DNA from: an uncultured Clostridia bacterium
Lineage (GTDB): Bacteria; Bacillota; Clostridia; Christensenellales; CAG-314
Direction of reading: 5' to 3'
Assembly (NCBI GenBank): GCA_947629985.1
Contig: CANRFV010000005.1
Location: 1-64,000, forward strand
DNA length: 64,000 bases
Shown: one piece after another, positions 1-64,000 of the stretch
Layout: the number at the start of each line of letters is the position of its first letter
Position numbering within the stretch: the stretch's first letter is position 1
Translations under genes and position numbers: made by a program
Notes under the pieces: model-generated
The model's database searches: none
What the model was told of the DNA's origin: nothing
The model's input: the letters and a program-made list of their open reading frames with translations, nothing else

Positions 1-200
1 GGCTCGGCTTCGGTGCGAGTTTCGCCGCAACGCAAGCACGTGTACGTGCGTACGCCCTCGGTTGTGCAAGTTGCCGGTGTTGTTATTTGGCTGGGACCGT
101 ACAGGTGCCCGTCTGCGCACTGGTTGTTACAAGCAGCAAGAGCGCATACCAAAGTAGAAACCAGCAAAATTGCGAACAAAATTTTGAAAGATTTCTTCAT
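1..200 (-). CDS. Cys-repeat surface lipoprotein, N-terminal part (runs off the left edge)
   Basis: Only the first 66 codons are present. The start is an ATG at 198-200, preceded by an AGGAGA ribosome binding site 8 nt upstream. The product begins with two lysines and a hydrophobic stretch ending in the lipobox L-A-A-C, so Cys24 would be lipidated and the protein exported and anchored in the membrane. The mature part starts CNNQCADGHLY and continues with one unit of the type PTC...G.RTYTC.xCGETRTE. The same opening is found in the proteins ending at 2262, 39061 and 50084, and in all four the lipobox Cys is residue 24. It is closest to the protein starting at 50084, which also has CADGHLY after the lipobox. 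The function of the Cys repeats is unknown; metal binding or disulphide-stapled folds are both possible. Confidence 0.85.
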   Translation of the reverse strand, partial: MKKSFKILFAILLVSTLVCALAACNNQCADGHLYGPSQITTPATCTTEGVRTYTCLRCGETRTEAE

Positions 201-333
201 AGTAAATTCTCCTTTTAATTGCGAAAAATATCCAAACAAGGCGCCGATTGAGTCGGCTGCCTTTTGTAGGCGGGGGACCCCGAACAACTTGCCTATACGT
301 AAAACGGCAAAATTCGGGCACTAATATACATAT
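201..333 (-). promoter_or_regulatory. Structured 5' leader of the lipoprotein gene at 1-200
   Basis: On the minus strand the leader holds two clear hairpins. One closes with TAGGC/GCCTA around an inner CGGGG/CCCCG. The second is a nested stem, AAGGC/GCCTT around GCCGA/TCGGC with loop CTCAA, about 45 nt before the start codon. I could not match it to a riboswitch class. It may be an attenuator or a translation-control structure. Confidence 0.4.
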
Positions 334-339
334 ATCAAT

Positions 340-368
340 ATTTTACTAAAATGACAACGACGTGTCAA
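340..368 (-). promoter_or_regulatory. Sigma-A promoter of the lipoprotein gene at 1-200
   Basis: Read on the minus strand, TTGACA (363-368) and TAAAAT (340-345) are separated by exactly 17 bp. The transcript would carry a leader of about 135 nt. Confidence 0.7.
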
Positions 369-410
369 TACCTTTTTACAAAAAAAACGAAAATTGTGAC
401 AAATTTTTGC

Positions 411-500
411 GCAAGCGCGTAAGTGAGATTGTTTGCTGCGCAAACAGTTGCGGCGTTGTTTATTTGAACAGTTTATGCAATAAAAAAATAATTGCCGAGA
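411..500. repeat. Dispersed repeat related to the centre of the 62256-62690 hairpin array
   Basis: Bases 411-454 are identical to 62434-62477 (44 of 44), and similarity continues through an AT-rich tail to about 500 / 62525. It contains the linker AGTGAGATT followed by the hairpin GTTTGCTGCGCAAAC. It lies between two lipoprotein genes and codes for nothing I can see. Confidence 0.75.
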
Positions 501-539
501 GATAATATCTTATGACAATATTTATTTACAATAAAGTCT

Positions 540-581
540 AAAAAAGATACGCCGAACCACGTAACTCGGGGTTCGGCGTAT
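540..581 (-). terminator. Rho-independent terminator of the lipoprotein gene at 649-2262
   Basis: A 12-bp perfect stem (547-558 with 570-581, sequence ATACGCCGAACC and its complement) with a short loop is followed on the minus strand by a run of six T. It lies 70 bp beyond the stop codon. Confidence 0.85.
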
Positions 582-648
582 GCGTTAAACTAAAATGTAC
601 GTTGAGATAGTATATTGCACTATTGCATTGCACGATCGAAGCGCAATC

Positions 649-2262
649 TTAAACTGCACTAAATGTTACAGTGCGAGCGGAAATATCAATCGTGATCTTT
701 AACGTGCAAGCGGAATTTACTTTGAAGTTGTGGTCGTTTGTACCGTCGTCTACAACTCCGCCGCCGCTGAATTGACAACTGTAACCGTTGGCATTCATTT
801 GTCCGTCCCAATCGGGATTGTTGAGTTTGATCTTGAATGTGTCGCCTGCCGCAAAATTGAAGGTAAGTTCGTATTTGCTGCCGCCTACATTGTTGAATAT
901 ACGCAAGGAACTTGTTGTTGTGGCAGCCCAATCGCCCGCGCCTACCAAGATCCACTCGTCGGACTTGACAGCCTTGCCGCCGAGAGCGGTTACGTAAATG
1001 TCTACTTTGGAAGTGCTGACGTTAAGGCGAATTTCCGCCGTGCAGCCTTCGTAAGTAATACAGAAGTTGCCTTCGCTGCTGGTAACAAGGTCGCTGACCT
1101 GCGTAACGCCGGAAGCGAACGTTACGGTACCGAGAGAATCGTAACCGAAAGTAGAATTATCGTCCCAACCGTCCGCATTGTTTTTTATTTTGAAGGTTTC
1201 GAACGCGGTAAAGGTGTGCGTTACTGAGAATACGTTGGGATCGGACGTGGGAAGCAACACCTGTTCGGCGTCTTCGGACGTTTGATTCCAACTGAACGCG
1301 GAACCGGTAAGGATATATTGTCCGCCTTCTACAACAACGGGCTTTTTGTACGGGAGTGTGGCACCGCCGAACAAAGCGACGGTTTCGTCCATATCGAGAG
1401 TAAATTTGGCTTCGGTCTCAAAGCCGTTGACAACTTCGCCCGATTTGCCGTATTCGATGTGATCGGCTGTCCAATCGAACGTTGTGCCGGACATAAGAAC
1501 TACCTTGTAACTGTATTCCTTAAACGGAGCAACGGTAAGCGTTACGGAGAATGTTACGCCGTCGGCAGCGCCCGTCATTTGCTTGGCTGCCGCCCAATCG
1601 TCATCCGTGTCGCCGGCAAATGTGCCTGCAAGCCATACGGTGTAGCCTTCAGGCGCTTCGCTGAACTTGGTGGTAAAGGTTACTTCGATTGTTTGAGCGG
1701 CACCCTTTTCGATGCTTACAAGGGGATTCTTTTGCGCGTCGAAATATCTTTTGCATACGGAGCATTGATAATGCGCTACTTCCGTGGCGGTTTCGCCAAC
1801 GAGTTTACCATAGGTGTGTTCGCCCGTGGCGGGAATATCTTCCGTCTTGGTGGCGCTGCAAGCCGTGCAGGTGTAGGTTTTTACGCCCTTGTTACCGCAT
1901 GTTGCGGCTGTGGTTATTTGACCGTCATCCCAAGAGTGTTGTCCCGTTGCGGCAACGTCTTCGGTTTTGGTTTCGCCGCAGACGGTGCAGGTAAGTGTGC
2001 GTTTGCCGGCAGTATTGCAGGTGGGAGCGGGATTTAATTGACCGTCATCCCAAGTGTGCTCGCCCGTGGCGGCAATTTTTTCCGTTTTGGTTTCGCCGCA
2101 CTTTGCGCAAGTGTAGGTTCTTACGCCTTCGTCCTTGCAGGTGGGCGCTTTGGTAACGTCGCCATTACCCCAAACGTGGTCGCATGTGTTGCACGCGGTA
2201 AGGGTAAAGAGAGAAGCGATTACCATTACAACAGCCAAAACAATTGTAAATGTCTTTTTCAT
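649..2262 (-). CDS. Cys-repeat lipoprotein with glucan-binding-like C-terminal domains
   Basis: A 537-residue exported lipoprotein with lipobox L-T-A-C and Cys24 as the lipidation site. Residues about 25-180 carry three near-identical units of about 35 residues (PTC..G.RTYTCxxCGETKTE.IAATGEHTWDDG) and a fourth, degenerate one (HYQCSVCKRYFDA). The rest is three beta-rich modules at roughly 190-300, 310-425 and 440-537. The first has the W-L-A-G-T-F and W-x-x-A-x-Q-M pattern seen in starch-binding modules; the others (VLLPTSDPNVFSV, FKIK.N..GWD) resemble SusE/SusF-like glucan-binding repeats. That suggests an alpha-glucan-binding surface protein, consistent with the glycogen/maltodextrin genes at 52946-60558. 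No catalytic domain is visible, and the carbohydrate assignment is inference from pattern only. The ATG is preceded by AAAAGGAGAAA. Confidence 0.8.
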   Translation of the reverse strand: MKKTFTIVLAVVMVIASLFTLTACNTCDHVWGNGDVTKAPTCKDEGVRTYTCAKCGETKTEKIAATGEHTWDDGQLNPAPTCNTAGKRTLTCTVCGETKTEDVAATGQHSWDDGQITTAATCGNKGVKTYTCTACSATKTEDIPATGEHTYGKLVGETATEVAHYQCSVCKRYFDAQKNPLVSIEKGAAQTIEVTFTTKFSEAPEGYTVWLAGTFAGDTDDDWAAAKQMTGAADGVTFSVTLTVAPFKEYSYKVVLMSGTTFDWTADHIEYGKSGEVVNGFETEAKFTLDMDETVALFGGATLPYKKPVVVEGGQYILTGSAFSWNQTSEDAEQVLLPTSDPNVFSVTHTFTAFETFKIKNNADGWDDNSTFGYDSLGTVTFASGVTQVSDLVTSSEGNFCITYEGCTAEIRLNVSTSKVDIYVTALGGKAVKSDEWILVGAGDWAATTTSSLRIFNNVGGSKYELTFNFAAGDTFKIKLNNPDWDGQMNANGYSCQFSGGGVVDDGTNDHNFKVNSACTLKITIDISARTVTFSAV

Positions 2263-2415
2263 AATTTTCTCCTTTTAATTTTCAAATATATGCCGATATG
2301 CCGCAAAAGGCAACTCGGCGAGCGTATCCTGAGACTTTTGTGCGTACTCAAAACGGAATTACGGCTGTGCCTTTTAAGCCAAAGTCAAAGGAAATGGAGC
2401 GATGAGCGACAGAAT
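2263..2415 (-). promoter_or_regulatory. Leader of the lipoprotein gene at 649-2262, possible structured RNA
   Basis: On the minus strand, 2305-2375 starts AAAAGGCA and ends GTTGCCTTTT, giving a closing stem. It contains ACGCACAAAAG and then GCCGAGTTGCC. This order partly recalls the GEMM/c-di-GMP-I riboswitch layout (GGCA, ACGCAAAG, GCCGGGTTGCC), but the internal P2 helix is not convincing. I found no good promoter between this leader and the upstream gene. Confidence 0.25.
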
Positions 2416-3516
2416 TTAGGGCAGCCCGATATCCGTTTTTCCATTTGAGGTTGGCTTATCTTTTGATATATCTGCACTTTTGTGCTGCCCAAAATAATCA
2501 TCCCATTTCAGCATTAAATCAAAATCGCCTTCGACGGAATATAGATGTTTCATCAAAGCGGCTGAACCTTCTATTTCTCCGGCAGCAATCGATTGCCATA
2601 CAGAAAAAGGCGTATGAATGACAGTTGTTGGTTTTTCACTAAACTGTTCTACTACGCGGCTCTCCGTTTTCCCCAGGATAATGCGATAACGCTTCCCGAT
2701 ATCGGTATAATCCATATCCAAAATTATATCTGTTCCGGGATACGCTGCCGGATTGTAAAGTGCAGCCATTTGTTTGGTAAAGGTCAGTGAAACATCTTCT
2801 TTTTCGCCTGTTTGTTTGATACCCCAGCTTGCGTCTGCCATACGCTCAAAAACATCTCTCGGAAACAGCAATTCTTGCAGTTTTGCGTTTGTTTCTTCTT
2901 TGATTCCGCCGAAAGCATACTCCCGACCCGCCTGCTGAACGACGGCAAGATATTCGTCTGTGCGGTTAGATAATTCCGGCACTCTGAAAAGTTCACCTTC
3001 TCCGCAAAATAAAGTGGTATAGTTTCCTTTTCCGCAAATCCTGTCAAATTGCGCCGTTACACTATCGTAATTCGAATTTGCTGTATAAAATCCGCAGGTG
3101 GAGATTAAAACGGTTTTCTTTCCGCTCATATCATATCTGGCAGGGTGCCCACCGCTTTCTGCATGGGAATTCATAAAAGGCAGCGATAGAGGAAGCTGTC
3201 GGTCGATAAATGTTTTTAATTTCCCCGGCAAGCTGAAAAAATACAAAGGGAAACTCCAAATTGTCAGGTCAGCCCACAACAACTTTTCAAGGGCTGACGG
3301 CATATCATCGTGAATGCAGCATTGCCCGGGTGTAGTTTTCCAGCAGGAAAAACACCCAAGGCAGGGGTTAATATCCATTTGCGAAATATGAAGTATTTCG
3401 ATTGCGGGCGAGCAGTCTTCTTGTGAATTGCAGACCCCGGCTAAAAAGGCGTTGGTGAGCCTTAGTGTGTTACTGCGCTCCCCTTTTGGACTTCCGTTGA
3501 TTACAAGAATATTCAT
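2416..3516 (-). CDS. Flavodoxin-fold NAD(P)H-dependent FMN oxidoreductase with SCP2-like C-terminus
   Basis: A 366-residue protein. Residues 1-200 form an NADPH-dependent FMN reductase/flavodoxin-like domain: it opens MNILVINGSPKGERSNT (the FMN phosphate loop) and has a Cys-rich CLGCFSCWK region and the WSFPLYFFSLPGKLKTFIDR stretch typical of the family. Residues about 255-345 (YRIILGKTESRVV...GEIEGSAALMKHLYSVEGD) look like an SCP2/sterol-carrier-type domain; this pairing is known in clostridial flavoproteins. The substrate is unknown. The start ATG has AGGAGG 8 nt upstream and a consensus promoter. Codon use is less GCG/CGC-rich than in neighbouring genes, which may reflect recent acquisition. 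Confidence 0.8.
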   Translation of the reverse strand: MNILVINGSPKGERSNTLRLTNAFLAGVCNSQEDCSPAIEILHISQMDINPCLGCFSCWKTTPGQCCIHDDMPSALEKLLWADLTIWSFPLYFFSLPGKLKTFIDRQLPLSLPFMNSHAESGGHPARYDMSGKKTVLISTCGFYTANSNYDSVTAQFDRICGKGNYTTLFCGEGELFRVPELSNRTDEYLAVVQQAGREYAFGGIKEETNAKLQELLFPRDVFERMADASWGIKQTGEKEDVSLTFTKQMAALYNPAAYPGTDIILDMDYTDIGKRYRIILGKTESRVVEQFSEKPTTVIHTPFSVWQSIAAGEIEGSAALMKHLYSVEGDFDLMLKWDDYFGQHKSADISKDKPTSNGKTDIGLP

Positions 3517-3593
3517 TGTTGCGCCTCCTGCATATTTTCCAGAAGATGAATACAGCTTTCCGACCAGTCAACATATAAAAAACATACAAGAGA

Positions 3594-3622
3594 ATTTTAC
3601 TAAATTGCACAAACAATGTCAA
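3594..3622 (-). promoter_or_regulatory. Sigma-A promoter of the flavodoxin-fold gene
   Basis: On the minus strand TTGACA (3617-3622), a 17-bp spacer and TAAAAT (3594-3599). The flanks GGTATTGACA and TTTAGTAAAAT are also shared with the promoter at 340-368. Confidence 0.75.
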
Positions 3623-3867
3623 TACCGAATTGAAAATTTGTTGGTTGATTTGTTAAGATTTTTTTAAGCGAACGCACCCTTGCGCACGCAATTGCGCGCA
3701 TTACCGCCACTTTGCGCAGTACCTTTACTGCGCGCGCCCGAACGCACAATATACCGCGCGGAGAACAAAACGAGCGCGCAGACATAACGCCGAACCCAAG
3801 CAAACTCGCAAATATAACGTCCGTCGCACCGCTACGCAAACCGCCTGTTTGCACAAAATATTCGCTA
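3623..3867. other. Divergent intergenic region without a gene
   Basis: About 245 bp between the divergent promoters of the flavodoxin-fold and recombinase genes. It is rich in GCGC tetramers, with no credible reading frame, repeat or terminator found. Confidence 0.5.
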
Positions 3868-3897
3868 ATGACAAAGCGCGCGCAAATACATTATAAT
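3868..3897 (+). promoter_or_regulatory. Promoter of the tyrosine recombinase gene
   Basis: ATGACA (3868-3873, one mismatch to consensus), an 18-bp spacer and a perfect TATAAT (3892-3897). Confidence 0.65.
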
Positions 3898-3916
3898 TTG
3901 TTGTAATTTACAACAA
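3898..3916. promoter_or_regulatory. Perfect palindrome abutting the recombinase -10 box (candidate operator)
   Basis: TTGTTGTAA-T-TTACAACAA: two perfect 9-bp arms around one base. It starts directly after the -10 hexamer and so covers the transcription start, the classic place for a repressor site. It could also be a hairpin in the 5' end of the mRNA just before the AAGGAG site. Confidence 0.5.
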
Positions 3917-3928
3917 GGAGATAAAACT

Positions 3929-4879
3929 ATGAAACAAGCGAAACAAAGCAAAAGCGCACGCATAAAAACCGACGAATTTGTTGCATATTGCAGGGCGACA
4001 AAAAATTTGAGCGACAAAACGGTTGCCGCATACAAGCAGGACCTTAACGATTTTGACAAATACGTGCAACGCACGGGCAAAGCGGACGTTATGCTGTACG
4101 TGGGCGAAATGATGGAATCGGGGCGCAAAACGTCCACGGTAAAAAGGCACATTGCCACGCTTACGCAATACTACAAGTACCTTTACAAAAACAACAAGCC
4201 CGCAAACCCGATGCTCGAATGGGAGTTCAAACTGAAAACGGAAAAAGTTTTGCCGCGCACCATTACCGTAAACGAAGTAAAACGTCTGCTTGCGGCGCTG
4301 TACAAGGCAAAAAACCGCGCCAAAACGCCTTTTGCGCAATTTGAAGCCGCGCGCGATCTGGCTATGATAGATTTGCTGTGTTCTACCGGAATACGCATAG
4401 GCGAAGCCGCCGCGCTTACGTACGACGACGTAAATTTGCAGTCGCGCATTGTGCTGATACACGGCAAGGGCAAAAAAGAGCGGTTGATATACCTATCCTG
4501 CGCGGAAACGGTAAACAACCTGCGGCAATGGCTTAAAATACGCGTAAAACTGCGCACAACGCACAATTTTGTGTTTGTAAACCGCGCTTGGCGCCCCATT
4601 TCGATACACGGCATAGAAGATATTTTTGCAAAGTACCGCCGCGCCGCGCACATCAATTGCAACGCGACGCCGCACTACCTGCGCCACACTTTTGCCACAA
4701 ATTTGCTGGCAAACGGGTCGGACCTTAGGAGCGTGCAGGAAATATTGGGGCACAGCAACGTGGCGGTTACCGAACGGTACACCGAAGTTACTGCCACGCG
4801 CAAAATAAAGGTGCTTAAAAAATACAACTACCGCAACGCGCTGCTGAACGAACCGTCGGAATATCTGACGAGCGACTAA
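3929..4879 (+). CDS. XerC/XerD-type tyrosine recombinase
   Basis: A 316-residue site-specific recombinase of the phage-integrase family. The N-terminal SAM-like core-binding domain spans about residues 12-95 and the catalytic domain about 108-300. The catalytic set is complete: R156 (TGIR), K180 (HGKGKKER), H249 and R252 (PHYLRH), H275 (LGH) and nucleophile Y284 (TERY). The length is that of XerC/XerD. It stands alone between convergent and divergent neighbours, with no phage or transposon genes near it, so it may be a chromosome-dimer resolvase or an invertase. I saw no dif-like site or invertible segment beside it. The start ATG has AAGGAG upstream, and a palindrome covers the likely transcription start. 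Confidence 0.9.
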   Translation: MKQAKQSKSARIKTDEFVAYCRATKNLSDKTVAAYKQDLNDFDKYVQRTGKADVMLYVGEMMESGRKTSTVKRHIATLTQYYKYLYKNNKPANPMLEWEFKLKTEKVLPRTITVNEVKRLLAALYKAKNRAKTPFAQFEAARDLAMIDLLCSTGIRIGEAAALTYDDVNLQSRIVLIHGKGKKERLIYLSCAETVNNLRQWLKIRVKLRTTHNFVFVNRAWRPISIHGIEDIFAKYRRAAHINCNATPHYLRHTFATNLLANGSDLRSVQEILGHSNVAVTERYTEVTATRKIKVLKKYNYRNALLNEPSEYLTSD

Positions 4880-5030
4880 AACACAATTGCGCGCGGGGAG
4901 AACGCGCTTGCCGCCGCTACACCCACCGCATTTGCCGATTTGCCCGACAGACAAGCAACGATATTGCCCGTTTGCCTTGTAGGAACAAACGCGCAAACCG
5001 ATACGACCGTACACGCAAACGCAATTGCGT

Positions 5031-5039
5031 GGGGGGGGG
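5031..5039. repeat. Homopolymer tract of nine G
   Basis: A G9 run in the convergent space between the recombinase and lysS. It is outside any gene or promoter, so a switching role is unlikely here. Confidence 0.6.
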
Positions 5040-5048
5040 ACAAAAGAT

Positions 5049-5083
5049 GCAAAAAATGCCGCAGACGTAAAAAATCTGCGGCA
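5049..5083 (-). terminator. Rho-independent terminator of greA-lysS
   Basis: TGCCGCAGA/TCTGCGGCA stem (5057-5065 with 5075-5083) followed on the minus strand by six T. It lies just beyond the lysS stop codon. Confidence 0.85.
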
Positions 5084-5100
5084 AAAATTATGCAAAAAAA

Positions 5101-6615
5101 TCAGTCTAACGGCTTCATTGTGGGGAACAGCAACACGTCGCGAATGGATTGGTTGTTGGTAAACAGCATTACCATTCTGTCGATACCTATGCCCAAACCG
5201 CCCGTCGGCGGCATACCGTACTGCAACGCGGTAATAAAGTCCGTATCCATAGCGTGCGCTTCGTCGTCGCCCTGAGCCTTTGCCGCAACTTGCGCCGCAA
5301 AACGCTCGTATTGATCGATGGGATCGTTAAGTTCCGAAAAAGCGTTGCCCATTTCACTGCAATTGATAAAGAACTCGAACCGCTCCGTAAGGCGCGGATC
5401 GGTAGGCTTCTTTTTGGCAAGGGGGCTTACTTCTACAGGGTAATCGTAAATGAACGTGGGCTGAACAAGTTGCTTTTCGACAAATGCGTCGAACATCTCG
5501 TACAGCGCGTTGCCCCAAGTTTGTTTGCCCGCGGCAAGTTGAATACCCTTTTGCGCGCAAAGTTCCACCGCTTGCTCGGCGTTGAGAGCGTTGAAATCCA
5601 CGCCCGTGTATTTGAGCACGGCCTGTATCATACTTAGCGACGACCAATTGTCAAGGTCGATTGTAACGTCGCCGTACGGCAACAAACGCGTGCCGAGAAC
5701 TTTGTCCGCACAGTGGCAAAACAAACCGCGCGCAATGTCCATCATTCCGTGGAAATCGGTGTACGCCTGGTAAAGTTCGATGGTGGTAAATTCCGGATTG
5801 TGTCGTAGGTCCATACCTTCGTTGCGGAACTGCCGACCTATTTCGTACACGCGCTCGAAACCGCCCACGATAAGACGTTTCAGGTGCAGTTCGGTTGCAA
5901 TGCGCATATACATATCGATATCAAGCGTGTTGTGATGCGTTACAAACGGACGCGCATTGGCGCCGCCCGCAATTGTGTTGAGAATGGGCGTTTCCACTTC
6001 GAGAAAGCCGAGATTGTCCAAATACTCGCGTATTGCCTTGATAATGCCCGAACGCAACACAAACGTGCGCTTTACTTCGGGGTTGGCAATAAGATCGACA
6101 TAACGCTGACGGTAACGCGTTTCCACGTCCTTTAAGCCGTGGAACTTTTCCGGCAGGGGCAACAGCGACTTGGACAACAGCGTTACGCTGTGCAATTTTA
6201 CCGAAATTTCGCCCATATGGGTGCGGAAAACTTCGCCTTCGCCGCCGATAATGTCGCCGATATCCCAACTTTTGAACCGCTGATAGGTTTCGTCGCCCAC
6301 TTCGTCGCGCTTGACGTACAGTTGCAAACTGCCGTCGCCGTCCAAAATGTGGCAAAAACTTGCCTTGCCCATTATGCGGCGCGACGTCATTCTGCCCGCA
6401 ACCGACACTATTTGCGGCTGATATTCTTCGCCTTCGGCATGGTCTACGTACTGCTGTAATACCTGTACGGACGAATGGGTTTTGTTAAATTTGGTAATTT
6501 CGTACGGATTGGCGCCTTCTTCGATAAGTTTGGCAAGTTTTTCGCGGCGGATACGCAATATTTCGTTGAGATCCTGCTGCTCGGTTTGTACTTCGGGAAT
6601 GTTGTCTTGACTCAT
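5101..6615 (-). CDS. lysS: Lysyl-tRNA synthetase, class II
   Basis: A 504-residue cytoplasmic enzyme that charges tRNA-Lys with lysine using ATP. The N-terminal OB-fold anticodon-binding domain covers about residues 60-165. The class II core follows: motif 1 (FLEVETPILNTIAGGANARPF begins it), motif 2 (ERVYEIGRQFRNEGMDLRHNPEF region) and motif 3 (GLGIGIDRMVML). The length matches bacterial LysS. The ATG has AAGGAG 6 nt upstream. The gene lies 17 bp after greA and is probably cotranscribed with it, an order common in Firmicutes. Confidence 0.97.
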   Translation of the reverse strand: MSQDNIPEVQTEQQDLNEILRIRREKLAKLIEEGANPYEITKFNKTHSSVQVLQQYVDHAEGEEYQPQIVSVAGRMTSRRIMGKASFCHILDGDGSLQLYVKRDEVGDETYQRFKSWDIGDIIGGEGEVFRTHMGEISVKLHSVTLLSKSLLPLPEKFHGLKDVETRYRQRYVDLIANPEVKRTFVLRSGIIKAIREYLDNLGFLEVETPILNTIAGGANARPFVTHHNTLDIDMYMRIATELHLKRLIVGGFERVYEIGRQFRNEGMDLRHNPEFTTIELYQAYTDFHGMMDIARGLFCHCADKVLGTRLLPYGDVTIDLDNWSSLSMIQAVLKYTGVDFNALNAEQAVELCAQKGIQLAAGKQTWGNALYEMFDAFVEKQLVQPTFIYDYPVEVSPLAKKKPTDPRLTERFEFFINCSEMGNAFSELNDPIDQYERFAAQVAAKAQGDDEAHAMDTDFITALQYGMPPTGGLGIGIDRMVMLFTNNQSIRDVLLFPTMKPLD

Positions 6616-6632
6616 ACTTGCTCCTTGCGGCG

Positions 6633-7082
6633 TTATCTTTCTACTTTAAGCACGGCAAGCAACTTGGTTTTGCCGTTGGGCAGCGCAACCTGCACCGTTT
6701 GCCCTTCCTGCGCCTTGATGAGCGCGGAACCTACGGGAGATTCGTCGCTGATACGTCCCACTTTGAGATCGGCTTCCGCCGTGCCCACTATCGTGTACGT
6801 TTTGGCGGGTTGCTGTACGCCGTCCACTATTTCGGCGCAGGTTACGGTAATTTCGTGAATGATCTTTACCATACGTAACTGCGCTTCGATCTCGGCAATT
6901 TCGCCTTCCATTTCCGCCTGCGCTTTACGGGCGGCGTCGTACTCGGCGTTTTCGGACAAATCGCCGAACCCGCGCGCGGTTTTGATCTCTTCCGCAATTT
7001 CGGCACGGCGAACGGATTTGAGATAATCCAGACGCTCTTCCAACTCTTTGCGACCTGCTTCTGTCAATTGAACTTCGGGCAT
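6633..7082 (-). CDS. greA: Transcription elongation factor GreA
   Basis: A 149-residue protein that enters the RNA polymerase secondary channel and stimulates cleavage of backtracked RNA. The N-terminal coiled coil carries the acidic tip motif DLSENAEYDAAR needed for cleavage, and the C-terminal FKBP-like domain ends in the family pattern. It is slightly shorter than the usual 157-160 residues. The start ATG has AAGGAG 7 nt upstream. It is first in a two-gene operon with lysS, behind a consensus promoter. Confidence 0.95.
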   Translation of the reverse strand: MPEVQLTEAGRKELEERLDYLKSVRRAEIAEEIKTARGFGDLSENAEYDAARKAQAEMEGEIAEIEAQLRMVKIIHEITVTCAEIVDGVQQPAKTYTIVGTAEADLKVGRISDESPVGSALIKAQEGQTVQVALPNGKTKLLAVLKVER

Positions 7083-7167
7083 AATTAACTCCTTTTACGC
7101 ACAAAACAACCTAAAAGCAACGGCGGCTTTTAAGTTGAATTGCAATAATGATAAAATTTGTATAGTA

Positions 7168-7196
7168 ATTGTACTATAAATGTGCAAAAGTGTCAA
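7168..7196 (-). promoter_or_regulatory. Sigma-A promoter of greA-lysS
   Basis: On the minus strand TTGACA (7191-7196), 17 bp and TACAAT (7168-7173), about 85 bp before the greA start. Confidence 0.75.
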
Positions 7197-7355
7197 GTGC
7201 AACAAACGGCATATTTTGACGTTTAATGTGCCGCAAGCGCATGCAATAACGCGCAAAACGGCAATAAATCGGGCGCGTTGCCGCACGCAAAATTCGAGTA
7301 AACCCACGCGCCGCGCGCACAAAATACGCGTATGCGCGCAGATATCGGCGCAAAA

Positions 7356-8546
7356 TTATTTTTTGGGCGCGTCGGATTTGACCTTTTTGCCCGAAATGCG
7401 CCGCGCAATAACGTATGCCAACGATTTTTTAAGGCGGACGGCGTTAAAGGGGCACAGTTCCTGACAGCAATAACAGCGTATGCACTTGCTTTGATTTACC
7501 TTGGCTTTGCCGCGGACGATCTTTATAGCCTGCGCGGGACAGTGCCGAGCGCATTTGCCGCAACCGCGACAGGTCGAATCGGGGTGAACCTTTTGCGTGA
7601 GTAATTTTTTTGCCAATTTGCGAATCAGCGGCGAACGGTCGTCGAAAAAGCCGCTCGATACGGTTTGAACCGCCTTGAAGTCGGAAATAAAACAGCGGCG
7701 CCAAGCGGCAAAGTCGAAATCGACGTCGGACAAATCGGCTTGGATATAGCCGCGCTTTACCGCAGTTTGCAGTACGGGCATAGAAAGCGGATCGTTGCAA
7801 AACAGCGACACCGCAACGGCGTCGGCGGCGTATGCGTCGGCAGAGGCGATTATCTGCCCGATAAACTTGGGCGTGCCGTTGGTGGGACCTTCGCCGTCCA
7901 TACCCCACACCGCGTCGATGACGTTAAGGACTATTTTGCCGTGCGCGTACCGTTCCAAGTCGCACAACAGGTTGCAAAAATCGGGCAAATCGGGAAAACG
8001 ACTGTGCATTTCCACCTTTACCAAGCCGGGAATAAGCCCAAACAGGTTTTTTACCGCGCCCGTGTAACCCGCAAAAGTGTGCGTTTTGAGTTTGCCGACG
8101 TTTATTACCACATCGGCGGACATAAACGCGTCGGTAAGTTCGCATTGCGACAGGGCAACGCCGTCTATTTGCGCCGTTACCGTGTTGAAATTTTGATTGA
8201 GACGGGCGGCGGTACGCTGTTCCACCTGCGTCATACCGCACTTGGAGTACACCGCGCCCAACATTCCCTTGGTGTACAAGCCCGCGCAACTGTCGCCTAC
8301 GGTTACGCTGTCGGTTACGGTAAGCAAGCGATTGCACAGCGCAACCACCACTTCGGGGTGAGTTGTGCCGCATTTGTCGGGGGACATTTCGCGCACGAGA
8401 TTGACTTTTACAAATACCTTGGCGTTGCGCGGAACGATAGACTGTATTCCGCCCAAACTGTCGAGTACCGCGTCTACGGCGCGTTGTACGTTTTCGGGTA
8501 GATAATCGCCGCACTCGGCTGCGGCAACACGTTTCAATTCGGTCAT
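7356..8546 (-). CDS. DUF362 protein with C-terminal 2x[4Fe-4S] ferredoxin domain
   Basis: A 396-residue protein. Residues about 1-300 are a DUF362 domain (KVFVKVNLVRE, THPEVV, VGDSC, NVGKLKTH, GAVKNLFGLIPG); the C-terminus carries two ferredoxin-type cluster motifs, CRGCGKCARHCP and CIRCYCCQELCP. The family is widespread in anaerobes and is thought to be redox-related, but the reaction is not established. I chose the ATG at 8544-8546 because the longer frame opens with a TTG and would overlap the upstream gene by 38 bp; from the ATG the gap is 4 bp. No strong ribosome binding site is seen, so it may be translationally coupled to the nucleosidase gene upstream. Confidence 0.9.
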   Translation of the reverse strand: MTELKRVAAAECGDYLPENVQRAVDAVLDSLGGIQSIVPRNAKVFVKVNLVREMSPDKCGTTHPEVVVALCNRLLTVTDSVTVGDSCAGLYTKGMLGAVYSKCGMTQVEQRTAARLNQNFNTVTAQIDGVALSQCELTDAFMSADVVINVGKLKTHTFAGYTGAVKNLFGLIPGLVKVEMHSRFPDLPDFCNLLCDLERYAHGKIVLNVIDAVWGMDGEGPTNGTPKFIGQIIASADAYAADAVAVSLFCNDPLSMPVLQTAVKRGYIQADLSDVDFDFAAWRRCFISDFKAVQTVSSGFFDDRSPLIRKLAKKLLTQKVHPDSTCRGCGKCARHCPAQAIKIVRGKAKVNQSKCIRCYCCQELCPFNAVRLKKSLAYVIARRISGKKVKSDAPKK

Positions 8547-8550
8547 AATT

Positions 8551-9222
8551 TTACAAATCGGCGGCGATTTGCGCGGCAAGTTCGGCAAAATCGCGGCAAG
8601 CGTCGTTTACGGTGCGCTTGTATTCGGCGTAACCGCCGTAAACGCTGTCGGCAATGCACTTTACCAACAGGCAAGGCACGCGATTGAAGTTGCAAGTAAA
8701 CAATATGCCTGCCGATTCCATATCGCACACGTCCGCGCCGAAATCGGTATGCAGGGCGGCTTTACGCTCGGCGGAGTCCACAAACTTGTCGGCGGACGCG
8801 CACCTGACCAACGGATAGGTATGCGCGGCAATCGCCTTGTTTAGCAAATATTCGTCGGTTTGTACCGCGGTCGCGTCAAAACAGGCATACCTGCCCATAG
8901 GCGTGCCGTCCACGAAGGACGTATCCATATCGTAATGCACCACGTCGCGCACATACACAAAGTCGCGCAATGCCGCCTGCTCGGTAAGCGCGCCCACTAC
9001 GCCGAAATTGAACACAAAATTTACCTTGTAATGTGTGATAAGCAGTTGCGTGGCAGCCGCCGCGGCAATTTCGCCCACATACGGCGGACAGCACAGCACG
9101 GCGCTGTGATCGCCCAACTTAAAGCGGTAAAAAGTAAAGTCTCCCACCTGTTCCGCAACCGAATCGGCACCGATAAACGACGCCGCTTCCTTACGCATTG
9201 CGGTAAAAATTCCTATAACCAT
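8551..9222 (-). CDS. MTA/SAH nucleosidase-like purine nucleosidase
   Basis: A 223-residue protein of the nucleoside phosphorylase/hydrolase (PNP_UDP_1) family. It opens MVIGIFTAMRKEAASF, and has a glycine-rich core (FNFGVVGAL), the ribose/base-binding CDMESAG and the late catalytic Asp in CIADSVYGG. These fit 5'-methylthioadenosine/S-adenosylhomocysteine nucleosidase, which cleaves adenine from SAM by-products; futalosine hydrolase or another purine nucleosidase is possible. I chose the ATG at 9220-9222, behind a GGGAG site, because the upstream extension has no family similarity. It is followed after 4 bp by the DUF362 gene. Confidence 0.82.
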   Translation of the reverse strand: MVIGIFTAMRKEAASFIGADSVAEQVGDFTFYRFKLGDHSAVLCCPPYVGEIAAAAATQLLITHYKVNFVFNFGVVGALTEQAALRDFVYVRDVVHYDMDTSFVDGTPMGRYACFDATAVQTDEYLLNKAIAAHTYPLVRCASADKFVDSAERKAALHTDFGADVCDMESAGILFTCNFNRVPCLLVKCIADSVYGGYAEYKRTVNDACRDFAELAAQIAADL

Positions 9223-9499
9223 ATTTGCTGCGCTCCCAAAGGCTGTGTGTAAAATGCGGGCGTACAAGTTGCTACAACGGCGCGGTCAAGTTGAAAAATG
9301 TCGGTATTGCCTTGCCGATATTTACGCCGCGACATTTGTTGCCCCTGCCTACTATTAAAACGTCGGGTTGCCCCGACAAAGTTACCTGTGCAAATTTTAC
9401 CCGCAAAGCGCGTTTTGCGCCGCATGCAACGCCGAACGCCGCAATTGCAACGCAACGGGCAACGGGCGCATCGGCGCGGAATAAAACCTGCAAAAAAAT

Positions 9500-9573
9500 T
9501 GGAGCGGGTAACGGGAGTCGAACCCGTAACTACTGCTTGGGAAGCAGTCGTTTTGCCGCTAAACTATACCCGC
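9500..9573 (-). tRNA. tRNA-Gly (anticodon CCC)
   Basis: Full cloverleaf on the minus strand: acceptor GCGGGTA/TACCCGC, anticodon stem ACTGC/GCAGT with loop TTCCCAA (anticodon CCC), T-arm ACGGGTTCGACTCCCGT, discriminator T and an encoded CCA. A run of seven T follows directly and probably ends the transcript. Confidence 0.95.
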
Positions 9574-9586
9574 ATTGTATTTGGCG

Positions 9587-9862
9587 CTAGTTGCGCTTTT
9601 TGTCCTTTTCCGGCACGGCTTCGACGTCGAGCAGGTCGAAATCGACGCTTTCCACAAAGTCGCGCGGCTTGAAGCGCGTGTTGTTGAACATTACAAAATG
9701 ATTGAAGTTTACGCGCGTGGCGACGGGCGTGGGAATGTCCATTTGCTCGCATACGTTTTGCAACAACGACACAAATTCGTCCAAATCGGCAACCGAACCG
9801 TACTCGTACAGCGTACTGCGAGTTATCTTTTCGTCCGATACCGTTTTGACCCAAACTTTCAT
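9587..9862 (-). CDS. Conserved small protein of unknown function
   Basis: A 91-residue protein beginning MKVWVKTVSDEKITRSTLYEYG (first residues) and ending in a charged tail. The section FNTR-like MFNNTRFKPRDFVESVDFD resembles a small uncharacterised protein I associate with Clostridia; no function is known to me. There are two in-frame ATGs (9860-9862 and 9866-9868) and no ribosome binding site. A TACAAT lies only 4 nt before the upstream ATG, with TTTTCA 17 bp further up, so the transcript may be leaderless or have a leader of a few bases. The frame continues upstream but looks non-coding there. It is divergent from the exonuclease gene. Confidence 0.65.
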   Translation of the reverse strand: MKVWVKTVSDEKITRSTLYEYGSVADLDEFVSLLQNVCEQMDIPTPVATRVNFNHFVMFNNTRFKPRDFVESVDFDLLDVEAVPEKDKKRN

Positions 9863-9940
9863 AAGCATTGTTATTGTATCAAAAAAAACGCAAATTGAAA
9901 AGCGTTTTTTGCACAGAGTTTGCATTATATCGGCTTGGGA

Positions 9941-9969
9941 TTGACAAACCAGCCGTTTTGAATTATCAT
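9941..9969 (+). promoter_or_regulatory. Sigma-A promoter of the DEDDh exonuclease gene
   Basis: TTGACA (9941-9946), 17 bp and TATCAT (9964-9969). Confidence 0.6.
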
Positions 9970-10028
9970 TACCGTATAAAATAGCGCCAAAACGGCATAC
10001 GACGGACAAAACTATCGCGGACATATTT

Positions 10029-10628
10029 ATGAATACAGATATATACAACGGCGGGGCGAGCGTGCAATACAACTATCCCGCGGACACCACATTTTTGTTT
10101 GCCGACGTGGAAACCGCCAATCAGGCAAACGATACGATATGCGCAATAGGCGTAATTTTGGTAAAAAACGGCGTGCAAACGGGGTATTATTCGCTGATAG
10201 ATCCGCTTGCGCCCATTACTTTGACGTATATACACGGCATTACTTCGCAGGACGTGCAAGGCGCGCCCACATTGGACAAGTTTTGGCAGGTAATACAGCC
10301 TCTTGTCGGCACGGACGACTACGTTTTTGTGGCGCACAACTGCTACTTCGACCTGACCGTAATGCACAAAGATCTTGCGCGCTACGGCATACCGTTTGCG
10401 CCCAAACGCTTGTTGGATACGATGTGGGTGGCGCGCGACATAATGTACAACCGGCGCACGGTGCGCGGAGACTTGAAACTTGACGTTTTGAGCCGACGTC
10501 TCGGGGTGGGGCTTGACCACCACAACGCAGCAAGCGACATTGCCGCAACCAAACAAGTGCTTGACAAATTGCTTGTGTTGGGCAACCGAAACATAAAAGA
10601 ATTTATCCGCCCGTCAACGCGGGCATAA
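10029..10628 (+). CDS. DEDDh-family 3'-5' exonuclease (DNA polymerase III epsilon-like)
   Basis: A 199-residue exonuclease domain protein. ExoI is FLFADVETAN (D-x-E), ExoII includes HNCYFDLTVM with its Asp, and ExoIII is the DHHNAASDI motif that supplies the general-base His and metal-binding Asp. It is about the size of stand-alone epsilon-like proteins and has no polymerase domain, so it could serve in repair, RNA turnover or proofreading. The ribosome binding site is weak. A promoter lies about 60 bp upstream, and a strong terminator follows directly. Confidence 0.88.
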   Translation: MNTDIYNGGASVQYNYPADTTFLFADVETANQANDTICAIGVILVKNGVQTGYYSLIDPLAPITLTYIHGITSQDVQGAPTLDKFWQVIQPLVGTDDYVFVAHNCYFDLTVMHKDLARYGIPFAPKRLLDTMWVARDIMYNRRTVRGDLKLDVLSRRLGVGLDHHNAASDIAATKQVLDKLLVLGNRNIKEFIRPSTRA

Positions 10629-10629
10629 T

Positions 10630-10665
10630 GCAAGCGTCCTTAACCAAGGACGCTTGCGTGTTTTT
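10630..10665 (+). terminator. Rho-independent terminator of the exonuclease gene
   Basis: GCAAGCGTCCTT/AAGGACGCTTGC: a 12-bp perfect stem with loop AACC, then GTGTTTTTG. It starts right after the stop codon. Confidence 0.9.
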
Positions 10666-10784
10666 GTTATACGGTATGTCGAAAATCGGCAGAAATTGTT
10701 GTTCGACTGTTTTTTTTGCCTTAGCGGGTAAATCGATGTCGCTTGCGCCCGCGCTGCCGACAAAATCGTCTGTCTCCGCGCAAT

Positions 10785-11117
10785 TTACTTGTCTGCGACG
10801 TTATCGGTGCCTGCGCCGTCGTTGTTGTCGGCGGTATTGTCGTCGTTGCCGTTGGCGATGTCTGAGACGTTATCGGTGCCTGCGCCGTCGTTGTTGGCGT
10901 CGATATTGAAGTCGCCGTTGGCGTTGTTGTCGCCGTTATCGGTGTCGGTGGCTACGCCGTCGCTATTGACGGCGCAATGCGAACAACAGCCGCAATTGCC
11001 CGAACATTCGTCGCAGCAAGGCGATTTGCCCTTTCTTTTGCGGACGATCGCCGCAACGGTTACGCCCGCCACAATGGCTACGCAAGCCACAATAAGTATA
11101 ATTTCCAACGCTCCCAT
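10785..11117 (-). CDS. FeoB-associated Cys-rich membrane protein with repetitive acidic tail
   Basis: A 110-residue protein directly downstream of feoB. It has one N-terminal membrane helix (LEIILIVACVAIVAGVTVAA), then a basic stop (RKRKGK) and a Cys cluster (CCDECSGNCGCCSHC), as in the small FeoB-associated proteins of Clostridia, thought to help ferrous-iron transport. Unusually, the C-terminal half is a low-complexity Asn/Asp/Gly tail with a repeated NDGAGTDNV unit. In the DNA a 30-bp segment (10797-10826) recurs at 10866-10895, a period of 69 bp or 23 codons. The ATG at 11115-11117 is preceded by GGGAG; an upstream in-frame TTG is less likely. Confidence 0.8.
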   Translation of the reverse strand: MGALEIILIVACVAIVAGVTVAAIVRKRKGKSPCCDECSGNCGCCSHCAVNSDGVATDTDNGDNNANGDFNIDANNDGAGTDNVSDIANGNDDNTADNNDGAGTDNVADK

Positions 11118-11140
11118 AGTGTCGTATTCTCCCAATAAGG

Positions 11141-13492
11141 CTATTTAGCCACGGTAAGCGTGCTTTGAGACAGGCGTTTGTTGCGCAAAATAATTACGGT
11201 TACAACCGCCGCCGCAACAGCCAGCCAAATAAACAGCGTCCACCACCAAGAACCTATCGTATACACTATTGCGCCCACGGTGTAACTTGTCGCTATCCAA
11301 AACAGCAACGTCCAATTAAAGCGTTTTTTGTTGCCCAATTCGCTCTTGGCGGTACCCACCGCCGCAAAGCAGGGGATAGTGGTCATATTGAACGCGATAA
11401 AACTGATAAGCCCCGGCACGGTAATACCCGTTGCGGCAATCATAGCCAACACGGCCTGTATGCCCGATTCGTCCGCGTAGATGTCCGCGGCGTTAAAGCC
11501 GTTAAGTTGGGGTACGCCCGCGGCAATAAGGCAAGCGCCCAGCGTGGCAAACGTGGAAATGACGTTTTCCTTGGCGATAAGCCCCGCAACGGCGGCAAGC
11601 ACAAACACCCAGCCGTAAGCGCCAAGTTGACTGCCGAATCCCAGCGGCGTAAACAGCGGCTGAATAAGGCGGCTCAATCCCGCAAGAATACTGTCGTTTA
11701 TTTGTTCGTCTTGCAAAAAGCGCCAATCAAAGCCGAAGTGCGTAAGCACCCAAATTACTATTGTAGACGCAAGAATTATCGTAAACGCCTTTTTTACAAA
11801 GTGTTTGGTTTTGTCCCACAAGTGCGCCATCAAATTTTTGAATTGCGGCACGTGATATGCGGGCAATTCCATAATAAAGGGCGGAGTTTCGCCTTTCAAC
11901 GTGGTACTGCGCATAAGCAACACGCTTACTATTGCCACTAAAATGCCCAATATGTACATTGCGTAGGTAATAAGATCGGCATTGCCGCCGCCGCTTGCAA
12001 AGTGCAGCATTACCGCGCCCGCAACAGCCGTAAGTATGGGCAACTTGGCTCCGCACGAAAAGAACGGTATTACGCGCACTGTTGCGGTGCGTTCCTTGTC
12101 GTCGGCAAGGGTACGAGTGTTGATCATTGCGGGTACGGAACAGCCGAAGCCCATTATCATAGGCAAAAACGAACGTCCCGACAAGCCGAAACGGCGAAAC
12201 ATTCTGTCCAAAATAAAGGCGATACGCGCCATATAACCGCTGTCTTCCAATATGGAAAAGAACAAAAACAGCGTAAGGATAGGGGGCAAAAAACTAAGCA
12301 CCGCGCCCAAGCCTTCGATTATACCGTTGTTGATAAGCCCTACTGCCCAAGGCGCCATTCCGCTGCCTTCCACAAGACCGCTTACCCAGCCGAACAGTTC
12401 GCCTACAAGCATATCGTTCCAAATGTTGTTTACAATTACGCCGGGCGAATATATCGTGCCGTCGTAAATGGTTGCCAGCCACCTTACGCCGTAATTCAGC
12501 GGTTCGCCGTCGGCAGTAAGCAAGCCCAGATCTTCCAACGAAGGCAACGGGCTGTTAGCCCAATCGGCAAAGGTAGAAACAAACAAAAAGTTTTCCGAAA
12601 AGGTAAGGTGGAATATGCAAAACAGTATTACCAAAAATATGGGTATGCCCGCCCAACGATTGGTAAGCACTTTGTCCGCCTTGTCCGAACGGCTCATTTT
12701 GAATTTTTCCTTGTTTTTGCGCGTAAGCACGGGGGCAAAATACTTGGATATGTACTTGTAACGCCCGTCGGCAACAAGCGCTTCGAAGTCGGTGCCGAAA
12801 GTTTCGTCGGTAAAAGTTTTTTTGAATTCTTCCACCATTGGCACGGTTTCTTTGTGCATAGCAACTTCTATTTCGTCGCCTTCTACAAGTTTGATGGCGT
12901 GAAACAGCGGATTGGCAACATTTTGCCCTGCAAGCGCAATTTTTACGTCGCCGATAAGGTGTTTTAGTTGCGTTTCGTTAAGCACGGTTGTGCCTGCGCG
13001 GCGTTTGTTGCTTTCGTTAAACGCCTTGTCCATAAGGTCTTTTAGCCCTTGCTCTTTAAGCGCGGATATTTTTACCACGGGCACGCCGAGACGCTTTTCC
13101 AATTCGCTCTCGTTAATTTTGTCGCCGGCTTTTTCCACCGCGTCCATCATATTCAGCGCAATAACTACGGGCACGTCCATTTCCAATATTTGCGTGGTAA
13201 GGTACAAATTGCGCTCCAAATTGGTGGCGTCCACAATGTTTATTACGCAGTCGGGCTTGTCGTCCAATATGTAGTTGCGCGCAATAACTTCTTCGGGAGT
13301 GTAGGGCGAAAGGGAATAAATGCCCGGCAAGTCCACTATCGCAACGGGTTCGGCGCACTTTTTGTACACGCCGTCGCGCTTGTCTACCGTAACGCCGGGC
13401 CAATTGCCTACGTGCGCGGTAGACCCCGTAAGGCTGTTGAACAGCGTTGTCTTGCCGCTGTTGGGGTTGCCCGCAAGCGCAAATCTCTTCAT
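11141..13492 (-). CDS. feoB: Ferrous iron transport protein B
   Basis: A 783-residue inner-membrane Fe(II) transporter. The N-terminal G domain has G1 (GNPNSGKT), the switch region, G3 (DLPGIYSLSPYTPEE) and G4 (NMMD), followed by the helical spacer domain. The C-terminal part has the two Gate domains and many membrane helices (PMIMGFGCSVPAMI, PFFSCGAKLP). The first ATG of the open frame is 24 bases further up; I chose the ATG at 13490-13492 because it overlaps the feoA stop as ATGA and has GGAGG 7 nt upstream. It is the third gene of the feo operon. Confidence 0.96.
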   Translation of the reverse strand: MKRFALAGNPNSGKTTLFNSLTGSTAHVGNWPGVTVDKRDGVYKKCAEPVAIVDLPGIYSLSPYTPEEVIARNYILDDKPDCVINIVDATNLERNLYLTTQILEMDVPVVIALNMMDAVEKAGDKINESELEKRLGVPVVKISALKEQGLKDLMDKAFNESNKRRAGTTVLNETQLKHLIGDVKIALAGQNVANPLFHAIKLVEGDEIEVAMHKETVPMVEEFKKTFTDETFGTDFEALVADGRYKYISKYFAPVLTRKNKEKFKMSRSDKADKVLTNRWAGIPIFLVILFCIFHLTFSENFLFVSTFADWANSPLPSLEDLGLLTADGEPLNYGVRWLATIYDGTIYSPGVIVNNIWNDMLVGELFGWVSGLVEGSGMAPWAVGLINNGIIEGLGAVLSFLPPILTLFLFFSILEDSGYMARIAFILDRMFRRFGLSGRSFLPMIMGFGCSVPAMINTRTLADDKERTATVRVIPFFSCGAKLPILTAVAGAVMLHFASGGGNADLITYAMYILGILVAIVSVLLMRSTTLKGETPPFIMELPAYHVPQFKNLMAHLWDKTKHFVKKAFTIILASTIVIWVLTHFGFDWRFLQDEQINDSILAGLSRLIQPLFTPLGFGSQLGAYGWVFVLAAVAGLIAKENVISTFATLGACLIAAGVPQLNGFNAADIYADESGIQAVLAMIAATGITVPGLISFIAFNMTTIPCFAAVGTAKSELGNKKRFNWTLLFWIATSYTVGAIVYTIGSWWWTLFIWLAVAAAVVTVIILRNKRLSQSTLTVAK

Positions 13493-13722
13493 TGCCGCAC
13501 CTCCAATGTTACGCATTGCGCTTCGGTAATGCGCAAAGTCAGTTCGTAACCGCGTACCGTTATTTCCAACGGGTCGCCCAGCGGAGCGCGTTTGCGCAAC
13601 AGCACTTCCGCACCGGGCGTAATGCCCATATCAAACAAACGACGCTTTATTTTGCCTTCGCCGCCGACGCTTTGCACAACGCCGTGCTGGCCTATTGCAA
13701 ATTTGTCCAATGTTGTTACCAT
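13489..13722 (-). CDS. feoA: FeoA family protein (adjacent to feoB)
   Basis: A 77-residue SH3-like protein, the usual length, with the family pattern GGEGKIKRRLFDMGITPGAEV and C-terminal TLRITEAQCVTLEV. FeoA-type proteins bind FeoB and support Fe(II) uptake. Its stop codon overlaps the feoB start by 4 bp (ATGA), so translation is coupled. Confidence 0.93.
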   Translation of the reverse strand: MVTTLDKFAIGQHGVVQSVGGEGKIKRRLFDMGITPGAEVLLRKRAPLGDPLEITVRGYELTLRITEAQCVTLEVRQ

Positions 13723-13930
13723 TACTTAAATCTCCTTGTATGTATTTGTATCAATCTGCCGCAGGCAGAATTAACCTATGTTGTACCGCTTGACCGCATA
13801 TATAAACAACGCCCCACCGCAACAGGCGCACGCTACGGGCGAACTGCACCGCAACGCACTTTGCCGCCGCCAAAACTGCCGCCGCAACGCGCCAAAAATG
13901 CCGCCCAAACGCGGTAAAACGCAAACGCGC
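13723..13930 (-). other. Spacer between the two feoA genes
   Basis: About 208 bp with no credible gene. A 6-bp inverted repeat TCTGCC/GGCAGA lies about 30 bp before the second feoA start, and a GGAG site directly precedes it. No promoter was recognised, so the two feoA genes probably share the promoter at 14224-14252. Confidence 0.45.
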
Positions 13931-14143
13931 CTACACAACAAAAATCTTGGTAGACAAATTGTGGTCCAAAGCGATCTTGCCGTCCTTTATTTTGCAAACT
14001 ACCGTGCCACCGCTGTTGCTCATTACGTTGAGCGTGCTGTTGATGGTTATGCCCAAACTTTCCAAATGTTTTTTTGTTTTGTCGTCGGCAATAATGCGAA
14101 CGATACGCAATTCGGTGTTGACAGGCGCTAATACTATCGGCAT
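13931..14143 (-). CDS. FeoA-like small protein, first gene of the feo operon
   Basis: A 70-residue FeoA-domain protein: the ELRIVRIIADDKTKKHLESLGI stretch begins with the SH3 strand, followed by a short GTVVCKI...ALDHNLSTKIFVV end that matches the DtxR-type/FeoA fold. It is more diverged than the FeoA encoded next to feoB. Two tandem feoA genes before feoB are common in Clostridia. The ATG has AAGGAG upstream. Confidence 0.88.
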   Translation of the reverse strand: MPIVLAPVNTELRIVRIIADDKTKKHLESLGITINSTLNVMSNSGGTVVCKIKDGKIALDHNLSTKIFVV

Positions 14144-14198
14144 AAAAATCTCCTTGGTACGTTATTCGTTTGCGCAAACGCGATGTTGCGCAAGAATA

Positions 14199-14212
14199 TG
14201 AAACTTATTTCA
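14199..14212. promoter_or_regulatory. Downstream copy of the feo operator palindrome
   Basis: TGAAACTTATTTCA, an inverted repeat with 5-bp arms, lies just downstream of the -10 box. The same core (TGAWACTTATTTCA) recurs at 14260-14275. Together they are likely sites for an iron-responsive repressor; they match neither the classical Fur box nor the DtxR box closely. Confidence 0.55.
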
Positions 14213-14223
14213 ATTTCGTGTTT

Positions 14224-14252
14224 ATCATAACACTATTATAATCGATTGTCAA
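14224..14252 (-). promoter_or_regulatory. Promoter of the feo operon
   Basis: On the minus strand TTGACA (14247-14252), 17 bp and TATGAT (14224-14229). A second possible -10, TATAAT, is at 14235-14240 but too close to the -35. Confidence 0.7.
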
Positions 14253-14259
14253 GCAAAAT

Positions 14260-14275
14260 GTGATACTTATTTCAC
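14260..14275. promoter_or_regulatory. Upstream copy of the feo operator palindrome
   Basis: GTGATACTTATTTCAC, 4-bp outer arms around the same core as the copy at 14199-14212, placed immediately upstream of the -35 box. A repressor bound to both copies would bracket the promoter. Confidence 0.5.
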
Positions 14276-14391
14276 GTTTTTTTGCGCAAATTTACTGCAC
14301 TAAGTATGTATTTACGCGCGGGCAAATAAATGCGGACAAAAAAAGTAAACGTTCGGTTGGTTTGCAAATACAAATTACGTTGCCGCAAAAC

Positions 14392-14425
14392 AAAAAAAAT
14401 CACATTCAACCTACGGTCAAATGTG
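14392..14425 (-). terminator. Terminator of the YwaF-like gene
   Basis: On the minus strand CACATTTGACC/GGTTGAATGTG (11 bp with two G-U pairs, 3-nt loop) is followed by eight T. Confidence 0.75.
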
Positions 14426-14478
14426 CTGTCTTACGCAAAAGAAGATTTTGCCGCACTGTTACGTAGCGCGCTTGCGCG

Positions 14479-15318
14479 TCAGCGGACGCCTGTGTTTGCG
14501 CGGCGGCGCAAACACGTGCGCAGCCAAAAGGGGCAGGAAATAACGACGTAAAGGGGAATAAGGTACACAAAGGCGGGCACTACCATCCACAACACGGGAA
14601 AATAAAAGTCCTTGCCGCCGTTGATATTGAAAACGTCGGTTTTGAGAAAGCGCGGCACAAGCGGGTCCAGCAAAAACGCAAATTGCTCAAACATCGGCCG
14701 CACGCCAAAGGTAAAACTGCTGTTGCGAAAACCCGGATCGAGCAGGTCCGCATACGACGCATCTACCAGCCCAATGCCGATAAGGAAAAATTCGTTAAGG
14801 CAAATAACTGTTTGCCACGCCAAAAACATCAACGGTATTACCCAAAACTTGCGCAGCCGCGGCACGTACACTCCGCGAATAGCCGCAACAAGCGGCACCG
14901 CAAGCAAATTGATGTGGCAGATGTAAAAGCGCAACGTGTCAAAGGCAAAAGGCGGCATACCCAGCGTTTCTATCGGGTAGGCAAGCGCAGCCAAACCGCC
15001 GCAAACGCCAATAAAGTACATAAAATCGTGCAAAATGCACTGCCTGCGCAACAAAAAGATAAAGGGGAAAAACACGGTGGAAACTGCGCAAAGGTTTTCC
15101 ACCGTGGAACGGCGCAGAGACATAGGAAAATCGGTGCAATACGGCACGAAAAATTGCTTGATAAAGTGCAACGCAAAGTTGCAAAAGATAATTACCAACA
15201 ATATTGTGTGCGCCGTCCGCGCGCTTACCTTGCGCACTATCAACGCCAATGCGGTAATGTACACCACCGCAATTGCAATATACGCAAAGTAAAAACCGTT
15301 GCCTATTTGTACCGTCAT
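14479..15318 (-). CDS. YwaF/TIGR02206-like integral membrane protein
   Basis: A 279-residue protein with six or seven predicted membrane helices and a conserved-looking centre (CNFALHFIKQFFVPYC, ICHINLLAVPLV). The pattern and length resemble the YwaF/TIGR02206 family, whose function is unknown. I chose the ATG at 15316-15318, because the 42 codons upstream in the same frame are Cys/Thr-rich and look non-coding. There is no clear ribosome binding site. It is a single gene with its own terminator. Confidence 0.65.
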   Translation of the reverse strand: MTVQIGNGFYFAYIAIAVVYITALALIVRKVSARTAHTILLVIIFCNFALHFIKQFFVPYCTDFPMSLRRSTVENLCAVSTVFFPFIFLLRRQCILHDFMYFIGVCGGLAALAYPIETLGMPPFAFDTLRFYICHINLLAVPLVAAIRGVYVPRLRKFWVIPLMFLAWQTVICLNEFFLIGIGLVDASYADLLDPGFRNSSFTFGVRPMFEQFAFLLDPLVPRFLKTDVFNINGGKDFYFPVLWMVVPAFVYLIPLYVVISCPFWLRTCLRRRANTGVR

Positions 15319-15633
15319 AATGTAAGTCAGTTGTGTTGTAAGTGTGCCAAGCGCGCAAGCAATGCGCGCACAAGCGTTGTTGTATGTTGTTACGGGCAAT
15401 GCATACCATATCGAAGATTGCACGCCGATACAGGTAATGCGCACCCAAGCAAACGGGGTGTGCCCAAGCGGTTGCGCGCAGTTACTTACGCGCCGCGCAA
15501 TGTTGCAAATGCCGATACGTACGCCGCCGCAAAGGCAATGTTGCCAAGCACAAACGTACTTGGCAACATTACGGGTGCCGCAAATGGCAAGTACGCAACG
15601 CGTGCAATACCTGCCGCGGTAATTACCCGTTTG
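15319..15633. other. Intergenic region with a strong hairpin
   Basis: About 315 bp without a gene. It contains a 12-bp perfect inverted repeat, AATGTTGCCAAG/CTTGGCAACATT (about 15537-15570), with no T run on either strand. It may be a processing hairpin at the 3' end of the ABC-Ig operon. Confidence 0.45.
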
Positions 15634-18600
15634 TCAGCAATATTCTTCTTTACGTTCGGGCAGGATCGTGTGAGACGCAAGCGCGTTGGCGGTTGCCGCC
15701 ACATCTTCCACCGCTTCGCCGTTAATTACCCCCGAGCCGTCGGGCCATTTTACGCCTTCGAGAGAGTTTTTAAGGTGGGTCATATGATCCTGTTCACGCC
15801 CTTCTATCCAATCGGTGTTACGATATACCTCTTGCGTATGCCACTGAATATGACTTACATTCTTTACCGGTTTTGCATTATACCCTTTCCCTGTGTATGA
15901 GGTGTATTGACACAGCAAACGGATATATCTGTCATTCGAGAAAAGTTCGCTCATATTGCGGCCGTTGTAATCTTCGGAATCGGTTTTTAATCCGCCGTCA
16001 GAATCCACCGTATTATCGTAAACAAATATATTGTAATGCAAGCTTTGCATTTCCGCATCAATCGGGGCTGTTACCTTGATGCCATTTGCCAATTCGCCTG
16101 TTGCATCGTATTTCCCTGTACTTTCGTTCCAGAAATTAAGCGTAACCGTACTGTTGTGTGATGGTACACTTCTACTATACAAAAATACATTCGCAAATCG
16201 AGTACCCCACCAAGCCGCCGCATCGTATTTGGGGGCGGGGATAAGTTTATCCGGTGTCTGACCGAACCATTCCAAATACGGATCGCATGCCTGCATATAC
16301 GGAGTGAAGCCATACATATCCATCAAGAAAGCACCAGTGCCTATGCTATTTCCAAGTTGCAAATATGACATATAATTCAATTCATCAACAAAGCCCTTGA
16401 AGTTATAAACGACGTGATACTCACTGTCCTTGTTATCAGATGTAAACCCACCGACGGATTCGTTGACTACAACATTTTCGATATATGCGGTTGACGTACT
16501 GTAATAGAGTTGTAGAGCACTTTGTGAGCAATATCTTAACACGGTATTTTTAAGATAGATACGACCGGGATCGCTACCCCAAGGAGATATCTTGGAATAA
16601 TTTTCTATTGTGCTATAATAGCCATATTGCATCACCAAGACAACACATTGGTTTGCCTTTGTTATGGTATCTTTCGTATTAGACGCCTTGACGTCGGTAT
16701 TTATTGCCTTTTGCAAATAAACGCCCCAAGCTGTTCCCGTACCGCCATGCGCCATCATTTGAGCGTTTTTCGCTTCAAAATTGACCTGATAACCATTGCC
16801 GTATATGATTGTCTTGCCTAAAACGCTTGAATCCGAACTATTCCATGGTTTGTCCCCATTCTCGTTTGTGCGCGTAAGAATAAGATCCTTGTCGGTTGCT
16901 TCGGATTCTTTGTCAGCATCGCCGGAAAGTTCGCCCGGTCCGTACAAGTTTTCGTGCAAGACAATATTACTGTTAGCATAATATCCCGTAGCGTTAAATA
17001 CATTGACCAGAGCGTTGTCCTGCAACACGTTGAAGTTGAAGTGTGTGTTTACTCCCGTGTCTACATCTTCAACGCCGTCGTCCGCTTCTACACGCAGATA
17101 GGAATATGCGCCTTCACTTGCCGCAAAAGTACGTCCGCTGCCGTCGTAATTGTCGATGTTGTCTTCTACTGCACTCCAATCGGAACGTTCGAAGAAGTTG
17201 CCGAAGTAGTCGTTTTGTACGTCGGACTCCGACAGCCCCGTAAAGTTACCGAAATACAGGCGGGCGTAACCTTCGGCGCCCTGCGAATAGACGTCTATCC
17301 AAGGAATATCGAGCGCGGCGGTATCGACATACTTGCCGTCTTGGACGACGGGAGAGCCGTTTTTGTCCAAACGGTATGTGCCGTCGCTGTTTTGTACAAT
17401 TGTGTACACTTCGTTACCCGCAGTTACGGTTGTACCGCGCTGTGTAACCAAAACTTTGTTTGTGTCTGCCTTGGAGTTGTAGGCGGTAAACGTAAACGTA
17501 AGCGCGGACAAGTTTTTGGACGGGGTGCCGGTGGCAGTATTTACAAGCGCTTTGAGCGGAATGAGAATGTAGTCTACCGTTGTGCCGTCGTAAGAACTGT
17601 GCTTGGCAAATACGCGAACTTGTTGGTACCCCTTGTGGTTATCTTCGTAACTGCTACTGTCGTAACCTACAAAGCCGATCGAAGCGACGTCGATACGCGA
17701 AAGGTTGAAGTTTACGCTACGCTCACCGCACGTAAGGGTTACGATTTGGTCGGTAAAGCCGAGCGCGGCTTCGTCGGAAGGCAGATTTACGGTTATTATA
17801 ACGGACGTGGCGTCATTTACGTTATAGTCCGCACTCCAACCGGCGGGCAGAGAGTTACCGAAACTGAACGCTTGGACAAATTTGTCCTTGATGTCGTCCG
17901 ACTTGTAGTCGCCCAAAGGCACGCCGTCTACCTGGGGCAACGTTACCTTTACCATAAAGTAATCAGCCATTTCGCACGGGAACAAATAAGTTTCCGTTTG
18001 ACCGCTCATTTTGAACGGTTCGCTTGTGTAAGCGTTGCCGTTGATGGGCTTATACGACAAGGTGTAGTCGCAATCGAGCGCGGTAATGTTGCTTTGGCGC
18101 AGGTTGACGGTAAAGGCTACCGTTTCGTTTTGCGCCACGGCAAAGGTTATTGTGGAAATTTTGTCATCGACAGTTACGGTTACGCTTACCGAATTGCCGT
18201 CGCCAAGTTGCAACTGCTGCCATTCGCCGTCGTTTACGCGGTATTTTACGTGCTTGTCTGTAATGGACATACCATCGTTGCGGCTGCCCGACAATGTGAA
18301 CGTAAGGCTGCCGAGTAATGTGTAGTAATGCGTTGTGCTGTCCAGCGAAACTGCGCCGCATTTGACCGAAAGAACTTCGGCAAGTTTGGGCGAGACGATT
18401 TCGAGCGTCAACGATTGACCTGCAATGTTGAGTTGAACGGTTTCGTGGTCGGTATCCGAACGCGACGTAAGCACAATGTCGATGCCTGTGCGGTCGCCAT
18501 TGATAGCCGACGTGTATTCGAACGACGTATTGCTGCTGAATGTGATTTGACCGAGAACCGTTTCGAGCGAGATGTCGGCAGGCGCAAACGACGACTGTAC

Positions 18601-20889
18601 AACGGTAAGAGTTACCTTGTCGCCGATATTGGCAAAGGTAATTGTGCCGTTGGGTTGCAATGCACTGCCGTTGTAGTTGACGGTGGGAACGGTATCGAGT
18701 TTGCCGTCGGACGAACTGACCGAAATGCCGCGCTCTGCGCGTACTACGTCTATTTGCTCGTTAGGATTGACGGCTTGCAGCAGTTCGAGCGCCTTGTCGC
18801 CGTAGCGCACTTGCGCGGTAATTGTGCCGTGCAAGTTTTCGATATTATACGTGCCCGTGTAGGTGTAGGATTGGGCATTTGCCGTCAGTTGCACCTTGGA
18901 ATCGTTTACAAACAGTTCCTTGCCTTCCATTATGCCGTCGGCAGGGTCTACGTTGAGCGTGATTGTGTAATTTACTTGTTTGCCTGCGGTACGGAAGCCG
19001 TCGGCAACGTCGAAAGATATTGCGTCTACTGGAACTTCGCGGTCGACGTAAATTTCGACGGTGTACTCCGTCAATACTTCGGTTGCGGCGCGCCTGGGAT
19101 AGCCGAGAGCGCCGGATCCGCTGTGAGCGCTGCCCGCGGGCACAAGTTTGATTGTGATTGTGGCAAAGCCGCCCTTTTGCGGAACGAAACGCACCACGCC
19201 GTCGTTATCCTGCACGGTAACTACGTCCTTACCTTCGGTAACGTCGTACTCGGCAACGTAGCCTTCGGGCGTGTTCATATCCAACAGGGCGCTTTGTTTG
19301 GTGCCGTTGTCGTGTATTTCGAGCGCGACGCTTTGTTCGACGTGTTCCGTATCGACATTGACCTGAACGTCGCTATTGACCGGCGCAAGGTAGGTAACGG
19401 CAACTTGCGCGGACACGGTAAAGTTGTCGCCGTCCTTGACGCCGACGGTAAGGTTTGCCGTGCCTTCGGTGCCGTTGAAGGTGAGAATTGTGCCGTCTAA
19501 CGTTGCGACAGACGTATCGGCAAGCGCGTAACTCAACTTGTCGGTGTGGTTGAATGGGGTTGCAACAACACCCAAGTAGCGCGGACGCGCGTCGGGCGAA
19601 AGCAGTTCGCCGATATTTACGCTTCGGCTACGAACGTTTACTGCCGAAAGGGCGTTGCCGTCCGCACCGACAAACGACACGGACTGCGTGTTGCGCGTTA
19701 CCGTTACGGTACACACGTCGGTGGTAAACTCTTTGAGTTGCTCGGTTGCGGTATCGTACTTGCGCGCATGTATTACTATTTGCACTACGCCCAGCGGCTG
19801 TTCGTCGCCGACGTTGTTGAGCGTAAACGTGTTGTTGGCGCTGTTGAAGGAAATTAAGCCCGCACTGCCGCTGAACGACACGTCGATTATTTGACGATAG
19901 GCGCCGTCGGGATTGGCGCGCAAGACAATATCCGACAGCGTCTTGCCCTTGTATTGGTCGTAATCGAAGGTGTAGTCGGTTTTTTCGAACAGGTTGCCCA
20001 AATAGTAGCCGTAGGTACATCTGTAATTGACTGCGGCGGACGCGCTGTGCCCCCTGCCGTCGGCTGCCGTTGCCGTTACGGTAACAAAGCCTGCCTTGGC
20101 AAAGGTGATATTGCCGTTGCCGTCGACCGAAGCGACGCTGTCGTCCGACACGCTGTACGTTACGTTATACGTTGCGTTGGCAGGGTAAACCGTCAACGCG
20201 GGAAATTGCGCCGTAAGTTGCGCCGTTACTACCGACGACACCGATACAGCCGCGCTTACAAGCGGTTCGTGGCAGGTTACGGTTATTTGCGTGCTTACGG
20301 CAGGGTTTTCGGTAGATGTTGCCGTTATTGTTGCCGTGCCGGCACCGTGGCAAACCGCGTCGCCCGTGATTTTGTTTACGGACAAAACGGCTACGTTATC
20401 CGAAGTAAATTCCACGCCCGTAACGGCTTCTTGCGGAATTACGCGCACGGCAAAACGCTGCGTTTCGCCCACGTACATATCGTTATTGACGGAATCGAAC
20501 GCCAACGCGTGTACGGCGGTATCGGTTACGATAACTTTAAGGCTTGCCGTTGCGGCGGCATTTTCCGTACTTGTTACGCGAACGTACGTTTCGCCGAAAT
20601 ATTTGGCGGTAAGAGTGCCGTCGTTGGAAACTTGCGCTACGCTATCGTCTTCGACAGTAAAGCGCAACGAACGGTTGTCCGCTTCCAACGGAAAAACGTT
20701 TACTGCCAACTGTTGACGCGGCGGCTGCGATTCGTCCTTTAACAACAACACCAAGGTGTCGTTGTAGGCAAATTCGACCGACTCTACATAAATGTGAGTA
20801 ATAAAACCGATAATTGCACCGCTTACCAACATGATAAGTAAAATTATCAACGGCAGCAGTATTATTACCGACGTCATCAATTTTTTCAT
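15634..20889 (-). CDS. Giant Ig-like (Big_2-type) surface protein, 1751 residues
   Basis: A membrane-anchored exported protein: an N-terminal hydrophobic segment (about residues 5-32) is followed by an extracellular chain. At least the first 290 residues are tandem bacterial Ig-like group 2 domains (patterns such as VTSTENAAATASLKVIVTD and FTSDNVAVLSVN); similar beta modules continue to about residue 1300. From about 1400 the sequence changes to a longer region that could be a pectate-lyase-like beta helix (GRIYLKNTVLRYCSQSALQLYYS), ending without a cell-wall sorting motif. It is the last gene of an operon with an ABC exporter ATPase and permease, 16 bp after the permease, which suggests that the exporter serves or anchors this protein. 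The ATG has GGAGAG upstream. No enzymatic motif is visible. Confidence 0.8.
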   Translation of the reverse strand: MKKLMTSVIILLPLIILLIMLVSGAIIGFITHIYVESVEFAYNDTLVLLLKDESQPPRQQLAVNVFPLEADNRSLRFTVEDDSVAQVSNDGTLTAKYFGETYVRVTSTENAAATASLKVIVTDTAVHALAFDSVNNDMYVGETQRFAVRVIPQEAVTGVEFTSDNVAVLSVNKITGDAVCHGAGTATITATSTENPAVSTQITVTCHEPLVSAAVSVSSVVTAQLTAQFPALTVYPANATYNVTYSVSDDSVASVDGNGNITFAKAGFVTVTATAADGRGHSASAAVNYRCTYGYYLGNLFEKTDYTFDYDQYKGKTLSDIVLRANPDGAYRQIIDVSFSGSAGLISFNSANNTFTLNNVGDEQPLGVVQIVIHARKYDTATEQLKEFTTDVCTVTVTRNTQSVSFVGADGNALSAVNVRSRSVNIGELLSPDARPRYLGVVATPFNHTDKLSYALADTSVATLDGTILTFNGTEGTANLTVGVKDGDNFTVSAQVAVTYLAPVNSDVQVNVDTEHVEQSVALEIHDNGTKQSALLDMNTPEGYVAEYDVTEGKDVVTVQDNDGVVRFVPQKGGFATITIKLVPAGSAHSGSGALGYPRRAATEVLTEYTVEIYVDREVPVDAISFDVADGFRTAGKQVNYTITLNVDPADGIMEGKELFVNDSKVQLTANAQSYTYTGTYNIENLHGTITAQVRYGDKALELLQAVNPNEQIDVVRAERGISVSSSDGKLDTVPTVNYNGSALQPNGTITFANIGDKVTLTVVQSSFAPADISLETVLGQITFSSNTSFEYTSAINGDRTGIDIVLTSRSDTDHETVQLNIAGQSLTLEIVSPKLAEVLSVKCGAVSLDSTTHYYTLLGSLTFTLSGSRNDGMSITDKHVKYRVNDGEWQQLQLGDGNSVSVTVTVDDKISTITFAVAQNETVAFTVNLRQSNITALDCDYTLSYKPINGNAYTSEPFKMSGQTETYLFPCEMADYFMVKVTLPQVDGVPLGDYKSDDIKDKFVQAFSFGNSLPAGWSADYNVNDATSVIITVNLPSDEAALGFTDQIVTLTCGERSVNFNLSRIDVASIGFVGYDSSSYEDNHKGYQQVRVFAKHSSYDGTTVDYILIPLKALVNTATGTPSKNLSALTFTFTAYNSKADTNKVLVTQRGTTVTAGNEVYTIVQNSDGTYRLDKNGSPVVQDGKYVDTAALDIPWIDVYSQGAEGYARLYFGNFTGLSESDVQNDYFGNFFERSDWSAVEDNIDNYDGSGRTFAASEGAYSYLRVEADDGVEDVDTGVNTHFNFNVLQDNALVNVFNATGYYANSNIVLHENLYGPGELSGDADKESEATDKDLILTRTNENGDKPWNSSDSSVLGKTIIYGNGYQVNFEAKNAQMMAHGGTGTAWGVYLQKAINTDVKASNTKDTITKANQCVVLVMQYGYYSTIENYSKISPWGSDPGRIYLKNTVLRYCSQSALQLYYSTSTAYIENVVVNESVGGFTSDNKDSEYHVVYNFKGFVDELNYMSYLQLGNSIGTGAFLMDMYGFTPYMQACDPYLEWFGQTPDKLIPAPKYDAAAWWGTRFANVFLYSRSVPSHNSTVTLNFWNESTGKYDATGELANGIKVTAPIDAEMQSLHYNIFVYDNTVDSDGGLKTDSEDYNGRNMSELFSNDRYIRLLCQYTSYTGKGYNAKPVKNVSHIQWHTQEVYRNTDWIEGREQDHMTHLKNSLEGVKWPDGSGVINGEAVEDVAATANALASHTILPERKEEYC

Positions 20890-20905
20890 ATCTTCTCTCC
20901 TTGTG

Positions 20906-22531
20906 TTACTCTACCTTGCGATATTTTTCATTTGCGGTAAACCAAAATACCAACGCATTGATAACCGCATATACCACGCTTACGCCTACCGGAATAAGCG
21001 CCGCGGCAAGCATACCGCCGTTTTCCATTGCAAACGGGAATATAAGGCTGATTGCGCCCATTATTGCCGCAATTACCAAGCCGATAAGCAACATTATTGT
21101 TATATTTATCTCTTCCGGCTCGCCGTTGGCTTTCGGTTTGAGATTGGGGTTTGCCAAGTTGAGATTGATACCGTTAAGCACCAACCCGAACACAAGCACT
21201 ATTTGCGTTGCAACCAAAATTGCCATTTGTCCTACGCTGACAAAATCGAGTACAACAAGCAATATTGCGCTGATAAGCAACGCCACTACGCTGACCGCTA
21301 TGTGCAAAAAGCCCTTTATGCACAACTGCTTGCGGTATGATATGGGCAGTATTTTGGTAATATAAAAGTTTTTGCCTTCGGAACTGATGAGCGTACCCGA
21401 AAAGGAACATATCATTGCCATAAAGGTTGTAAGCACCAACATAGACGCGCCGAAATTTACGCCGTCGCCTACCTGCGCCGTACCTACCATATCTACAAGC
21501 CTGTTGCAGAAAAACACCATTACGGGTGTGGATATTGCCACGCCCAAATAGAAATAGGAATATGTTTTGGTACGTATTATATCTTTTAGCCCGTAACGCA
21601 GCATTGCGCGCGCACTGCCGTAACCGTCCAACGCCGTGCGCTTGACGCCGATATCGTAGCCGCCGTCCAGCGCCTTGGTGCGTACCTTGGAGTATACCAA
21701 ACGCGCCGTGGCAATTCCGCCGGCAATTACAACCGCGCTTGCGCCCAACAATATGCCCAAATTAAGCCAAAACTTGTCGGTAAAGAACATTACGTGCGAC
21801 AGCCAAAACGCGGGATTGTAGTAGCCGTCCAAGCCGACAAGCACTTTTTGCCAGATGTCCAGCGTGCCCTGCGTCCAGGTGTTGTGTATAAAGAACTGCG
21901 CCAATACCGTAAGAATGTAATCGTACAGCACAAAGCAACCTACCAAAAATACCACAAATACCACCAAACGTACCACGCGGTGCTTGTCGAGCAGGGATAT
22001 TACGAACATTACGGGTATGGCAATGAACGTGGACAGTGCAAAGGGCACAAGCGGCATCAAAATTGCCGCAAGCAGTACGCCCAATATATACACAAACCCC
22101 AAACTTTGCGCCGCCCAGCCGAACACTATCATTACGGGCAGCACCGCTATTGCGGAATAGAGCATAAGGTCGATGTAGTTGAGTATCATACAGCCCACAA
22201 ACAATTTGAACGGACTTAGCGGAAAACGCGCCGTAATAAGCAGATCCGCAGGCTTGTACAAACGTTTTACCTGCATGCCTACCGCGGCAAAGGTCAAGCC
22301 CGCCAACACCAGCGTGAGATACATTACCGCCAACGTGCGCACCGTTACGCCGTTGTCGGAGCCGGGAACTACAAGGTTTTGTTTGAGTACAAATGTAAGT
22401 ACCCACACCAACGCCAACGACACCGCCAATGCCAAAAATGTGGCAACAGCCGTCATTATGGCGCTTTTTTTATCGTTATTTTTGTTAAAACCCCATTTAA
22501 GTTTTAACTGCAAGCGTATAAAATCAAGCAT
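20906..22531 (-). CDS. ABC exporter permease (ABC-2-like, about 12 membrane helices)
   Basis: A 541-residue integral membrane protein made of two halves of about six helices separated by the cytoplasmic stretch YSKVRTKALDGGYD...RAMLRYGLKDIIRTKTY. The motif ISSEGKNFYITKILPISYRKQL is typical of putative Clostridia ABC exporters. Its start overlaps the ATPase gene by 8 bp, indicating translational coupling. The substrate is unknown. Confidence 0.85.
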   Translation of the reverse strand: MLDFIRLQLKLKWGFNKNNDKKSAIMTAVATFLALAVSLALVWVLTFVLKQNLVVPGSDNGVTVRTLAVMYLTLVLAGLTFAAVGMQVKRLYKPADLLITARFPLSPFKLFVGCMILNYIDLMLYSAIAVLPVMIVFGWAAQSLGFVYILGVLLAAILMPLVPFALSTFIAIPVMFVISLLDKHRVVRLVVFVVFLVGCFVLYDYILTVLAQFFIHNTWTQGTLDIWQKVLVGLDGYYNPAFWLSHVMFFTDKFWLNLGILLGASAVVIAGGIATARLVYSKVRTKALDGGYDIGVKRTALDGYGSARAMLRYGLKDIIRTKTYSYFYLGVAISTPVMVFFCNRLVDMVGTAQVGDGVNFGASMLVLTTFMAMICSFSGTLISSEGKNFYITKILPISYRKQLCIKGFLHIAVSVVALLISAILLVVLDFVSVGQMAILVATQIVLVFGLVLNGINLNLANPNLKPKANGEPEEINITIMLLIGLVIAAIMGAISLIFPFAMENGGMLAAALIPVGVSVVYAVINALVFWFTANEKYRKVE

Positions 22532-23243
22532 CGGCTACCTCGTTGATTTGCATATACAATGCGTCCAGATCGATGTCGCTTTGCTCGTGCAGATCGACAA
22601 AACGAACAAGTTCGCCGCCCTTGATAAACGCCACTTTGTCGCAAGTTTTGGATACCGTATCCAAATTGTGCGACGAAAACAGCACCGCGTGCTTGTTGTC
22701 GGCGTATTGACGTATATAGTTGCAAAGAAGTTTCATCGTTTGCGGATCGAGACCTACCATAGGCTCGTCCAATATCCACAGCGCGGGTTCGTGCGCCAAG
22801 GAGCCGAGTATGCAGATTTTTTGCTTCATACCGTGCGAGTATGTAGCGATCTGCTTGTCGAGAGCCGTATCGATACCGAAACTTTGCGCAAGGTCGGTAA
22901 GGGTTTGCTCCTTTTGCTGCTTGGTGGCGCCGTACAAACTGCCGATGTAATTGACGTACTCTCTGCCGGTAAGTTTGTCGTACACCGAGTGGTCGTCGGG
23001 AACGTAACCGATAAGTTTTTTTGCCTGCTCGGGTTGCTTGGCAATGTCGTATCCGCCCACGGTTACCGTACCTTCCGAAAAAGGCAACACGCCGATGACG
23101 CTTTTGATAATTGTTGACTTGCCCGCACCGTTACTGCCAACCAATCCGACTACTTCGCCGACGTTGACTTCGAACGTTATGTCGTGCGCCGAGTAGTTGG
23201 GATTTTTGGGATACTTTTTGGATAAGTTTGTGATTTTCAACAT
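22524..23243 (-). CDS. ABC transporter ATP-binding protein
   Basis: A 239-residue ATPase. Walker A is GSNGAGKST, the signature is an unusual YSHGMKQK (normally LSGGQ-like), Walker B is LWILDEP with the D-loop GLDP, and the switch His is in SSHNLD. It energises the permease encoded next. I chose the ATG at 23241-23243, about 10 nt after GGAG; an in-frame TTG two codons up is less likely. It is the first gene of the exporter/Ig-protein operon. Confidence 0.93.
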   Translation of the reverse strand: MLKITNLSKKYPKNPNYSAHDITFEVNVGEVVGLVGSNGAGKSTIIKSVIGVLPFSEGTVTVGGYDIAKQPEQAKKLIGYVPDDHSVYDKLTGREYVNYIGSLYGATKQQKEQTLTDLAQSFGIDTALDKQIATYSHGMKQKICILGSLAHEPALWILDEPMVGLDPQTMKLLCNYIRQYADNKHAVLFSSHNLDTVSKTCDKVAFIKGGELVRFVDLHEQSDIDLDALYMQINEVADA

Positions 23244-23777
23244 TTGCAATCGTCTCCATTGTGTATTTTTTCTATTAAAACACCCCCCCCCGAGTGTATT
23301 GTAAATACCCCAAGGAAGAGAGGGTTATGCAGTTAGTGTACGTAATTGTAAATATTTGCATACGACAAACAGCCGTATGTATACACATCGCGCGGGCGTA
23401 GCGTTGCGATGAGCGTGCGCGTACGAGTGCCGAGCCGCAAACCGAGCGACAGGCGCAACGGTTTGCCGAGAGCAAACCGAACGCGGGCGATACCTGCGCA
23501 AAAGCGTTTTCGGCGCGTTAGTCCGCTACGCAGGGATACTGCGAGCGAGCGGGGCGTATACCCGACTTGCACGGCAACGCGGACATCAAACCGCAAACCG
23601 AACGCGGGTACAGCCTTTTAGCGAACAGCCGCCGAACCGCTTGACCGCGCGGGCGCGTTTGGGGCGGACTGCGCGTAAGTTTACCGCAAAACGCAGCGAC
23701 GTCGGACAAAAAATCGTCGCATTATTTACAAAACAGTACGTTTGGCGGCAAATTCCGACCGCACAAAATGCAAAGAC
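23244..23777 (-). other. Long leader of the ABC-Ig operon, no gene found
   Basis: About 530 bp between the promoter at 23778-23806 and the ATPase start. It is GC-rich, with only Arg-rich, non-protein-like frames. A direct repeat of about 16 bp (GCAAACCGAACGCGGG) occurs twice about 130 bp apart, and a C9/G9 homopolymer lies at 23283-23291. It may hold a structured leader RNA or a small RNA. Confidence 0.45.
23283..23291. repeat. Homopolymer tract of nine C (G9 on the transcribed strand)
   Basis: It lies about 40 bp before the start codon of the ABC ATPase, within its leader. Such tracts can slip in length; here a change would alter only the untranslated leader. Confidence 0.6.
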
Positions 23778-23806
23778 ATTATACCATTGTTACAACATAC
23801 CGTCAA
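23778..23806 (-). promoter_or_regulatory. Sigma-A promoter upstream of the ABC-Ig operon
   Basis: On the minus strand TTGACG (23801-23806), 17 bp and a perfect TATAAT (23778-23783). It is about 530 bp from the first gene of the operon, so it either makes a long leader or serves a small RNA. Confidence 0.6.
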
Positions 23807-24138
23807 CCGAAAAGCGGCAAATTGTCGAATTTTGACAAAAAAAGCGACGAAAAATATAACATAAATATTGCAAAATTACACAAAAATGAACGCAAAGAGC
23901 GTAAGTTCAAAAATAAAGCGAAAATAATGAAATTTTGCGGCAAAAATTCGCCCAAAATAACGCGTGCGGTTACGCCACGTCGGGGGCAATTTCTGCGAAA
24001 AAGCGATGCGGGGACGGTGTAACGACAAAAATGAACGCTTGACGATTTTGTACGCAATTACAGGCAAAATGCACCGCTTTGTACAGGGCGCAAGGGGCAA
24101 TTTGGCGGCATACCGATCGTACAGCGTTGTTGCGCGAC

Positions 24139-24171
24139 AAAAAAAACTCCGAAACGCAAAGTTTCGGAGTT
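24139..24171 (-). terminator. Terminator of rplM-rpsI
   Basis: AACTCCGAAAC/GTTTCGGAGTT stem, 11 bp with a 5-nt loop, followed on the minus strand by a run of eight T. Confidence 0.9.
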
Positions 24172-24200
24172 GTAATGTTGTAATTGGCTGTTTGAGCAAA

Positions 24201-24611
24201 TTATCTCTTGCTGAATTGCGGAGCCTTACGAGCCTTCTTCAAGCCGTACTTCTTTCTTTCCTTCATACGCGGATCACGCGTAAGGAAACCGCTCTTTTTG
24301 AGAGTTGCCTTGTCTTCGCCCGCAAGCACCAACGCACGGCTGATACCGTGGCGGATCGCGCCTGCCTGACCTGTGTAACCACCGCCGCTTACGTTTACTT
24401 CTACATCGTATTTACCAAGCGTTTCGGTTGCATTGAGCGGTTGACGTACGATATATTTGAGCGTATCGAGACCGAAATAATCGTCGATATTGCGCTTGTT
24501 TATCGTAATATTGCCGCTGCCGCCGGGAATAAGTCTTACGCGGGCAATGGACTTTTTTCTTCTGCCCGTTCCCCAAAATTGAATCTTTTTCTTTGCACTG
24601 ACTTTTGCCAT
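24201..24611 (-). CDS. rpsI: Small subunit ribosomal protein S9
   Basis: A 136-residue 30S protein. It has the family core [16 protein letters not shown], the [19 protein letters not shown] stretch and the basic C-terminal tail ending in KAPQFSKR, whose final Lys-Arg contacts P-site tRNA. The ATG has AGGAGG upstream. It lies 13 bp after rplM in the standard pair. Confidence 0.97.
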
Positions 24612-24624
24612 TGGTTTACCCTCC

Positions 24625-25053
24625 TTAGTTCAACGCTTCGGGGCATTGAGCCTCGTGTTTGTGCTCCGCACCCTTGTAAACGCGCAGTTTCGTAAGCATT
24701 TTTCTGCCGAGACTGTTGTGAGGGAGCATACCTTTTACCGCTTTCATCATTGCAAAATCGCTGCGTTCCGCCATAAGTTTGGCGTATTGCGTTTGTTTGA
24801 GATGACCCGGTCTGGGGGAACGACGTACATACATCTTTTTGTGCAATTTGTCGCCTGTAAGCACTGCCTTGTCGCAATTGATGACGATTACGTAATCGCC
24901 CGTATCTACGTGCGGCGTAAATGTGGGTTTGTGCTTGCCGCGAAGTATCGTTGCAACCTGACTTGCCACGCGTCCGAGCGGTTTGCCGGCGGCGTCAACG
25001 ATATACCATTTTCTTTCAACGGCTTCCTTTTTAGCCATAAAAGTTTTTACCAT
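24625..25053 (-). CDS. rplM: Large subunit ribosomal protein L13
   Basis: A 142-residue 50S protein with the family patterns [30 protein letters not shown] and the [13 protein letters not shown] end. I chose the ATG at 25051-25053, behind AGGAG; it gives the usual length, whereas the longer frame adds 16 unrelated residues. It is first in the rplM-rpsI operon, with a consensus promoter and a folded leader. Confidence 0.97.
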
Positions 25054-25099
25054 TATTGTTGTCTCCTGATTTAAGATTGATCGCTGTTCACGGTTGAAC

Positions 25100-25174
25100 A
25101 ATTACCGCCAGTGGAAATGCGGTTTAGACAAGGCAGAGCTTAAAATACCTTGCCGAATTATTCACAGCCTTTTT
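25100..25174 (-). promoter_or_regulatory. Folded rplM leader (candidate autoregulatory L13 leader)
   Basis: On the minus strand there are three hairpins in a row: GGCAAGGT/GCCTTGTC, ACCGC/GCGGT and TGTTCA/TGAACA. Firmicutes rplM operons are known to carry an L13 leader RNA that binds L13 for feedback. I could not confirm a match to that family by eye. Confidence 0.45.
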
Positions 25175-25203
25175 ATTATACAAATCGGCGGACGCTTTGT
25201 CAA
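25175..25203 (-). promoter_or_regulatory. Perfect consensus promoter of rplM-rpsI
   Basis: On the minus strand TTGACA (25198-25203), 17 bp and TATAAT (25175-25180), as expected for a strong ribosomal protein promoter. Confidence 0.85.
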
Positions 25204-25271
25204 GCAAATAACCGCAAGTTGCCGCACAATCACGCCGAATTACGCACAGAACGCAAGTAAACGCCGCGCTA

Positions 25272-26357
25272 TTACAGAACCTGCACCACAACGTGCAGTA
25301 AATAAATGGATCCGTACATTACAACCTGACTTAACACGTACACCCACAACGAGTAGCGTCCGCAAAAAGTTACGGGGCACACATACCTGGGGTCGACCGA
25401 CGGAAACAGCGTTTGCTTGGCGGGATACAGGCGCTTACCCAAAAACGCCCCCAGCAAGAACCAACCGAAATCGGGCAAAAACAGCAACCAATCGCCGCCG
25501 CCGAATATTGTGCCGTAAAAGTTAGTTAAGCCTTCGCTTTCGCCGAAAATTACTATCAAACTGCCCGTTTGGTGCAAGCGTGCGTAATATCCCAGTACAA
25601 GCGACGTTATTATTACCGCAAACATCGTACAGCCGAAGATGTTTTTTTGCCAATTTTTTACGCACTTTGTTTGCGCCCACTCTACAAAAGCGTACAGCGC
25701 AACCGACAGCGCAATGACGTGTATCACGTTGAAGTAGATGGTCATTTCGTAGCCGAATATTGCTGAAATTGCATACGTAACCGCGGTAAACAGCGCCGCA
25801 AAAATTACCATTTTAAGGGCGCGTTTGCCGTTATTTCGGCTGAAACTGCACGACACGCCGCTTGTAAGCACAAACATCGTTACAAACGCGTCGTGCGTAA
25901 CGCTGCGCAAAGAGCCCGACGCGTAATACGACTGCGCAACATTGTGCAACCAAATAAACAACGACGTTTTGTATACGTCGCCGCCTATCATATCCACGTC
26001 GAACATAAAGTGATCCCACACCACAAACAAGATCATCAAGCCGCGCACAAAGTCCACTTCCCACACGCGTTGGCGCTTGGGAGCGGCGGCAAGTTCGTCT
26101 ATTTCCGCTTGCACTTGCGCGTTGTCAGGCGCATTGCTGTCGGCAACGTCGGCAGGCGCAGTCAAATCAGCCGCTTGCGTTGCGTTTGCCGTTGCGTTGG
26201 CGTCGTCCGATTGCGACAGGGCGGATTTTGTGCCGCGAACGTGCCGCGCGGCGCTGTCCGACGTCGGTTTGCGCTTGGCGCTCGGTTGCGGACGCATATA
26301 TGACGGAGCGTCTTTTTTGTTGCGCGCCGTATTTTTGTTTCGTTTGGTACTGCTCAT
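25272..26357 (-). CDS. Heparan-alpha-glucosaminide N-acetyltransferase-like membrane protein (DUF1624)
   Basis: A 361-residue polytopic membrane protein. The catalytic-domain signature RVWEVDFVRGLMILFVVWDHF begins near residue 98 and is followed by about seven helices, as in bacterial DUF1624 proteins related to lysosomal HGSNAT, which move an acetyl group across a membrane. The first 95 residues are a hydrophilic, low-complexity cytoplasmic extension (Lys/Arg-rich, then Ala/Asp-rich), which is unusual. The substrate is unknown. The start lies 4 bp after the mnmA stop, so the two are probably cotranscribed. Confidence 0.8.
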   Translation of the reverse strand: MSSTKRNKNTARNKKDAPSYMRPQPSAKRKPTSDSAARHVRGTKSALSQSDDANATANATQAADLTAPADVADSNAPDNAQVQAEIDELAAAPKRQRVWEVDFVRGLMILFVVWDHFMFDVDMIGGDVYKTSLFIWLHNVAQSYYASGSLRSVTHDAFVTMFVLTSGVSCSFSRNNGKRALKMVIFAALFTAVTYAISAIFGYEMTIYFNVIHVIALSVALYAFVEWAQTKCVKNWQKNIFGCTMFAVIITSLVLGYYARLHQTGSLIVIFGESEGLTNFYGTIFGGGDWLLFLPDFGWFLLGAFLGKRLYPAKQTLFPSVDPRYVCPVTFCGRYSLWVYVLSQVVMYGSIYLLHVVVQVL

Positions 26358-26361
26358 ACGT

Positions 26362-27435
26362 TTAACCTTTGTACACTTTGTCTATCGTTGCGCCGCCTAT
26401 GCACTTGTTGCCGCTGTAAAATACGGCAAATTGTCCCGGAGTTACCGCGCGTTGCGGTTGGCGAAATTCCACAAATACGCCGTCGTCGCGCAGGGTTACA
26501 TGTACGTCCTGTTCGCTTTGACGGTAGCGGAACTTGGCTGTGCAATCGAACTCGTCCCCTAACGGGCAGGGTATCCAATTGGCACCCGTGGCAAACAACG
26601 CGCGCGACATAAGCACGCTTTCGTCGCCGTGCGAAACAACAAGTTTGTTGGCGGACATATCCTTGTCCGCTACGAACCATCTGCCGCAACCGTCCGACGT
26701 GCCGCCCAAACCCAAACCGCGGCGCTGTCCCAACGTGTAGTACATCAGTCCGATATGCTCGCCCACTTTGTTGCCGTCGGTATCCACAATGTCGCCGGGG
26801 CAATTGGGCAGATAATTTTGCAAAAATTTGCGAAAATTGCGCTCTCCGATAAAACAAATACCCGTGCTGTCCTTTTTGGCGGCGTTTACCAAGCCCAATT
26901 TACGCGCGATGTCGCGCACTTCCTGCTTGGTTACGTCGGCAAGCGGAAACAACACATCGGACAGTTGGCTTTGCGACAGTTGATTGAGAAAATAGGTCTG
27001 GTCCTTGGATTGATCGCGCGCTTTAAGCAGATAATGCGCTCCGTCGTCGGAATGTAACACGCCGCAATAATGCCCCGTGGCTATGTAATCCGCGCCCAAT
27101 GCCTTGGCATAGTCGGCAAAAGGACCGAATTTTATTTCGCGATTGCACAATACGTCGGGATTGGGAGTGCGCCCCTTGGCGTATTCGTCCAAAAAATACT
27201 TGAACACGCGCTCGCGATACTGTTTGGCAAAATTGACGGAATAGTAGGCAATGCCGAGTTTGTCCGAAACGCGTTTGACGTCATCGTAATCCTGTTCGGC
27301 AGTGCAACAACCGTCGTCTTGCTCGTCCCAATTGTGCATAAACAGCGCTATTACGTTGTAACCCTGCTGTTTTAGCAGCCAAGCGGATACGGCGCTGTCC
27401 ACGCCGCCGCTCATTCCCAATACAACCGTTTTCAT
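26362..27435 (-). CDS. mnmA: tRNA-specific 2-thiouridylase
   Basis: A 357-residue cytoplasmic enzyme that puts the 2-thio group on U34 of tRNA-Lys, Glu and Gln. The N-terminal PP-loop is GMSGGVDSAVSA. The two catalytic cysteines are in NPDVLCNREIKFG and DSTGICFIGERNF, and the RGLGLGG and C-terminal beta-barrel (VTPGQFAVFYSG) follow. The length is typical. No clear ribosome binding site is visible before the ATG. It lies 68 bp after rho. Confidence 0.96.
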   Translation of the reverse strand: MKTVVLGMSGGVDSAVSAWLLKQQGYNVIALFMHNWDEQDDGCCTAEQDYDDVKRVSDKLGIAYYSVNFAKQYRERVFKYFLDEYAKGRTPNPDVLCNREIKFGPFADYAKALGADYIATGHYCGVLHSDDGAHYLLKARDQSKDQTYFLNQLSQSQLSDVLFPLADVTKQEVRDIARKLGLVNAAKKDSTGICFIGERNFRKFLQNYLPNCPGDIVDTDGNKVGEHIGLMYYTLGQRRGLGLGGTSDGCGRWFVADKDMSANKLVVSHGDESVLMSRALFATGANWIPCPLGDEFDCTAKFRYRQSEQDVHVTLRDDGVFVEFRQPQRAVTPGQFAVFYSGNKCIGGATIDKVYKG

Positions 27436-27503
27436 AAGTTACATAATAAACGCATACGCCCAACGCGCCGTAAATTGCGCCAAGGCGTATTGCGAAATTT
27501 TTG

Positions 27504-28916
27504 TTATTTCTTCATTGCACGACGCGCTTCCGCCGAACGCACAAGACGTTTGAGCGTATCGATGGTTTCGTCGTTGTTTTCGGTGGTCATTACCACTTCG
27601 AGCAGTTCTTCGGTGGCTTGCACGCTGTCCTCGCGCGAAAGCATGCGGCGCACGAGATACATACCTTCCAACTGATTTTGGTTAAGCAACAGTTCTTCGC
27701 GACGGGTACCGCTGCGATTGAGATCGACCGCGGGGAAAATACGCTTTTCGCTCATACGGCGGTCAAGTTGAATTTCCATATTGCCCGTGCCCTTGAACTC
27801 TTCGTAAATGATGTCGTCCATTTTGCTGCCCGTATCGATGAGCGCCGTTGCCAAAATGGTAAGGCTGCCGCCGCCACGCACGTTACGTCCCGAACCGAAC
27901 AGTTTTTTCGGTTCTTGCAATGCGGCGATATCCAAACCGCCCGTAAGAGTGCGTCCCGTTTGCTCGGCTATCTGGTTGTAGGCGCGCCCCAAGCGGGTAA
28001 TGCTGTCCAACAAAATCATTACGTCCTGCCCCTGCTCCACACGGCGGCGGGCGTTGGCAAACACCAACTCCGCAATGCGGCAGTGATTGTAGGGCTGTTG
28101 ATCGAACGTGGAATACACCACTTCGCAATTTACGCTCTCCTTAAAGTCGGTAACTTCTTCCGGACGCTCGTCTATCAGCAATACGGTAAGATGTATTTCG
28201 GGGTGGTTGCGCGTAATTGCCATTGCCAACTTTTTGAGCAAAATGGTTTTGCCCGTTTTGGGCGGGGCTACGATAAGCCCGCGCTGACCCTTGCCTATGG
28301 GCGCTACCAAGTCCAACACGCGCAGCGAATAATCGCTCTTTTCCGAACGCAAATTGAGACGTTGATTGGGAAAACACGGTTCCAACGCGTCAAACGGGGT
28401 GCGCTTTATTTCCTGACACACCACGTCGTTTATTTCTTCCACAAATATCGCCGTGGGCGCCGCCTTGTCGGGATACTGGCGCAAAACAACTTTAAGTTTG
28501 TCGCCCGACTTGAGATTCATACGCGAAACGATATTGGACGATACGTAATAGTCCTTGCCGGGCGTACTCGAATAGTTGTGCGTTCGCACAAAACCGTAAC
28601 CGTCGCTTATTATTTCCAAAATACCCGTGCGCGGCAAGGCGGGATCGACGTTGTCGGCATTTACCGCCGTATCGGGCGTCAACACGGGCTCGTCCTGCTT
28701 GACGTTGTCGCTGCCCTTGGGCGGACGACCGGATTTTTTGGGCGTTTCGGGGGCAAGTTCGCCCTTGTACGCCGCGATGATTTTGTCGATAAGTACGCTG
28801 CGTTTGAGATTGCGCGGAATAAGACCGAACTCACGCGCGGTAGAGCGCAATTCGCTGACGGTCATTTTTTCCGTCTGTGCAACAAGATCTTCCAACGATT
28901 CGAATTTAGTGGACAT
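27504..28916 (-). CDS. rho: Transcription termination factor Rho
   Basis: A 470-residue hexameric RNA helicase that ends transcription. It has the N-terminal Rho_N helix bundle (LEDLVAQTEKMTVSELRSTA), a short charged linker, the cold-shock-like RNA-binding domain (GILEIISDGYGFVRT), Walker A (APPKTGKT), Walker B (VMILLDSITRL), and the Q- and R-loops (SGSRNVRGGGSL-like GSGRNVRGGGS). I chose the ATG at 28914-28916, which has AGGAGG 6 nt upstream, rather than the start 12 codons earlier. Rho-dependent ends may explain why several operons here lack visible hairpin terminators. Confidence 0.97.
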   Translation of the reverse strand: MSTKFESLEDLVAQTEKMTVSELRSTAREFGLIPRNLKRSVLIDKIIAAYKGELAPETPKKSGRPPKGSDNVKQDEPVLTPDTAVNADNVDPALPRTGILEIISDGYGFVRTHNYSSTPGKDYYVSSNIVSRMNLKSGDKLKVVLRQYPDKAAPTAIFVEEINDVVCQEIKRTPFDALEPCFPNQRLNLRSEKSDYSLRVLDLVAPIGKGQRGLIVAPPKTGKTILLKKLAMAITRNHPEIHLTVLLIDERPEEVTDFKESVNCEVVYSTFDQQPYNHCRIAELVFANARRRVEQGQDVMILLDSITRLGRAYNQIAEQTGRTLTGGLDIAALQEPKKLFGSGRNVRGGGSLTILATALIDTGSKMDDIIYEEFKGTGNMEIQLDRRMSEKRIFPAVDLNRSGTRREELLLNQNQLEGMYLVRRMLSREDSVQATEELLEVVMTTENNDETIDTLKRLVRSAEARRAMKK

Positions 28917-29048
28917 TGTTCCTCCTGAAATAAAACATACGGCAAGCCGCACTTTTTAATAAAATATCAAAAGTAAATTGATTTGCAAGCAACAAACAGA
29001 CACAACGGATAATTATGTCTTGGTTTTGTTGTCAATAAAATTTTTATT

Positions 29049-29077
29049 ATTGTATTACATATTTTAGTCTTTGTCAA
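29049..29077 (-). promoter_or_regulatory. Sigma-A promoter of rho
   Basis: On the minus strand TTGACA (29072-29077), 17 bp and TACAAT (29049-29054). The leader is about 130 nt, and a second TTGACA occurs in it. Long AT-rich leaders are common for rho, which is autoregulated in many bacteria. Confidence 0.75.
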
Positions 29078-29137
29078 CAGTAAAAATACATTGAAATTTG
29101 TTGAAAAAGACGCAAAAATATCACAATCGAAATAAAA

Positions 29138-30619
29138 TTACTTACAACGCGCCTGGCGCACCGCTTTGTGCCAACCTTCCAGCAATTTGTCGCGGTGTTG
29201 TTGCGTCATAGACGGCTGAAAACGGCTTACGGCGGAAATATTTCGACGGATATCGTCGACGCTCGTCCAATAACCTGCGGTAAGCCCCGCAAGGTAACAC
29301 GCGCCCAGCGCCGTAGTATCGGTAATTTGCGGACGTATAACTTCCGCGTCCAGCAGATCTGCCTGAAATTGCATCAAAAAGTTGTTTACGCTGGCTCCGC
29401 CGTCAACGTTGAGTTGCGTAATTTTTATTGCGGCGTCGCGTTGCATTGCGGACACCACGTCGTACACCTGGTAATCGATCGCTTCCAAAGCGGCGCGTAT
29501 TACGTGTGCGCGCGTTGTGCCGCGAGTTATACCCGTAATTGTTCCGCGCACGTCCGCGTCCCAATAAGGCGCGCCCATGCCCGTAAACGCGGGAACGACA
29601 TATACGCCGTCGGTATCGGGCACTTTGTCGGCGTACTCTTCCGACTCGGACGCGTTGCGAATAACAAGCAACCCGTCGCGCAGCCATTGCACTATTGCGC
29701 CCGCGATGAACACGCTGCCTTCCAACACGTATTGCGGTTTGCCGTCCAAACAAGCGGCAAGCGTGGTAAGCAGACCGTTGTCCGACTTGACAGCCACGTC
29801 GCCCGTGTTCATCAACAAAAAGCAACCCGTGCCGTAAGTGTTTTTGAGATCGCCCTTGTTTACGCATAAATGCCCGAACAGCGCCGCCTGCTGGTCGCCT
29901 ACCGCGCTGCAAATGGGCACATTGCCAATAAACTGCTGCGACGTAGTGCCGAACGCGTACCCCGACGGGTAAACCTGCGGCAACATACATTCGGGTATGT
30001 CGAATAATTTGAGCAGGTCCTTGTCCCAACACAGCGTGTGTATATTAAACAGCATAGTACGGCTGGCGTTGGTGTAATCGGTTGCGAATATTTTGCCGCC
30101 GGACAGTCTCCACATAAGAAACGTGTCCACCGTACCGAACAGCAACTTGCCTTGCTCGGCGCGTTGGCGTGCGCCCGCAACGTTGTCGAGTATCCACTTT
30201 ATTTTGGTTGCGGAAAAATAGGCGTCTATTACCAGACCCGTTTTGTCGTATATGTAGCCGGACAAACCGTTGCGCTTCAATTCTTCGCAGTAGTCGGCGG
30301 TACGTCTGCACTGCCACACAATGGCGTTGTAGACGGGCTTGCCCGTATCTTTGTCCCACACAAGCGTGGTTTCGCGTTGATTGGTAATGCCTATCGCGGC
30401 AATTTGACTGATATCCGCATTGGCGTGTATCAACGCTTCGGCGATAACGCCCATCTGACTGCCGTACAGGTCGCTGGGGTCGTGTTCCACCCACCCCGCC
30501 TTGGGATAAATTTGCGCAAATTCCTGATGCGCACTGCCCACAATGTTGCCGCGCCTGTCAAAAACCATCGCGCGCGACGACGTTGTGCCTTGGTCCAACG
30601 CCAAAATGTATTTTTCCAT
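29138..30619 (-). CDS. glpK: Glycerol kinase
   Basis: A 493-residue FGGY-family kinase that phosphorylates glycerol to glycerol 3-phosphate. It opens [18 protein letters not shown] (phosphate 1) and has the conserved [34 protein letters not shown] and the C-terminal [18 protein letters not shown]. The length is typical. There is no glpF or glpD nearby, so it may feed phospholipid synthesis; plsX also lies in the window but far away. It begins 57 bp after yfcE and may share its transcript. The ribosome binding site is AAAGGTAG. Confidence 0.96.
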
Positions 30620-30676
30620 AAAAACTACCTTTATTTACAGTTAAACCGTCTACGCAAACGGCAAACGGCTGTAAAA

Positions 30677-31216
30677 TCAATCCGTAAAGTTGTGCTGCGC
30701 TGCAATATTGCCGTCAAAGTCGTACAGCGTTACGCCGCCGTCGTCTATTATGCAATAGGTAGACGCGTCCTTGGGCAACGACGCACTGCCGACGTTTACG
30801 CATATTACGCCGCTTTTTACCGCAATGCGGCTGATGTGAAAATGTCCGTACACAAGCACGTCGCCCTGCGCCAATTTGGGCAGGCTGTCGCCGTTGTAAA
30901 CGTGTCCGTGCGTAAAAAACACGCGTCTGCCACCCACAAACATAACGTTGTTGTCCACAAAGGGAAAGGCGCTTATCATTTCGTCTACGTCGCTGTCGCA
31001 ATTGCCCCTAACCGCAACCGTCTCGGCGGAAACGGCGGACAAAATTTCGGCAACCTTCATCGGGGCGTAATCGAGCGGAAAGGGGTTGCGCGGACCGTGA
31101 TTGTAAATATCGCCCAACAGCACCAACGCGTCGGCTCCGCTTTTGTTAAATGCTTCCGTAATTTTTTGCGCCCAATATGCCGAACCGTGAATGTCCGACG
31201 CTACAAAAATCTTCAC
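30677..31216 (-). CDS. YfcE-type metallophosphoesterase
   Basis: A 179-residue phosphodiesterase of the YfcE/MJ0936 family. The metal-binding motifs are complete: SDIHGS, LLGDIYNHGPR, RGNCDSD, THGH and YGHFH. The start is GTG (31214-31216), and its AGGAG site is formed by the ricT stop codon region, so the two genes are closely coupled. The natural substrate is unknown. Confidence 0.9.
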   Translation of the reverse strand: MKIFVASDIHGSAYWAQKITEAFNKSGADALVLLGDIYNHGPRNPFPLDYAPMKVAEILSAVSAETVAVRGNCDSDVDEMISAFPFVDNNVMFVGGRRVFFTHGHVYNGDSLPKLAQGDVLVYGHFHISRIAVKSGVICVNVGSASLPKDASTYCIIDDGGVTLYDFDGNIAAQHNFTD

Positions 31217-31225
31217 AATGGTCTC

Positions 31226-32134
31226 CTACTCGTCTGTTTCGGGCAAAATGTCCGTATCGTCGTCATCGTCGTCATCGGGCTCGTTTTTGCAACCGTTGCA
31301 TTGAGCGCAGGCATTGCCGTAAACGGGCGTTATACCCAACTGTTCCAACGTGTATTCGTTGATTTGCACTTCGCCTTCGCCTATTTCGGTGCTTACCACC
31401 ACGGTTTGGCGCAAGACGTCCACTTTGTCTACCCTGCCCTTGCCGTTGGGCGTATCTATTACCGAATTGACCTTGGGCATAAATTTGAGAGTGTCGGCGT
31501 AATAGTCGTCCTCGAATTTGAGACAGCACATCAGCCGTCCGCACAAACCCGAAATTTTGCCGGGGTTAAGCGACAGCCCTTGGTGCTTTGCCATCTTGAT
31601 GGACACGCGTTCGAAATCGCCCATATAGTCGTTGCAACAGCACACTCTGCCGCACGGTCCCAAACCGCCCTTCATTTTGCACTCGTCGCGTATGCCGATT
31701 TGGCGCAATTCGATGCGCATATGGAAAGTTGCGGCAAGTTCCTTTACCAAATCGCGGAAATCTATGCGGTTATCCGACGTGAAGTAAAACAGCACCTTGC
31801 TGTTGTCAAACGTAAATTCGGCGTCGACAAACTTCATATCCATTTTGCGACGGTTTGCCATATCCTGCGCCTGACGTATTGCGTGCGCGCGCTTGGCTAT
31901 GTTTTCGGCGCGCTGTTGTTCGTCGGCGGCGGTAGCCTTGCGCAAAACGGGTTTGAGTTCGCCCTTTATTTCGTCGTCGGCAACTTCCGTGTTGGGTACA
32001 GCCACAGTGCCGTACTCCACTCCGCGCGCGGTTTCGACTATTGCGCCGTCGCCTTTGTTCAATTGTATGTCGTTGGGGGCAAAATAGTAAAGTTTGCCCG
32101 AATCCTTAAACTTGATACCTACGATTTGCGACAT
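31226..32134 (-). CDS. ricT: PSP1-domain protein RicT (YaaT)
   Basis: A 302-residue PSP1 domain protein. It carries the Cys-rich signatures CKMKGGLGPCGRVCCC and CGRLMCC that bind an iron-sulphur cluster in the RicT/RicA/RicF complex. In Bacillus subtilis this complex helps RNase Y mature mRNAs and affects competence and sporulation. The C-terminus has an extra CAQCNGC and a run of acidic residues. Its start overlaps holB by 16 bp. The order tmk-holB-ricT matches Firmicutes. Confidence 0.93.
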   Translation of the reverse strand: MSQIVGIKFKDSGKLYYFAPNDIQLNKGDGAIVETARGVEYGTVAVPNTEVADDEIKGELKPVLRKATAADEQQRAENIAKRAHAIRQAQDMANRRKMDMKFVDAEFTFDNSKVLFYFTSDNRIDFRDLVKELAATFHMRIELRQIGIRDECKMKGGLGPCGRVCCCNDYMGDFERVSIKMAKHQGLSLNPGKISGLCGRLMCCLKFEDDYYADTLKFMPKVNSVIDTPNGKGRVDKVDVLRQTVVVSTEIGEGEVQINEYTLEQLGITPVYGNACAQCNGCKNEPDDDDDDDTDILPETDE

Positions 32135-33099
32135 CTGTATCTCATCTCCAATATATTACTTAACAAACGGTCTACAACAACGGTTACGTTGCCGCCGTTA
32201 TCCAATCTCTTTTTTGCTTGGTTCAGCAGTTCGACGCACCCTTCCGCCGCATTAAGCGTGTACAACTCGCAAATTGCGCGTACCGTATCTGCCATCGACG
32301 GCAACAAACAAAGTTGCGGCGCCAAACGGTAAACTATGCTTTCGCGCATAAGCACGGTCAAAAATCCCAAAACGTCGCCGATGTGGTCGCGCTTGGACAA
32401 TATGTCCGAAGCAAAACGCAGGGCGTTCTTGGTAGAAGTCATCTGCGTGGCTATATCCGCCGCCAACGCATAGCAATCGAACACGACGTCGTCGGCAAAA
32501 AGTTGCTCTGCCGTTTCCGCGCTTCCGCCCGCCATTGCCGCAGCCATTTCGCTGTATTTGGCGTCGTAGCCGCGCGCAACAAGCAAGTCGCGCACCTGCC
32601 GTTCGGTCTGTCGGTGCTGGCGCAATATCTGACACCTGCTGCGCACCGTGGGCAACAGCCCTTCGGCATCGGTTACGCCGATAAAAATATATATGCCCGT
32701 AAGCGGCTCTTCCAGCGTTTTGAGCAGTTTGTTTTGCCACAGTTCACTGCCTACGCCCGCAACCGAATCGGCTGCGTTTAGCAAAAAAACGCGCGCTTCG
32801 CTGTTGTCTACGGGACGTTTGGCGCTTTCGTCCACCAAGTACGCTATGTCCGTAACCGTAAGACGCGTTTTGTCGGGGTCGACGGGCAACGTTATTACGT
32901 CCTGATGTTTGCCGCTTTGTACCTTACGACAGCACACGCAATCGTCGTCGGTATGGTTGGGGCACATCGTAACCACAGCGCACTCCGCAAGCAGGCGCGG
33001 CAAGCGTTTGGCTTCGCCCGCAACTATATACGCGTGGGACGCGCACCCTTCGGCAAACGCCTTTATTAAATATTGACCTATATTTGGGTCGAAATTCAT
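32119..33099 (-). CDS. holB: DNA polymerase III delta-prime subunit
   Basis: A 326-residue clamp-loader subunit. It has the zinc module CPNHTDDDCVCC, the sensor-like LLKTLEEPLTGIYIFIGV, and SRCQILR near residue 160. The P-loop is not intact (AGEAKRLPR), as is usual for delta-prime, which does not hydrolyse ATP. It overlaps the tmk stop by 4 bp (ATGA) and ricT by 16 bp. Confidence 0.92.
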   Translation of the reverse strand: MNFDPNIGQYLIKAFAEGCASHAYIVAGEAKRLPRLLAECAVVTMCPNHTDDDCVCCRKVQSGKHQDVITLPVDPDKTRLTVTDIAYLVDESAKRPVDNSEARVFLLNAADSVAGVGSELWQNKLLKTLEEPLTGIYIFIGVTDAEGLLPTVRSRCQILRQHRQTERQVRDLLVARGYDAKYSEMAAAMAGGSAETAEQLFADDVVFDCYALAADIATQMTSTKNALRFASDILSKRDHIGDVLGFLTVLMRESIVYRLAPQLCLLPSMADTVRAICELYTLNAAEGCVELLNQAKKRLDNGGNVTVVVDRLLSNILEMRYRCRKS

Positions 33100-33722
33100 T
33101 TCAAAATTCCCCGTTTAATCAATACTTCGCGCAACTTGCGCTGAGTTTGCTCCACGCTGCCCGACGCGTCGATAACTTCGAATTTGTCGGGGTCGGCGGC
33201 AATAAGTTGCTTGTAGCCGCTGTACACCTTGGCGTGGAAAGCGTAATCCACCGCTTCCATTCGGTCGGATTGGTCCGCACCGCCCTTGCGCGAAAATGCG
33301 TCCTGCGGCGACAGATCCAAAAAAATCGTAAATTCGGGCATATATTCGCCCACGGCGATACGGTTGAGTTCCACTATCTTGTCCAATCCCAAGCCGCGCG
33401 CAATGCCCTGATATACATACGACGAATGTACAAATCTGTCGCAAAATACTATTTTGCCCTGTTCCAAAGCGGGTTTTACAATGTCTTTAAGGTGTTGGAT
33501 ACGCGACGACGCGTACAAAAACGCTTCGCACATATCGTCCATTGCGCTGTTGTTGGCGTCCAAAATTATACGCCGTATTTGTTCGGCGATATCGCTGCCG
33601 CCCGGTTCGCGCGTAAAAACGATATTGTCCAAGCCGCGCTCGGCGCAGTATTGTTTAAGTAATTTGGTCTGGTAAGTTTTACCTACGCCGTCGCAGCCTT
33701 CTATCGTAATGAAATTGCGCAT
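33096..33722 (-). CDS. tmk: Thymidylate kinase
   Basis: A 208-residue enzyme that phosphorylates dTMP to dTDP. It has the P-loop EGCDGVGKT, the DR(F/Y)-type motif FCDRFVHSSYVYQG, the REPGGS loop and the LID region. I chose the ATG at 33720-33722, with AGAGGT upstream; the longer frame adds 28 residues without similarity. It is the first gene of the tmk-holB-ricT-yfcE operon. Confidence 0.96.
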   Translation of the reverse strand: MRNFITIEGCDGVGKTYQTKLLKQYCAERGLDNIVFTREPGGSDIAEQIRRIILDANNSAMDDMCEAFLYASSRIQHLKDIVKPALEQGKIVFCDRFVHSSYVYQGIARGLGLDKIVELNRIAVGEYMPEFTIFLDLSPQDAFSRKGGADQSDRMEAVDYAFHAKVYSGYKQLIAADPDKFEVIDASGSVEQTQRKLREVLIKRGILK

Positions 33723-33796
33723 ATCCGTACCTCTTTTTGTCCTGCTGAGTGCGATCTCACTGCGCGGCACAACGCGTGCAAAATCGCATTTACAAT

Positions 33797-33825
33797 ATCT
33801 TAGCATATTTTGCGATATATTTCAA
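33797..33825 (-). promoter_or_regulatory. Promoter of the tmk operon
   Basis: On the minus strand TTGAAA (33820-33825), 17 bp and TAAGAT (33797-33802). Confidence 0.6.
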
Positions 33826-33942
33826 GCGTTTGCCAAAATACCCGACAAAAACCTTTTTTGCCGCGCAAAAGGTATTTGAGCGCGGTATAAAGTCAATAAT
33901 ATCACAGTCAAAACGTCCTTTACGCCGCAACCGACGCCGCGC

Positions 33943-33971
33943 TTGACAACGGCGCAAAGCGCGGGTATAAT
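33943..33971 (+). promoter_or_regulatory. Perfect consensus promoter of the alkyltransferase gene
   Basis: TTGACA (33943-33948), 17 bp and TATAAT (33966-33971). The start codon is only 20 bp downstream and has no ribosome binding site, so the 5' leader is about 13 nt. Confidence 0.8.
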
Positions 33972-33990
33972 GCCGTTATCGGTAAAAATT

Positions 33991-34302
33991 ATGACAGACG
34001 GATTTTTTGCAAAAGTATACCAGACGGTAAAAATGATACCCCGCGGCAAAGTTGCCACTTACGGGCAGATAGCGCGGTTGATAGGACATCCGCGGGCGGC
34101 GCGGCAGGTGGGTTGGGCGTTGCACGTAAACCCCGAACCGATAATTGTGCCCTGCCACCGCGTGGTAAACCGCAACGGCGCGCTGTCGGGCGCGTTTGCA
34201 TTCGGCGGAATGGATATGCAACGCAATCTGTTGGAAAGCGAAGGCGTTTGTTTTGACCAAACGGGCTGCGTGGACTTGTCCGTTTACCTGTGGGAGAAAT
34301 GA
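33991..34302 (+). CDS. Short O6-alkylguanine-DNA alkyltransferase-like protein (catalytic domain only)
   Basis: A 103-residue protein equal to the C-terminal domain of Ogt/MGMT. It has the DNA-binding helix and arginine finger region (GRPRAARQVG-like HPRAARQVGWALHVNP) and the active-site PCHRVV with Cys55. The usual N-terminal domain is absent, as in the Atl/YbaZ proteins; those carry Trp instead of the Cys, whereas this one keeps it, so it may be an active small alkyltransferase. A frame extending 16 codons upstream would overlap the promoter, so I chose the ATG at 33991. The next gene starts 1 bp after the stop codon. Confidence 0.88.
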   Translation: MTDGFFAKVYQTVKMIPRGKVATYGQIARLIGHPRAARQVGWALHVNPEPIIVPCHRVVNRNGALSGAFAFGGMDMQRNLLESEGVCFDQTGCVDLSVYLWEK

Positions 34303-34303
34303 T

Positions 34304-34669
34304 ATGCTGGACAAAAAATCCGAATCGCTGTTGGCGCTGTTGCTTGATTTGGCGGGGTTGGAATACACCGTGTTGGACAAAAACGTTTTGTCCGACAAAT
34401 TGCCCGCGCGGCACAAAATGAACCCGCAAAGCGTTACGGCGGCGCTTACGTACCTTAAAGAAAACGGCTACATCAGCGTAAAATATCAGGACAAGGAAGA
34501 AATATGCCTGTGCGCCACCATCAAGGCGCAATCGTATTTCGAAGGAGAAAAGGCGCTCGCTCCCAAAACAAAAATTGCCGACGCGCAAATATGGCTGTTG
34601 TTTTTAGGCGTATTTGCGGCGGCGTTTTGCGGGGCGTTGGCAGCCGTATTTGTTGCCAAAACTATGTAA
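34304..34669 (+). CDS. Small membrane-anchored winged-helix-like protein (first of two)
   Basis: A 121-residue protein I do not recognise by family. Residues 1-75 look like a winged-helix domain (LDKKSESLLALLLDLAG, VTAALTYLKENGYISVKYQD with the wing and recognition-helix pattern), and residues about 95-117 form one membrane helix (LLFLGVFAAAFCGALAAVF). The start ATG at 34304 has GGGAG upstream, inside the end of the alkyltransferase gene. It and the next gene appear to be diverged tandem copies. A membrane-tethered regulator is possible but unproven. Confidence 0.65.
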   Translation: MLDKKSESLLALLLDLAGLEYTVLDKNVLSDKLPARHKMNPQSVTAALTYLKENGYISVKYQDKEEICLCATIKAQSYFEGEKALAPKTKIADAQIWLLFLGVFAAAFCGALAAVFVAKTM

Positions 34670-34681
34670 GGAGAACACCGA

Positions 34682-35044
34682 GTGCTGAACAAAAAAGAAA
34701 TATCCGTAATGCGTACGGTATACGACGTTTGCAAGAAGAACAACGACAGCGCCATAATATCGGACGCATTTATTATTGAAAGCACTCCCGAAAAATACCG
34801 CTTTACCGAAGAAAAAATAGACACGGTGCTTAACCAACTGCAATACGACGGCTACTTTGAATGTACCAAATCGCAAAAAAACAATCAAACGGTAAACGTA
34901 ATTACGTTGAAATCCAAAGGCAAAGCCTTCGAGCGCGAACTGATACAGCGCAGGCGCGAACTGCTTAACAGTACCGTTTGGCGCGTGATATTTGCGGCGT
35001 TGGGCGCGGTTGTGGCACTGCTTGTAAACAAATTGCTGCGCTGA
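34682..35044 (+). CDS. Small membrane-anchored winged-helix-like protein (second of two)
   Basis: A 120-residue protein beginning with GTG, 12 bp after its neighbour and behind AAGGAGAA. It shares the same layout: residues 1-80 with a winged-helix-like pattern (KYRFTEEKIDTVLNQLQYDGYFEC), then a basic stretch (ERELIQRRRELL) and a C-terminal membrane helix (VIFAALGAVVALLVNKL). It is last in the operon, before a strong terminator. Function unknown. Confidence 0.65.
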   Translation: MLNKKEISVMRTVYDVCKKNNDSAIISDAFIIESTPEKYRFTEEKIDTVLNQLQYDGYFECTKSQKNNQTVNVITLKSKGKAFERELIQRRRELLNSTVWRVIFAALGAVVALLVNKLLR

Positions 35045-35157
35045 TACGCGCCGTTATGCGGATTACGCGATTATATAAATGTCCAACGACGTATTTGCTT
35101 CAAGCCGTATCGATGTTGTGCCGCTTGCGCGCTTGTACAAATTGTTATATAAATAGC

Positions 35158-35191
35158 AAAAGTTCTCGGATCGGGTGATCCGAGAACTTTT
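35158..35191. terminator. Bidirectional terminator
   Basis: AAAAGTTCTCGGATC/GATCCGAGAACTTTT: a 15-bp perfect stem with loop GGGT and T runs on both strands. It serves the small membrane-protein operon on the plus strand and probably the lipoprotein gene at 35294-39061 on the minus strand. Confidence 0.88.
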
Positions 35192-35293
35192 GTATTCGCT
35201 TGAAAGCGCAATTGTAAAATTTAAGTTTTGTTTGCAAAAGCGCATTTTACGCAAACGGTTTGTTGTCGATCAAGCCGCATTGTCGGCGCAAAA

Positions 35294-38200
35294 TCAATAT
35301 TTTGTCCACTCGCCGCGGTAACTTCTCAACAAATCGAGACATTGTTGCGGCGTTTTGCCGTCGGTGATATTTCCGCGACCGATCACGCCGGGAATATTGC
35401 ACAGCCAATGTCCGTTGTTGGTGGCAAATTTCACACCCGTAAGGGCGTTGCAACCGTCAAACGCGTAAGCGCCGATGCGCACCACGCTTGCGGGAATGTA
35501 TACCGACGTTACGTTGGCGCAACCCTTAAACGCTTCGATACATATCGTGCGGACGGTAGACTTGATGGTGATCGTACCCGTAGCCTTGGCTGCGTCTACT
35601 TTGATCAGATGGTTGTCTATGTACAACACGCCGTCGTCGCCCCAATTGCTCGCAGTATTGTAATACTTGCTGTTGGTAAACGCGTCCTTGCCGATGTAAG
35701 TTATTGCGTCGGGCAAGTTGACGGATGTAAGTTGATCGCAATCCGCAAAGGCGTCTTCGCCTATGTATGTTACCGTTTCGGGCAATCTTATGCCGGTTAT
35801 CGCCGTGCCCTTAAACGTGCCGGAAGGTATGCGCGTAATTTGCGTGTCGGAAAGGTCGATCATACCCGTGGCGCCGTCGATGTGCATAGAAGCGTTGTAG
35901 CACAGCGGGCTGGAATAGTCGTTTTCAAAACGGATATTCAACCAATCGTGCAAAGTGCCTACAAATTCCACGTTGGCAATGTTTTCGCATTCCAAAAACG
36001 CGTCCTTATCTATTACTTTAAGCCCTTTGTGCAACTTGACGGATACCAGATTCTTTATTTTCGCAAAGGCGTTTGCCGCTATCGTAACGGTGTCCTCGCG
36101 CACTTCCAACGACAAGTCCGTACCATCGCCCGCGCGCGCCTTTAACAGGTGTTTGCCCAGATAGATCATATTGCCCGACCAATTGGTTTCCTGCTCGATG
36201 TACGCGGTGCCTTCAAACGCTCTGCTGCCTATATCTTCAAGTTGGTTGGGAATGGTAATGTTGCGTAGCGCCGTGCACATTCCAAACGCGCTTGCGCCCA
36301 ATTGAGTAAGCGACGTAGGCGCTTCGAACGTGGTAAGCAACTTGCAACCCATAAATGCGGACATTCCGATGGTTTTGAGATGATTTTCGGCGCCTTCGAA
36401 GTGCAATTCCTGCAAGTCCGTGCAGAAGTAGAACGCATATTCTTCAATCGTTTCCACCGTGTCGGGAATCGATACGGTTTGAATGGTATGGTTGTTCATA
36501 AACGCCCACTTACTTATGCCGAGTACGGGCAATTCTTGCCCCGTGTATTTACCGTTATCGCCCAAAATCGGGTGCTGTGCGGGAATGACGATGTTTTTGG
36601 CGGAAAGTATGCGGTTGTCGTTTTCCACCAGACAGTGCGCGCCCAACACCTTGTAATTCAAGCCGTCGTAGCCGCACGAAGAACAAAGGTTGCTTTGCGA
36701 CCAATCGTGCGCGCCTTCGTCAATGGTTGCGCAGGTGTTGCACACGCTCTTGTGTCCGTTTTCGTTGATGTATTCCACTTTCCAACTGTGTCCCAACGCC
36801 TCGCCCGTAATTACGCGAACGCTGTCGCCGCATTCCGAGCAAGTTTTGGTGTCGTAGGGCTTGTCGGTGCAGGTTGCGGCTGTGGGAACAACGTCGTAGT
36901 TGCATTGTTGAATATCTTCGAAGCCGCACTTGCCGCATTTACGCATATGATTGCCGTCGCCCGTGGGCTTGTAAACGCCGTCGTTAAGCCAACTGTGTCC
37001 GGCGGATTGCGCGCCCGTACTCTGTTCGGAGTGCAGGCAGAATTGACAAACCTTGGTAACCGAACCCGCTTCCGTACAAGTGGGAGCCTTGCTCGATTCG
37101 ACAATGGTACATTCGGTTACGACTTCGTATTCGCAGCGCGAACACTTTTCGGTGTGTTGGTTCTTGCCATTGGAGTTTACTCCCGAAAATTCCGGCGCTT
37201 GCAAACTGTGTCCCAACGCGTTGCCTTCCGTTATACGGAGTACCAATCCGCAAACAGAACATTGGTAATTGTGTGTAAGCGGTTTGTCGCAAGTGGCCTT
37301 TTCGGGGGTATCCACCAATGTACAATTTTTGTAATCGGTGGTCAAACCGCACTTGGTGCACTTTTGTCTGTGTGTGCGGTGCGATTTGTCTTGTTCGTAT
37401 TCGTAAGTGTGTCCCGTTGCTTGTTCGGTTACCACTTCGTGTATACTGCGGCATTGTTCGCACTGAAAACGCTCATAGCCGGGCGTTGTGCAGGTAACTT
37501 CTTCTTTAGAAATGCTTTTAAGTTCGCAAGTATTGCGCTGGCGCGCTTCGGGAGCGTTGCAACGCGTGCAATCGCGGTAATGGGTGTGAGTGTGGCCGTC
37601 TGCCTTTTCGTCCACTATTTCCGAGATCCAACTGCCGTAAATGTGTCCCAACGCGGCGTCGCCTTCCACCTTGTTTACATGCCTGCAAACAATGCACTCG
37701 TACTCGGTGTAGCCCGCTTCGGTGCAGGTTGCGGAATGCGTTGTGCCGTTTTCACCGTAACTGCACAATTCCTTTTGCGTGTGGGACGCGTCGGTTTGGC
37801 AGGTGCGTTCGTGCCAACCGTTGCCCAGATCCTGCCAAGGACCCCAAACGTGATCTTTGGAAGGAATATCCTGATATTCCGCCGCTCCGCATACGGAACA
37901 ATTGCGAATGTTTTTGCCGTCGGAATCTTCCGTGGGTTCTTCAAACGGTTGCCATTCGCCCCAATTGTGTTGCGTTGCGGGAATCTCGCTCGAAGGAGTA
38001 AGCACCGTGTGGCATACCGAACACTCTACGCTTTCGGTTTTGCCGGGTTGGGTGCAGGTGGCGTTTACTTGCGGAATGGTTTGCGGTATGTGCGGCGTTT
38101 TGTCCACATTTACCTGACGGCCGGCGTTGCAAATGCTGCAAACTTGCTTTTCAATGCCTGAATGCGTGCAATCGGGCACGGTAATGTACGATTCGCGCGC

Positions 38201-39061
38201 CCACAGGTGCCCCGTGGCGGGCAAAGTAACGTCGTCTATCGCAACGCCGTTGGCGTCGTAATTTTTGCGGCATACCGAGCAAACTTTGTGTTCGCGCACG
38301 CCGTCCTTGTCGCAAGTGGGCAGTTGTTCGGGCACGGTAGCGCCGAAAACGTGCTGTCCGTTACCGGGAATTACCAACAATTCGCGGTCTACAAATTGTT
38401 TTACGCCGTCTGTTTCCACAAAACATTGATGGCAAACGGTACATTCGTAGTGCGCTTCCAGTCCGTCCGCGCAGGTAGGCTCGACTTTTGCCACAAGAGC
38501 GCCCAATTGGTGTTCCGCAAGAGCGGTATTGTCCGTTTGGGACGTACCGCACACATCACAGCGGCGTTCGCGTACGCCCTGCTCGGTGCAAGTGGCGGGT
38601 TTGGTCGTTGTCCAATCGCCCCAACTGTGCGCGATCATTTCCGCTTCGCGCGTTTCTTCTTCGCCGCACACGGTGCAAACGCGTTTGTCCGTGCCCGTGC
38701 GCACGCATGTGGGATCCTGAATGTTGCTCCATTCGCCCCAACTGTGCCCATTGGATACGAGCGTTTGGGTAACGCTGTCGTTGCATATCGAACACGTTAC
38801 GGTAACTTCGCCGTCCGTTGTACAGGTTACGGGAACGGTAACCTGCTCGGTATGACTGCCGTCGTGTCCGCTAAGTTGCTCTATCGTTTCGGTTACGACT
38901 TCGCCGCAACTGCATGTTCCGCGGCGTTCGCCTGCGTGAAAACACGTTGCGGGCGTAACGGTTTCCCATTCGAATTCGTGTTCGTGTTGGCAAGCGGTAA
39001 GCCCCAACAGCAAACAGATAACGGTAACCGCAGACAAAACCAACAATGCGATTTTTTTCAT
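35294..39061 (-). CDS. Giant Cys-repeat lipoprotein with BspA-type leucine-rich repeats
   Basis: A 1255-residue lipoprotein, lipobox L-T-A-C with Cys24. Residues about 25-795 hold around fifteen units of 35-60 residues, each with a lone Cys after Pro-x/Ala-Thr, a CxxC pair and GHxW (ATCT..GV.ERRCDVCGTSQTD...H.LG). Residues about 800-1240 are BspA/LRR_5-type leucine-rich repeats (ISKWAFMNN, IGMSAFMGC, VIDKDAFLEC, IGEDAFADC). BspA repeats occur in surface proteins that bind host or bacterial partners. No sorting signal is seen; the lipid holds the protein in place. The ATG has AGAGGAG upstream and a consensus promoter. Confidence 0.88.
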   Translation of the reverse strand: MKKIALLVLSAVTVICLLLGLTACQHEHEFEWETVTPATCFHAGERRGTCSCGEVVTETIEQLSGHDGSHTEQVTVPVTCTTDGEVTVTCSICNDSVTQTLVSNGHSWGEWSNIQDPTCVRTGTDKRVCTVCGEEETREAEMIAHSWGDWTTTKPATCTEQGVRERRCDVCGTSQTDNTALAEHQLGALVAKVEPTCADGLEAHYECTVCHQCFVETDGVKQFVDRELLVIPGNGQHVFGATVPEQLPTCDKDGVREHKVCSVCRKNYDANGVAIDDVTLPATGHLWARESYITVPDCTHSGIEKQVCSICNAGRQVNVDKTPHIPQTIPQVNATCTQPGKTESVECSVCHTVLTPSSEIPATQHNWGEWQPFEEPTEDSDGKNIRNCSVCGAAEYQDIPSKDHVWGPWQDLGNGWHERTCQTDASHTQKELCSYGENGTTHSATCTEAGYTEYECIVCRHVNKVEGDAALGHIYGSWISEIVDEKADGHTHTHYRDCTRCNAPEARQRNTCELKSISKEEVTCTTPGYERFQCEQCRSIHEVVTEQATGHTYEYEQDKSHRTHRQKCTKCGLTTDYKNCTLVDTPEKATCDKPLTHNYQCSVCGLVLRITEGNALGHSLQAPEFSGVNSNGKNQHTEKCSRCEYEVVTECTIVESSKAPTCTEAGSVTKVCQFCLHSEQSTGAQSAGHSWLNDGVYKPTGDGNHMRKCGKCGFEDIQQCNYDVVPTAATCTDKPYDTKTCSECGDSVRVITGEALGHSWKVEYINENGHKSVCNTCATIDEGAHDWSQSNLCSSCGYDGLNYKVLGAHCLVENDNRILSAKNIVIPAQHPILGDNGKYTGQELPVLGISKWAFMNNHTIQTVSIPDTVETIEEYAFYFCTDLQELHFEGAENHLKTIGMSAFMGCKLLTTFEAPTSLTQLGASAFGMCTALRNITIPNQLEDIGSRAFEGTAYIEQETNWSGNMIYLGKHLLKARAGDGTDLSLEVREDTVTIAANAFAKIKNLVSVKLHKGLKVIDKDAFLECENIANVEFVGTLHDWLNIRFENDYSSPLCYNASMHIDGATGMIDLSDTQITRIPSGTFKGTAITGIRLPETVTYIGEDAFADCDQLTSVNLPDAITYIGKDAFTNSKYYNTASNWGDDGVLYIDNHLIKVDAAKATGTITIKSTVRTICIEAFKGCANVTSVYIPASVVRIGAYAFDGCNALTGVKFATNNGHWLCNIPGVIGRGNITDGKTPQQCLDLLRSYRGEWTKY

Positions 39062-39100
39062 AATAACTCCTCTCTTGTGTGTTATCGGTTTGACATATTA

Positions 39101-39129
39101 ACTTTACAACAACATCAAAAGGTTGTCAA
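39101..39129 (-). promoter_or_regulatory. Sigma-A promoter of the leucine-rich-repeat lipoprotein gene
   Basis: On the minus strand TTGACA (39124-39129), 17 bp and TAAAGT (39101-39106), about 40 bp before the start codon. Confidence 0.75.
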
Positions 39130-39436
39130 GCGCAGGCAAATAAAATAAAAAATTACTTATTGTATTCTCGTTTAGTGCAAAAAACCGCAAAATTTACGCG
39201 AAGCAGAGCAAACGGCGTTCCTTTTTACTTGGAATAATGGCGTTTGCTCGGCAAAATTTGCCGCAAACGGGTAAAACGGCGGATAGTCGTTTGCTATTTG
39301 CCGACCGCTCATTGTTGCGGGCATTTGCCGACGCGCGGCAGGCACGTTGCAAGCGCATACGCATAGCGCCGCGTTGATAATACCGCAATACGGCAACGAC
39401 CAAGACTGCACTACTCGCACGCACATAGCGCCGCGG
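39130..39436. other. Intergenic region without a gene
   Basis: About 300 bp between the GNAT terminator and the lipoprotein promoter. The only structure seen is an imperfect inverted repeat GAGCAAACG/CGTTTGCTC at about 39206-39252. No credible reading frame. Confidence 0.5.
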
Positions 39437-39471
39437 CAAAAAAAATGCACCCGCGCATTATTGCGCGGGTG
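39437..39471 (-). terminator. Terminator of the GNAT-like gene, overlapping its stop codon
   Basis: CACCCGCGCA/TGCGCGGGTG (39448-39457 with 39462-39471), then on the minus strand CATTTTTTTT. The stop codon at 39458-39460 lies in the loop. Confidence 0.85.
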
Positions 39472-40600
39472 TGTTGTCGTCGTTAAGTTTTTTTACAAAG
39501 CAACGGCGGCGTTTGTTTTGAATGGCGTCAAAGTATTTCCAAGCGTTTTGTATGGGCTTGTTGTACTCCAAATTGAGATTGGATTCGGCGTGTTCTATGT
39601 TGTCGACAAGCGCGTCGCCCAACGATACCAGCATTGCGGTAGACAGGGCGTGGTTTTTGTACTCGTCCGCAACGCCTATTACGCCCAGATCCAGCACTTT
39701 GGGTTTGTGTATGGAGCGCAGCAACCGCACCAGACAAGGCAACGTCAGCCGTCCGCCGCTGGGACGTACAGCGTCCGAAATGTTGGGAAACAGCACGCCG
39801 AACGCCACCACTTTGCCGTTGGAATCGAACAGCACGCGCAAATACTTTTTGTTGATAAGCAACTTAAATTGCGATATAAGCGACTTTTTCAATCTGGGCG
39901 TTACGGGCACGGTGCCGTAAATCTGGTCGTAGGTTTCGTCCCAAATTCTGAAAATGTCGTCGGCATACTTGTTGATAAATTGGCGCGTACTGCGTGCCTG
40001 CCCAAAGTGCAAATTAAGTTTGGACAGCATCATATCGCTTATTTTGCGGTATCTGGGGTCAAAACCTTCCTTGGGAGCGCGCAATTGATGTTCCAACCAA
40101 TCCACGTCCTTGCCGTAGCCGCAATGTTCAATAAGGCGTTGGTAATACGGGTAGTTGTACTGCTCTTCGAAGGTACACAGTTGGTCAAAGCCTTCAATAA
40201 GCAAGCCTTCGCGTTCCATATCGCTAAAACCAAGCGGACCGACAACTTCTTCCATACCCTTGCTGCGCGCCCAATCTTCCACCGCGCCCAACAGCGCTTG
40301 GGCAACTTCTTCGTCGTCTATCGCGTCAAAACGAGTAAAGCGCACGCGCTTTTGCCCCCATTTGACGTTTGCCACTTTTTGCAATATGCCCGAAATGCGC
40401 CCTACTATTTTGCCGTTGCGGTAGGCGTTAAAATACACCGCTTCCGCCTGCTCGTAATAGGCGTAGTTTTTGTTAAATATCTTCATTTCGTCCGAATACA
40501 GCGGCGGAACAAAATACTTGTTGCCCTTGTACAGATCGAGCGGAAATTCCACAAATTGCTTGCGCTCCTTGCGCGTTGTTACGGGTCTTATCTCAACCAT
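39458..40600 (-). CDS. GNAT-like N-acetyltransferase of unknown substrate
   Basis: A 380-residue protein. The opening (VEIRPVTTRKERKQFVEFPLDLYKGNKYFVPPL) and the internal VGRISGIL.KVA / WGQKRVRFTRFDAIDD region resemble large GNAT-like proteins annotated as hypothetical acetyltransferases in Clostridia and Bacteroidota. The C-terminal half repeats a GNAT-like pattern (LDLGVIGVADEYKNHALSTAML). The substrate is unknown. I chose the ATG at 40598-40600, with AAGGAG 7 nt upstream; the in-frame TTG just before is unlikely. It is divergent from plsX. Confidence 0.72.
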   Translation of the reverse strand: MVEIRPVTTRKERKQFVEFPLDLYKGNKYFVPPLYSDEMKIFNKNYAYYEQAEAVYFNAYRNGKIVGRISGILQKVANVKWGQKRVRFTRFDAIDDEEVAQALLGAVEDWARSKGMEEVVGPLGFSDMEREGLLIEGFDQLCTFEEQYNYPYYQRLIEHCGYGKDVDWLEHQLRAPKEGFDPRYRKISDMMLSKLNLHFGQARSTRQFINKYADDIFRIWDETYDQIYGTVPVTPRLKKSLISQFKLLINKKYLRVLFDSNGKVVAFGVLFPNISDAVRPSGGRLTLPCLVRLLRSIHKPKVLDLGVIGVADEYKNHALSTAMLVSLGDALVDNIEHAESNLNLEYNKPIQNAWKYFDAIQNKRRRCFVKKLNDDNTPAQ

Positions 40601-40691
40601 ACGCAATCTCCTTGGTAACGTAAGATTTTTTGCCTACGCACGCGGCACCTCGGCAAAACGCTTGCGCCGCTATGTGCGCCCGTGCAATTGT

Positions 40692-40720
40692 ATATTACCA
40701 TTTTGCCACCCAAATGTCAA
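40692..40720 (-). promoter_or_regulatory. Promoter of the GNAT-like gene
   Basis: On the minus strand TTGACA (40715-40720), 17 bp and TAATAT (40692-40697). Confidence 0.65.
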
Positions 40721-40767
40721 CAAATTGTAAACAAAAGTGAATAATCGGCGCATTTGTATTGCGCAAC

Positions 40768-40796
40768 TTGACGTACCGCGCGCTAAATGATATAAT
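40768..40796 (+). promoter_or_regulatory. Promoter of plsX
   Basis: TTGACG (40768-40773), 17 bp and TATAAT (40791-40796), about 20 bp before the start codon. Confidence 0.75.
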
Positions 40797-40817
40797 TGTC
40801 CAAAGGAGTACACTGCT

Positions 40818-41816
40818 ATGATAAAAATCGTTTTGGACGCAATGGGCGGCGACAACAGTCCCGCGGCAAATGTAGAAGGCGCGCTTAAAGCGTTGGAAGC
40901 GTTGCCGCAAGTACAACTTGTGCTTGTGGGCGACCAAAGTCAAATAGGCGCACTGCTCAACGGCAAAAAATATGACCAAAGCCGTTTGGAAATACTTAAC
41001 GCAACCGACGTAATAAGTTGCAACGACAAACCCACTGAAGCGATAAAGACCAAAAAAGACAGCAGTATGGTAAAATGTTTCGATCTGCTGCACAACGACG
41101 ACAGCGCGCGCGCAATGGTAACGCTGGGGTCTACCGGTGCGTTGCTTGCGGGCACGGTAATGCGCGTGGGACGTATCAAAGGGGTAAAACGCCCCGCATT
41201 CTGCCCCATTTTGCCCACGGTTGTAAACGGCAAGATCGTCGGAATATGCGACAGCGGCGCCAATGTGGATTGCGACCCGCTGTATTTGCAACAATTTGCA
41301 ATAATGGGCAGTTTGTACCTTAACAAGGCGTTCGGCGTGCAAAATCCGCGCGTTGCACTGCTTAATATCGGCGTGGAAGAAGAAAAAGGCGACGCATTGC
41401 GCAAAGAAACTTACCGCTTGCTTGCCGATACGCCGTCCGTCAACTTTGTGGGCAATATGGAAAGCCGCGATTTGCTTAGCGGACAGTTCGACTTGGTTGT
41501 GTGCGACGGCTTTGCGGGCAACGTGCTGTTAAAGTCTACCGAAGGCGCGTGCCTGGAACTTATGCACCTGCTAAAAAGCGCAATGATGAGCAGTTTCAAA
41601 TCGAAAATGGGCGCGCTGTTGGTAAAAAGCAAGTTGTACGAAGTAAAAAAATTGATGGACTACAACAACTACGGCGGCGCGGTGTTGCTGGGCGCGGCAA
41701 AAACCGTAATAAAGGGGCACGGCAGCAGCAAGGCGGAAGCCGTTTTCCAATGCATAAAACAAGCATACGCCACCGAAGAAAACAATTTGGTAAAAGCAAT
41801 AGCGGAAAATATATGA
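40818..41816 (+). CDS. plsX: Phosphate acyltransferase PlsX
   Basis: A 332-residue peripheral membrane enzyme that converts acyl-ACP and phosphate to acyl-phosphate, the first step of phosphatidic acid synthesis. It opens IVLDAMGGDNSP and has TKKDSSMV, STGALLAGTVMRVGRIKGVKRPA (start of the active region), CDGFAGNVLLKSTEG and GGAVLLG. The length is normal. It stands alone; the usual partners rpmF, acpP and fabD are not beside it. The ATG follows AAAGGAG. The stop codon is directly followed by an inverted-repeat element. Confidence 0.96.
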   Translation: MIKIVLDAMGGDNSPAANVEGALKALEALPQVQLVLVGDQSQIGALLNGKKYDQSRLEILNATDVISCNDKPTEAIKTKKDSSMVKCFDLLHNDDSARAMVTLGSTGALLAGTVMRVGRIKGVKRPAFCPILPTVVNGKIVGICDSGANVDCDPLYLQQFAIMGSLYLNKAFGVQNPRVALLNIGVEEEKGDALRKETYRLLADTPSVNFVGNMESRDLLSGQFDLVVCDGFAGNVLLKSTEGACLELMHLLKSAMMSSFKSKMGALLVKSKLYEVKKLMDYNNYGGAVLLGAAKTVIKGHGSSKAEAVFQCIKQAYATEENNLVKAIAENI

Positions 41817-42246
41817 GCCGACCACAATACCGCTCGCATATCCCCTGCAAAAAGGCTTCGCTTCGTATACCGCAGGGAATGGTAGAGGTAGCGCTCGTGC
41901 AATTGCATTCAAAACGGCTTCGCTTCGTGTGCCGCACCTTGTTAGGTGCGGCACACTTGTTGCAGATTGTTTTGAATTGCAACAGCACTCGCGCTATAAA
42001 AAATAATATTTTGTGCGGCACGCTCGTTGCAGATTATTTTGCAGTGGATACACTCGCTCAGCGGTATTACAAGGTTGGGTTTAATTAGGACTACTTGTTG
42101 CTCGTATGAATTAGTTGTGCTAACGCGAGCGCAATCGACGGCATAATTACCAAAATAAAACAGTCAATCTCGGCATAAGATTGGCTTTTTATTTTATTTA
42201 TTACATATATTTGCCGCGCTGTCGCGCCGACGCACGTGTGGTCGGC
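41817..42246. repeat. Non-coding element with inverted ends GCCGACCAC/GTGGTCGGC (copy A)
   Basis: It fills the space between the plsX stop codon (it starts the next base) and the stop codon of the convergent DUF4143 gene (it ends 4 bp away). The ends are 9-bp perfect inverted repeats. Inside are an internal duplication around GCTTCGCTTCG and GCTCGTTGCAGATT, and a terminator hairpin. Its left and middle parts match the element at 50406-51235 in the same orientation (for instance GTGGATACACTCGCTCAGCG and ACAAGGTTGGGTTTA). No reading frame is credible. It looks like a MITE-like or terminator-carrying mobile repeat. Confidence 0.7.
42162..42195 (+). terminator. Terminator inside element A, serving plsX
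   Basis: AGTCAATCT/AGATTGGCT, 9 bp including one G-U pair, 7-nt loop, then CTTTTTATTTTATTT-like sequence. Confidence 0.75.
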
Positions 42247-42250
42247 TACA

Positions 42251-43495
42251 CTACCAATCCAGGCTGTTGTCGTTCAGCAAAAAGTCGTAAATATTCATTG
42301 TAACAATGCCGTTGTCGTCGCGCTTGGGCTTGATGTTGTCGCCCACAACTATAATGCGCTTAAAAAAGTCTTTTATGCTGCCAAGCGGGCGCTTTTCCTG
42401 CTGTTCCTTGTCCGCAGTGGGTATGCTGTACGCCGATTGCAAATAGTAGCGTTTGCTGCCCCTGTTGGCGACAAAGTCCACTTCGGCTGTGCGCTGTCCC
42501 GTGCTGCCGTCGCCGCGCGCGTCCACCACGCCCACATCCACCGAAAAACCGCGCCGCAACAGTTCCAGATACACAATATTTTCCATAATGTGCGGTTCTT
42601 CCTGCTGTCTGAAATTAAGCGCGGCATTGCGCAAGCCCAAATCGGTAAAGTAGTATTTGCTGGGCGACGACAAATATTTTTTGCCTTTTACGTCGTAGCG
42701 GCGAGATTTTTGTATCAAAAAAGCGTCCTGCATATACCCCAAATAGGCGGCAACTGTCTTGTCGGTCAAGCCTGCGTTAAGCACGCTTTTGAACGAATTG
42801 GACAGTTTTAGCGGGTTGGTAAGAGAGCCGATATCCGACGCAACAATTTCGGTAAGCACGCTAAGGTAGGGCGGATTGGCTATGTTGTAGCGCTCCACAA
42901 TGTCGTTTACGTACACATTGGCAAGTTGCCCTTTTAGATAACTTTCCTTGGCTTCGTCCGATTGCTGCAACAGCACCAGCGGCAACCCGCCGTAAGTGTA
43001 GTAATCGCGCCAGGCGTCTGCTTTGTCGCCGTTGTACACCGAACAAAACTCCGCAAAACTAAGCGGATACACGCGCACTTCGTCGCCGCGCCCGCGAAAT
43101 TCCGTTACAATGTCGCTGCTTAAAAAACGCGAATTGCTACCCGTAACGTAAATGTCCGCATTGGGCAGTTGCAACAAACCGTTAAGCACCCCAACAAAGT
43201 TGGTTACAAGTTGAATTTCGTCCAACAACACGTAGTAACAATCGTCGTCTGTCATTTTGCCGCGCACCCAATTGTACAACGCGTCGGGCTGTAACAACGC
43301 CGCATTGGTAATGCTGTCCAACGCCAATTGTATAATGTGATCGCTCCGCACACCGCTATCACGCAAATAATCGCAAAACAATTTGTTAAGCAAATACGAT
43401 TTGCCGCAACGCCGTATGCCCGTAATTACCTTTACCAGCCTGTTTTGACGGCGCGCAATAAGTTTGTTAAGATATAAATCGCGTTTGATTTCCAT
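42251..43495 (-). CDS. AAA ATPase with DUF4143 domain
   Basis: A 414-residue protein of the ATP-binding/DUF4143 group common in gut bacteria. Walker A is TGIRRCGKS, Walker B is YYVLLDEIQ, and the sensor region is VTGSNSRFLSSDI. The C-terminal DUF4143 part has a nuclease-like fold pattern (MENIVYLELLRRGF, EVDFVA, YYLQSAY), with the conserved Glu-x-Asp-Phe also found in restriction-like folds. The cellular role is unknown. The ATG has CGGAG upstream and a consensus promoter. Confidence 0.9.
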   Translation of the reverse strand: MEIKRDLYLNKLIARRQNRLVKVITGIRRCGKSYLLNKLFCDYLRDSGVRSDHIIQLALDSITNAALLQPDALYNWVRGKMTDDDCYYVLLDEIQLVTNFVGVLNGLLQLPNADIYVTGSNSRFLSSDIVTEFRGRGDEVRVYPLSFAEFCSVYNGDKADAWRDYYTYGGLPLVLLQQSDEAKESYLKGQLANVYVNDIVERYNIANPPYLSVLTEIVASDIGSLTNPLKLSNSFKSVLNAGLTDKTVAAYLGYMQDAFLIQKSRRYDVKGKKYLSSPSKYYFTDLGLRNAALNFRQQEEPHIMENIVYLELLRRGFSVDVGVVDARGDGSTGQRTAEVDFVANRGSKRYYLQSAYSIPTADKEQQEKRPLGSIKDFFKRIIVVGDNIKPKRDDNGIVTMNIYDFLLNDNSLDW

Positions 43496-43539
43496 AGTTC
43501 ACTCCGAAAATGTGCAATTTTTGTCAATTATTCGTAATG

Positions 43540-43568
43540 ATTGTAGCACAAAGCGGCTACTGCGTCAA
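43540..43568 (-). promoter_or_regulatory. Promoter of the DUF4143 ATPase gene
   Basis: On the minus strand TTGACG (43563-43568), 17 bp and TACAAT (43540-43545). Confidence 0.7.
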
Positions 43569-43594
43569 TAGGTTTGCAAAAAAAGACAAAAAAT

Positions 43595-43893
43595 GCGAAG
43601 CGAAGCAAGGCGAAGGCTTCGCTTCGCAGTGATATTTTTCCGCCGTTGGCGGAAAAGTGATATTGCCTTACGGCAGTTATATTTTTCCGTCTGCGACGGA
43701 AAAGTGATATTGCCTTACGGCAGTTATATTTTTCCGCCGTTGGCGGAAAAGTGATATTGCCTTACGGCAGTGATATTTTTCCGCCGTTGGCGGAAAAGTG
43801 ATATTTTTTCGCCTGCGGCGAAAAAGTGAGATTTCGCTACGCGAAGTGATAGTATTCGCTGTCGCGAATAGTGAGATTGTTTTATTGCAATAA
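43595..43893. repeat. Array of about twelve short hairpins joined by AGTGATATT-type linkers
   Basis: Each unit of 22-30 bp is a perfect palindrome with a 3-4 nt loop: for example TTCCGCC-GTT-GGCGGAA (three times), TTCCGTC-TGC-GACGGAA, TGCC-TTAC-GGCA (three times), TTCGCC-TGC-GGCGAA, TTCGC-TAC-GCGAA and TTCGC-TGTC-GCGAA. The first unit has arms GCGAAGCGAAG. Stems differ between units, yet both arms always match each other. The linkers are nearly constant (AGTGATATT, AGTTATATT, AGTGAGATT, AGTGATAGT). The last unit runs into the truncated lipoprotein fragment. Confidence 0.85.
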
Positions 43894-45341
43894 GTCATAA
43901 TTATTCGGATAAAAACGGCGAAAAGCATGAGTGCGGGATTTGCAATTTCAGCGAACTTCACCAATGGAAAGTTGATCCCAGCGGCGACAAAAATCACGAC
44001 GAACACACGTATAAGTGCACGGTTGACGGTTGCACAGCCACCAAAACCGAACATCACGACCTTGTTGTAAAGGAAGGTGCAGGCAACACAGGTGCAGAAC
44101 ATACCATTTGGTGTAAACAATGTGAGTATTCGGAAACCGAACCGCATACTCCCACACCTGTTGTACTTACCGAAGGTTGGAATCCCGACACGCACGGTGT
44201 AAAATGCACAAAATGCGGAGTAACCTACACCACCGAAGAACACAAGTTTGACCAACCCGGCAACAAGTGTCTTTGCGGTTACACCCAAGAAGAAAAAGAA
44301 CCCGTTTGGGAATTGGTAACGTCCGCAAGCAAAGCCATTGCAGTCGGCGACAGAATTGTCATCGTAGCAAGCGGAGACACTAAGGCAATGTCTACAACAC
44401 AAAATAGTAACAACCGCGGAGAAACTACTATTACTAAAAACGCAGAAACCAAAACCGTAACGATTACAAAAACCGTTCAGGTAATAACAATTGAACAAGG
44501 TAACAAAGACGGCACATTGGCGTTCAAAGTAGATACAGGTTATTTGTATGCTGCAAGCGACGGTAGTAACCATCTTAAAACAGAGACTAGTCTTGACGAT
44601 AACGGTAACGGTTCTTGGAAAATCCAAGTTGACGCCGATGGTACCGCCACTGTAACAGCACAAGGAACAAATTCTCACAATTTGTTAAAGTATAATTCAG
44701 GCAGTGGTTTATTTAGTTGCTACACCGGTGGTCAGCAAGACATTCAAATATACAGATACACCGGTTCCGGCGAAATCGTATATCCCGAAGACCCCGTTGG
44801 CCCCGGCGGTGGCGGAGACTCCGGCGGTGGCGGTACAGGTGGTACCGCCGGCGCAAAATGGGTATTGCTAACCGATGTTACTCAACTTAATAACGGCGAC
44901 AAAATAATATTTGTCTCGCCAGACAAGGCAAAGGCTGCCGTAGCGACCCTTAACAGTGGCAGACTAACAAGCGTAGATTTGGCTGGTGCTTTCTCGGGTG
45001 ATGATATACTTGACAGTTTGCTAGACGCAAGGGTTGCACAATTTACAGCATCCACGAGCGACAAAGTTACTTGGGAATTTACATGTAGCGCAGGCAAATT
45101 GGGCGTTACAAGTGTTGATGACACTAAAAAAATTAGCTTTGCGTCAAGCGCAACAACCACTTGGACGTTGAGTGCAAGTACACAAAAAAAGGCAGACCAT
45201 CAAGTGCAAATAAAATCGACGAAAGAGAAGTCGTCGAGCACAGCAACCGCAGCAAACGTTTTGCAATACTCTTCTTCTTACTTTGCAAATTATAAAAATT
45301 CAACGGAAGACCCGCTTATCTATGTTTACAAGGCAGAGTAA
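43875..45341 (+). pseudogene. 5'-truncated Cys-repeat lipoprotein fragment, promoterless
   Basis: An open frame of about 488 codons without start codon, signal peptide, ribosome binding site or promoter. It opens abruptly in the last hairpin unit and reads SHNYSDKNGEKHECGICN, matching the SHNYAKKSGEESAKHVCAICG region of the 1532-residue protein at 45486-50084. It then has CxxC units (KCTVDGC, WCKQCEYSETEPH, VKCTKCGVTY, NKCLCGYT) and a module starting WELVTSASKAIAVGDRIVIVAS that is closely similar to WKLVTSDSTPIALGDRIVIVAS in the same protein, both ending IQIYRYTGSGEIV. A Gly-rich linker and a second related module follow, ending YVYKAE. It is convergent with its full-length relative. It could be a decayed gene or a silent cassette. 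Confidence 0.75.
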
Positions 45342-45343
45342 TC

Positions 45344-45380
45344 TATTTGCAATATACTGCAATATATTGTAAATAACACT
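45344..45380. repeat. Single hairpin unit with reversed linker after the fragment
   Basis: TATTTGCAATATA/TATATTGTAAATA (13 bp with one G-U pair) followed by AATAACACT, the reverse complement of the AGTGTTATT-type linker. The fragment at 43875-45341 is therefore flanked by hairpin units in opposite orientation. Confidence 0.6.
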
Positions 45381-45432
45381 CGGCACTAACACAAAACGTA
45401 TTACAACTATAATCAATATGTAGTACAACAAA

Positions 45433-45465
45433 CAACCCCCGCGGCGAATTCCGCCACGGGGGTTG
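45433..45465. terminator. Hairpin between convergent lipoprotein fragment and gene
   Basis: CAACCCCCG/CGGGGGTTG outer arms with a GGCG/CGCC inner stem and AATT loop. On the minus strand it is followed by TTTGTTGT, a weak T run, so it probably ends the 45486-50084 transcript. Confidence 0.65.
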
Positions 45466-45485
45466 CGTTGTAGATATTATTTTCC

Positions 45486-48400
45486 TTAATCGTCTACTTC
45501 AAAATATATTGTAATTTTATCAATATATCCTGTACCGGAACCATTTTTAAGTTCGAAGTATGTATAATTTGTTCCATCTTCGCAAGTTATCGTCTGCGTA
45601 TCTCCTTTACCACTAAACGAAACCGCCTTGCTGTTTCCTGTAGGACTAGATGACGTTCCAAAAGTAAGCGTTACCGCCCCGGGATCACCTTGAGCAACAC
45701 TAGGAGTTGCCAATTCTATTTTGACAATTCTTCCGGGAAATGCAGTAGTGTTGTTAATTATGCCAGCGTTCTTTTTCATTTGAATATATTGTGGTGATTT
45801 TGAATACGAAGAGTACATCGTTTGAATATATGAAAAAGTTACTGACTTTGTTTTAACAGAACTTGCAACACTCTTGTTTGAACTGCTTGAACCGTACGAA
45901 GAGGGAAGTCCCAAGCTTGTTGGTGTAAGTACTATTGTGTCTACAACTTTTTGTGCGGGTTCGGCTTGTCCGCAAACGCACTTGTTGCCGTCTTGGTCGT
46001 AGGTGTGGTCTACCAATTTGGTTTCGCCGCAGCCTTCGCATTTGACGGTGTGCTGAGTATCGTTCTTGGTGCCTGTTGCGTCATATACCCACTTGTGTTC
46101 GCCTTCGTCGCCGCAAATTGCGCATACGTGTTTAGCGCTTTCTTCGCCGCTCTTCTTAGCATAATTATGACTTATTTTAGTGCCTTTGAAGGTTACCTTG
46201 GTAAGTTTGTCGCAGTTGGAGCCCAACACTTTAATTGTGTAGTTGTCCGCACCTTCGGTACGTTGCTCTTTGGTAAATGTTACGGTTACTTCCGCGCCTG
46301 TGGGCGAAGTTTCACCTTTGAGCGTGTCAAGGTCAATTTCGACGCCTTTGTTGCCGGTGGCAAAGTCGGTCAATTCGTCTACGGTAACTGTTACGCCGGA
46401 GTATTTACTCCAATAGGTTGCGGACAAAGCGTATGCCGTTGCGGGAACAGCATTGAACGTTACGTTGGTAAGGGTAAGTTCGCCGCTGTAAGCCACCACT
46501 GCCGCGTCGCAACCGGCTTCTACGTTGGTTGCGTCCAGCGTTACGCCGTTAAGAGTAAGGTTGCCGTAGTTGTTTACAAGGCGTACAACACCTTTGCCGG
46601 ATTCCGCCGCAATTGTACCGCCCTTAATTTCCACTTCCGCGCCGGGCAAAACTTGCAACGCCTGAGACTCGGTGCCCGCACTGCCAACGGCAGCGTTTAC
46701 CGTGTAGGTAAATGTGCCAAGGTCAATGGTGATCTTGCCCGTGTGTTCCGTAAAGCGCAATCCCGCGCCGGTGTTGTTTGCCAACAAGGTGATAGTTTGC
46801 TCGCCGCTGAGCGTAAGAGCCTTGTTGAGAGCCGAAGCCAAATCGGTGAAATACTCTTCGCCTACTTGCGCGGCGTGTTGACTGTAACCGCATTTGCATT
46901 TATGGGTTGCGTCGAAGGTGTGGCCTTCGGGCTCGCCGCTAAGTCTGCCGCAATCGGAGCATTTCTTTTGGTGGGTTTTGTCGGTTTGTTCCCAAGCAGC
47001 GGTGTTGCACTGTTCCTCGCCGTCCTTGCCGCCGCAAGTTTCAAAGCGTACGCATTGTTTGTAGTGTTTGCCGTCGTCGGATTGTACCCAATCTTGACCT
47101 TCGAAGTCGTGCCCCAATTGGGGGATCTTCAATTGTTCGTCGGACTGCTCTACATACAACTCGCCTTGTTTAACAAACTTTTTGTTGCATACCGTGCAAG
47201 TATAGTGGGCTTTAACGCCGTCTTTTTCACATTCGGCAGGTAATTGCGCCACTTCTTCGCTGTATTTGTGTCCTGCTTTAAGTACGGTTGTAGATTGTTC
47301 AATTATATCGCCGCCTGTTGCCGCATTGAACAGTTTGCCGCAATTGTTGCACGACCAATATTGAATATTGCCGTCTTCCGTGCAGGTAGCCTCTTTAAGC
47401 GGGTGTTCGGTACGATTTGTGTGCTGACATACTTCGTAGTAGATTTTGATCGAGTACATATTTACTGTGTAGGTGGACGTGTTAGCAAAATAGAATTCTG
47501 TTGTGCCGTCGCCAAAGTCATATATGTACAATGTGCCTTGACCTGAACCTTTTGTCGCGGTTACCAACTTGGACGCATCTACCGAATATGCAGAATACAT
47601 CTTCATATTGTCATAAGTTCCGAATACATCGGCAATTATTGCGTACACTTTACCGAGAGTTTTGGACTTAATATAACTTGTGGATTTGCTAAAAGTAAAT
47701 TCGTTACTATACGAAGCGTTCTTGGCTACACCGCTCTTTTCCAACCCTGCAATACTGCTACCGATGTTGGTAGGTGTAATTTCGAGAACTTGTACGTTTT
47801 GGTGTTTGTCGCATTTGTCTGCGCAAGCGGGGTCTCCGCAAGCGGGATCCAAGCACTTTCCGTCGATCGGGCAAACATGTTGACAGTAATGTACACCTGC
47901 GGGATAAACAACTTCTACAAGAGTGGGATTGAATTTTGCTCCCGTGGGACTTGCACTTGCAGGAAGATACGAAATTTGATATGTGCCGTTAAACAGTTCC
48001 AAGAAACCGTGAACGATTACGGTTGCGCCGTCAAGAGCGCCTGCTTCGTTGGAGCGAATGTTGGTAACGGAAGCATCTACATTTACTTGGCAAGTAATCT
48101 TTGTGGAGCCGTCGCCCAACTTAAATTCCCATTGTCCGTAAGTGTTGCGGGTGGAACCTGCATTTACAACACCTTGTACATAGTATTGCTGTTTTTCGGC
48201 TGCGCCGACAACTTTGCCGGAACCTGCTTCGTTCATCAAAGCGATCGCTTCTTCGACGGTAAGCGGGTTTTCCTTAGTTTTACCTTTGTCGGGGTCAACA
48301 GCACTGTGTCCTGCGCACTTGGGTTGACATTTTGCGTTGTCGCAAGTCTCGTCTGTACACAAACCGCATTGCGGGCAAACATGTTGACAGAAATGTGCGT

Positions 48401-50084
48401 CTGCGGGCAAAACCACTTCTACAACGTCGGGGGTAAATTTGTCGCCCGTGGGACTTGCACTTGCAGGAAGATATGCAATCTTGTACTGTCCGTTAAACAG
48501 TTCCAAGAAACCGTGAATTATTACGGTTGCACCGTCAAGAGCGCCGTCGCTTTCGGGAAATTCAACGCTGACGGAAGAGTTAATCTTGGCTTGACAAGTT
48601 GCTTTTTCCGAGCCGGTGCCCAACGTAAACGTCCACTCGTGAAATTGAGTATCAACTGTAGAACCGCTTACAACACCTTTTACATAGTATTGTTGTTTTT
48701 CGGCTGCGCCGACAACAACGCCGGAACCTGCTTCTTTCATTAAAGCGATCGCTTCTTCGACAGTAAGCGGGTTATCCTGTGTTTTACCTTTGTCGTCTGC
48801 ACTTTCGTGGCCGGGGCACTTCTCTGCGCAAGCAGGATCATCGCAATCGGACGTACACTTGCCGCAAGTGGGACACTGATGTTGACATTCGTGTTCGCCG
48901 GGGATTACTATTTCGCCGGAGCCGGTGTATCTGTATATTTGAATGTCGTCTTGACCACTTTCATAACAATTAAATAAATGATTACTGCCGGTGGAATTGT
49001 ATCTTAACCAATTACGCGCATTGGTTCCTTGTGATTTTACAGTAGCAATACCGTCGGCGGAAACTTCAATTGTCCAAGAAGATTCGTCGTCAACTTGTTT
49101 TGCTGTTTTAAGCGTACTTTGAGTTGTACCTGCTCCGCGCAAATATTGTCCGGTACCTACCGCGAGAGCAAATGTGCCGTTTTTAGTTCCCGCTTCTATT
49201 GTTATTATTTGAACTTCACTCGTAATAACTATGGTTTGGGTTGCGGCGTCCCTAGTAATTGCAACGCCATCACGATTATTTGTTTTTTGTGTTGTACACA
49301 TTGCCATATCGGCTGTGCTTGCAACAATAACAATTCTGTCGCCAAGTGCAATGGGGGTACTATCGGACGTTACCAACTTCCAAACGGGTAGTTGCTCGCC
49401 CTTGTTGACGGAAGGCAGTTCGTTGCCGTCTGCATCGAAATACTTGCCGCAATTTTGGCATTGGAAGTATCCGACGTGTTGGTCGGTTTCTTCTACCCAA
49501 GGACCGAACACGTGCTGATCTGCCATGGGAGCAACCAACACTTGGTATGTTGCGCCGCAATCCTTGCAGGTATACACGCGTTGACCGTAATCGCCGCAGG
49601 TGGGAGCAATCGTCAATACGCCGTTATCGTAGTTGTGGCGCGCTACCAATTGCTCGGTGCGGGTTGCGCCGCATACCGTGCATTTGAAAGTGATTTCGCC
49701 GTCCTTACATTTGGGCTCGGTTGTAACCGTGCCGTTATCCCAAGTGTGAGCGGGAAGCATAGGGATCGCTTCCTGCGGGGGAATTACTTCGCCGCAGACC
49801 GAACACTTGAAACTTGACGTAAGACCTGCGTCCGCGCAGGTTGCGGGTTTGCCTTCGAGTGTTTGCAGCGAGTGCGGCAATTTGCCGATGGATTGAGTGA
49901 ACGTTTGACCGCATCTGCTACACGTGTACGTACGCTCGCCCTCGCTTGTGCAGGTTGGCTGTTTGGTTATTTCGCCCGGGGTGTACAGGTGGCCGTCCGC
50001 GCAGGGATCCTGGCAGGCGGACAATGACAAAACCAACAGCGAAACCATCAAAATCGCAAGCAAAATTTTGACTGATCTTTTCAT
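45486..50084 (-). CDS. Giant Cys-repeat lipoprotein with duplicated OB-fold-like modules, 1532 residues
   Basis: Lipobox L-S-A-C, Cys24, then CADGHLY and four CxxC units (to about residue 235). A beta module begins WKLVTSDSTPIALGDRIVIVAS (about 235-395). Two copies of a 130-residue module follow (about 432-565 and 600-730), each opening GKT..NPLTVEEAIALM and containing YYV.GVV and GAL/ALDGATVI.HGFLELFNG; this resembles OB-fold modules of DUF6359/YhcR type. Cys-rich links CQHVCPQCGLCTDETCD separate them. Then come further CxxC units, a beta-helix-like stretch (about 1110-1250), and a C-terminal beta module. Function unknown; a surface-exposed binding role is likely. The ATG follows AAAGGAG. 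Confidence 0.85.
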   Translation of the reverse strand: MKRSVKILLAILMVSLLVLSLSACQDPCADGHLYTPGEITKQPTCTSEGERTYTCSRCGQTFTQSIGKLPHSLQTLEGKPATCADAGLTSSFKCSVCGEVIPPQEAIPMLPAHTWDNGTVTTEPKCKDGEITFKCTVCGATRTEQLVARHNYDNGVLTIAPTCGDYGQRVYTCKDCGATYQVLVAPMADQHVFGPWVEETDQHVGYFQCQNCGKYFDADGNELPSVNKGEQLPVWKLVTSDSTPIALGDRIVIVASTADMAMCTTQKTNNRDGVAITRDAATQTIVITSEVQIITIEAGTKNGTFALAVGTGQYLRGAGTTQSTLKTAKQVDDESSWTIEVSADGIATVKSQGTNARNWLRYNSTGSNHLFNCYESGQDDIQIYRYTGSGEIVIPGEHECQHQCPTCGKCTSDCDDPACAEKCPGHESADDKGKTQDNPLTVEEAIALMKEAGSGVVVGAAEKQQYYVKGVVSGSTVDTQFHEWTFTLGTGSEKATCQAKINSSVSVEFPESDGALDGATVIIHGFLELFNGQYKIAYLPASASPTGDKFTPDVVEVVLPADAHFCQHVCPQCGLCTDETCDNAKCQPKCAGHSAVDPDKGKTKENPLTVEEAIALMNEAGSGKVVGAAEKQQYYVQGVVNAGSTRNTYGQWEFKLGDGSTKITCQVNVDASVTNIRSNEAGALDGATVIVHGFLELFNGTYQISYLPASASPTGAKFNPTLVEVVYPAGVHYCQHVCPIDGKCLDPACGDPACADKCDKHQNVQVLEITPTNIGSSIAGLEKSGVAKNASYSNEFTFSKSTSYIKSKTLGKVYAIIADVFGTYDNMKMYSAYSVDASKLVTATKGSGQGTLYIYDFGDGTTEFYFANTSTYTVNMYSIKIYYEVCQHTNRTEHPLKEATCTEDGNIQYWSCNNCGKLFNAATGGDIIEQSTTVLKAGHKYSEEVAQLPAECEKDGVKAHYTCTVCNKKFVKQGELYVEQSDEQLKIPQLGHDFEGQDWVQSDDGKHYKQCVRFETCGGKDGEEQCNTAAWEQTDKTHQKKCSDCGRLSGEPEGHTFDATHKCKCGYSQHAAQVGEEYFTDLASALNKALTLSGEQTITLLANNTGAGLRFTEHTGKITIDLGTFTYTVNAAVGSAGTESQALQVLPGAEVEIKGGTIAAESGKGVVRLVNNYGNLTLNGVTLDATNVEAGCDAAVVAYSGELTLTNVTFNAVPATAYALSATYWSKYSGVTVTVDELTDFATGNKGVEIDLDTLKGETSPTGAEVTVTFTKEQRTEGADNYTIKVLGSNCDKLTKVTFKGTKISHNYAKKSGEESAKHVCAICGDEGEHKWVYDATGTKNDTQHTVKCEGCGETKLVDHTYDQDGNKCVCGQAEPAQKVVDTIVLTPTSLGLPSSYGSSSSNKSVASSVKTKSVTFSYIQTMYSSYSKSPQYIQMKKNAGIINNTTAFPGRIVKIELATPSVAQGDPGAVTLTFGTSSSPTGNSKAVSFSGKGDTQTITCEDGTNYTYFELKNGSGTGYIDKITIYFEVDD

Positions 50085-50133
50085 TGTCTATCTCCTTTTT
50101 TAGATTTTTGGTTCGGAAGAACCTTGTAATAAC

Positions 50134-50163
50134 AAAAAAACACCGTACAACAACAGTACAGCG
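50134..50163 (-). promoter_or_regulatory. Terminator-like hairpin in the leader of the 1532-residue lipoprotein gene
   Basis: On the minus strand CGCTGTAC/GTACGGTG (8 bp with two G-U pairs) followed by seven T, about 50 nt before the start codon. A second hairpin GGTTC-TTCC-GAACC lies between it and the ribosome binding site. The roughly 260-nt leader could therefore be an attenuator that lets transcription through only under some condition. Confidence 0.5.
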
Positions 50164-50346
50164 TTAATTTACGGGTGAAAAAATATTGCGCGTGCAAGCG
50201 GCGTTGACAAGGGCGCAAAAGTAGCAATGTGCAGTTAAATGTACAGTGCAACAAACCAGGTAATTACAGTTACAAACATGCTGTATTTGCACAGAGAGCC
50301 CCCTTACGCAACTTACAAATTTAGGCAATAATTACTTGACATAGTT

Positions 50347-50375
50347 ATTGTATTACAAACCGCGAAAAATGTCAA
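50347..50375 (-). promoter_or_regulatory. Sigma-A promoter of the 1532-residue lipoprotein gene
   Basis: On the minus strand TTGACA (50370-50375), 17 bp and TACAAT (50347-50352), about 265 bp before the start codon. Confidence 0.8.
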
Positions 50376-50894
50376 TAAGGTTTAGGGGAAAAATTTATTA
50401 TTTTTGCCGACCACCATACCGCTCGCATATCCCCTGCAAAAAGGCTTCGCTTCGCGCACTGCGTGCGCTCGTTGCAGATTATTTTGCAGTGGATACACTC
50501 GCTCAGCGGGTTTACAAGGTTGGGTTTAGTTGGGACTGCTTTTTGCTTGTATGAATTTGTGCGCTGTTGCGCCGACGCAGTCGGACTTGGGAGTTGCGCG
50601 TGAACGCACGCGCGACACTTATTTGTACTTTCGGTGGGGAGCCGCCTGCCCCACCATCCCCCGCAAGGACAACAAGCGCCGCACAGGTCGCCGCTTGTTG
50701 ACGGAATTTGAGTTGTTTCCGCTCGCGCGTAGTTCCACACGCGCTACGCTAACTCAAATTCCTACTTTATTGAAAATTGTTTGATGTCTATATAATGTTG
50801 TTGAAAGTATGAATATAATTCTTTTCAACCATATTATAAATTTTTACTTATTATTGCTGTAATTCACAAGGGTTTATATACAAAACTAAATTTA

Positions 50895-50927
50895 CAAAAA
50901 CAGCCAATCTACGCTGTGAGATTGACT
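50895..50927 (-). terminator. Terminator inside element B, serving the NagD-like gene
   Basis: On the minus strand AGTCAATCT/AGATTGGCT (9 bp, one G-U pair) then GTTTTTG. It is the counterpart of the hairpin at 42162-42195. Confidence 0.65.
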
Positions 50928-51007
50928 GCTGTCTATTTTGTTTATTACACTGTTTCCATATTTACGCACAAATAGCGTAACTTTAATACAAGGTTCAAAT
51001 TAAACTG

Positions 51008-51129
51008 CCGCAAACTACGGACCTGCGCCGAAGTTTGCGCCCTTGCGGGGGTTGCCGGGGACATGCGACACCCCGGCGAAGGTATAAAAAGAGAAGCAAC
51101 GGGTAGTTGCTTCCTTGTTAGTCCGACCG
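51008..51129. repeat. Three-stem module, copy 1
   Basis: About 120 bp with stems GCAAACT/AAGTTTGC, GCCGGGG/CCCCGGC and GAAGCAAC/GTTGCTTC, ending CCTTGTTAGTCCGACCG. It is about 85 percent identical by eye to 62803-62921. The loop of the second stem differs in length between copies while the stems are kept, as expected for a folded RNA or DNA structure. Both copies lie downstream of minus-strand genes. Confidence 0.7.
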
Positions 51130-51239
51130 AGACGGTGCCTACGGCACGCGTAGCGGCAAGTTGCGCAGCACGTATGTGCAAGTCAACAGCCCGTCTCGCG
51201 TTTGGTCGGCTCCGCGTGTGGTCGGAACAGGTCGGCACA

Positions 51240-52019
51240 TTACTCCGCTATGTCTCCAACGCCGTTCAAAATAAGCCGCGGACGGTACGGAAACTGCTCG
51301 ACCGTGGCGCGCGTGGATACTCCCGACAATACCAATATGGCGTCTAAGCCCGATTCGATTGCCCCTACAATGTCCGTGTCCATTCGGTCGCCTATCATTG
51401 CTACGTCGGGCGAGTGTATGCCCTTTTGGTGGAATCGCTCCATTGCGGCGCGCATCATAAGCGGATTGGGCTTGCCTACATAGTACGCCTTGCGATTGGT
51501 GGCGTATTCTACCGGCGCAATAAGCGCTTTGCACGCGGGTACTTCGCCATGCTCGGTGGGGTTGGTAATATCCGCATTGGTGCCGATAAGCCGCGCCCCT
51601 TTGTTTACTAACGCGGTGGCTTTTTTGATACTTTCAAAATTGTAATTTTCCGTTTCGCCTATTACAACGTATTCGGGGTCTACATCGTTGAGCGTAATGC
51701 CCACTTCGTACAGCGCGTTGGTAAGCCCCGCGTCGCCTATTACGTACGCCGTGCTTGCGCCTTGGCTTTTGAGAAAACTTGCCGTGGCAAGCGCCGCCGT
51801 GTAAAAATTGTGTTCGGGAACCTGCAACCCCATACGCGCCAACTTTTGCTGCAACTCCTTGGGGGACTTTTGGCTGTTGTTGGTAAGAAACAAAAACCGC
51901 TTGTTGTTGCGGTACATCCAATCTACAAATTGCTTTACGCCGTTTAACAACACGTTGCCGTGATAGATAACGCCGTCCATATCACAAATAAAGCCTTTTT
52001 TTTCGCGCAAAGATTGCAT
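51240..52019 (-). CDS. HAD-superfamily phosphatase of the NagD type
   Basis: A 259-residue hydrolase, HAD class IIA. Motif I is CDMDGVIYHG (nucleophile Asp plus general acid Asp), motif II is FLTNNSQKS, the motif III Lys is in YVGKPNP, and motif IV is MIGDRMDTDI. These enzymes dephosphorylate sugar or nucleotide phosphates; the substrate is not predictable. I chose the ATG at 52017-52019, with AAGGAG upstream; the longer frame adds 22 non-homologous residues. Confidence 0.92.
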   Translation of the reverse strand: MQSLREKKGFICDMDGVIYHGNVLLNGVKQFVDWMYRNNKRFLFLTNNSQKSPKELQQKLARMGLQVPEHNFYTAALATASFLKSQGASTAYVIGDAGLTNALYEVGITLNDVDPEYVVIGETENYNFESIKKATALVNKGARLIGTNADITNPTEHGEVPACKALIAPVEYATNRKAYYVGKPNPLMMRAAMERFHQKGIHSPDVAMIGDRMDTDIVGAIESGLDAILVLSGVSTRATVEQFPYRPRLILNGVGDIAE

Positions 52020-52306
52020 AAAAACAACTCCTTTTGTTGCCTGCCCATAGCAAATGCGTTGACGATGACGATAGCGGCGAACCAAGCCGACCGCCGAAAC
52101 GACAGCCGCAACCGCACGGGCAAAAACAAATAATAATATTATACTTGAAGATTATAACATAATTAAATAAAAAAGCAACAAAAAACGCAAATGTTTTCAG
52201 AAACGGTTTAGTAATAATTAAACGCATTTTCAACAACATGATAAACATAAAACAATTTTCAAAAATGTAGGAATTTGAGTGAGCGCGGCGCGCGGCGCAC
52301 CGCTGT
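52020..52306. other. AT-rich intergenic region without a gene
   Basis: About 285 bp. A TATAAT at about 52155-52160 on the minus strand could serve the NagD-like gene, but its -35 (TTGCTT) is poor. No frame, repeat or terminator was recognised. Confidence 0.4.
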
Positions 52307-52585
52307 TCAGAACAAATCGGAATGAGTGCCCGTTCGAATAAGTTGCAAAATGAGATACTTTTTGTTGACAGAGTAAATCAACAACCAATCGGGCTGTATG
52401 TGGCACTCGCGCACGTTGCGGTATTTCTTAGATACTGCAAGCGCGTGATCCTTGTACTTGGACGGCAATGGCTGTTGATTGGCTAACATCGTTACCACTT
52501 TGCGGAATTCGTTTACATCGCAACCGCGCTTTATTGCCAATTTGAAATCTTTGCCGAATTGCGCGTGGTACTCAATTTTTAACAT
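52307..52585 (-). CDS. YafQ/RelE-family mRNA interferase toxin
   Basis: A 92-residue toxin of a type II toxin-antitoxin pair. It has the family start KIEYHAQFGKDFKLAIKRG, the LPSKYKDHAL segment and the catalytic end RECHIQPDWLLIYSV...RTGTHSDLF with the C-terminal His and Phe. Such toxins cut mRNA in the ribosomal A site. It overlaps the antitoxin gene by 14 bp. The base composition is AT-richer than the surroundings. Confidence 0.93.
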   Translation of the reverse strand: MLKIEYHAQFGKDFKLAIKRGCDVNEFRKVVTMLANQQPLPSKYKDHALAVSKKYRNVRECHIQPDWLLIYSVNKKYLILQLIRTGTHSDLF

Positions 52586-52844
52586 CTAACGCCTCCATAA
52601 GAGCGTCGACGGTATCGAAGGGGCCGCAAATGTTTTGCCCGCGCTCGGTTTCCGCTATGGCTTGCAAAGTCTGCGCATTGGGGGCGGAAAGAGTAACTTC
52701 GAAGGGTATGCCTTGCTCGGCAAGAGCCTTTTTGAGATAAATGTTGATTGCTGTGGACAAATCCATGCCCAAATCCGCAAATAACTTTTGCGCTTGCTTT
52801 TTTACTTCCGCATCAATTGTTATATTTGTTGAAACTTTTGCCAT
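52572..52844 (-). CDS. RelB/DinJ-family antitoxin
   Basis: A 90-residue protein. The N-terminal ribbon-helix-helix DNA-binding domain (STNITIDAEVKKQAQKLFADLGMDLSTAI begins it) is followed by a C-terminal toxin-binding tail. I chose the ATG at 52842-52844, behind AGGAAGTGA, over one 11 codons earlier that would lie in the operator. It is first in the pair and probably represses its own promoter. Confidence 0.92.
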   Translation of the reverse strand: MAKVSTNITIDAEVKKQAQKLFADLGMDLSTAINIYLKKALAEQGIPFEVTLSAPNAQTLQAIAETERGQNICGPFDTVDALMEALDVKN

Positions 52845-52864
52845 TTTGTATTCACTTCCTGTTA

Positions 52865-52892
52865 ATATTATGTGCATATTTTAACATAATAT
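52865..52892. promoter_or_regulatory. Operator palindrome of the toxin-antitoxin pair
   Basis: ATATTATGT/ACATAATAT: 9-bp perfect inverted repeat with a 10-bp centre that contains the -10 box. It is the likely binding site of the ribbon-helix-helix antitoxin. Confidence 0.7.
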
Positions 52893-52906
52893 GTGAGAAA
52901 TGTCAA
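52878..52906 (-). promoter_or_regulatory. Promoter of the toxin-antitoxin pair
   Basis: On the minus strand TTGACA (52901-52906), 17 bp and TAAAAT (52878-52883), overlapped by the operator. Confidence 0.8.
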
Positions 52907-52918
52907 GAGATAATTTTT

Positions 52919-52939
52919 TCCGACCACACGTGCGTCGGC
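52919..52939. repeat. Minimal copy of the GCCGACCAC/GTGGTCGGC element end
   Basis: CCGACCACACGTGCGTCGGC, the exact reverse complement of the right end of element A (GCCGACGCACGTGTGGTCGG at 42226-42245). It lies 6 bp from the GH13 stop codon and can fold into a CCGAC/GTCGG hairpin. Confidence 0.7.
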
Positions 52940-52945
52940 ACCGCA

Positions 52946-54784
52946 TTACACTTTGCGTAAAATTACGTAACCGTTGGGCTGCAAGTGGCAATATTCGCTG
53001 TATTTGCGACCCGTAAGCATATCTTCGTAAATGTCGCCGAGATACAGTTCGTAACTGTTGCAACCGCGGTTTACCGCCACTATCGCAACCGTTTCCGTTT
53101 GCGGACACACGCGCTCGAACGCGTATACGCCGTTTTCGGCTACCAATTGGTGGAAATCGCCGTCGCTGAATACGCTTAGTTTGCGCAGTTCGCCCAAACG
53201 GCGGTAAAAATCCAACATAAGTTTGTTTTGCTCGTCCCACGGGTAGCAACAACGGCAAAACGGGTCTTTGTAACCTTCCATTGCAACTTCGTCGCCGTAG
53301 TACACGCAGGGAAATCCGAACAACGTGTACTGTAACACGGCGGAAATTTTGAGCAATTTGCACCCCAACATATACTGCCTGTCGGTAAGTTTGGTGCGCG
53401 CCATCGTGTCCTTGGGGACGTTGTCCAGACGGTTGCCCGCAAGGTTGGTAAGTATGCGGACGGTATCGTGCGTGCCCAAAATATTCATAAGGTTGTTGCG
53501 CACAAAAGTGGGATAGTTGTTGACGATATCGAACACTACGTGCGCAAGCGCTTGTTCGTTGCCGTCGCGCACAAAATTTATTATACCGTTCATCAGCGGG
53601 TAATTCATTACCGAATCGAGTTGACTGCCGTCGAGATAGTGTCTGCGTACGCCGTAGTCTACCTTGTTGGACGCGTCTTCCCACACTTCGCCGATTATTA
53701 CGGCATCGGGATCTTGCTTTTTGGCGGAAGAGACGATCTTGTCCAACATACAGTCGGCAACTTCGTCCACCACGTCCAGCCGCCAGCCCGACGCGCCCTT
53801 GCGCAACCACTGCGGCACAATGCCGTTTTTGCCGCAAAAATACTTTTGCGCGCCCTTGCTTTGCGCGTTTATTCGGGGGAGCGTACGGAAATTCCACCAA
53901 CACTCGTACGTGCCGTCGGGATAAATGTTGAACCAATCGCGGTAGGGAGATTGCGGATCGTTGTAAGCGCCGCCTTCGCCGTACTTTTTGTCCAGATTGA
54001 AATACTTGGACGAACTGCCCACGTGATTGAACACGCCGTCCAACACTATGCGTATGCCGCGCGCGTGCGCCTGTGTGCACAGTTCGTCAAAATCCTGCTC
54101 GGTGCCGAACATAGGGTCGATTTGCTCGTAATCTTCGGTATCGTATTTGTGATTGCTGTACGCCTTGAAAATGGGGTTGAGATACAACGTTGTTACGTTA
54201 AGCGACGACAAATAGGGCAATTTGTCGATTATTCCGCGCAAATTGCCGCCGAAAAAGTCGCGATTGCGCACTACGCCGTTTTCTTCGCGGTAAAAGGGCT
54301 GTTCGCCCCAATGACGCATTATTTTGTCTTCCGTGGGGACGGTTTCGCCCGAAGCGCAAAAACGGTCTACCATTATTTGGTACATTACGCCCTTGTTAAG
54401 CCACGTGGGCGTGGGGTAAACCTTTTTGTATACGGACAGTTGCCAAGGGCGCACGTTGTCGTAAAAAAGCGACGCGCGGCGATTGCTGCCCATGCCGACG
54501 TAATGCTCGTACGTTACGCCGTCCATTACAAAGTAGTACCAATACAGACCTTTTTTTAACTTGACGTCGGCAATGTAGTTGTCGTAACCGTCGCCGGAAG
54601 CGTCCTTGTACATTACAAACTCGGTTGTGGCGGTTTCGCCGTCGCGGTACACCACAAGCGTAACTTTGCTTGGGTTTACGTTGTGATGTATCTGCAAACG
54701 TATGCCGAAACCTACGTCCTCGGCAACGGCGCCCACTATGCTTTTGTAAAATTCGTCGGTGGGATTGTATATGACGTAATCCAT
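52946..54784 (-). CDS. Glycoside hydrolase family 13 alpha-amylase/neopullulanase-type enzyme
   Basis: A 612-residue cytoplasmic enzyme. It has an N-terminal beta domain (about 1-120) and a TIM barrel with the GH13 regions: DGVFNH (I), GWRLDVVDE with the nucleophile Asp (II), EVWED with the acid Glu (III) and LGTHDT (IV). The C-terminal beta domain ends at LQPNGYVILRKV. The layout matches cyclomaltodextrinase/neopullulanase-type enzymes. It has no signal peptide, so it works on imported or stored glucan. The start ATG overlaps the glgP stop by 1 bp (TAATG), with GGAG upstream. It is the last gene of the glucan operon. Confidence 0.9.
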   Translation of the reverse strand: MDYVIYNPTDEFYKSIVGAVAEDVGFGIRLQIHHNVNPSKVTLVVYRDGETATTEFVMYKDASGDGYDNYIADVKLKKGLYWYYFVMDGVTYEHYVGMGSNRRASLFYDNVRPWQLSVYKKVYPTPTWLNKGVMYQIMVDRFCASGETVPTEDKIMRHWGEQPFYREENGVVRNRDFFGGNLRGIIDKLPYLSSLNVTTLYLNPIFKAYSNHKYDTEDYEQIDPMFGTEQDFDELCTQAHARGIRIVLDGVFNHVGSSSKYFNLDKKYGEGGAYNDPQSPYRDWFNIYPDGTYECWWNFRTLPRINAQSKGAQKYFCGKNGIVPQWLRKGASGWRLDVVDEVADCMLDKIVSSAKKQDPDAVIIGEVWEDASNKVDYGVRRHYLDGSQLDSVMNYPLMNGIINFVRDGNEQALAHVVFDIVNNYPTFVRNNLMNILGTHDTVRILTNLAGNRLDNVPKDTMARTKLTDRQYMLGCKLLKISAVLQYTLFGFPCVYYGDEVAMEGYKDPFCRCCYPWDEQNKLMLDFYRRLGELRKLSVFSDGDFHQLVAENGVYAFERVCPQTETVAIVAVNRGCNSYELYLGDIYEDMLTGRKYSEYCHLQPNGYVILRKV

Positions 54785-57210
54785 TACATTCTCCAAATTT
54801 TTTCGGCGTATTCTTTTACTGAACGGTCCGCGGCAAAACGTCCCGCTTCGGCAATGTTTTTGAGAGACATTTTGTTCCACAGGTCTACGTCCTTATACGC
54901 GGCGTCCATCTTGTCGCATACGGACATATAATCGGCAAAGTCGGCAAAGCACATATACGGGTCCGCAATGGGATAATTGCGCAACAAATAGTTGGAAATG
55001 CTTTCGAACGACTCGCCCGCAAAACCGTTGTTGAGTTCTTCGATTATTACGCGCAAACGCGGAGAACGGAAATAGTACGACGTGGAATTGTAGCCCAATT
55101 CCCACTGCTCGGCAACTTCGGCGGCGTTCATACCGAAAATGAATATGTTGTCGTCGCCTACTGCGTCGCGGATCTCGACGTTGGCGCCGTCCAATGTGCC
55201 CACGGTAAGCGCGCCGTTGATCATAAACTTCATATTGCTTGTGCCGCTGGCTTCCTTGCCGGCAAGAGATATCTGCTCGGATATTTCCGCCGCGGGAATA
55301 AGATATTCCGCCATGGTTACGCTGTAATTTTCCATAAATACAACGTTTAGTTTGCGACGAATGGCGGGGTGCGATTCCAAATCTTTTTGAATACAGCAAA
55401 TAAGTTTGATAACTTCCTTTGCCGCGTAATAACTCGGAGCCGCCTTTGCACCGAAAATAAAGGTCTGCGGAGTAATATCCAAATCGGGATTTTGTTTGAG
55501 ATCGTGGTACATAGATATTATTTTGAGTACGTTAAGCAACTGACGCTTGTATTCGTGCAGACGCTTTACTTGTACGTCGAAACGGGTGTTGGGGTCGATG
55601 GCTACGCCCAGACGTTTGAGCGCACGCTGTGCAAAATATTCCTTGTTGACGCGCTTGATCTCCGCCATACGTTGGTGTACCTGACTGTCGTCGAGGTAAT
55701 CGTTTAGTTTGGTAAGTTGACTTGCGTCGGACACAAAGCCGTCGCCGATAAGTTCCTTAATAAAGTCCGTAAGCCCCGGGTTTGCCTGACAAAGCCATCT
55801 GCGATGGGCAATGCCGTTGGTTACGTTGGTAAATTTGTCGGGCTCGATGGAATAAAAATCTTTGAACAGGTCGCGTTTGAGAATGTCGCTGTGCAATTCG
55901 GACACGCCGTTGACGTGATGAGACTCGACAATGGACAAATTTGCCATACGTACCTGACCGTACGCCACAATGGCAAGGTCGGAAACCTTTTTCCAATCCT
56001 GAGTTTTGTCCCAAAATTCCTTGCAGGCGCGCTCGTTGATCTCCACTATTATCTGGTAAACGCGCGGCAGCAACTTTTGCATAATGTATTCGGGCCAACG
56101 CTCCAACGCTTCCGCCATTACCGTGTGATTGGTGTACGCGCAAACGCCCTTTACAAGTTGCCAGGCGCGCTCCCAACTGAAATGGTAATCGTCCAAAAAG
56201 ATACGCATAAGTTCGGGACCGCACAAAGCGGGGTGCGTGTCGTTGATGTGTACCGCCACAAGGTTGGTAAAGTTGTCGAAATTGCCGTAACGCTTGTAAT
56301 GGTCGGATACGATATTTTGCATTGCGGCAGACACAAGGAAGTATTCCTGCTTTAAGCGCAAAATTTTGCCTTCTTCGTGGTCGTCGTTGGGGTAAAGTAC
56401 CTTGGTTATCATTTCCGCCTGCGACTGCTCTTCCATTGCGCGCATATACTCGCCCTGACCGAACGTGCGGAAATCGAATGGCTTGTTGTTACGCGCCGAC
56501 CACAAACGCAGCACGCCCACGGCTGTGGCTTCGTAACCTTCCACCACCATATCGTACGGAAACGCCTTTACTTCCTGACAGTTTATCTGTTGGTATATGG
56601 GACCTTCGTTCGTCCAGATTTCCTTTACTTCGCCGCCGAAACGCACTACCTGCGCCTTGTCGGCACGCTCTTTGAGCCACACTTCGCCGCCGGGCAGCCA
56701 ATTGTCGGGCAGTTCGGTTTGCCATCCGTCCACTATCTTTTGTTGGAAAAATCCGTAATCGAAACGCAGCGTGTGCCCCATTACGGGATAGTTTTCCTTG
56801 GCAAGACAGTCGAGATAACAGGCGGCAAGCCTGCCCAAACCGCCGTTGCCCAAGCCCGCGTCGGGTTCGCAATCGTACAGTTCGTCTATCTGAACGTTGT
56901 AATATTTTTTGAGAGCGTCGGCAAACAAACCGTCCAACTTCATATTGAACAGGTTGTTTTTGAGACTTCTGCCCATCAAAAATTCCATCGAAAGGTAATG
57001 GACTCTTTTTCTGTCTCTTGCCTTGTACTGTCTGTTAAATGCCGTGCGCTTGTCCAACAGCATATCTCTTACCACGCTTGCAACGCATTTGTACAGTTGC
57101 GAAAGCGTAAGTTCGGTTGCAGATACGCCGAAATTTTTGTTGGAAGCGCCTTCTATCATATCTCTCACTTTGGATTTGGTAAGCGTAGGTGTGTTTGTTG
57201 TTTGTACCAT
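54784..57210 (-). CDS. glgP: Glycogen/maltodextrin phosphorylase
   Basis: An 808-residue GT35 enzyme that releases glucose 1-phosphate from alpha-1,4-glucan. It has YLSMEFLMGRSL near the N-terminus, GNGGLGRLAACYLDC, VAVHINDTHPAL and the PLP site EASGTSNMKFMINGALT, with the following GTLDGANVEI. The length is normal. The start has GGAG 11 nt upstream. It lies 18 bp after glgB. Confidence 0.97.
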   Translation of the reverse strand: MVQTTNTPTLTKSKVRDMIEGASNKNFGVSATELTLSQLYKCVASVVRDMLLDKRTAFNRQYKARDRKRVHYLSMEFLMGRSLKNNLFNMKLDGLFADALKKYYNVQIDELYDCEPDAGLGNGGLGRLAACYLDCLAKENYPVMGHTLRFDYGFFQQKIVDGWQTELPDNWLPGGEVWLKERADKAQVVRFGGEVKEIWTNEGPIYQQINCQEVKAFPYDMVVEGYEATAVGVLRLWSARNNKPFDFRTFGQGEYMRAMEEQSQAEMITKVLYPNDDHEEGKILRLKQEYFLVSAAMQNIVSDHYKRYGNFDNFTNLVAVHINDTHPALCGPELMRIFLDDYHFSWERAWQLVKGVCAYTNHTVMAEALERWPEYIMQKLLPRVYQIIVEINERACKEFWDKTQDWKKVSDLAIVAYGQVRMANLSIVESHHVNGVSELHSDILKRDLFKDFYSIEPDKFTNVTNGIAHRRWLCQANPGLTDFIKELIGDGFVSDASQLTKLNDYLDDSQVHQRMAEIKRVNKEYFAQRALKRLGVAIDPNTRFDVQVKRLHEYKRQLLNVLKIISMYHDLKQNPDLDITPQTFIFGAKAAPSYYAAKEVIKLICCIQKDLESHPAIRRKLNVVFMENYSVTMAEYLIPAAEISEQISLAGKEASGTSNMKFMINGALTVGTLDGANVEIRDAVGDDNIFIFGMNAAEVAEQWELGYNSTSYYFRSPRLRVIIEELNNGFAGESFESISNYLLRNYPIADPYMCFADFADYMSVCDKMDAAYKDVDLWNKMSLKNIAEAGRFAADRSVKEYAEKIWRM

Positions 57211-57228
57211 AGTTTTTTTGTCTCCGAT

Positions 57229-59076
57229 TTATTTGGTTTTGTTTGCCGCTTTGTAATAATACTGTACCGACGAAGCGGGCATTGTAAGTTCGATGTAGCC
57301 TTCGGCATTGGCGTTTACCTGCGATTGCACTTCCACGCCGCGTCCGCCAAAGCGGAATTCGTCGCTGTTGAGTACCAATGTGTAATCGCCGCTGTCGGCG
57401 TAAAAACCGTACTTGTGGTAGTCGTATATGCTGAAATTGATAACTACCAACATAATATTGCCCTTTTTGTCTACGCGTTCGAAGGCGATGACGCTGTTTT
57501 GACTGTCGTCTGCCAATCTCCAACGGAAACCTTCCCACGAAGCGTCGTTTTGGTAAAGCGGTTTGTATTTTTTGTAAACTTTGTTGAGCAAACGGACAAA
57601 TTCGCAGTGCGAATCATGCTTGGGGAAGGTAAGCAATATCCAATCGAGTTCCTTATTTTCGTCCCATTCGTTCCACTGCGCAAATTCCGAACCCATAAAA
57701 TTGAGTTTTTTGCCCGGGTGAGCGTATTGGAAGCCCAACAGAGCCTTCAACTGAGCGAATTTAGTGTCGTAATCGCCGAACATTTTGTTGATAAGGCTGC
57801 CCTTCATATGTACCACTTCGTCGTGCGACAGCGGCAAAATGTAATTTTCGCTGTACGCATAGCACATAGAAAAAGTCAATTGATTGTGATGTTCGGCGCG
57901 CCACAACGTGTCGGTTTTCATATACGACAGCACGTCGTTCATCCACCCCATATTCCACTTGTAGTTGAAGCCGAGTCCGCCCACGTACGTCGGGTGGGTA
58001 ACCTTGGGGAAAGCTGTCGATTCTTCGGCGACGAACAGAGCGTAGGGGCATGCCTCGAACACTTTGCAGGAAAGTTTACGCAAAAAGTCGATGGCTTCGA
58101 GATTTTCCTTGCCGCCCCACTTGTTGGGACGCCATTCGCCGTCGCGGCGATCGTAGTCGAGATACAGCATGCTTGCCACCGCGTCTACGCGCAAACCGTC
58201 AAAGTGAAATTCTTTAAGCCAATACAGCGCGTTGGACACGAGAAAACTTTGCACTTCGTAACGCGAATAGTCGAATATGCGCGTGCCCCAACTTTTGTGT
58301 TCTTTCTTAAATTCGTCGGCGGATTCGTAACAGCAGGTGCCGTCGAACTCGATAAGCCCGTGCGGATCTTTGCAGAAGTGCGCGGGCACCCAATCCAAAA
58401 TTACGCCGATACCCGCCTTGTGGAACTTGTCGATCATATATTTAAGGTCGTCGGGCGTGCCGTAACGGCTGGTGGGAGAATAAAATCCCGTAACCTGGTA
58501 ACCCCAGGACGCGTCCAGCGGATGTTCGGCAAGCGGCATAAATTCCACGTGCGTATAACCCATTTTTTTGACATAAGGTATAAGGTACTTGACCAAATCG
58601 CGGTAGGAGTACATTCTGCCGTCGTAATGACGCTTCCAGGAACCCGCGTGTACTTCGTAAATGCTGACGGGACTTTTGTATATGTCGCGCTTGAGCTGTT
58701 TGTCCATCCATTCGGAGTCCGTCCACCGATATTCCGTTTCGGGGTCGTAAATTATGCTTGCCGTCTTGGGACGCAATTCCGAATAGCGCGCGTACGGGTC
58801 CGCCTTGTACAAAATGCTGCCCGATTGCGTTGTAATGGCAAATTTGTAGCAGTCGCCGGGTCGCGCCTCTACCGTTATCTGCCAAATGCCGTCCTCCAAC
58901 TGCAACTTGTTGTGGTTAAACAGCCAATTGTTAAAGTCGCCCACAATGCAAACGTCGCGCGCGTTGGGCGCCCACACCGCAAAGTGATACAATCCCTGCG
59001 ATACTTTGTGGCAACCGAGCAAATTGTATGCGTCGGTACACTCGCCGTTGTAAAACTGTGTAAATCTGTTAGCCAT
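57229..59076 (-). CDS. glgB: 1,4-alpha-glucan branching enzyme
   Basis: A 615-residue GH13 enzyme. It has an N-terminal CBM48 (FAVWAPNARDVCIVGDFNNW), then the branching-enzyme patterns SIYEVHAGSWKR, YTHVEFMPLAEHPLDASWGYQ (start), VILDWVPAHF (I), DGLRVDAVASMLYLDY (II, nucleophile Asp), AEESTAFP (III, acid Glu) and LPLSHDEVVH (IV). The C-terminal beta domain follows. The ribosome binding site TAAGGAG is formed at the malQ stop. Confidence 0.97.
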   Translation of the reverse strand: MANRFTQFYNGECTDAYNLLGCHKVSQGLYHFAVWAPNARDVCIVGDFNNWLFNHNKLQLEDGIWQITVEARPGDCYKFAITTQSGSILYKADPYARYSELRPKTASIIYDPETEYRWTDSEWMDKQLKRDIYKSPVSIYEVHAGSWKRHYDGRMYSYRDLVKYLIPYVKKMGYTHVEFMPLAEHPLDASWGYQVTGFYSPTSRYGTPDDLKYMIDKFHKAGIGVILDWVPAHFCKDPHGLIEFDGTCCYESADEFKKEHKSWGTRIFDYSRYEVQSFLVSNALYWLKEFHFDGLRVDAVASMLYLDYDRRDGEWRPNKWGGKENLEAIDFLRKLSCKVFEACPYALFVAEESTAFPKVTHPTYVGGLGFNYKWNMGWMNDVLSYMKTDTLWRAEHHNQLTFSMCYAYSENYILPLSHDEVVHMKGSLINKMFGDYDTKFAQLKALLGFQYAHPGKKLNFMGSEFAQWNEWDENKELDWILLTFPKHDSHCEFVRLLNKVYKKYKPLYQNDASWEGFRWRLADDSQNSVIAFERVDKKGNIMLVVINFSIYDYHKYGFYADSGDYTLVLNSDEFRFGGRGVEVQSQVNANAEGYIELTMPASSVQYYYKAANKTK

Positions 59077-59085
59077 GTCCGCTCC

Positions 59086-60558
59086 TTATCCGTTAATTCT
59101 GCCCGATTGCTCGGTTATTTTTGCCAGCCAGGCGGCTTTCGCCCGCGAAAAGTCCGCGCGCTTTGCCATATATTTCCAGCAACCCAGCGTTCCCGGTATA
59201 TTCATACGGCAGGACGCGTCGTTTTCGACGATATCCTGCATGCTGTAAATTACCAATTCGGCGCGGCTGTTTGCCAACAGCGCAATCAGATCCAACGCAA
59301 TATGGTCGCCGTTGGGCAAATTGACGGTATTAAGCACCACCTGCCGTTGCCCGTCGTTAAGGCTTTGCCACCAACCGACGGTAGTATCGTTGTCGTGCGT
59401 GCCCAGATATGCCACGCAATGCTCTTCGAAATTGGCAGGCAAAAACGGATTGCCCGGATTGCCGTCAAAGGCAAATTGCACTATCTTCATACCGGCAAGT
59501 CCGCATCTGTCGCGCAGTTCGAGTACGCTCTTGGGAATGTCGCCCAAATCTTCCGCAATAATGGTAAGTTGCGGAAAAGCGTCCTGAATGTGTTTGAGAA
59601 AATCGTACCCTATGCCCTTGCGCCACTGACCTTTGCGCGCGGTGGGTTCGCCGTAACGAATGGCGTAATAACTGTCGAACGCGCGGAAATGGTCTATACG
59701 CAGCACGTCGAACAGTTCGGCGCACTTGCCTACGCGGCGCGTCCACCAATCGTAATTTTCCTTTTTCATCGCGTCCCAATCGTAAAGCGGATTGCCCCAC
59801 AATTGCCCGTCCTGCGAAAAGTAATCGGGTGGTACTCCCGCTACCCAACTGGGGCGTCTGTCCTTGGTCAACTCGAACAGTTGCGGGTGCGCCCACACGT
59901 CTGCCGAATCGTACGCCACGTAAATGGGTATATCGCCGATGAGTTTTACGCCGTATTTGCTCAACTTGGCGCGAAAACCATTCCACTGTTTGTAAAATTG
60001 ATATTGACAAAATACGTTGAATTCCACTTCGTCGCTTAGCATATCGGCATAATGCCGCATTGCCGACGGCGTGCGCATACGTATATCTTCGTCGTCCCAT
60101 TCCAGCCAGGATTTGCCGTTGAAATGCTTTTTTACGGCGCAAAACAGCGCATAATCGTCCAGCCAATAGGCGTTGGAAGTGCAAAACTCGGCGTAATCCG
60201 CAGGCGGATTGTTCTTGATAAAGTTGGAATATGCTTCGCGCAAAATAACGTCCTTGCGCGCAATGGCGTAACCGTAATCGTTGCCCTTGGCGCGCTTGCT
60301 GTCGGCAAGAGTGCTTTCGCTCAACAGTTGCTCCTTAGCCAATTGCTCCGCGTCGATTACCAGCGTGTTGCCCGCAAATGCCGACGGCGAAGCGTACGGC
60401 GAATTGACAAAATCCGTAGGCGTAATGGGCAATATTTGCCAATACTCCTGCTTGGCTGCACGCAAAAATTCCAAAAACCTTTCCGCTTCGGCAAGAGTGC
60501 CCACACCGCTGTTGCTCGGTAAAGACGTAATATGCAGTAAAATACCGCTCGATCTCAT
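59086..60558 (-). CDS. malQ: 4-alpha-glucanotransferase (amylomaltase)
   Basis: A 490-residue GH77 enzyme that disproportionates maltodextrins. It opens RSSGILLHITSLPS and has YWQILPITPT, SPYASPSAFAGN, KLIGDIPIYVAYDSADVWAH, VLRIDHFRAFDSYY (nucleophile Asp), IIAEDLGDIP (acid Glu) and YLGTHDNDTTVGWW. The length is typical. It is first in the malQ-glgB-glgP-GH13 operon. The ATG has AAGGGGT upstream. Confidence 0.97.
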   Translation of the reverse strand: MRSSGILLHITSLPSNSGVGTLAEAERFLEFLRAAKQEYWQILPITPTDFVNSPYASPSAFAGNTLVIDAEQLAKEQLLSESTLADSKRAKGNDYGYAIARKDVILREAYSNFIKNNPPADYAEFCTSNAYWLDDYALFCAVKKHFNGKSWLEWDDEDIRMRTPSAMRHYADMLSDEVEFNVFCQYQFYKQWNGFRAKLSKYGVKLIGDIPIYVAYDSADVWAHPQLFELTKDRRPSWVAGVPPDYFSQDGQLWGNPLYDWDAMKKENYDWWTRRVGKCAELFDVLRIDHFRAFDSYYAIRYGEPTARKGQWRKGIGYDFLKHIQDAFPQLTIIAEDLGDIPKSVLELRDRCGLAGMKIVQFAFDGNPGNPFLPANFEEHCVAYLGTHDNDTTVGWWQSLNDGQRQVVLNTVNLPNGDHIALDLIALLANSRAELVIYSMQDIVENDASCRMNIPGTLGCWKYMAKRADFSRAKAAWLAKITEQSGRING

Positions 60559-60614
60559 AATTTACCCCTTTTGATTCGTTTTTTTTTACAAATGCGCATA
60601 CTCGCACAAAGTAT

Positions 60615-60643
60615 ATTTTAACATCATAACCGTGTAAAAGCAA
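60615..60643 (-). promoter_or_regulatory. Probable promoter of the glucan operon
   Basis: On the minus strand TAAAAT (60615-60620) with TTGCTT (60638-60643) at 17 bp. The -35 is weak, so an activator may be involved. Confidence 0.45.
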
Positions 60644-60965
60644 TTATTTGAAATAAAGTAAATAAAAATTTACAAATGTAACATCACTTTTTGCGTTTGC
60701 GAATGATACCGCTTTGAAGTATGCGCCTACGCCCGCACTTGACCGCGCGCGCTGTTGTCCGTTTGCGACAAGCCGCCGCGGCACAGCATACGGAAATGCT
60801 CATTGCGCGCACAAACGGCGCGATTACCACCGTATTGCCCGCAAAAAACGCGCATTAAACGCGCTGTTTTTACCTTGAAACGGCTCAACAAACGCGTATT
60901 TGCGCTTGCGCGTACGTCGGAAAAGTCGATTTAGTCCGAGGGGAGCGCGCAAAAAAATAAAAATG
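60644..60965. other. Intergenic region without a gene
   Basis: About 320 bp between the glucan operon and the DMT transporter promoter: AT-rich at the left, GCGC-rich in the middle. No credible frame, promoter or repeat found. Confidence 0.5.
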
Positions 60966-60994
60966 TTGACATTTTTGAAAAATCGGCATATAAT
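60966..60994 (+). promoter_or_regulatory. Perfect consensus promoter of the DMT transporter gene
   Basis: TTGACA (60966-60971), 17 bp and TATAAT (60989-60994), about 110 bp before the start codon. Confidence 0.8.
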
Positions 60995-61000
60995 AATATC

Positions 61001-61107
61001 AAACGAAATATCCGACGGCAATGTGGGAGAAATCCCGTGTCCATTCGCCGCGGAATTGCAACGACAGACTAATATTTTAGTTTGCCGTTATTTTTTTAGA
61101 GGGGCGT
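61001..61107 (+). promoter_or_regulatory. Folded leader of the DMT transporter gene, possible riboswitch or attenuator
   Basis: The leader has a GGGA-GAAA-TCCC hairpin, then ACTAA-TATT-TTAGT, and an outer pairing of ACGGCAA (about 61014-61022) with TTGCCGT (about 61081-61088), directly followed by ATTTTTTT. That last pairing would be a terminator just before the ribosome binding site. I could not match it to a known class. Confidence 0.4.
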
Positions 61108-62157
61108 ATGCTAAAACAAAACGACAAACGAATATTAAGTTTGTGTATGCTGTTTGCGACGGCATTGATCTGGGGTGCGGGTTTTGTACTTACGGATCAA
61201 TTGCTTACGTCGTCGTTTAACGCTACGCCCGCGTTGCTTAACACAATACGCTTTTCGATAGGTGCGCTGTGCCTGTTGGCGATATTCAACAAAAAAATAA
61301 AGTTAAACAAAACCATTTTGCTGTACGGCGGAGTGGGCGGAATATTGCTTTTTGCGGGATTTTTGTTGCAAATAATCGGTCAAAAATACACCACGCCAGC
61401 GCACAGCGGCTTTTTTACCGCGTCGTATATTGTGTTTGTGCCCTTTATTTCCTGGATATTTTACAAAAAACGTCCCAAATGGATCTCGCTTGCGGGGGTT
61501 GTCGTCGCCATTACGGGGTTGACGATTCTCAACTTGTCCGACGCGTCGGGCGAAGAAAACACGCTTGTGGGCGACCTTCTTACGCTTACAAGCGCGCTTA
61601 TGTTCGCGTTGCAGATCCCTTGGGCGGACTTTGCACTTAAACGCGACAAAACCGACCACGTCCAGATGGCGTTTTGGCAGATAGCCGTTGCGGCAACACT
61701 GTTTTTGCTATATTCGCTTGCTGCGGAAAGCAAAAATTACGCGGCAATGCAATGGAATTTGCAAAGCAATTGGTGGCGCATTGCGATAATTTCGCTGGGC
61801 GGCACCGCCTTTGCATACTTTGCGCAGACGTACGCGCAAAAATATACCGCTTCAACCGAAACTTCACTGATGCTGTCGTTCGAATCGCCCAGCGGAGCGA
61901 TCATATCCATAATTGTGGGGTCGGACGTATTCGGTTGGAAAATAGCCGTAGGCGGCGCGCTGGTATTGGTAGCAATATTATTGGTGGAAGTTGTGCCCAA
62001 CTTGCGCAAACGTGCAACTGCCAACAGCGCGGCACCGCCGCAAACGGAAGAACCCACCGCCACGCCCGACGATGAGCCGAAGCCCGACGACGAAAACACG
62101 TCGGATCACAACACAAGCGCACCCGACAACAATGCGGAACAGCACAAAGAAAAATAA
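61108..62157 (+). CDS. EamA-type drug/metabolite (DMT) transporter
   Basis: A 349-residue inner-membrane transporter with ten predicted helices in two EamA repeats: LFATALIWGAGFVL...NTIRFSIGALCLL (first) and LTLTSALMFALQIPW...GGTAFAYFAQTYAQKYTAST (second). The last 50 residues are a disordered, acidic and Pro/Thr-rich tail not usual for the family. The substrate is unknown; a folded leader may report on it. The ATG follows AGAGGGG. Confidence 0.88.
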   Translation: MLKQNDKRILSLCMLFATALIWGAGFVLTDQLLTSSFNATPALLNTIRFSIGALCLLAIFNKKIKLNKTILLYGGVGGILLFAGFLLQIIGQKYTTPAHSGFFTASYIVFVPFISWIFYKKRPKWISLAGVVVAITGLTILNLSDASGEENTLVGDLLTLTSALMFALQIPWADFALKRDKTDHVQMAFWQIAVAATLFLLYSLAAESKNYAAMQWNLQSNWWRIAIISLGGTAFAYFAQTYAQKYTASTETSLMLSFESPSGAIISIIVGSDVFGWKIAVGGALVLVAILLVEVVPNLRKRATANSAAPPQTEEPTATPDDEPKPDDENTSDHNTSAPDNNAEQHKEK

Positions 62158-62190
62158 CGAAAATACGCAGTTTTTATACTCCATATATGC

Positions 62191-62228
62191 AAAACGCCCC
62201 TTGCGACAACTGTCGCTCGGAGCGTTTT
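62191..62228 (+). terminator. Terminator of the DMT transporter gene
   Basis: AAAACGC/GCGTTTT outer arms with an inner GCGACA-AC-TGTCGC stem, ending in TTTTC. Confidence 0.75.
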
Positions 62229-62255
62229 CATTATTGCAAAAATACACGCAAAACA

Positions 62256-62690
62256 TTGCCGACAGGCAAATAGTCGCCTATCGGCGAGTGAGATTTTGCA
62301 GTAAAGCAAATAGTTGCCTTACTGCAAAGTGTTATTTCGCTACGCGAAGTGATAGTATTTGCTGACGCAAATAGTGCGACATTGCCCGTGGGCAAATATT
62401 TTTCCGTCTACGACGGAAAAGTGAGATTTACGTGCAAGCGCGTAAGTGAGATTGTTTGCTGCGCAAACAGTTGCGGCTTTTTTTATTTGAAACATTTTTA
62501 AGTAATAAAAAAATTACTGTCGAGAAGTACTTCCCGACAATAATAATTTTCAAATTATGTCAACCTTAACTTTGCCGTTAGGCAAAATAACACTTTTCCG
62601 CTGAAAGCGGAAAAATAACACTCGCCGTAGGCGAATAACACTTACGCGCTTGCGCGTAAATAACACTGTTCGCCTAAGCGAACACCACGC
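62256..62690. repeat. Hairpin array with two oppositely oriented halves
   Basis: The left half (62256-62477) has hairpins such as ATTGCC-GACA-GGCAAT-like, TCGCC-TATC-GGCGA, TTTCGC-TAC-GCGAA, ATTTGC-TGAC-GCAAAT, TTGCCC-GT-GGGCAA and TTCCGTC-TAC-GACGGAA, joined by AGTGAGATT, AGTGTTATT or AGTGATAGT. After an AT-rich centre with a TGTCG/CGACA hairpin (62518-62540), the right half (about 62572-62690) has TTTGCC-GTTA-GGCAAA, TTTCCGCT/AGCGGAAA, CGCC-GTA-GGCG, TACGCGC/GCGCGTA and GTTCGC/GCGAAC joined by AATAACACT, the reverse complement. Same family as the array at 43595-43893. Confidence 0.85.
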
Positions 62691-63000
62691 AAGCGGAAAC
62701 AACTCAAATTCCGTCAACAAGCGGCGACCCTAAACAAGCAACAAGCAGTACGACTAAACCCAACCTTGTAAAACCCGCCTTGGCGGGCAGTTTAACTAAA
62801 CACCGCAAACTACGGACCTGTGCCGAAGTTTGCGACCTAACGGGGGATGCCGGGGATGTTCACCCCGGCGAAAGTCGGAATAATGAAGCAACGGGCAGTT
62901 GCTTCCTTGTTAGTCCGACCGTGCGGACGCGTAAGCGCACGAAGTGCAAGGTTGCAAGGCGCAAGCCGCCGTCAACCAAGTCCGCACGCGCCTGGTCGGA
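62690..63000. repeat. Composite repeat (copy C) ending at the carbamoyltransferase-like stop codon
   Basis: It contains, inverted relative to element B, GGAAACAACTCAAATTCCG and AAACCCAACCTTGT, then the three-stem module (62803-62921), and ends CTGGTCGGA, 1-2 bp before the stop codon of the next gene. It shares the GGTCGG end with copies A and B but has no clear left end; there the hairpin array begins instead. Confidence 0.6.
62803..62921. repeat. Three-stem module, copy 2
   Basis: Partner of 51008-51129, in the same orientation: GCAAACT/AAGTTTGC, GCCGGGG/CCCCGGC with a shorter loop, and GAAGCAAC/GTTGCTTC, then CCTTGTTAGTCCGACCG. Confidence 0.7.
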
Positions 63001-63001
63001 A

Positions 63002-63838
63002 TCAGTTTTTGCGCACCAAATACAACACCGCCATTGCCACAGCCACGTAGCAACTTTGGCGCAGATTTTCCACGCTGTCGTTATAGGACGCGCGTACTCC
63101 GCCGTGCGCTACCGTTCGGCAACCCAACAACGGACAATTTACATGCGCCTTGTCCAACAATTCGTCGGGTATGCCCACTGCACTGCCGTAATACGACGCG
63201 CCGTCGCAACCGTTGTCAAGTCCCAAATCGATTACCGCGTCCGCGCCCGCAAATGCCGCAGTCGGATCGTCCAGCACAATGCCCGTGCGCGGCGTTTGAA
63301 TGTCGCACGACGGCAAGTACCACACAAGATCTGAACCGAACAAATGCAAACAGTAATTGAGTTCATCCATTACGTTGACGTCGCGATTGCCCACAACCGA
63401 CACGTTGAGATTTTGCAAACCGTCAAGTTTGATATTGAGCGTCATAATGTCGGCAAGAGCGGTAATCGGGTCGCTGTCGCTTGTGCCGCCGTTTACCGTT
63501 GCGCACCGCATAAGCGCGGCAACGCGTTTTATTTCGTTAAGATCCGACATTTGCGCCACAACGGTGTTTACGCCCATACTGTCCAGCGCAAGGCAACTGT
63601 CCGCCTTGTTTTCCGCGCCGTACACGGGGCAAAACGCGCCCGACATATACGAAGTTGCCAAACCGAACGCCGTGCTTGACAAACAGCAATTTGTCCACAC
63701 GCCGCCCACGACGCTGCCTATCAGTTGCGGTCCCTTTTTGCTTCCCGTTGTGTAAATGCGCCGCATTTGCGCGGCAATTTGCAATATATTTGTTATATCT
63801 TTTTTGTCAAGTTCATGTAACGATAACAAATTTTTCAT
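63002..63838 (-). CDS. Aspartate/ornithine carbamoyltransferase-fold protein lacking catalytic motifs
   Basis: A 278-residue protein aligned by eye over its whole length with aspartate carbamoyltransferase (SLHELDKKDITNILQIA at the start; NLNVSVVG before the second domain; ending VAVAMAVLYLV). The residues that bind carbamoyl phosphate are gone: the STRTR loop is replaced by CCLSS (residues 51-55), the HPTQ motif by DPIT (123-126), and the late HPLPR motif is not visible. It is about 30 residues short. It follows the rluA-type gene by 1 bp, where Firmicutes often have rluA-pyrR-pyrB. It is probably a non-catalytic relative rather than a working PyrB. Confidence 0.75.
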   Translation of the reverse strand: MKNLLSLHELDKKDITNILQIAAQMRRIYTTGSKKGPQLIGSVVGGVWTNCCLSSTAFGLATSYMSGAFCPVYGAENKADSCLALDSMGVNTVVAQMSDLNEIKRVAALMRCATVNGGTSDSDPITALADIMTLNIKLDGLQNLNVSVVGNRDVNVMDELNYCLHLFGSDLVWYLPSCDIQTPRTGIVLDDPTAAFAGADAVIDLGLDNGCDGASYYGSAVGIPDELLDKAHVNCPLLGCRTVAHGGVRASYNDSVENLRQSCYVAVAMAVLYLVRKN

Positions 63839-63839
63839 T

Positions 63840-64000
63840 TTATTTTTGCCTGCTGCGTAACGATTGCAGCACCTTGTCGAAGTAATCGGGCAGGGGCGCG
63901 GTAAACGTCATTTCCTTGCCCGTTACGGGGTGTTTGAAAGTAAGTTGAGCGGCGTGCAACAACTGCCCGTCAAGTTGCCATTTGCACTTGGAGTAGCCGT
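63840..64000 (-). CDS. RluA-family 23S/tRNA pseudouridine synthase, C-terminal end (partial)
   Basis: Only about the last 53 codons are in the window; the gene continues past the right edge. The end reads HAAQLTFKHPVTGKEMTF followed by APLPDYFDKVL, which is the typical C-terminus of RluA/RluD-type synthases, where this HA..L.F.HP segment closes the catalytic fold. The stop codon at 63840-63842 lies 1 bp before the start codon of the carbamoyltransferase-like gene, so the two are translationally coupled. Confidence 0.88.
   Translation of the reverse strand, partial: GYSKCKWQLDGQLLHAAQLTFKHPVTGKEMTFTAPLPDYFDKVLQSLRSRQK

Follow-up and report, generated by a model that had tools for sequence, protein, structure and literature searches.

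Hairpin arrays related to the Gut-1 RNA family as a possible module of mobile elements in uncultured Clostridia

Several described systems resemble the hairpin array reported here. The REP elements of one genome share their stems; MITEs and mobile insertion cassettes are small, with inverted ends and no transposase of their own, and some carry passenger genes; integron gene cassettes are small and mobile, carry passenger genes of many sorts, and have a structured site of a single-strand type. PMC3733652 names GTAG- and CGTC-type REP tags. The array also matches the Gut-1 RNA (RF01706), which is graded "certainly" an RNA in a table of Weinberg et al. 2010 (PMC2864571); the description accompanying that grade places it in the human gut only and in environmental sequences only, with no function given. 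Beyond Gut-1, no descriptions of such arrays were found in the open-licence papers searched.

The array lies in a 64,000-nucleotide stretch of DNA (the window) from an uncultured Clostridia bacterium and occupies positions 43594-43893, where 12 non-overlapping perfect hairpins with stems of at least 4 bp pair 172 of 305 bases. Shuffled sequence (n=200) gives a mean of 43 paired bases and a maximum of 84, and the 204 pieces of 305 bp that tile the window outside this array and a second element described below have a median of 58 and a maximum of 106. This bears out a sequence-only reading of the locus, which had counted about twelve perfect hairpins. The linker that it called constant is so in the main: AGTGATATT accounts for 6 of the 11 linkers read by eye, the rest being the close variants AGTTATATT (twice), AGTGAGATT (twice), and AGTGATAGT (once). 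Eight distinct stems are found among the 12 hairpins. A 47-bp tandem repeat of 3.8 copies spans 43626-43805, and this portion of the array can be put down to straightforward duplication; the simple tandem duplication that the same reading had named as evidence against its interpretation is thus real for part of the array, and relatives carry compensated stem changes, as described below. The features at and around the array are as follows.

42251-43495, minus strand: ATPase-like gene (named by eye; from the open reading frame list)
43594-43628, plus strand: outermost hairpin, with a 13-bp stem and a 9-nt loop (hairpin scan)
43629-43881, plus strand: array of ten hairpins joined by AGTGATATT and variants (hairpin scan and sequence), with stems TTTTCCGCC, TGCC, TTTTCCGTC, TTTTTCGCC, TTCGC, and TATTCGC
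43768-43857, plus strand: match to the Rfam Gut-1 RNA (RF01706) at 50.9 bits, against a gathering score of 50
43882-43893, plus strand: last palindrome, TTATTGCAATAA, degenerate (hairpin scan and by eye)
43875-45341, plus strand: lipoprotein-like gene (identity by eye), with the listed open reading frame at 44313-45341 and the frame open from 43875

The linkers read on the plus strand, so the AATATCAC strand of this copy is the minus strand, and additional overlapping Gut-1 matches are under the cut-off. The array sits between the 5' sides of the ATPase-like gene and the lipoprotein-like gene, which diverge. The frame at 43875-45341 lacks a start codon upstream of 44313, so the gene directly next to this copy has lost its 5' end. 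Long lipoprotein-like genes with many CxxC repeats lie at 35294-39061 and at 45486-50084 (minus strand), and the truncated gene, which starts at the array, appears by eye to be a relative of these.

The host genome (2.37 Mb in 157 contigs) contains 54 BLAST matches to the array, from which 26 loci were fetched in addition to the window array. The usual layout, by eye, is a plus-strand array, a core of ∼100 bp with a terminator-like hairpin, and a second, reversed array. Both the core and the second array are absent from the window copy at 43594-43893, and where that copy has TTATTGCAATAA, most others have a core-proximal hairpin of the form GTTTGC-TGC-GCAAAC or similar (by eye). None of the host copies matches the outermost hairpin, all BLAST matches starting at window position 43626 or later. 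Sequence comparison within the window reveals one full-size copy (L197), organized as follows.

62252-63004, no strand assigned: second, full-size copy of the host element
about 62255-62469, plus strand: first array (by eye)
about 62470-62567: core with terminator-like hairpin (by eye)
about 62568-62690, minus strand: second array (by eye)

Past its minus-strand array, L197 has a further repeat that continues to the fixed end (..GGTCGGA), which by eye adjoins the stop codon of the following gene. The host arrays occupy gaps between longer flanking open frames, with shorter frames overlapping them treated as spurious, and no rule was found for the orientation of the flanking genes. A CCGACC (or CCGATC) motif is near an outer boundary in 19 of the 26 loci, often just after a stop codon; it is at both boundaries in one of these, and the array end is otherwise variable. 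The hairpins are a limited set of words re-used in varying order between loci (43 distinct inserts among 115), and stem changes inside the host look mostly like swaps of these ready-made words.

A genome-collection scan with a three-linker pattern and free inserts yields at least 117 stretches, and among the matches listed, 104 of 117 are by title Clostridia of some kind, mostly animal-gut MAGs, and part of the remainder are not true arrays. The similar arrays in related genomes, for which the sequence-only reading had proposed a search, are thus present, with linkers kept and stems different. Six of the 12 matches that were inspected (L077, L090, L129, L103, L134, and L111) look like other or coding repeats and were rejected as arrays. 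Matches in L056, L149, and L159 are in records named Akkermansia, possibly reflecting transfer or mis-binned contigs; L056 has three Gut-1 matches above the cut-off.

Gut-1 itself has 31 matches in the host genome at an E value of 0.001, two of them above the cut-off. A search with stricter filters of 151 genomes, made up of the host and 150 relatives, finds a match in 36 and one above the cut-off in 23; the cut-off is also exceeded in 9 of 16 named loci tested. These include L060, from a goat colon MAG, and L087, from a roe deer rectum MAG, so the restriction of Gut-1 to the human gut does not hold. The Rfam match and the dispersed, two-armed, mobile-element setting of the arrays are beyond what a single window could show.

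Comparison of all loci identified a group of 18 homologous loci in MAGs, family A, with elements of ∼350 bp that have inverted ends and a body made up of arrays. The ends, GCGTGATACTCTTAACGGAG.. and ..CTCCGATAAGGACATCAC, are imperfect inverted repeats, and members L065 and L087 match Gut-1 above the cut-off, which ties family A to the window array. Among 14 distinct copies having both ends, 12 have complementary host flanks (at least 9 bp perfect), against a null that is inflated because its pool held both orientations of the same copies. The flanks are mostly an A run at left and a T run at right, and in L087 the perfect run consists of A/T only; the complementarity of the flanks together with these runs places the element in an intrinsic-terminator loop. 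Inspection by eye showed no target-site duplication. Family A-type ends are present in 46 of 196 genomes (G155 and relatives), and a reversed control pattern has no matches. In L249 and L259, family A-like ends surround a different array, with GTTATG-type linkers instead of GTGATATT (by eye).

Pairing is kept while the stems change. In 20 loci of other genomes, the linkers stay of the GTGATATT or GTGAAAT types and the stems differ strongly, and 179 distinct perfect 5' arms are found over all loci. The changing stems described by the sequence-only reading are therefore a property that holds across loci, whereas within one genome they are a limited set. Inserts between neighbouring linkers have a perfect stem of 5 to 7 bp in 447 of 762 cases; perfect stems of only 1 to 2 bp predominate in shuffled (612/762) and arm-swapped (526/757) controls. 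This comparison covers 163 of the 171 loci, L001-L008 being omitted, and false matches from other bacteria stayed in it as well as in the arm count and the mispair scan discussed below.

An alignment of 18 of the 20 family A copies, from 13 MAGs by our own count, excludes L083 and L121, in which one hairpin is replaced by a longer one. In it, 95.4% of 540 cells are paired, compared with 33 to 41% when partners are slid, and 31 cells have changes on both sides, compared with 12.4 ± 3.0 in shuffles (0/500). G-U pairs occur in five cells. Two of the five measures are no higher than in shuffles, namely, pairs changed on both sides (5 versus 4.1) and further pair types (12 versus 11.4). Arms that stay matched as stems change between copies and species imply that the pairing is selected or copied, as the sequence-only reading had argued, and the compensatory changes that it had suggested looking for are found across these copies.

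Some elements carry genes. Cassettes of ∼0.8 to 1.5 kb with the same or related ends are located in terminator loops, some with arrays as their front part, and each end-bounded cassette that was read stands singly in its loop. Eight have both flanks and open frames (L292, L294, L300, L301, L306, L310, L316, and L330). By Pfam, the L292 cassette codes for a GNAT protein, that of L316 for a nucleotidyltransferase and a DUF559 protein, and that of L294 for an AAA/kinase domain, with a frame that resembles the L316 DUF559 protein by eye; the L330 element has a RAYT-like gene (NF047646) inside its ends. Both hairpin arrays precede the cargo gene in L301, L306, and L310, and a promoter-like sequence (TATAAT or similar) is present by eye between the arrays and the gene, so the cassette may have a promoter of its own, downstream of the arrays. 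In the first cassette set of 20 loci, the sole partners in L295 are of 9 bp, lie across unrelated genes, and were attributed to chance, and no flank partners were found in L293, L296, L297, L298, and L304; in the second set of 30 loci, most are without a left partner and many are at contig ends.

One species has the ∼1.0-kb L306 cassette in the terminator of a tpiA-like gene (named by eye), a site with a match in 52 of the 57 genomes searched. Of 29 relatives fetched, 20 have a plain compact stem-loop behind this gene, 8 have neither, and 1 (L383) has an end hairpin, all by eye. The L383 structure is a terminator-like stem-loop, the upper part of which resembles only the family A end hairpin, with no interior (by eye). 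The empty sites belong to other species with other stem sequences, not to strains of the same species.

That the arrays belong to dispersed elements of a mobile type is well supported for family A. Mobility of the host's own family, which may be supposed from its dispersal and one syntenic site, is less directly supported. At that site (L178), between convergent genes, the array is absent from all 12 congeners inspected of the 24 found, and several of these have an ordinary terminator there (by eye); for a second locus, in G152, no relative was comparable on both sides for an occupied and an empty site. Copies of the host family, unlike those of family A, lie outside terminator loops, and many are fixed at one end and variable at the other; the two families may therefore move differently.

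We propose, with about an even chance of being correct, that the array belongs, as a module, to non-autonomous mobile elements found in uncultured Clostridia and acts as folded single-stranded DNA. A complete element has two hairpin arrays facing across a core; the family A form adds imperfect inverted ends, a position in an intrinsic-terminator loop, and an optional gene behind the arrays. The window copy, truncated and with a single arm, belongs to a different, host-specific family, and Gut-1 is matched in both. When single-stranded, as lagging-strand template or transposition intermediate, the AATATCAC strand would fold into a string of short mini-hairpins of exceptional stability, and the constant linkers at the hairpin feet could be the recognition feature for a mobilising enzyme or host factor, which would leave the stems free to change provided that they pair.

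An RNA function is a serious rival, although we regard it as rather unlikely: the transcribed array, as Gut-1 RNA or as an mRNA 3' end or operon spacer, would stabilise, insulate, or terminate transcripts, with GUGAUAUU linkers bound by an RNA-binding protein. Rfam models the family as RNA, in line with the table grade in Weinberg et al. 2010 (PMC2864571), arrays begin at stop codons in L035, L036, L037, and L050 (by eye), the L041 array lies between pgk-like and tpiA-like genes (by eye), and the compensated stem changes of family A are as expected of a structured transcript. The sequence-only reading had allowed for either a transcript or a DNA structure, and DNA fits the mispairs and loops better. 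Folded units in chains of at least 4 linkers are perfect in 489 of 530 cases, and among 3,342 pairs the array stems have 9 G-T, 20 A-C, and 23 other mispairs, whereas 235 terminator-like hairpins in loci L035-L171, scanned with a slightly different script, have 48 G-T, 25 A-C, and 19 others in 2,742 pairs, a G-T excess expected of RNA helices. The difference has a p value of 0.0019, and of 0.018 on distinct units in a rerun of the mispair and loop scans without nine loci of other bacteria (L111 not among them), four of which had contributed units; the A-C excess in array stems alone is not significant (p = 0.06).

The loops follow a rule as well. A loop of 3 or 4 is present in 274 distinct hairpins; the closing pair is C-G in 243 of them and the loop is of the form T..C in 160. 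Read on the complementary AATATCAC strand, these become c(GNA)g and c(GNNA)g loops. Loop types of the terminator hairpins are mixed, and the rule is weaker in the host genome alone (closing C-G in 24/38, T..C in 25/38). RNA GNRA loops require R at the third place, and yet R and Y are equal (42:42) at this place in the GNNA loops of the favoured strand, which is moreover the opposite of the strand modelled in Rfam. GNNA loops are stable in DNA. Those of the GNA type are named in PMC6479982, which cites Yoshizawa 1997 and Hirao 1994, as giving DNA mini-hairpins of very high stability. Folding energies favour the AATATCAC strand by 153 to 38 (188 equal) with RNA parameters and by 160 to 24 (195 equal) with DNA parameters, with no clear strand preference among terminators; as both parameter sets agree, this supports strandedness and not DNA over RNA. 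In a two-armed element, each strand has one arm of each type, and so only half of its hairpins have the favoured loops. The lack of an orientation rule for neighbouring genes in the host also speaks against a transcript, and we infer that folded single-stranded DNA best accounts for how few G-U pairs there are and for the rule that the loops follow. An improbable alternative is that the arrays are a mutational by-product in which template switching makes palindromes and keeps them perfect, and slippage and recombination multiply the units, with no selection; the 47-bp tandem duplication, the stem perfection with few wobble pairs, and the re-use of ready-made words are all consistent with such a process, but the linkers and the loop rule hold across many genomes, and family A has a two-armed layout with defined ends.

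A reading of the arrays as REP/REPIN/BIME-type elements mobilised by a REP-associated tyrosine transposase (RAYT) appears more doubtful still. Hairpins with a constant foot sequence, in inverted pairs, intergenic and dispersed, are what such elements would show, and the RAYT-like protein coded within the end-bounded L330 element, which has no Pfam match and matches NF047646 with an E value of 1.5e-11 (below its cut-off), has relatives in 32 of 46 genomes with family A-type ends compared with 33 of 150 without (p = 6.5e-9). Stem sequences, however, are not conserved, and the end motif is near only 3 of 12 fetched RAYT loci, such that RAYT may be cargo and the L330 protein may be a passenger or a mover. 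Y1_Tnp was rejected as a required partner, being equally common in genomes with arrays (13/36) and without (42/115) among the host and its 150 relatives. In the same genomes, NF047646 matches at E < 1e-10 occur in 7 of 36 with arrays and 8 of 115 without, a weak association. The genome lists for these association counts were compared by hand. At L041 (G133:C35), the array of which fills the gap between the pgk-like and tpiA-like genes, a RAYT-like gene is directly behind tpiA.

Other than the RAYT-like gene of L330, the copies read contained no parent transposase with family A ends, and a search of viral contigs for an autonomous copy had 0 matches. A DUF559 nuclease was also considered as mover and rejected: at E < 1e-15 it is enriched (13/36 array genomes versus 13/115 others), yet it is absent from many array-rich genomes, and no array chain is beside DUF559 in three loci inspected. 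DUF559 nuclease genes in L342 and L343 are within another palindromic repeat, of the CTCCCTCTGACGAGGGAG and GGGAGAGCTGTCGG types.

Returning to the mobile single-stranded DNA module, we tentatively extend it, as a possibility that we consider somewhat short of probable, to a system of mobile gene cassettes in gut Clostridia that has so far gone unrecognised. Its cassettes, small and mostly lacking their own transposase, would enter intrinsic-terminator loops, the array would be a recognition module of very stable DNA mini-hairpins read as single-stranded DNA, and the Gut-1 "RNA" would be a piece of it. If so, an unexplained RNA family becomes part of a DNA mobility system, the arrays provide a natural case of DNA hairpins that are free in sequence and constrained in fold, and a route for gene entry into terminators is revealed in animal-gut bacteria.

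Among known systems, CRISPR arrays can be set aside, as they have constant repeats with unique spacers, and the inserts here are palindromes shared by many loci; the description of the locus as the reverse of a CRISPR array is an analogy only. REP, REPIN, and BIME elements with RAYT (PMC8266576, PMC3116915, and PMC3733652) are likewise dispersed extragenic hairpins with a short constant foot tag and are often in inverted pairs. They differ in having a conserved palindrome per genome, where the arrays have variable stems and constant linkers (the host's 43 distinct inserts), in a GTAG- or CGTC-type tag where the array foot is AGTGATATT and variants, and in that arrays and RAYT show little association among the relatives of the host (none for Y1_Tnp, weak for NF047646). 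Family A shares with MITEs and mobile insertion cassettes (PMC6542083 and PMC4133298) a small size, inverted ends, and some passenger genes, and its dispersal and its occupied and unoccupied sites (unoccupied in other species only) are those of a MITE. It differs in its location in terminator loops and its long internal hairpin arrays, with neither parent insertion sequence nor target duplication seen, and the host family, the window copy included, lacks the two defined inverted ends of a MITE. Integron cassettes are similar in being small and mobile, with diverse passengers and a structured single-strand-type site, but are in a row at one attachment site, unlike the single cassettes in terminator loops. 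Closest is the Gut-1 RNA, which belongs to the same sequence family, with hairpins joined by GUGAAAU-type linkers; it is catalogued as a noncoding RNA, whereas the elements described here, of which it forms a fragment, are longer and two-armed, are also present in MAGs from non-human animals, and have DNA-type stem and loop features on the opposite strand.
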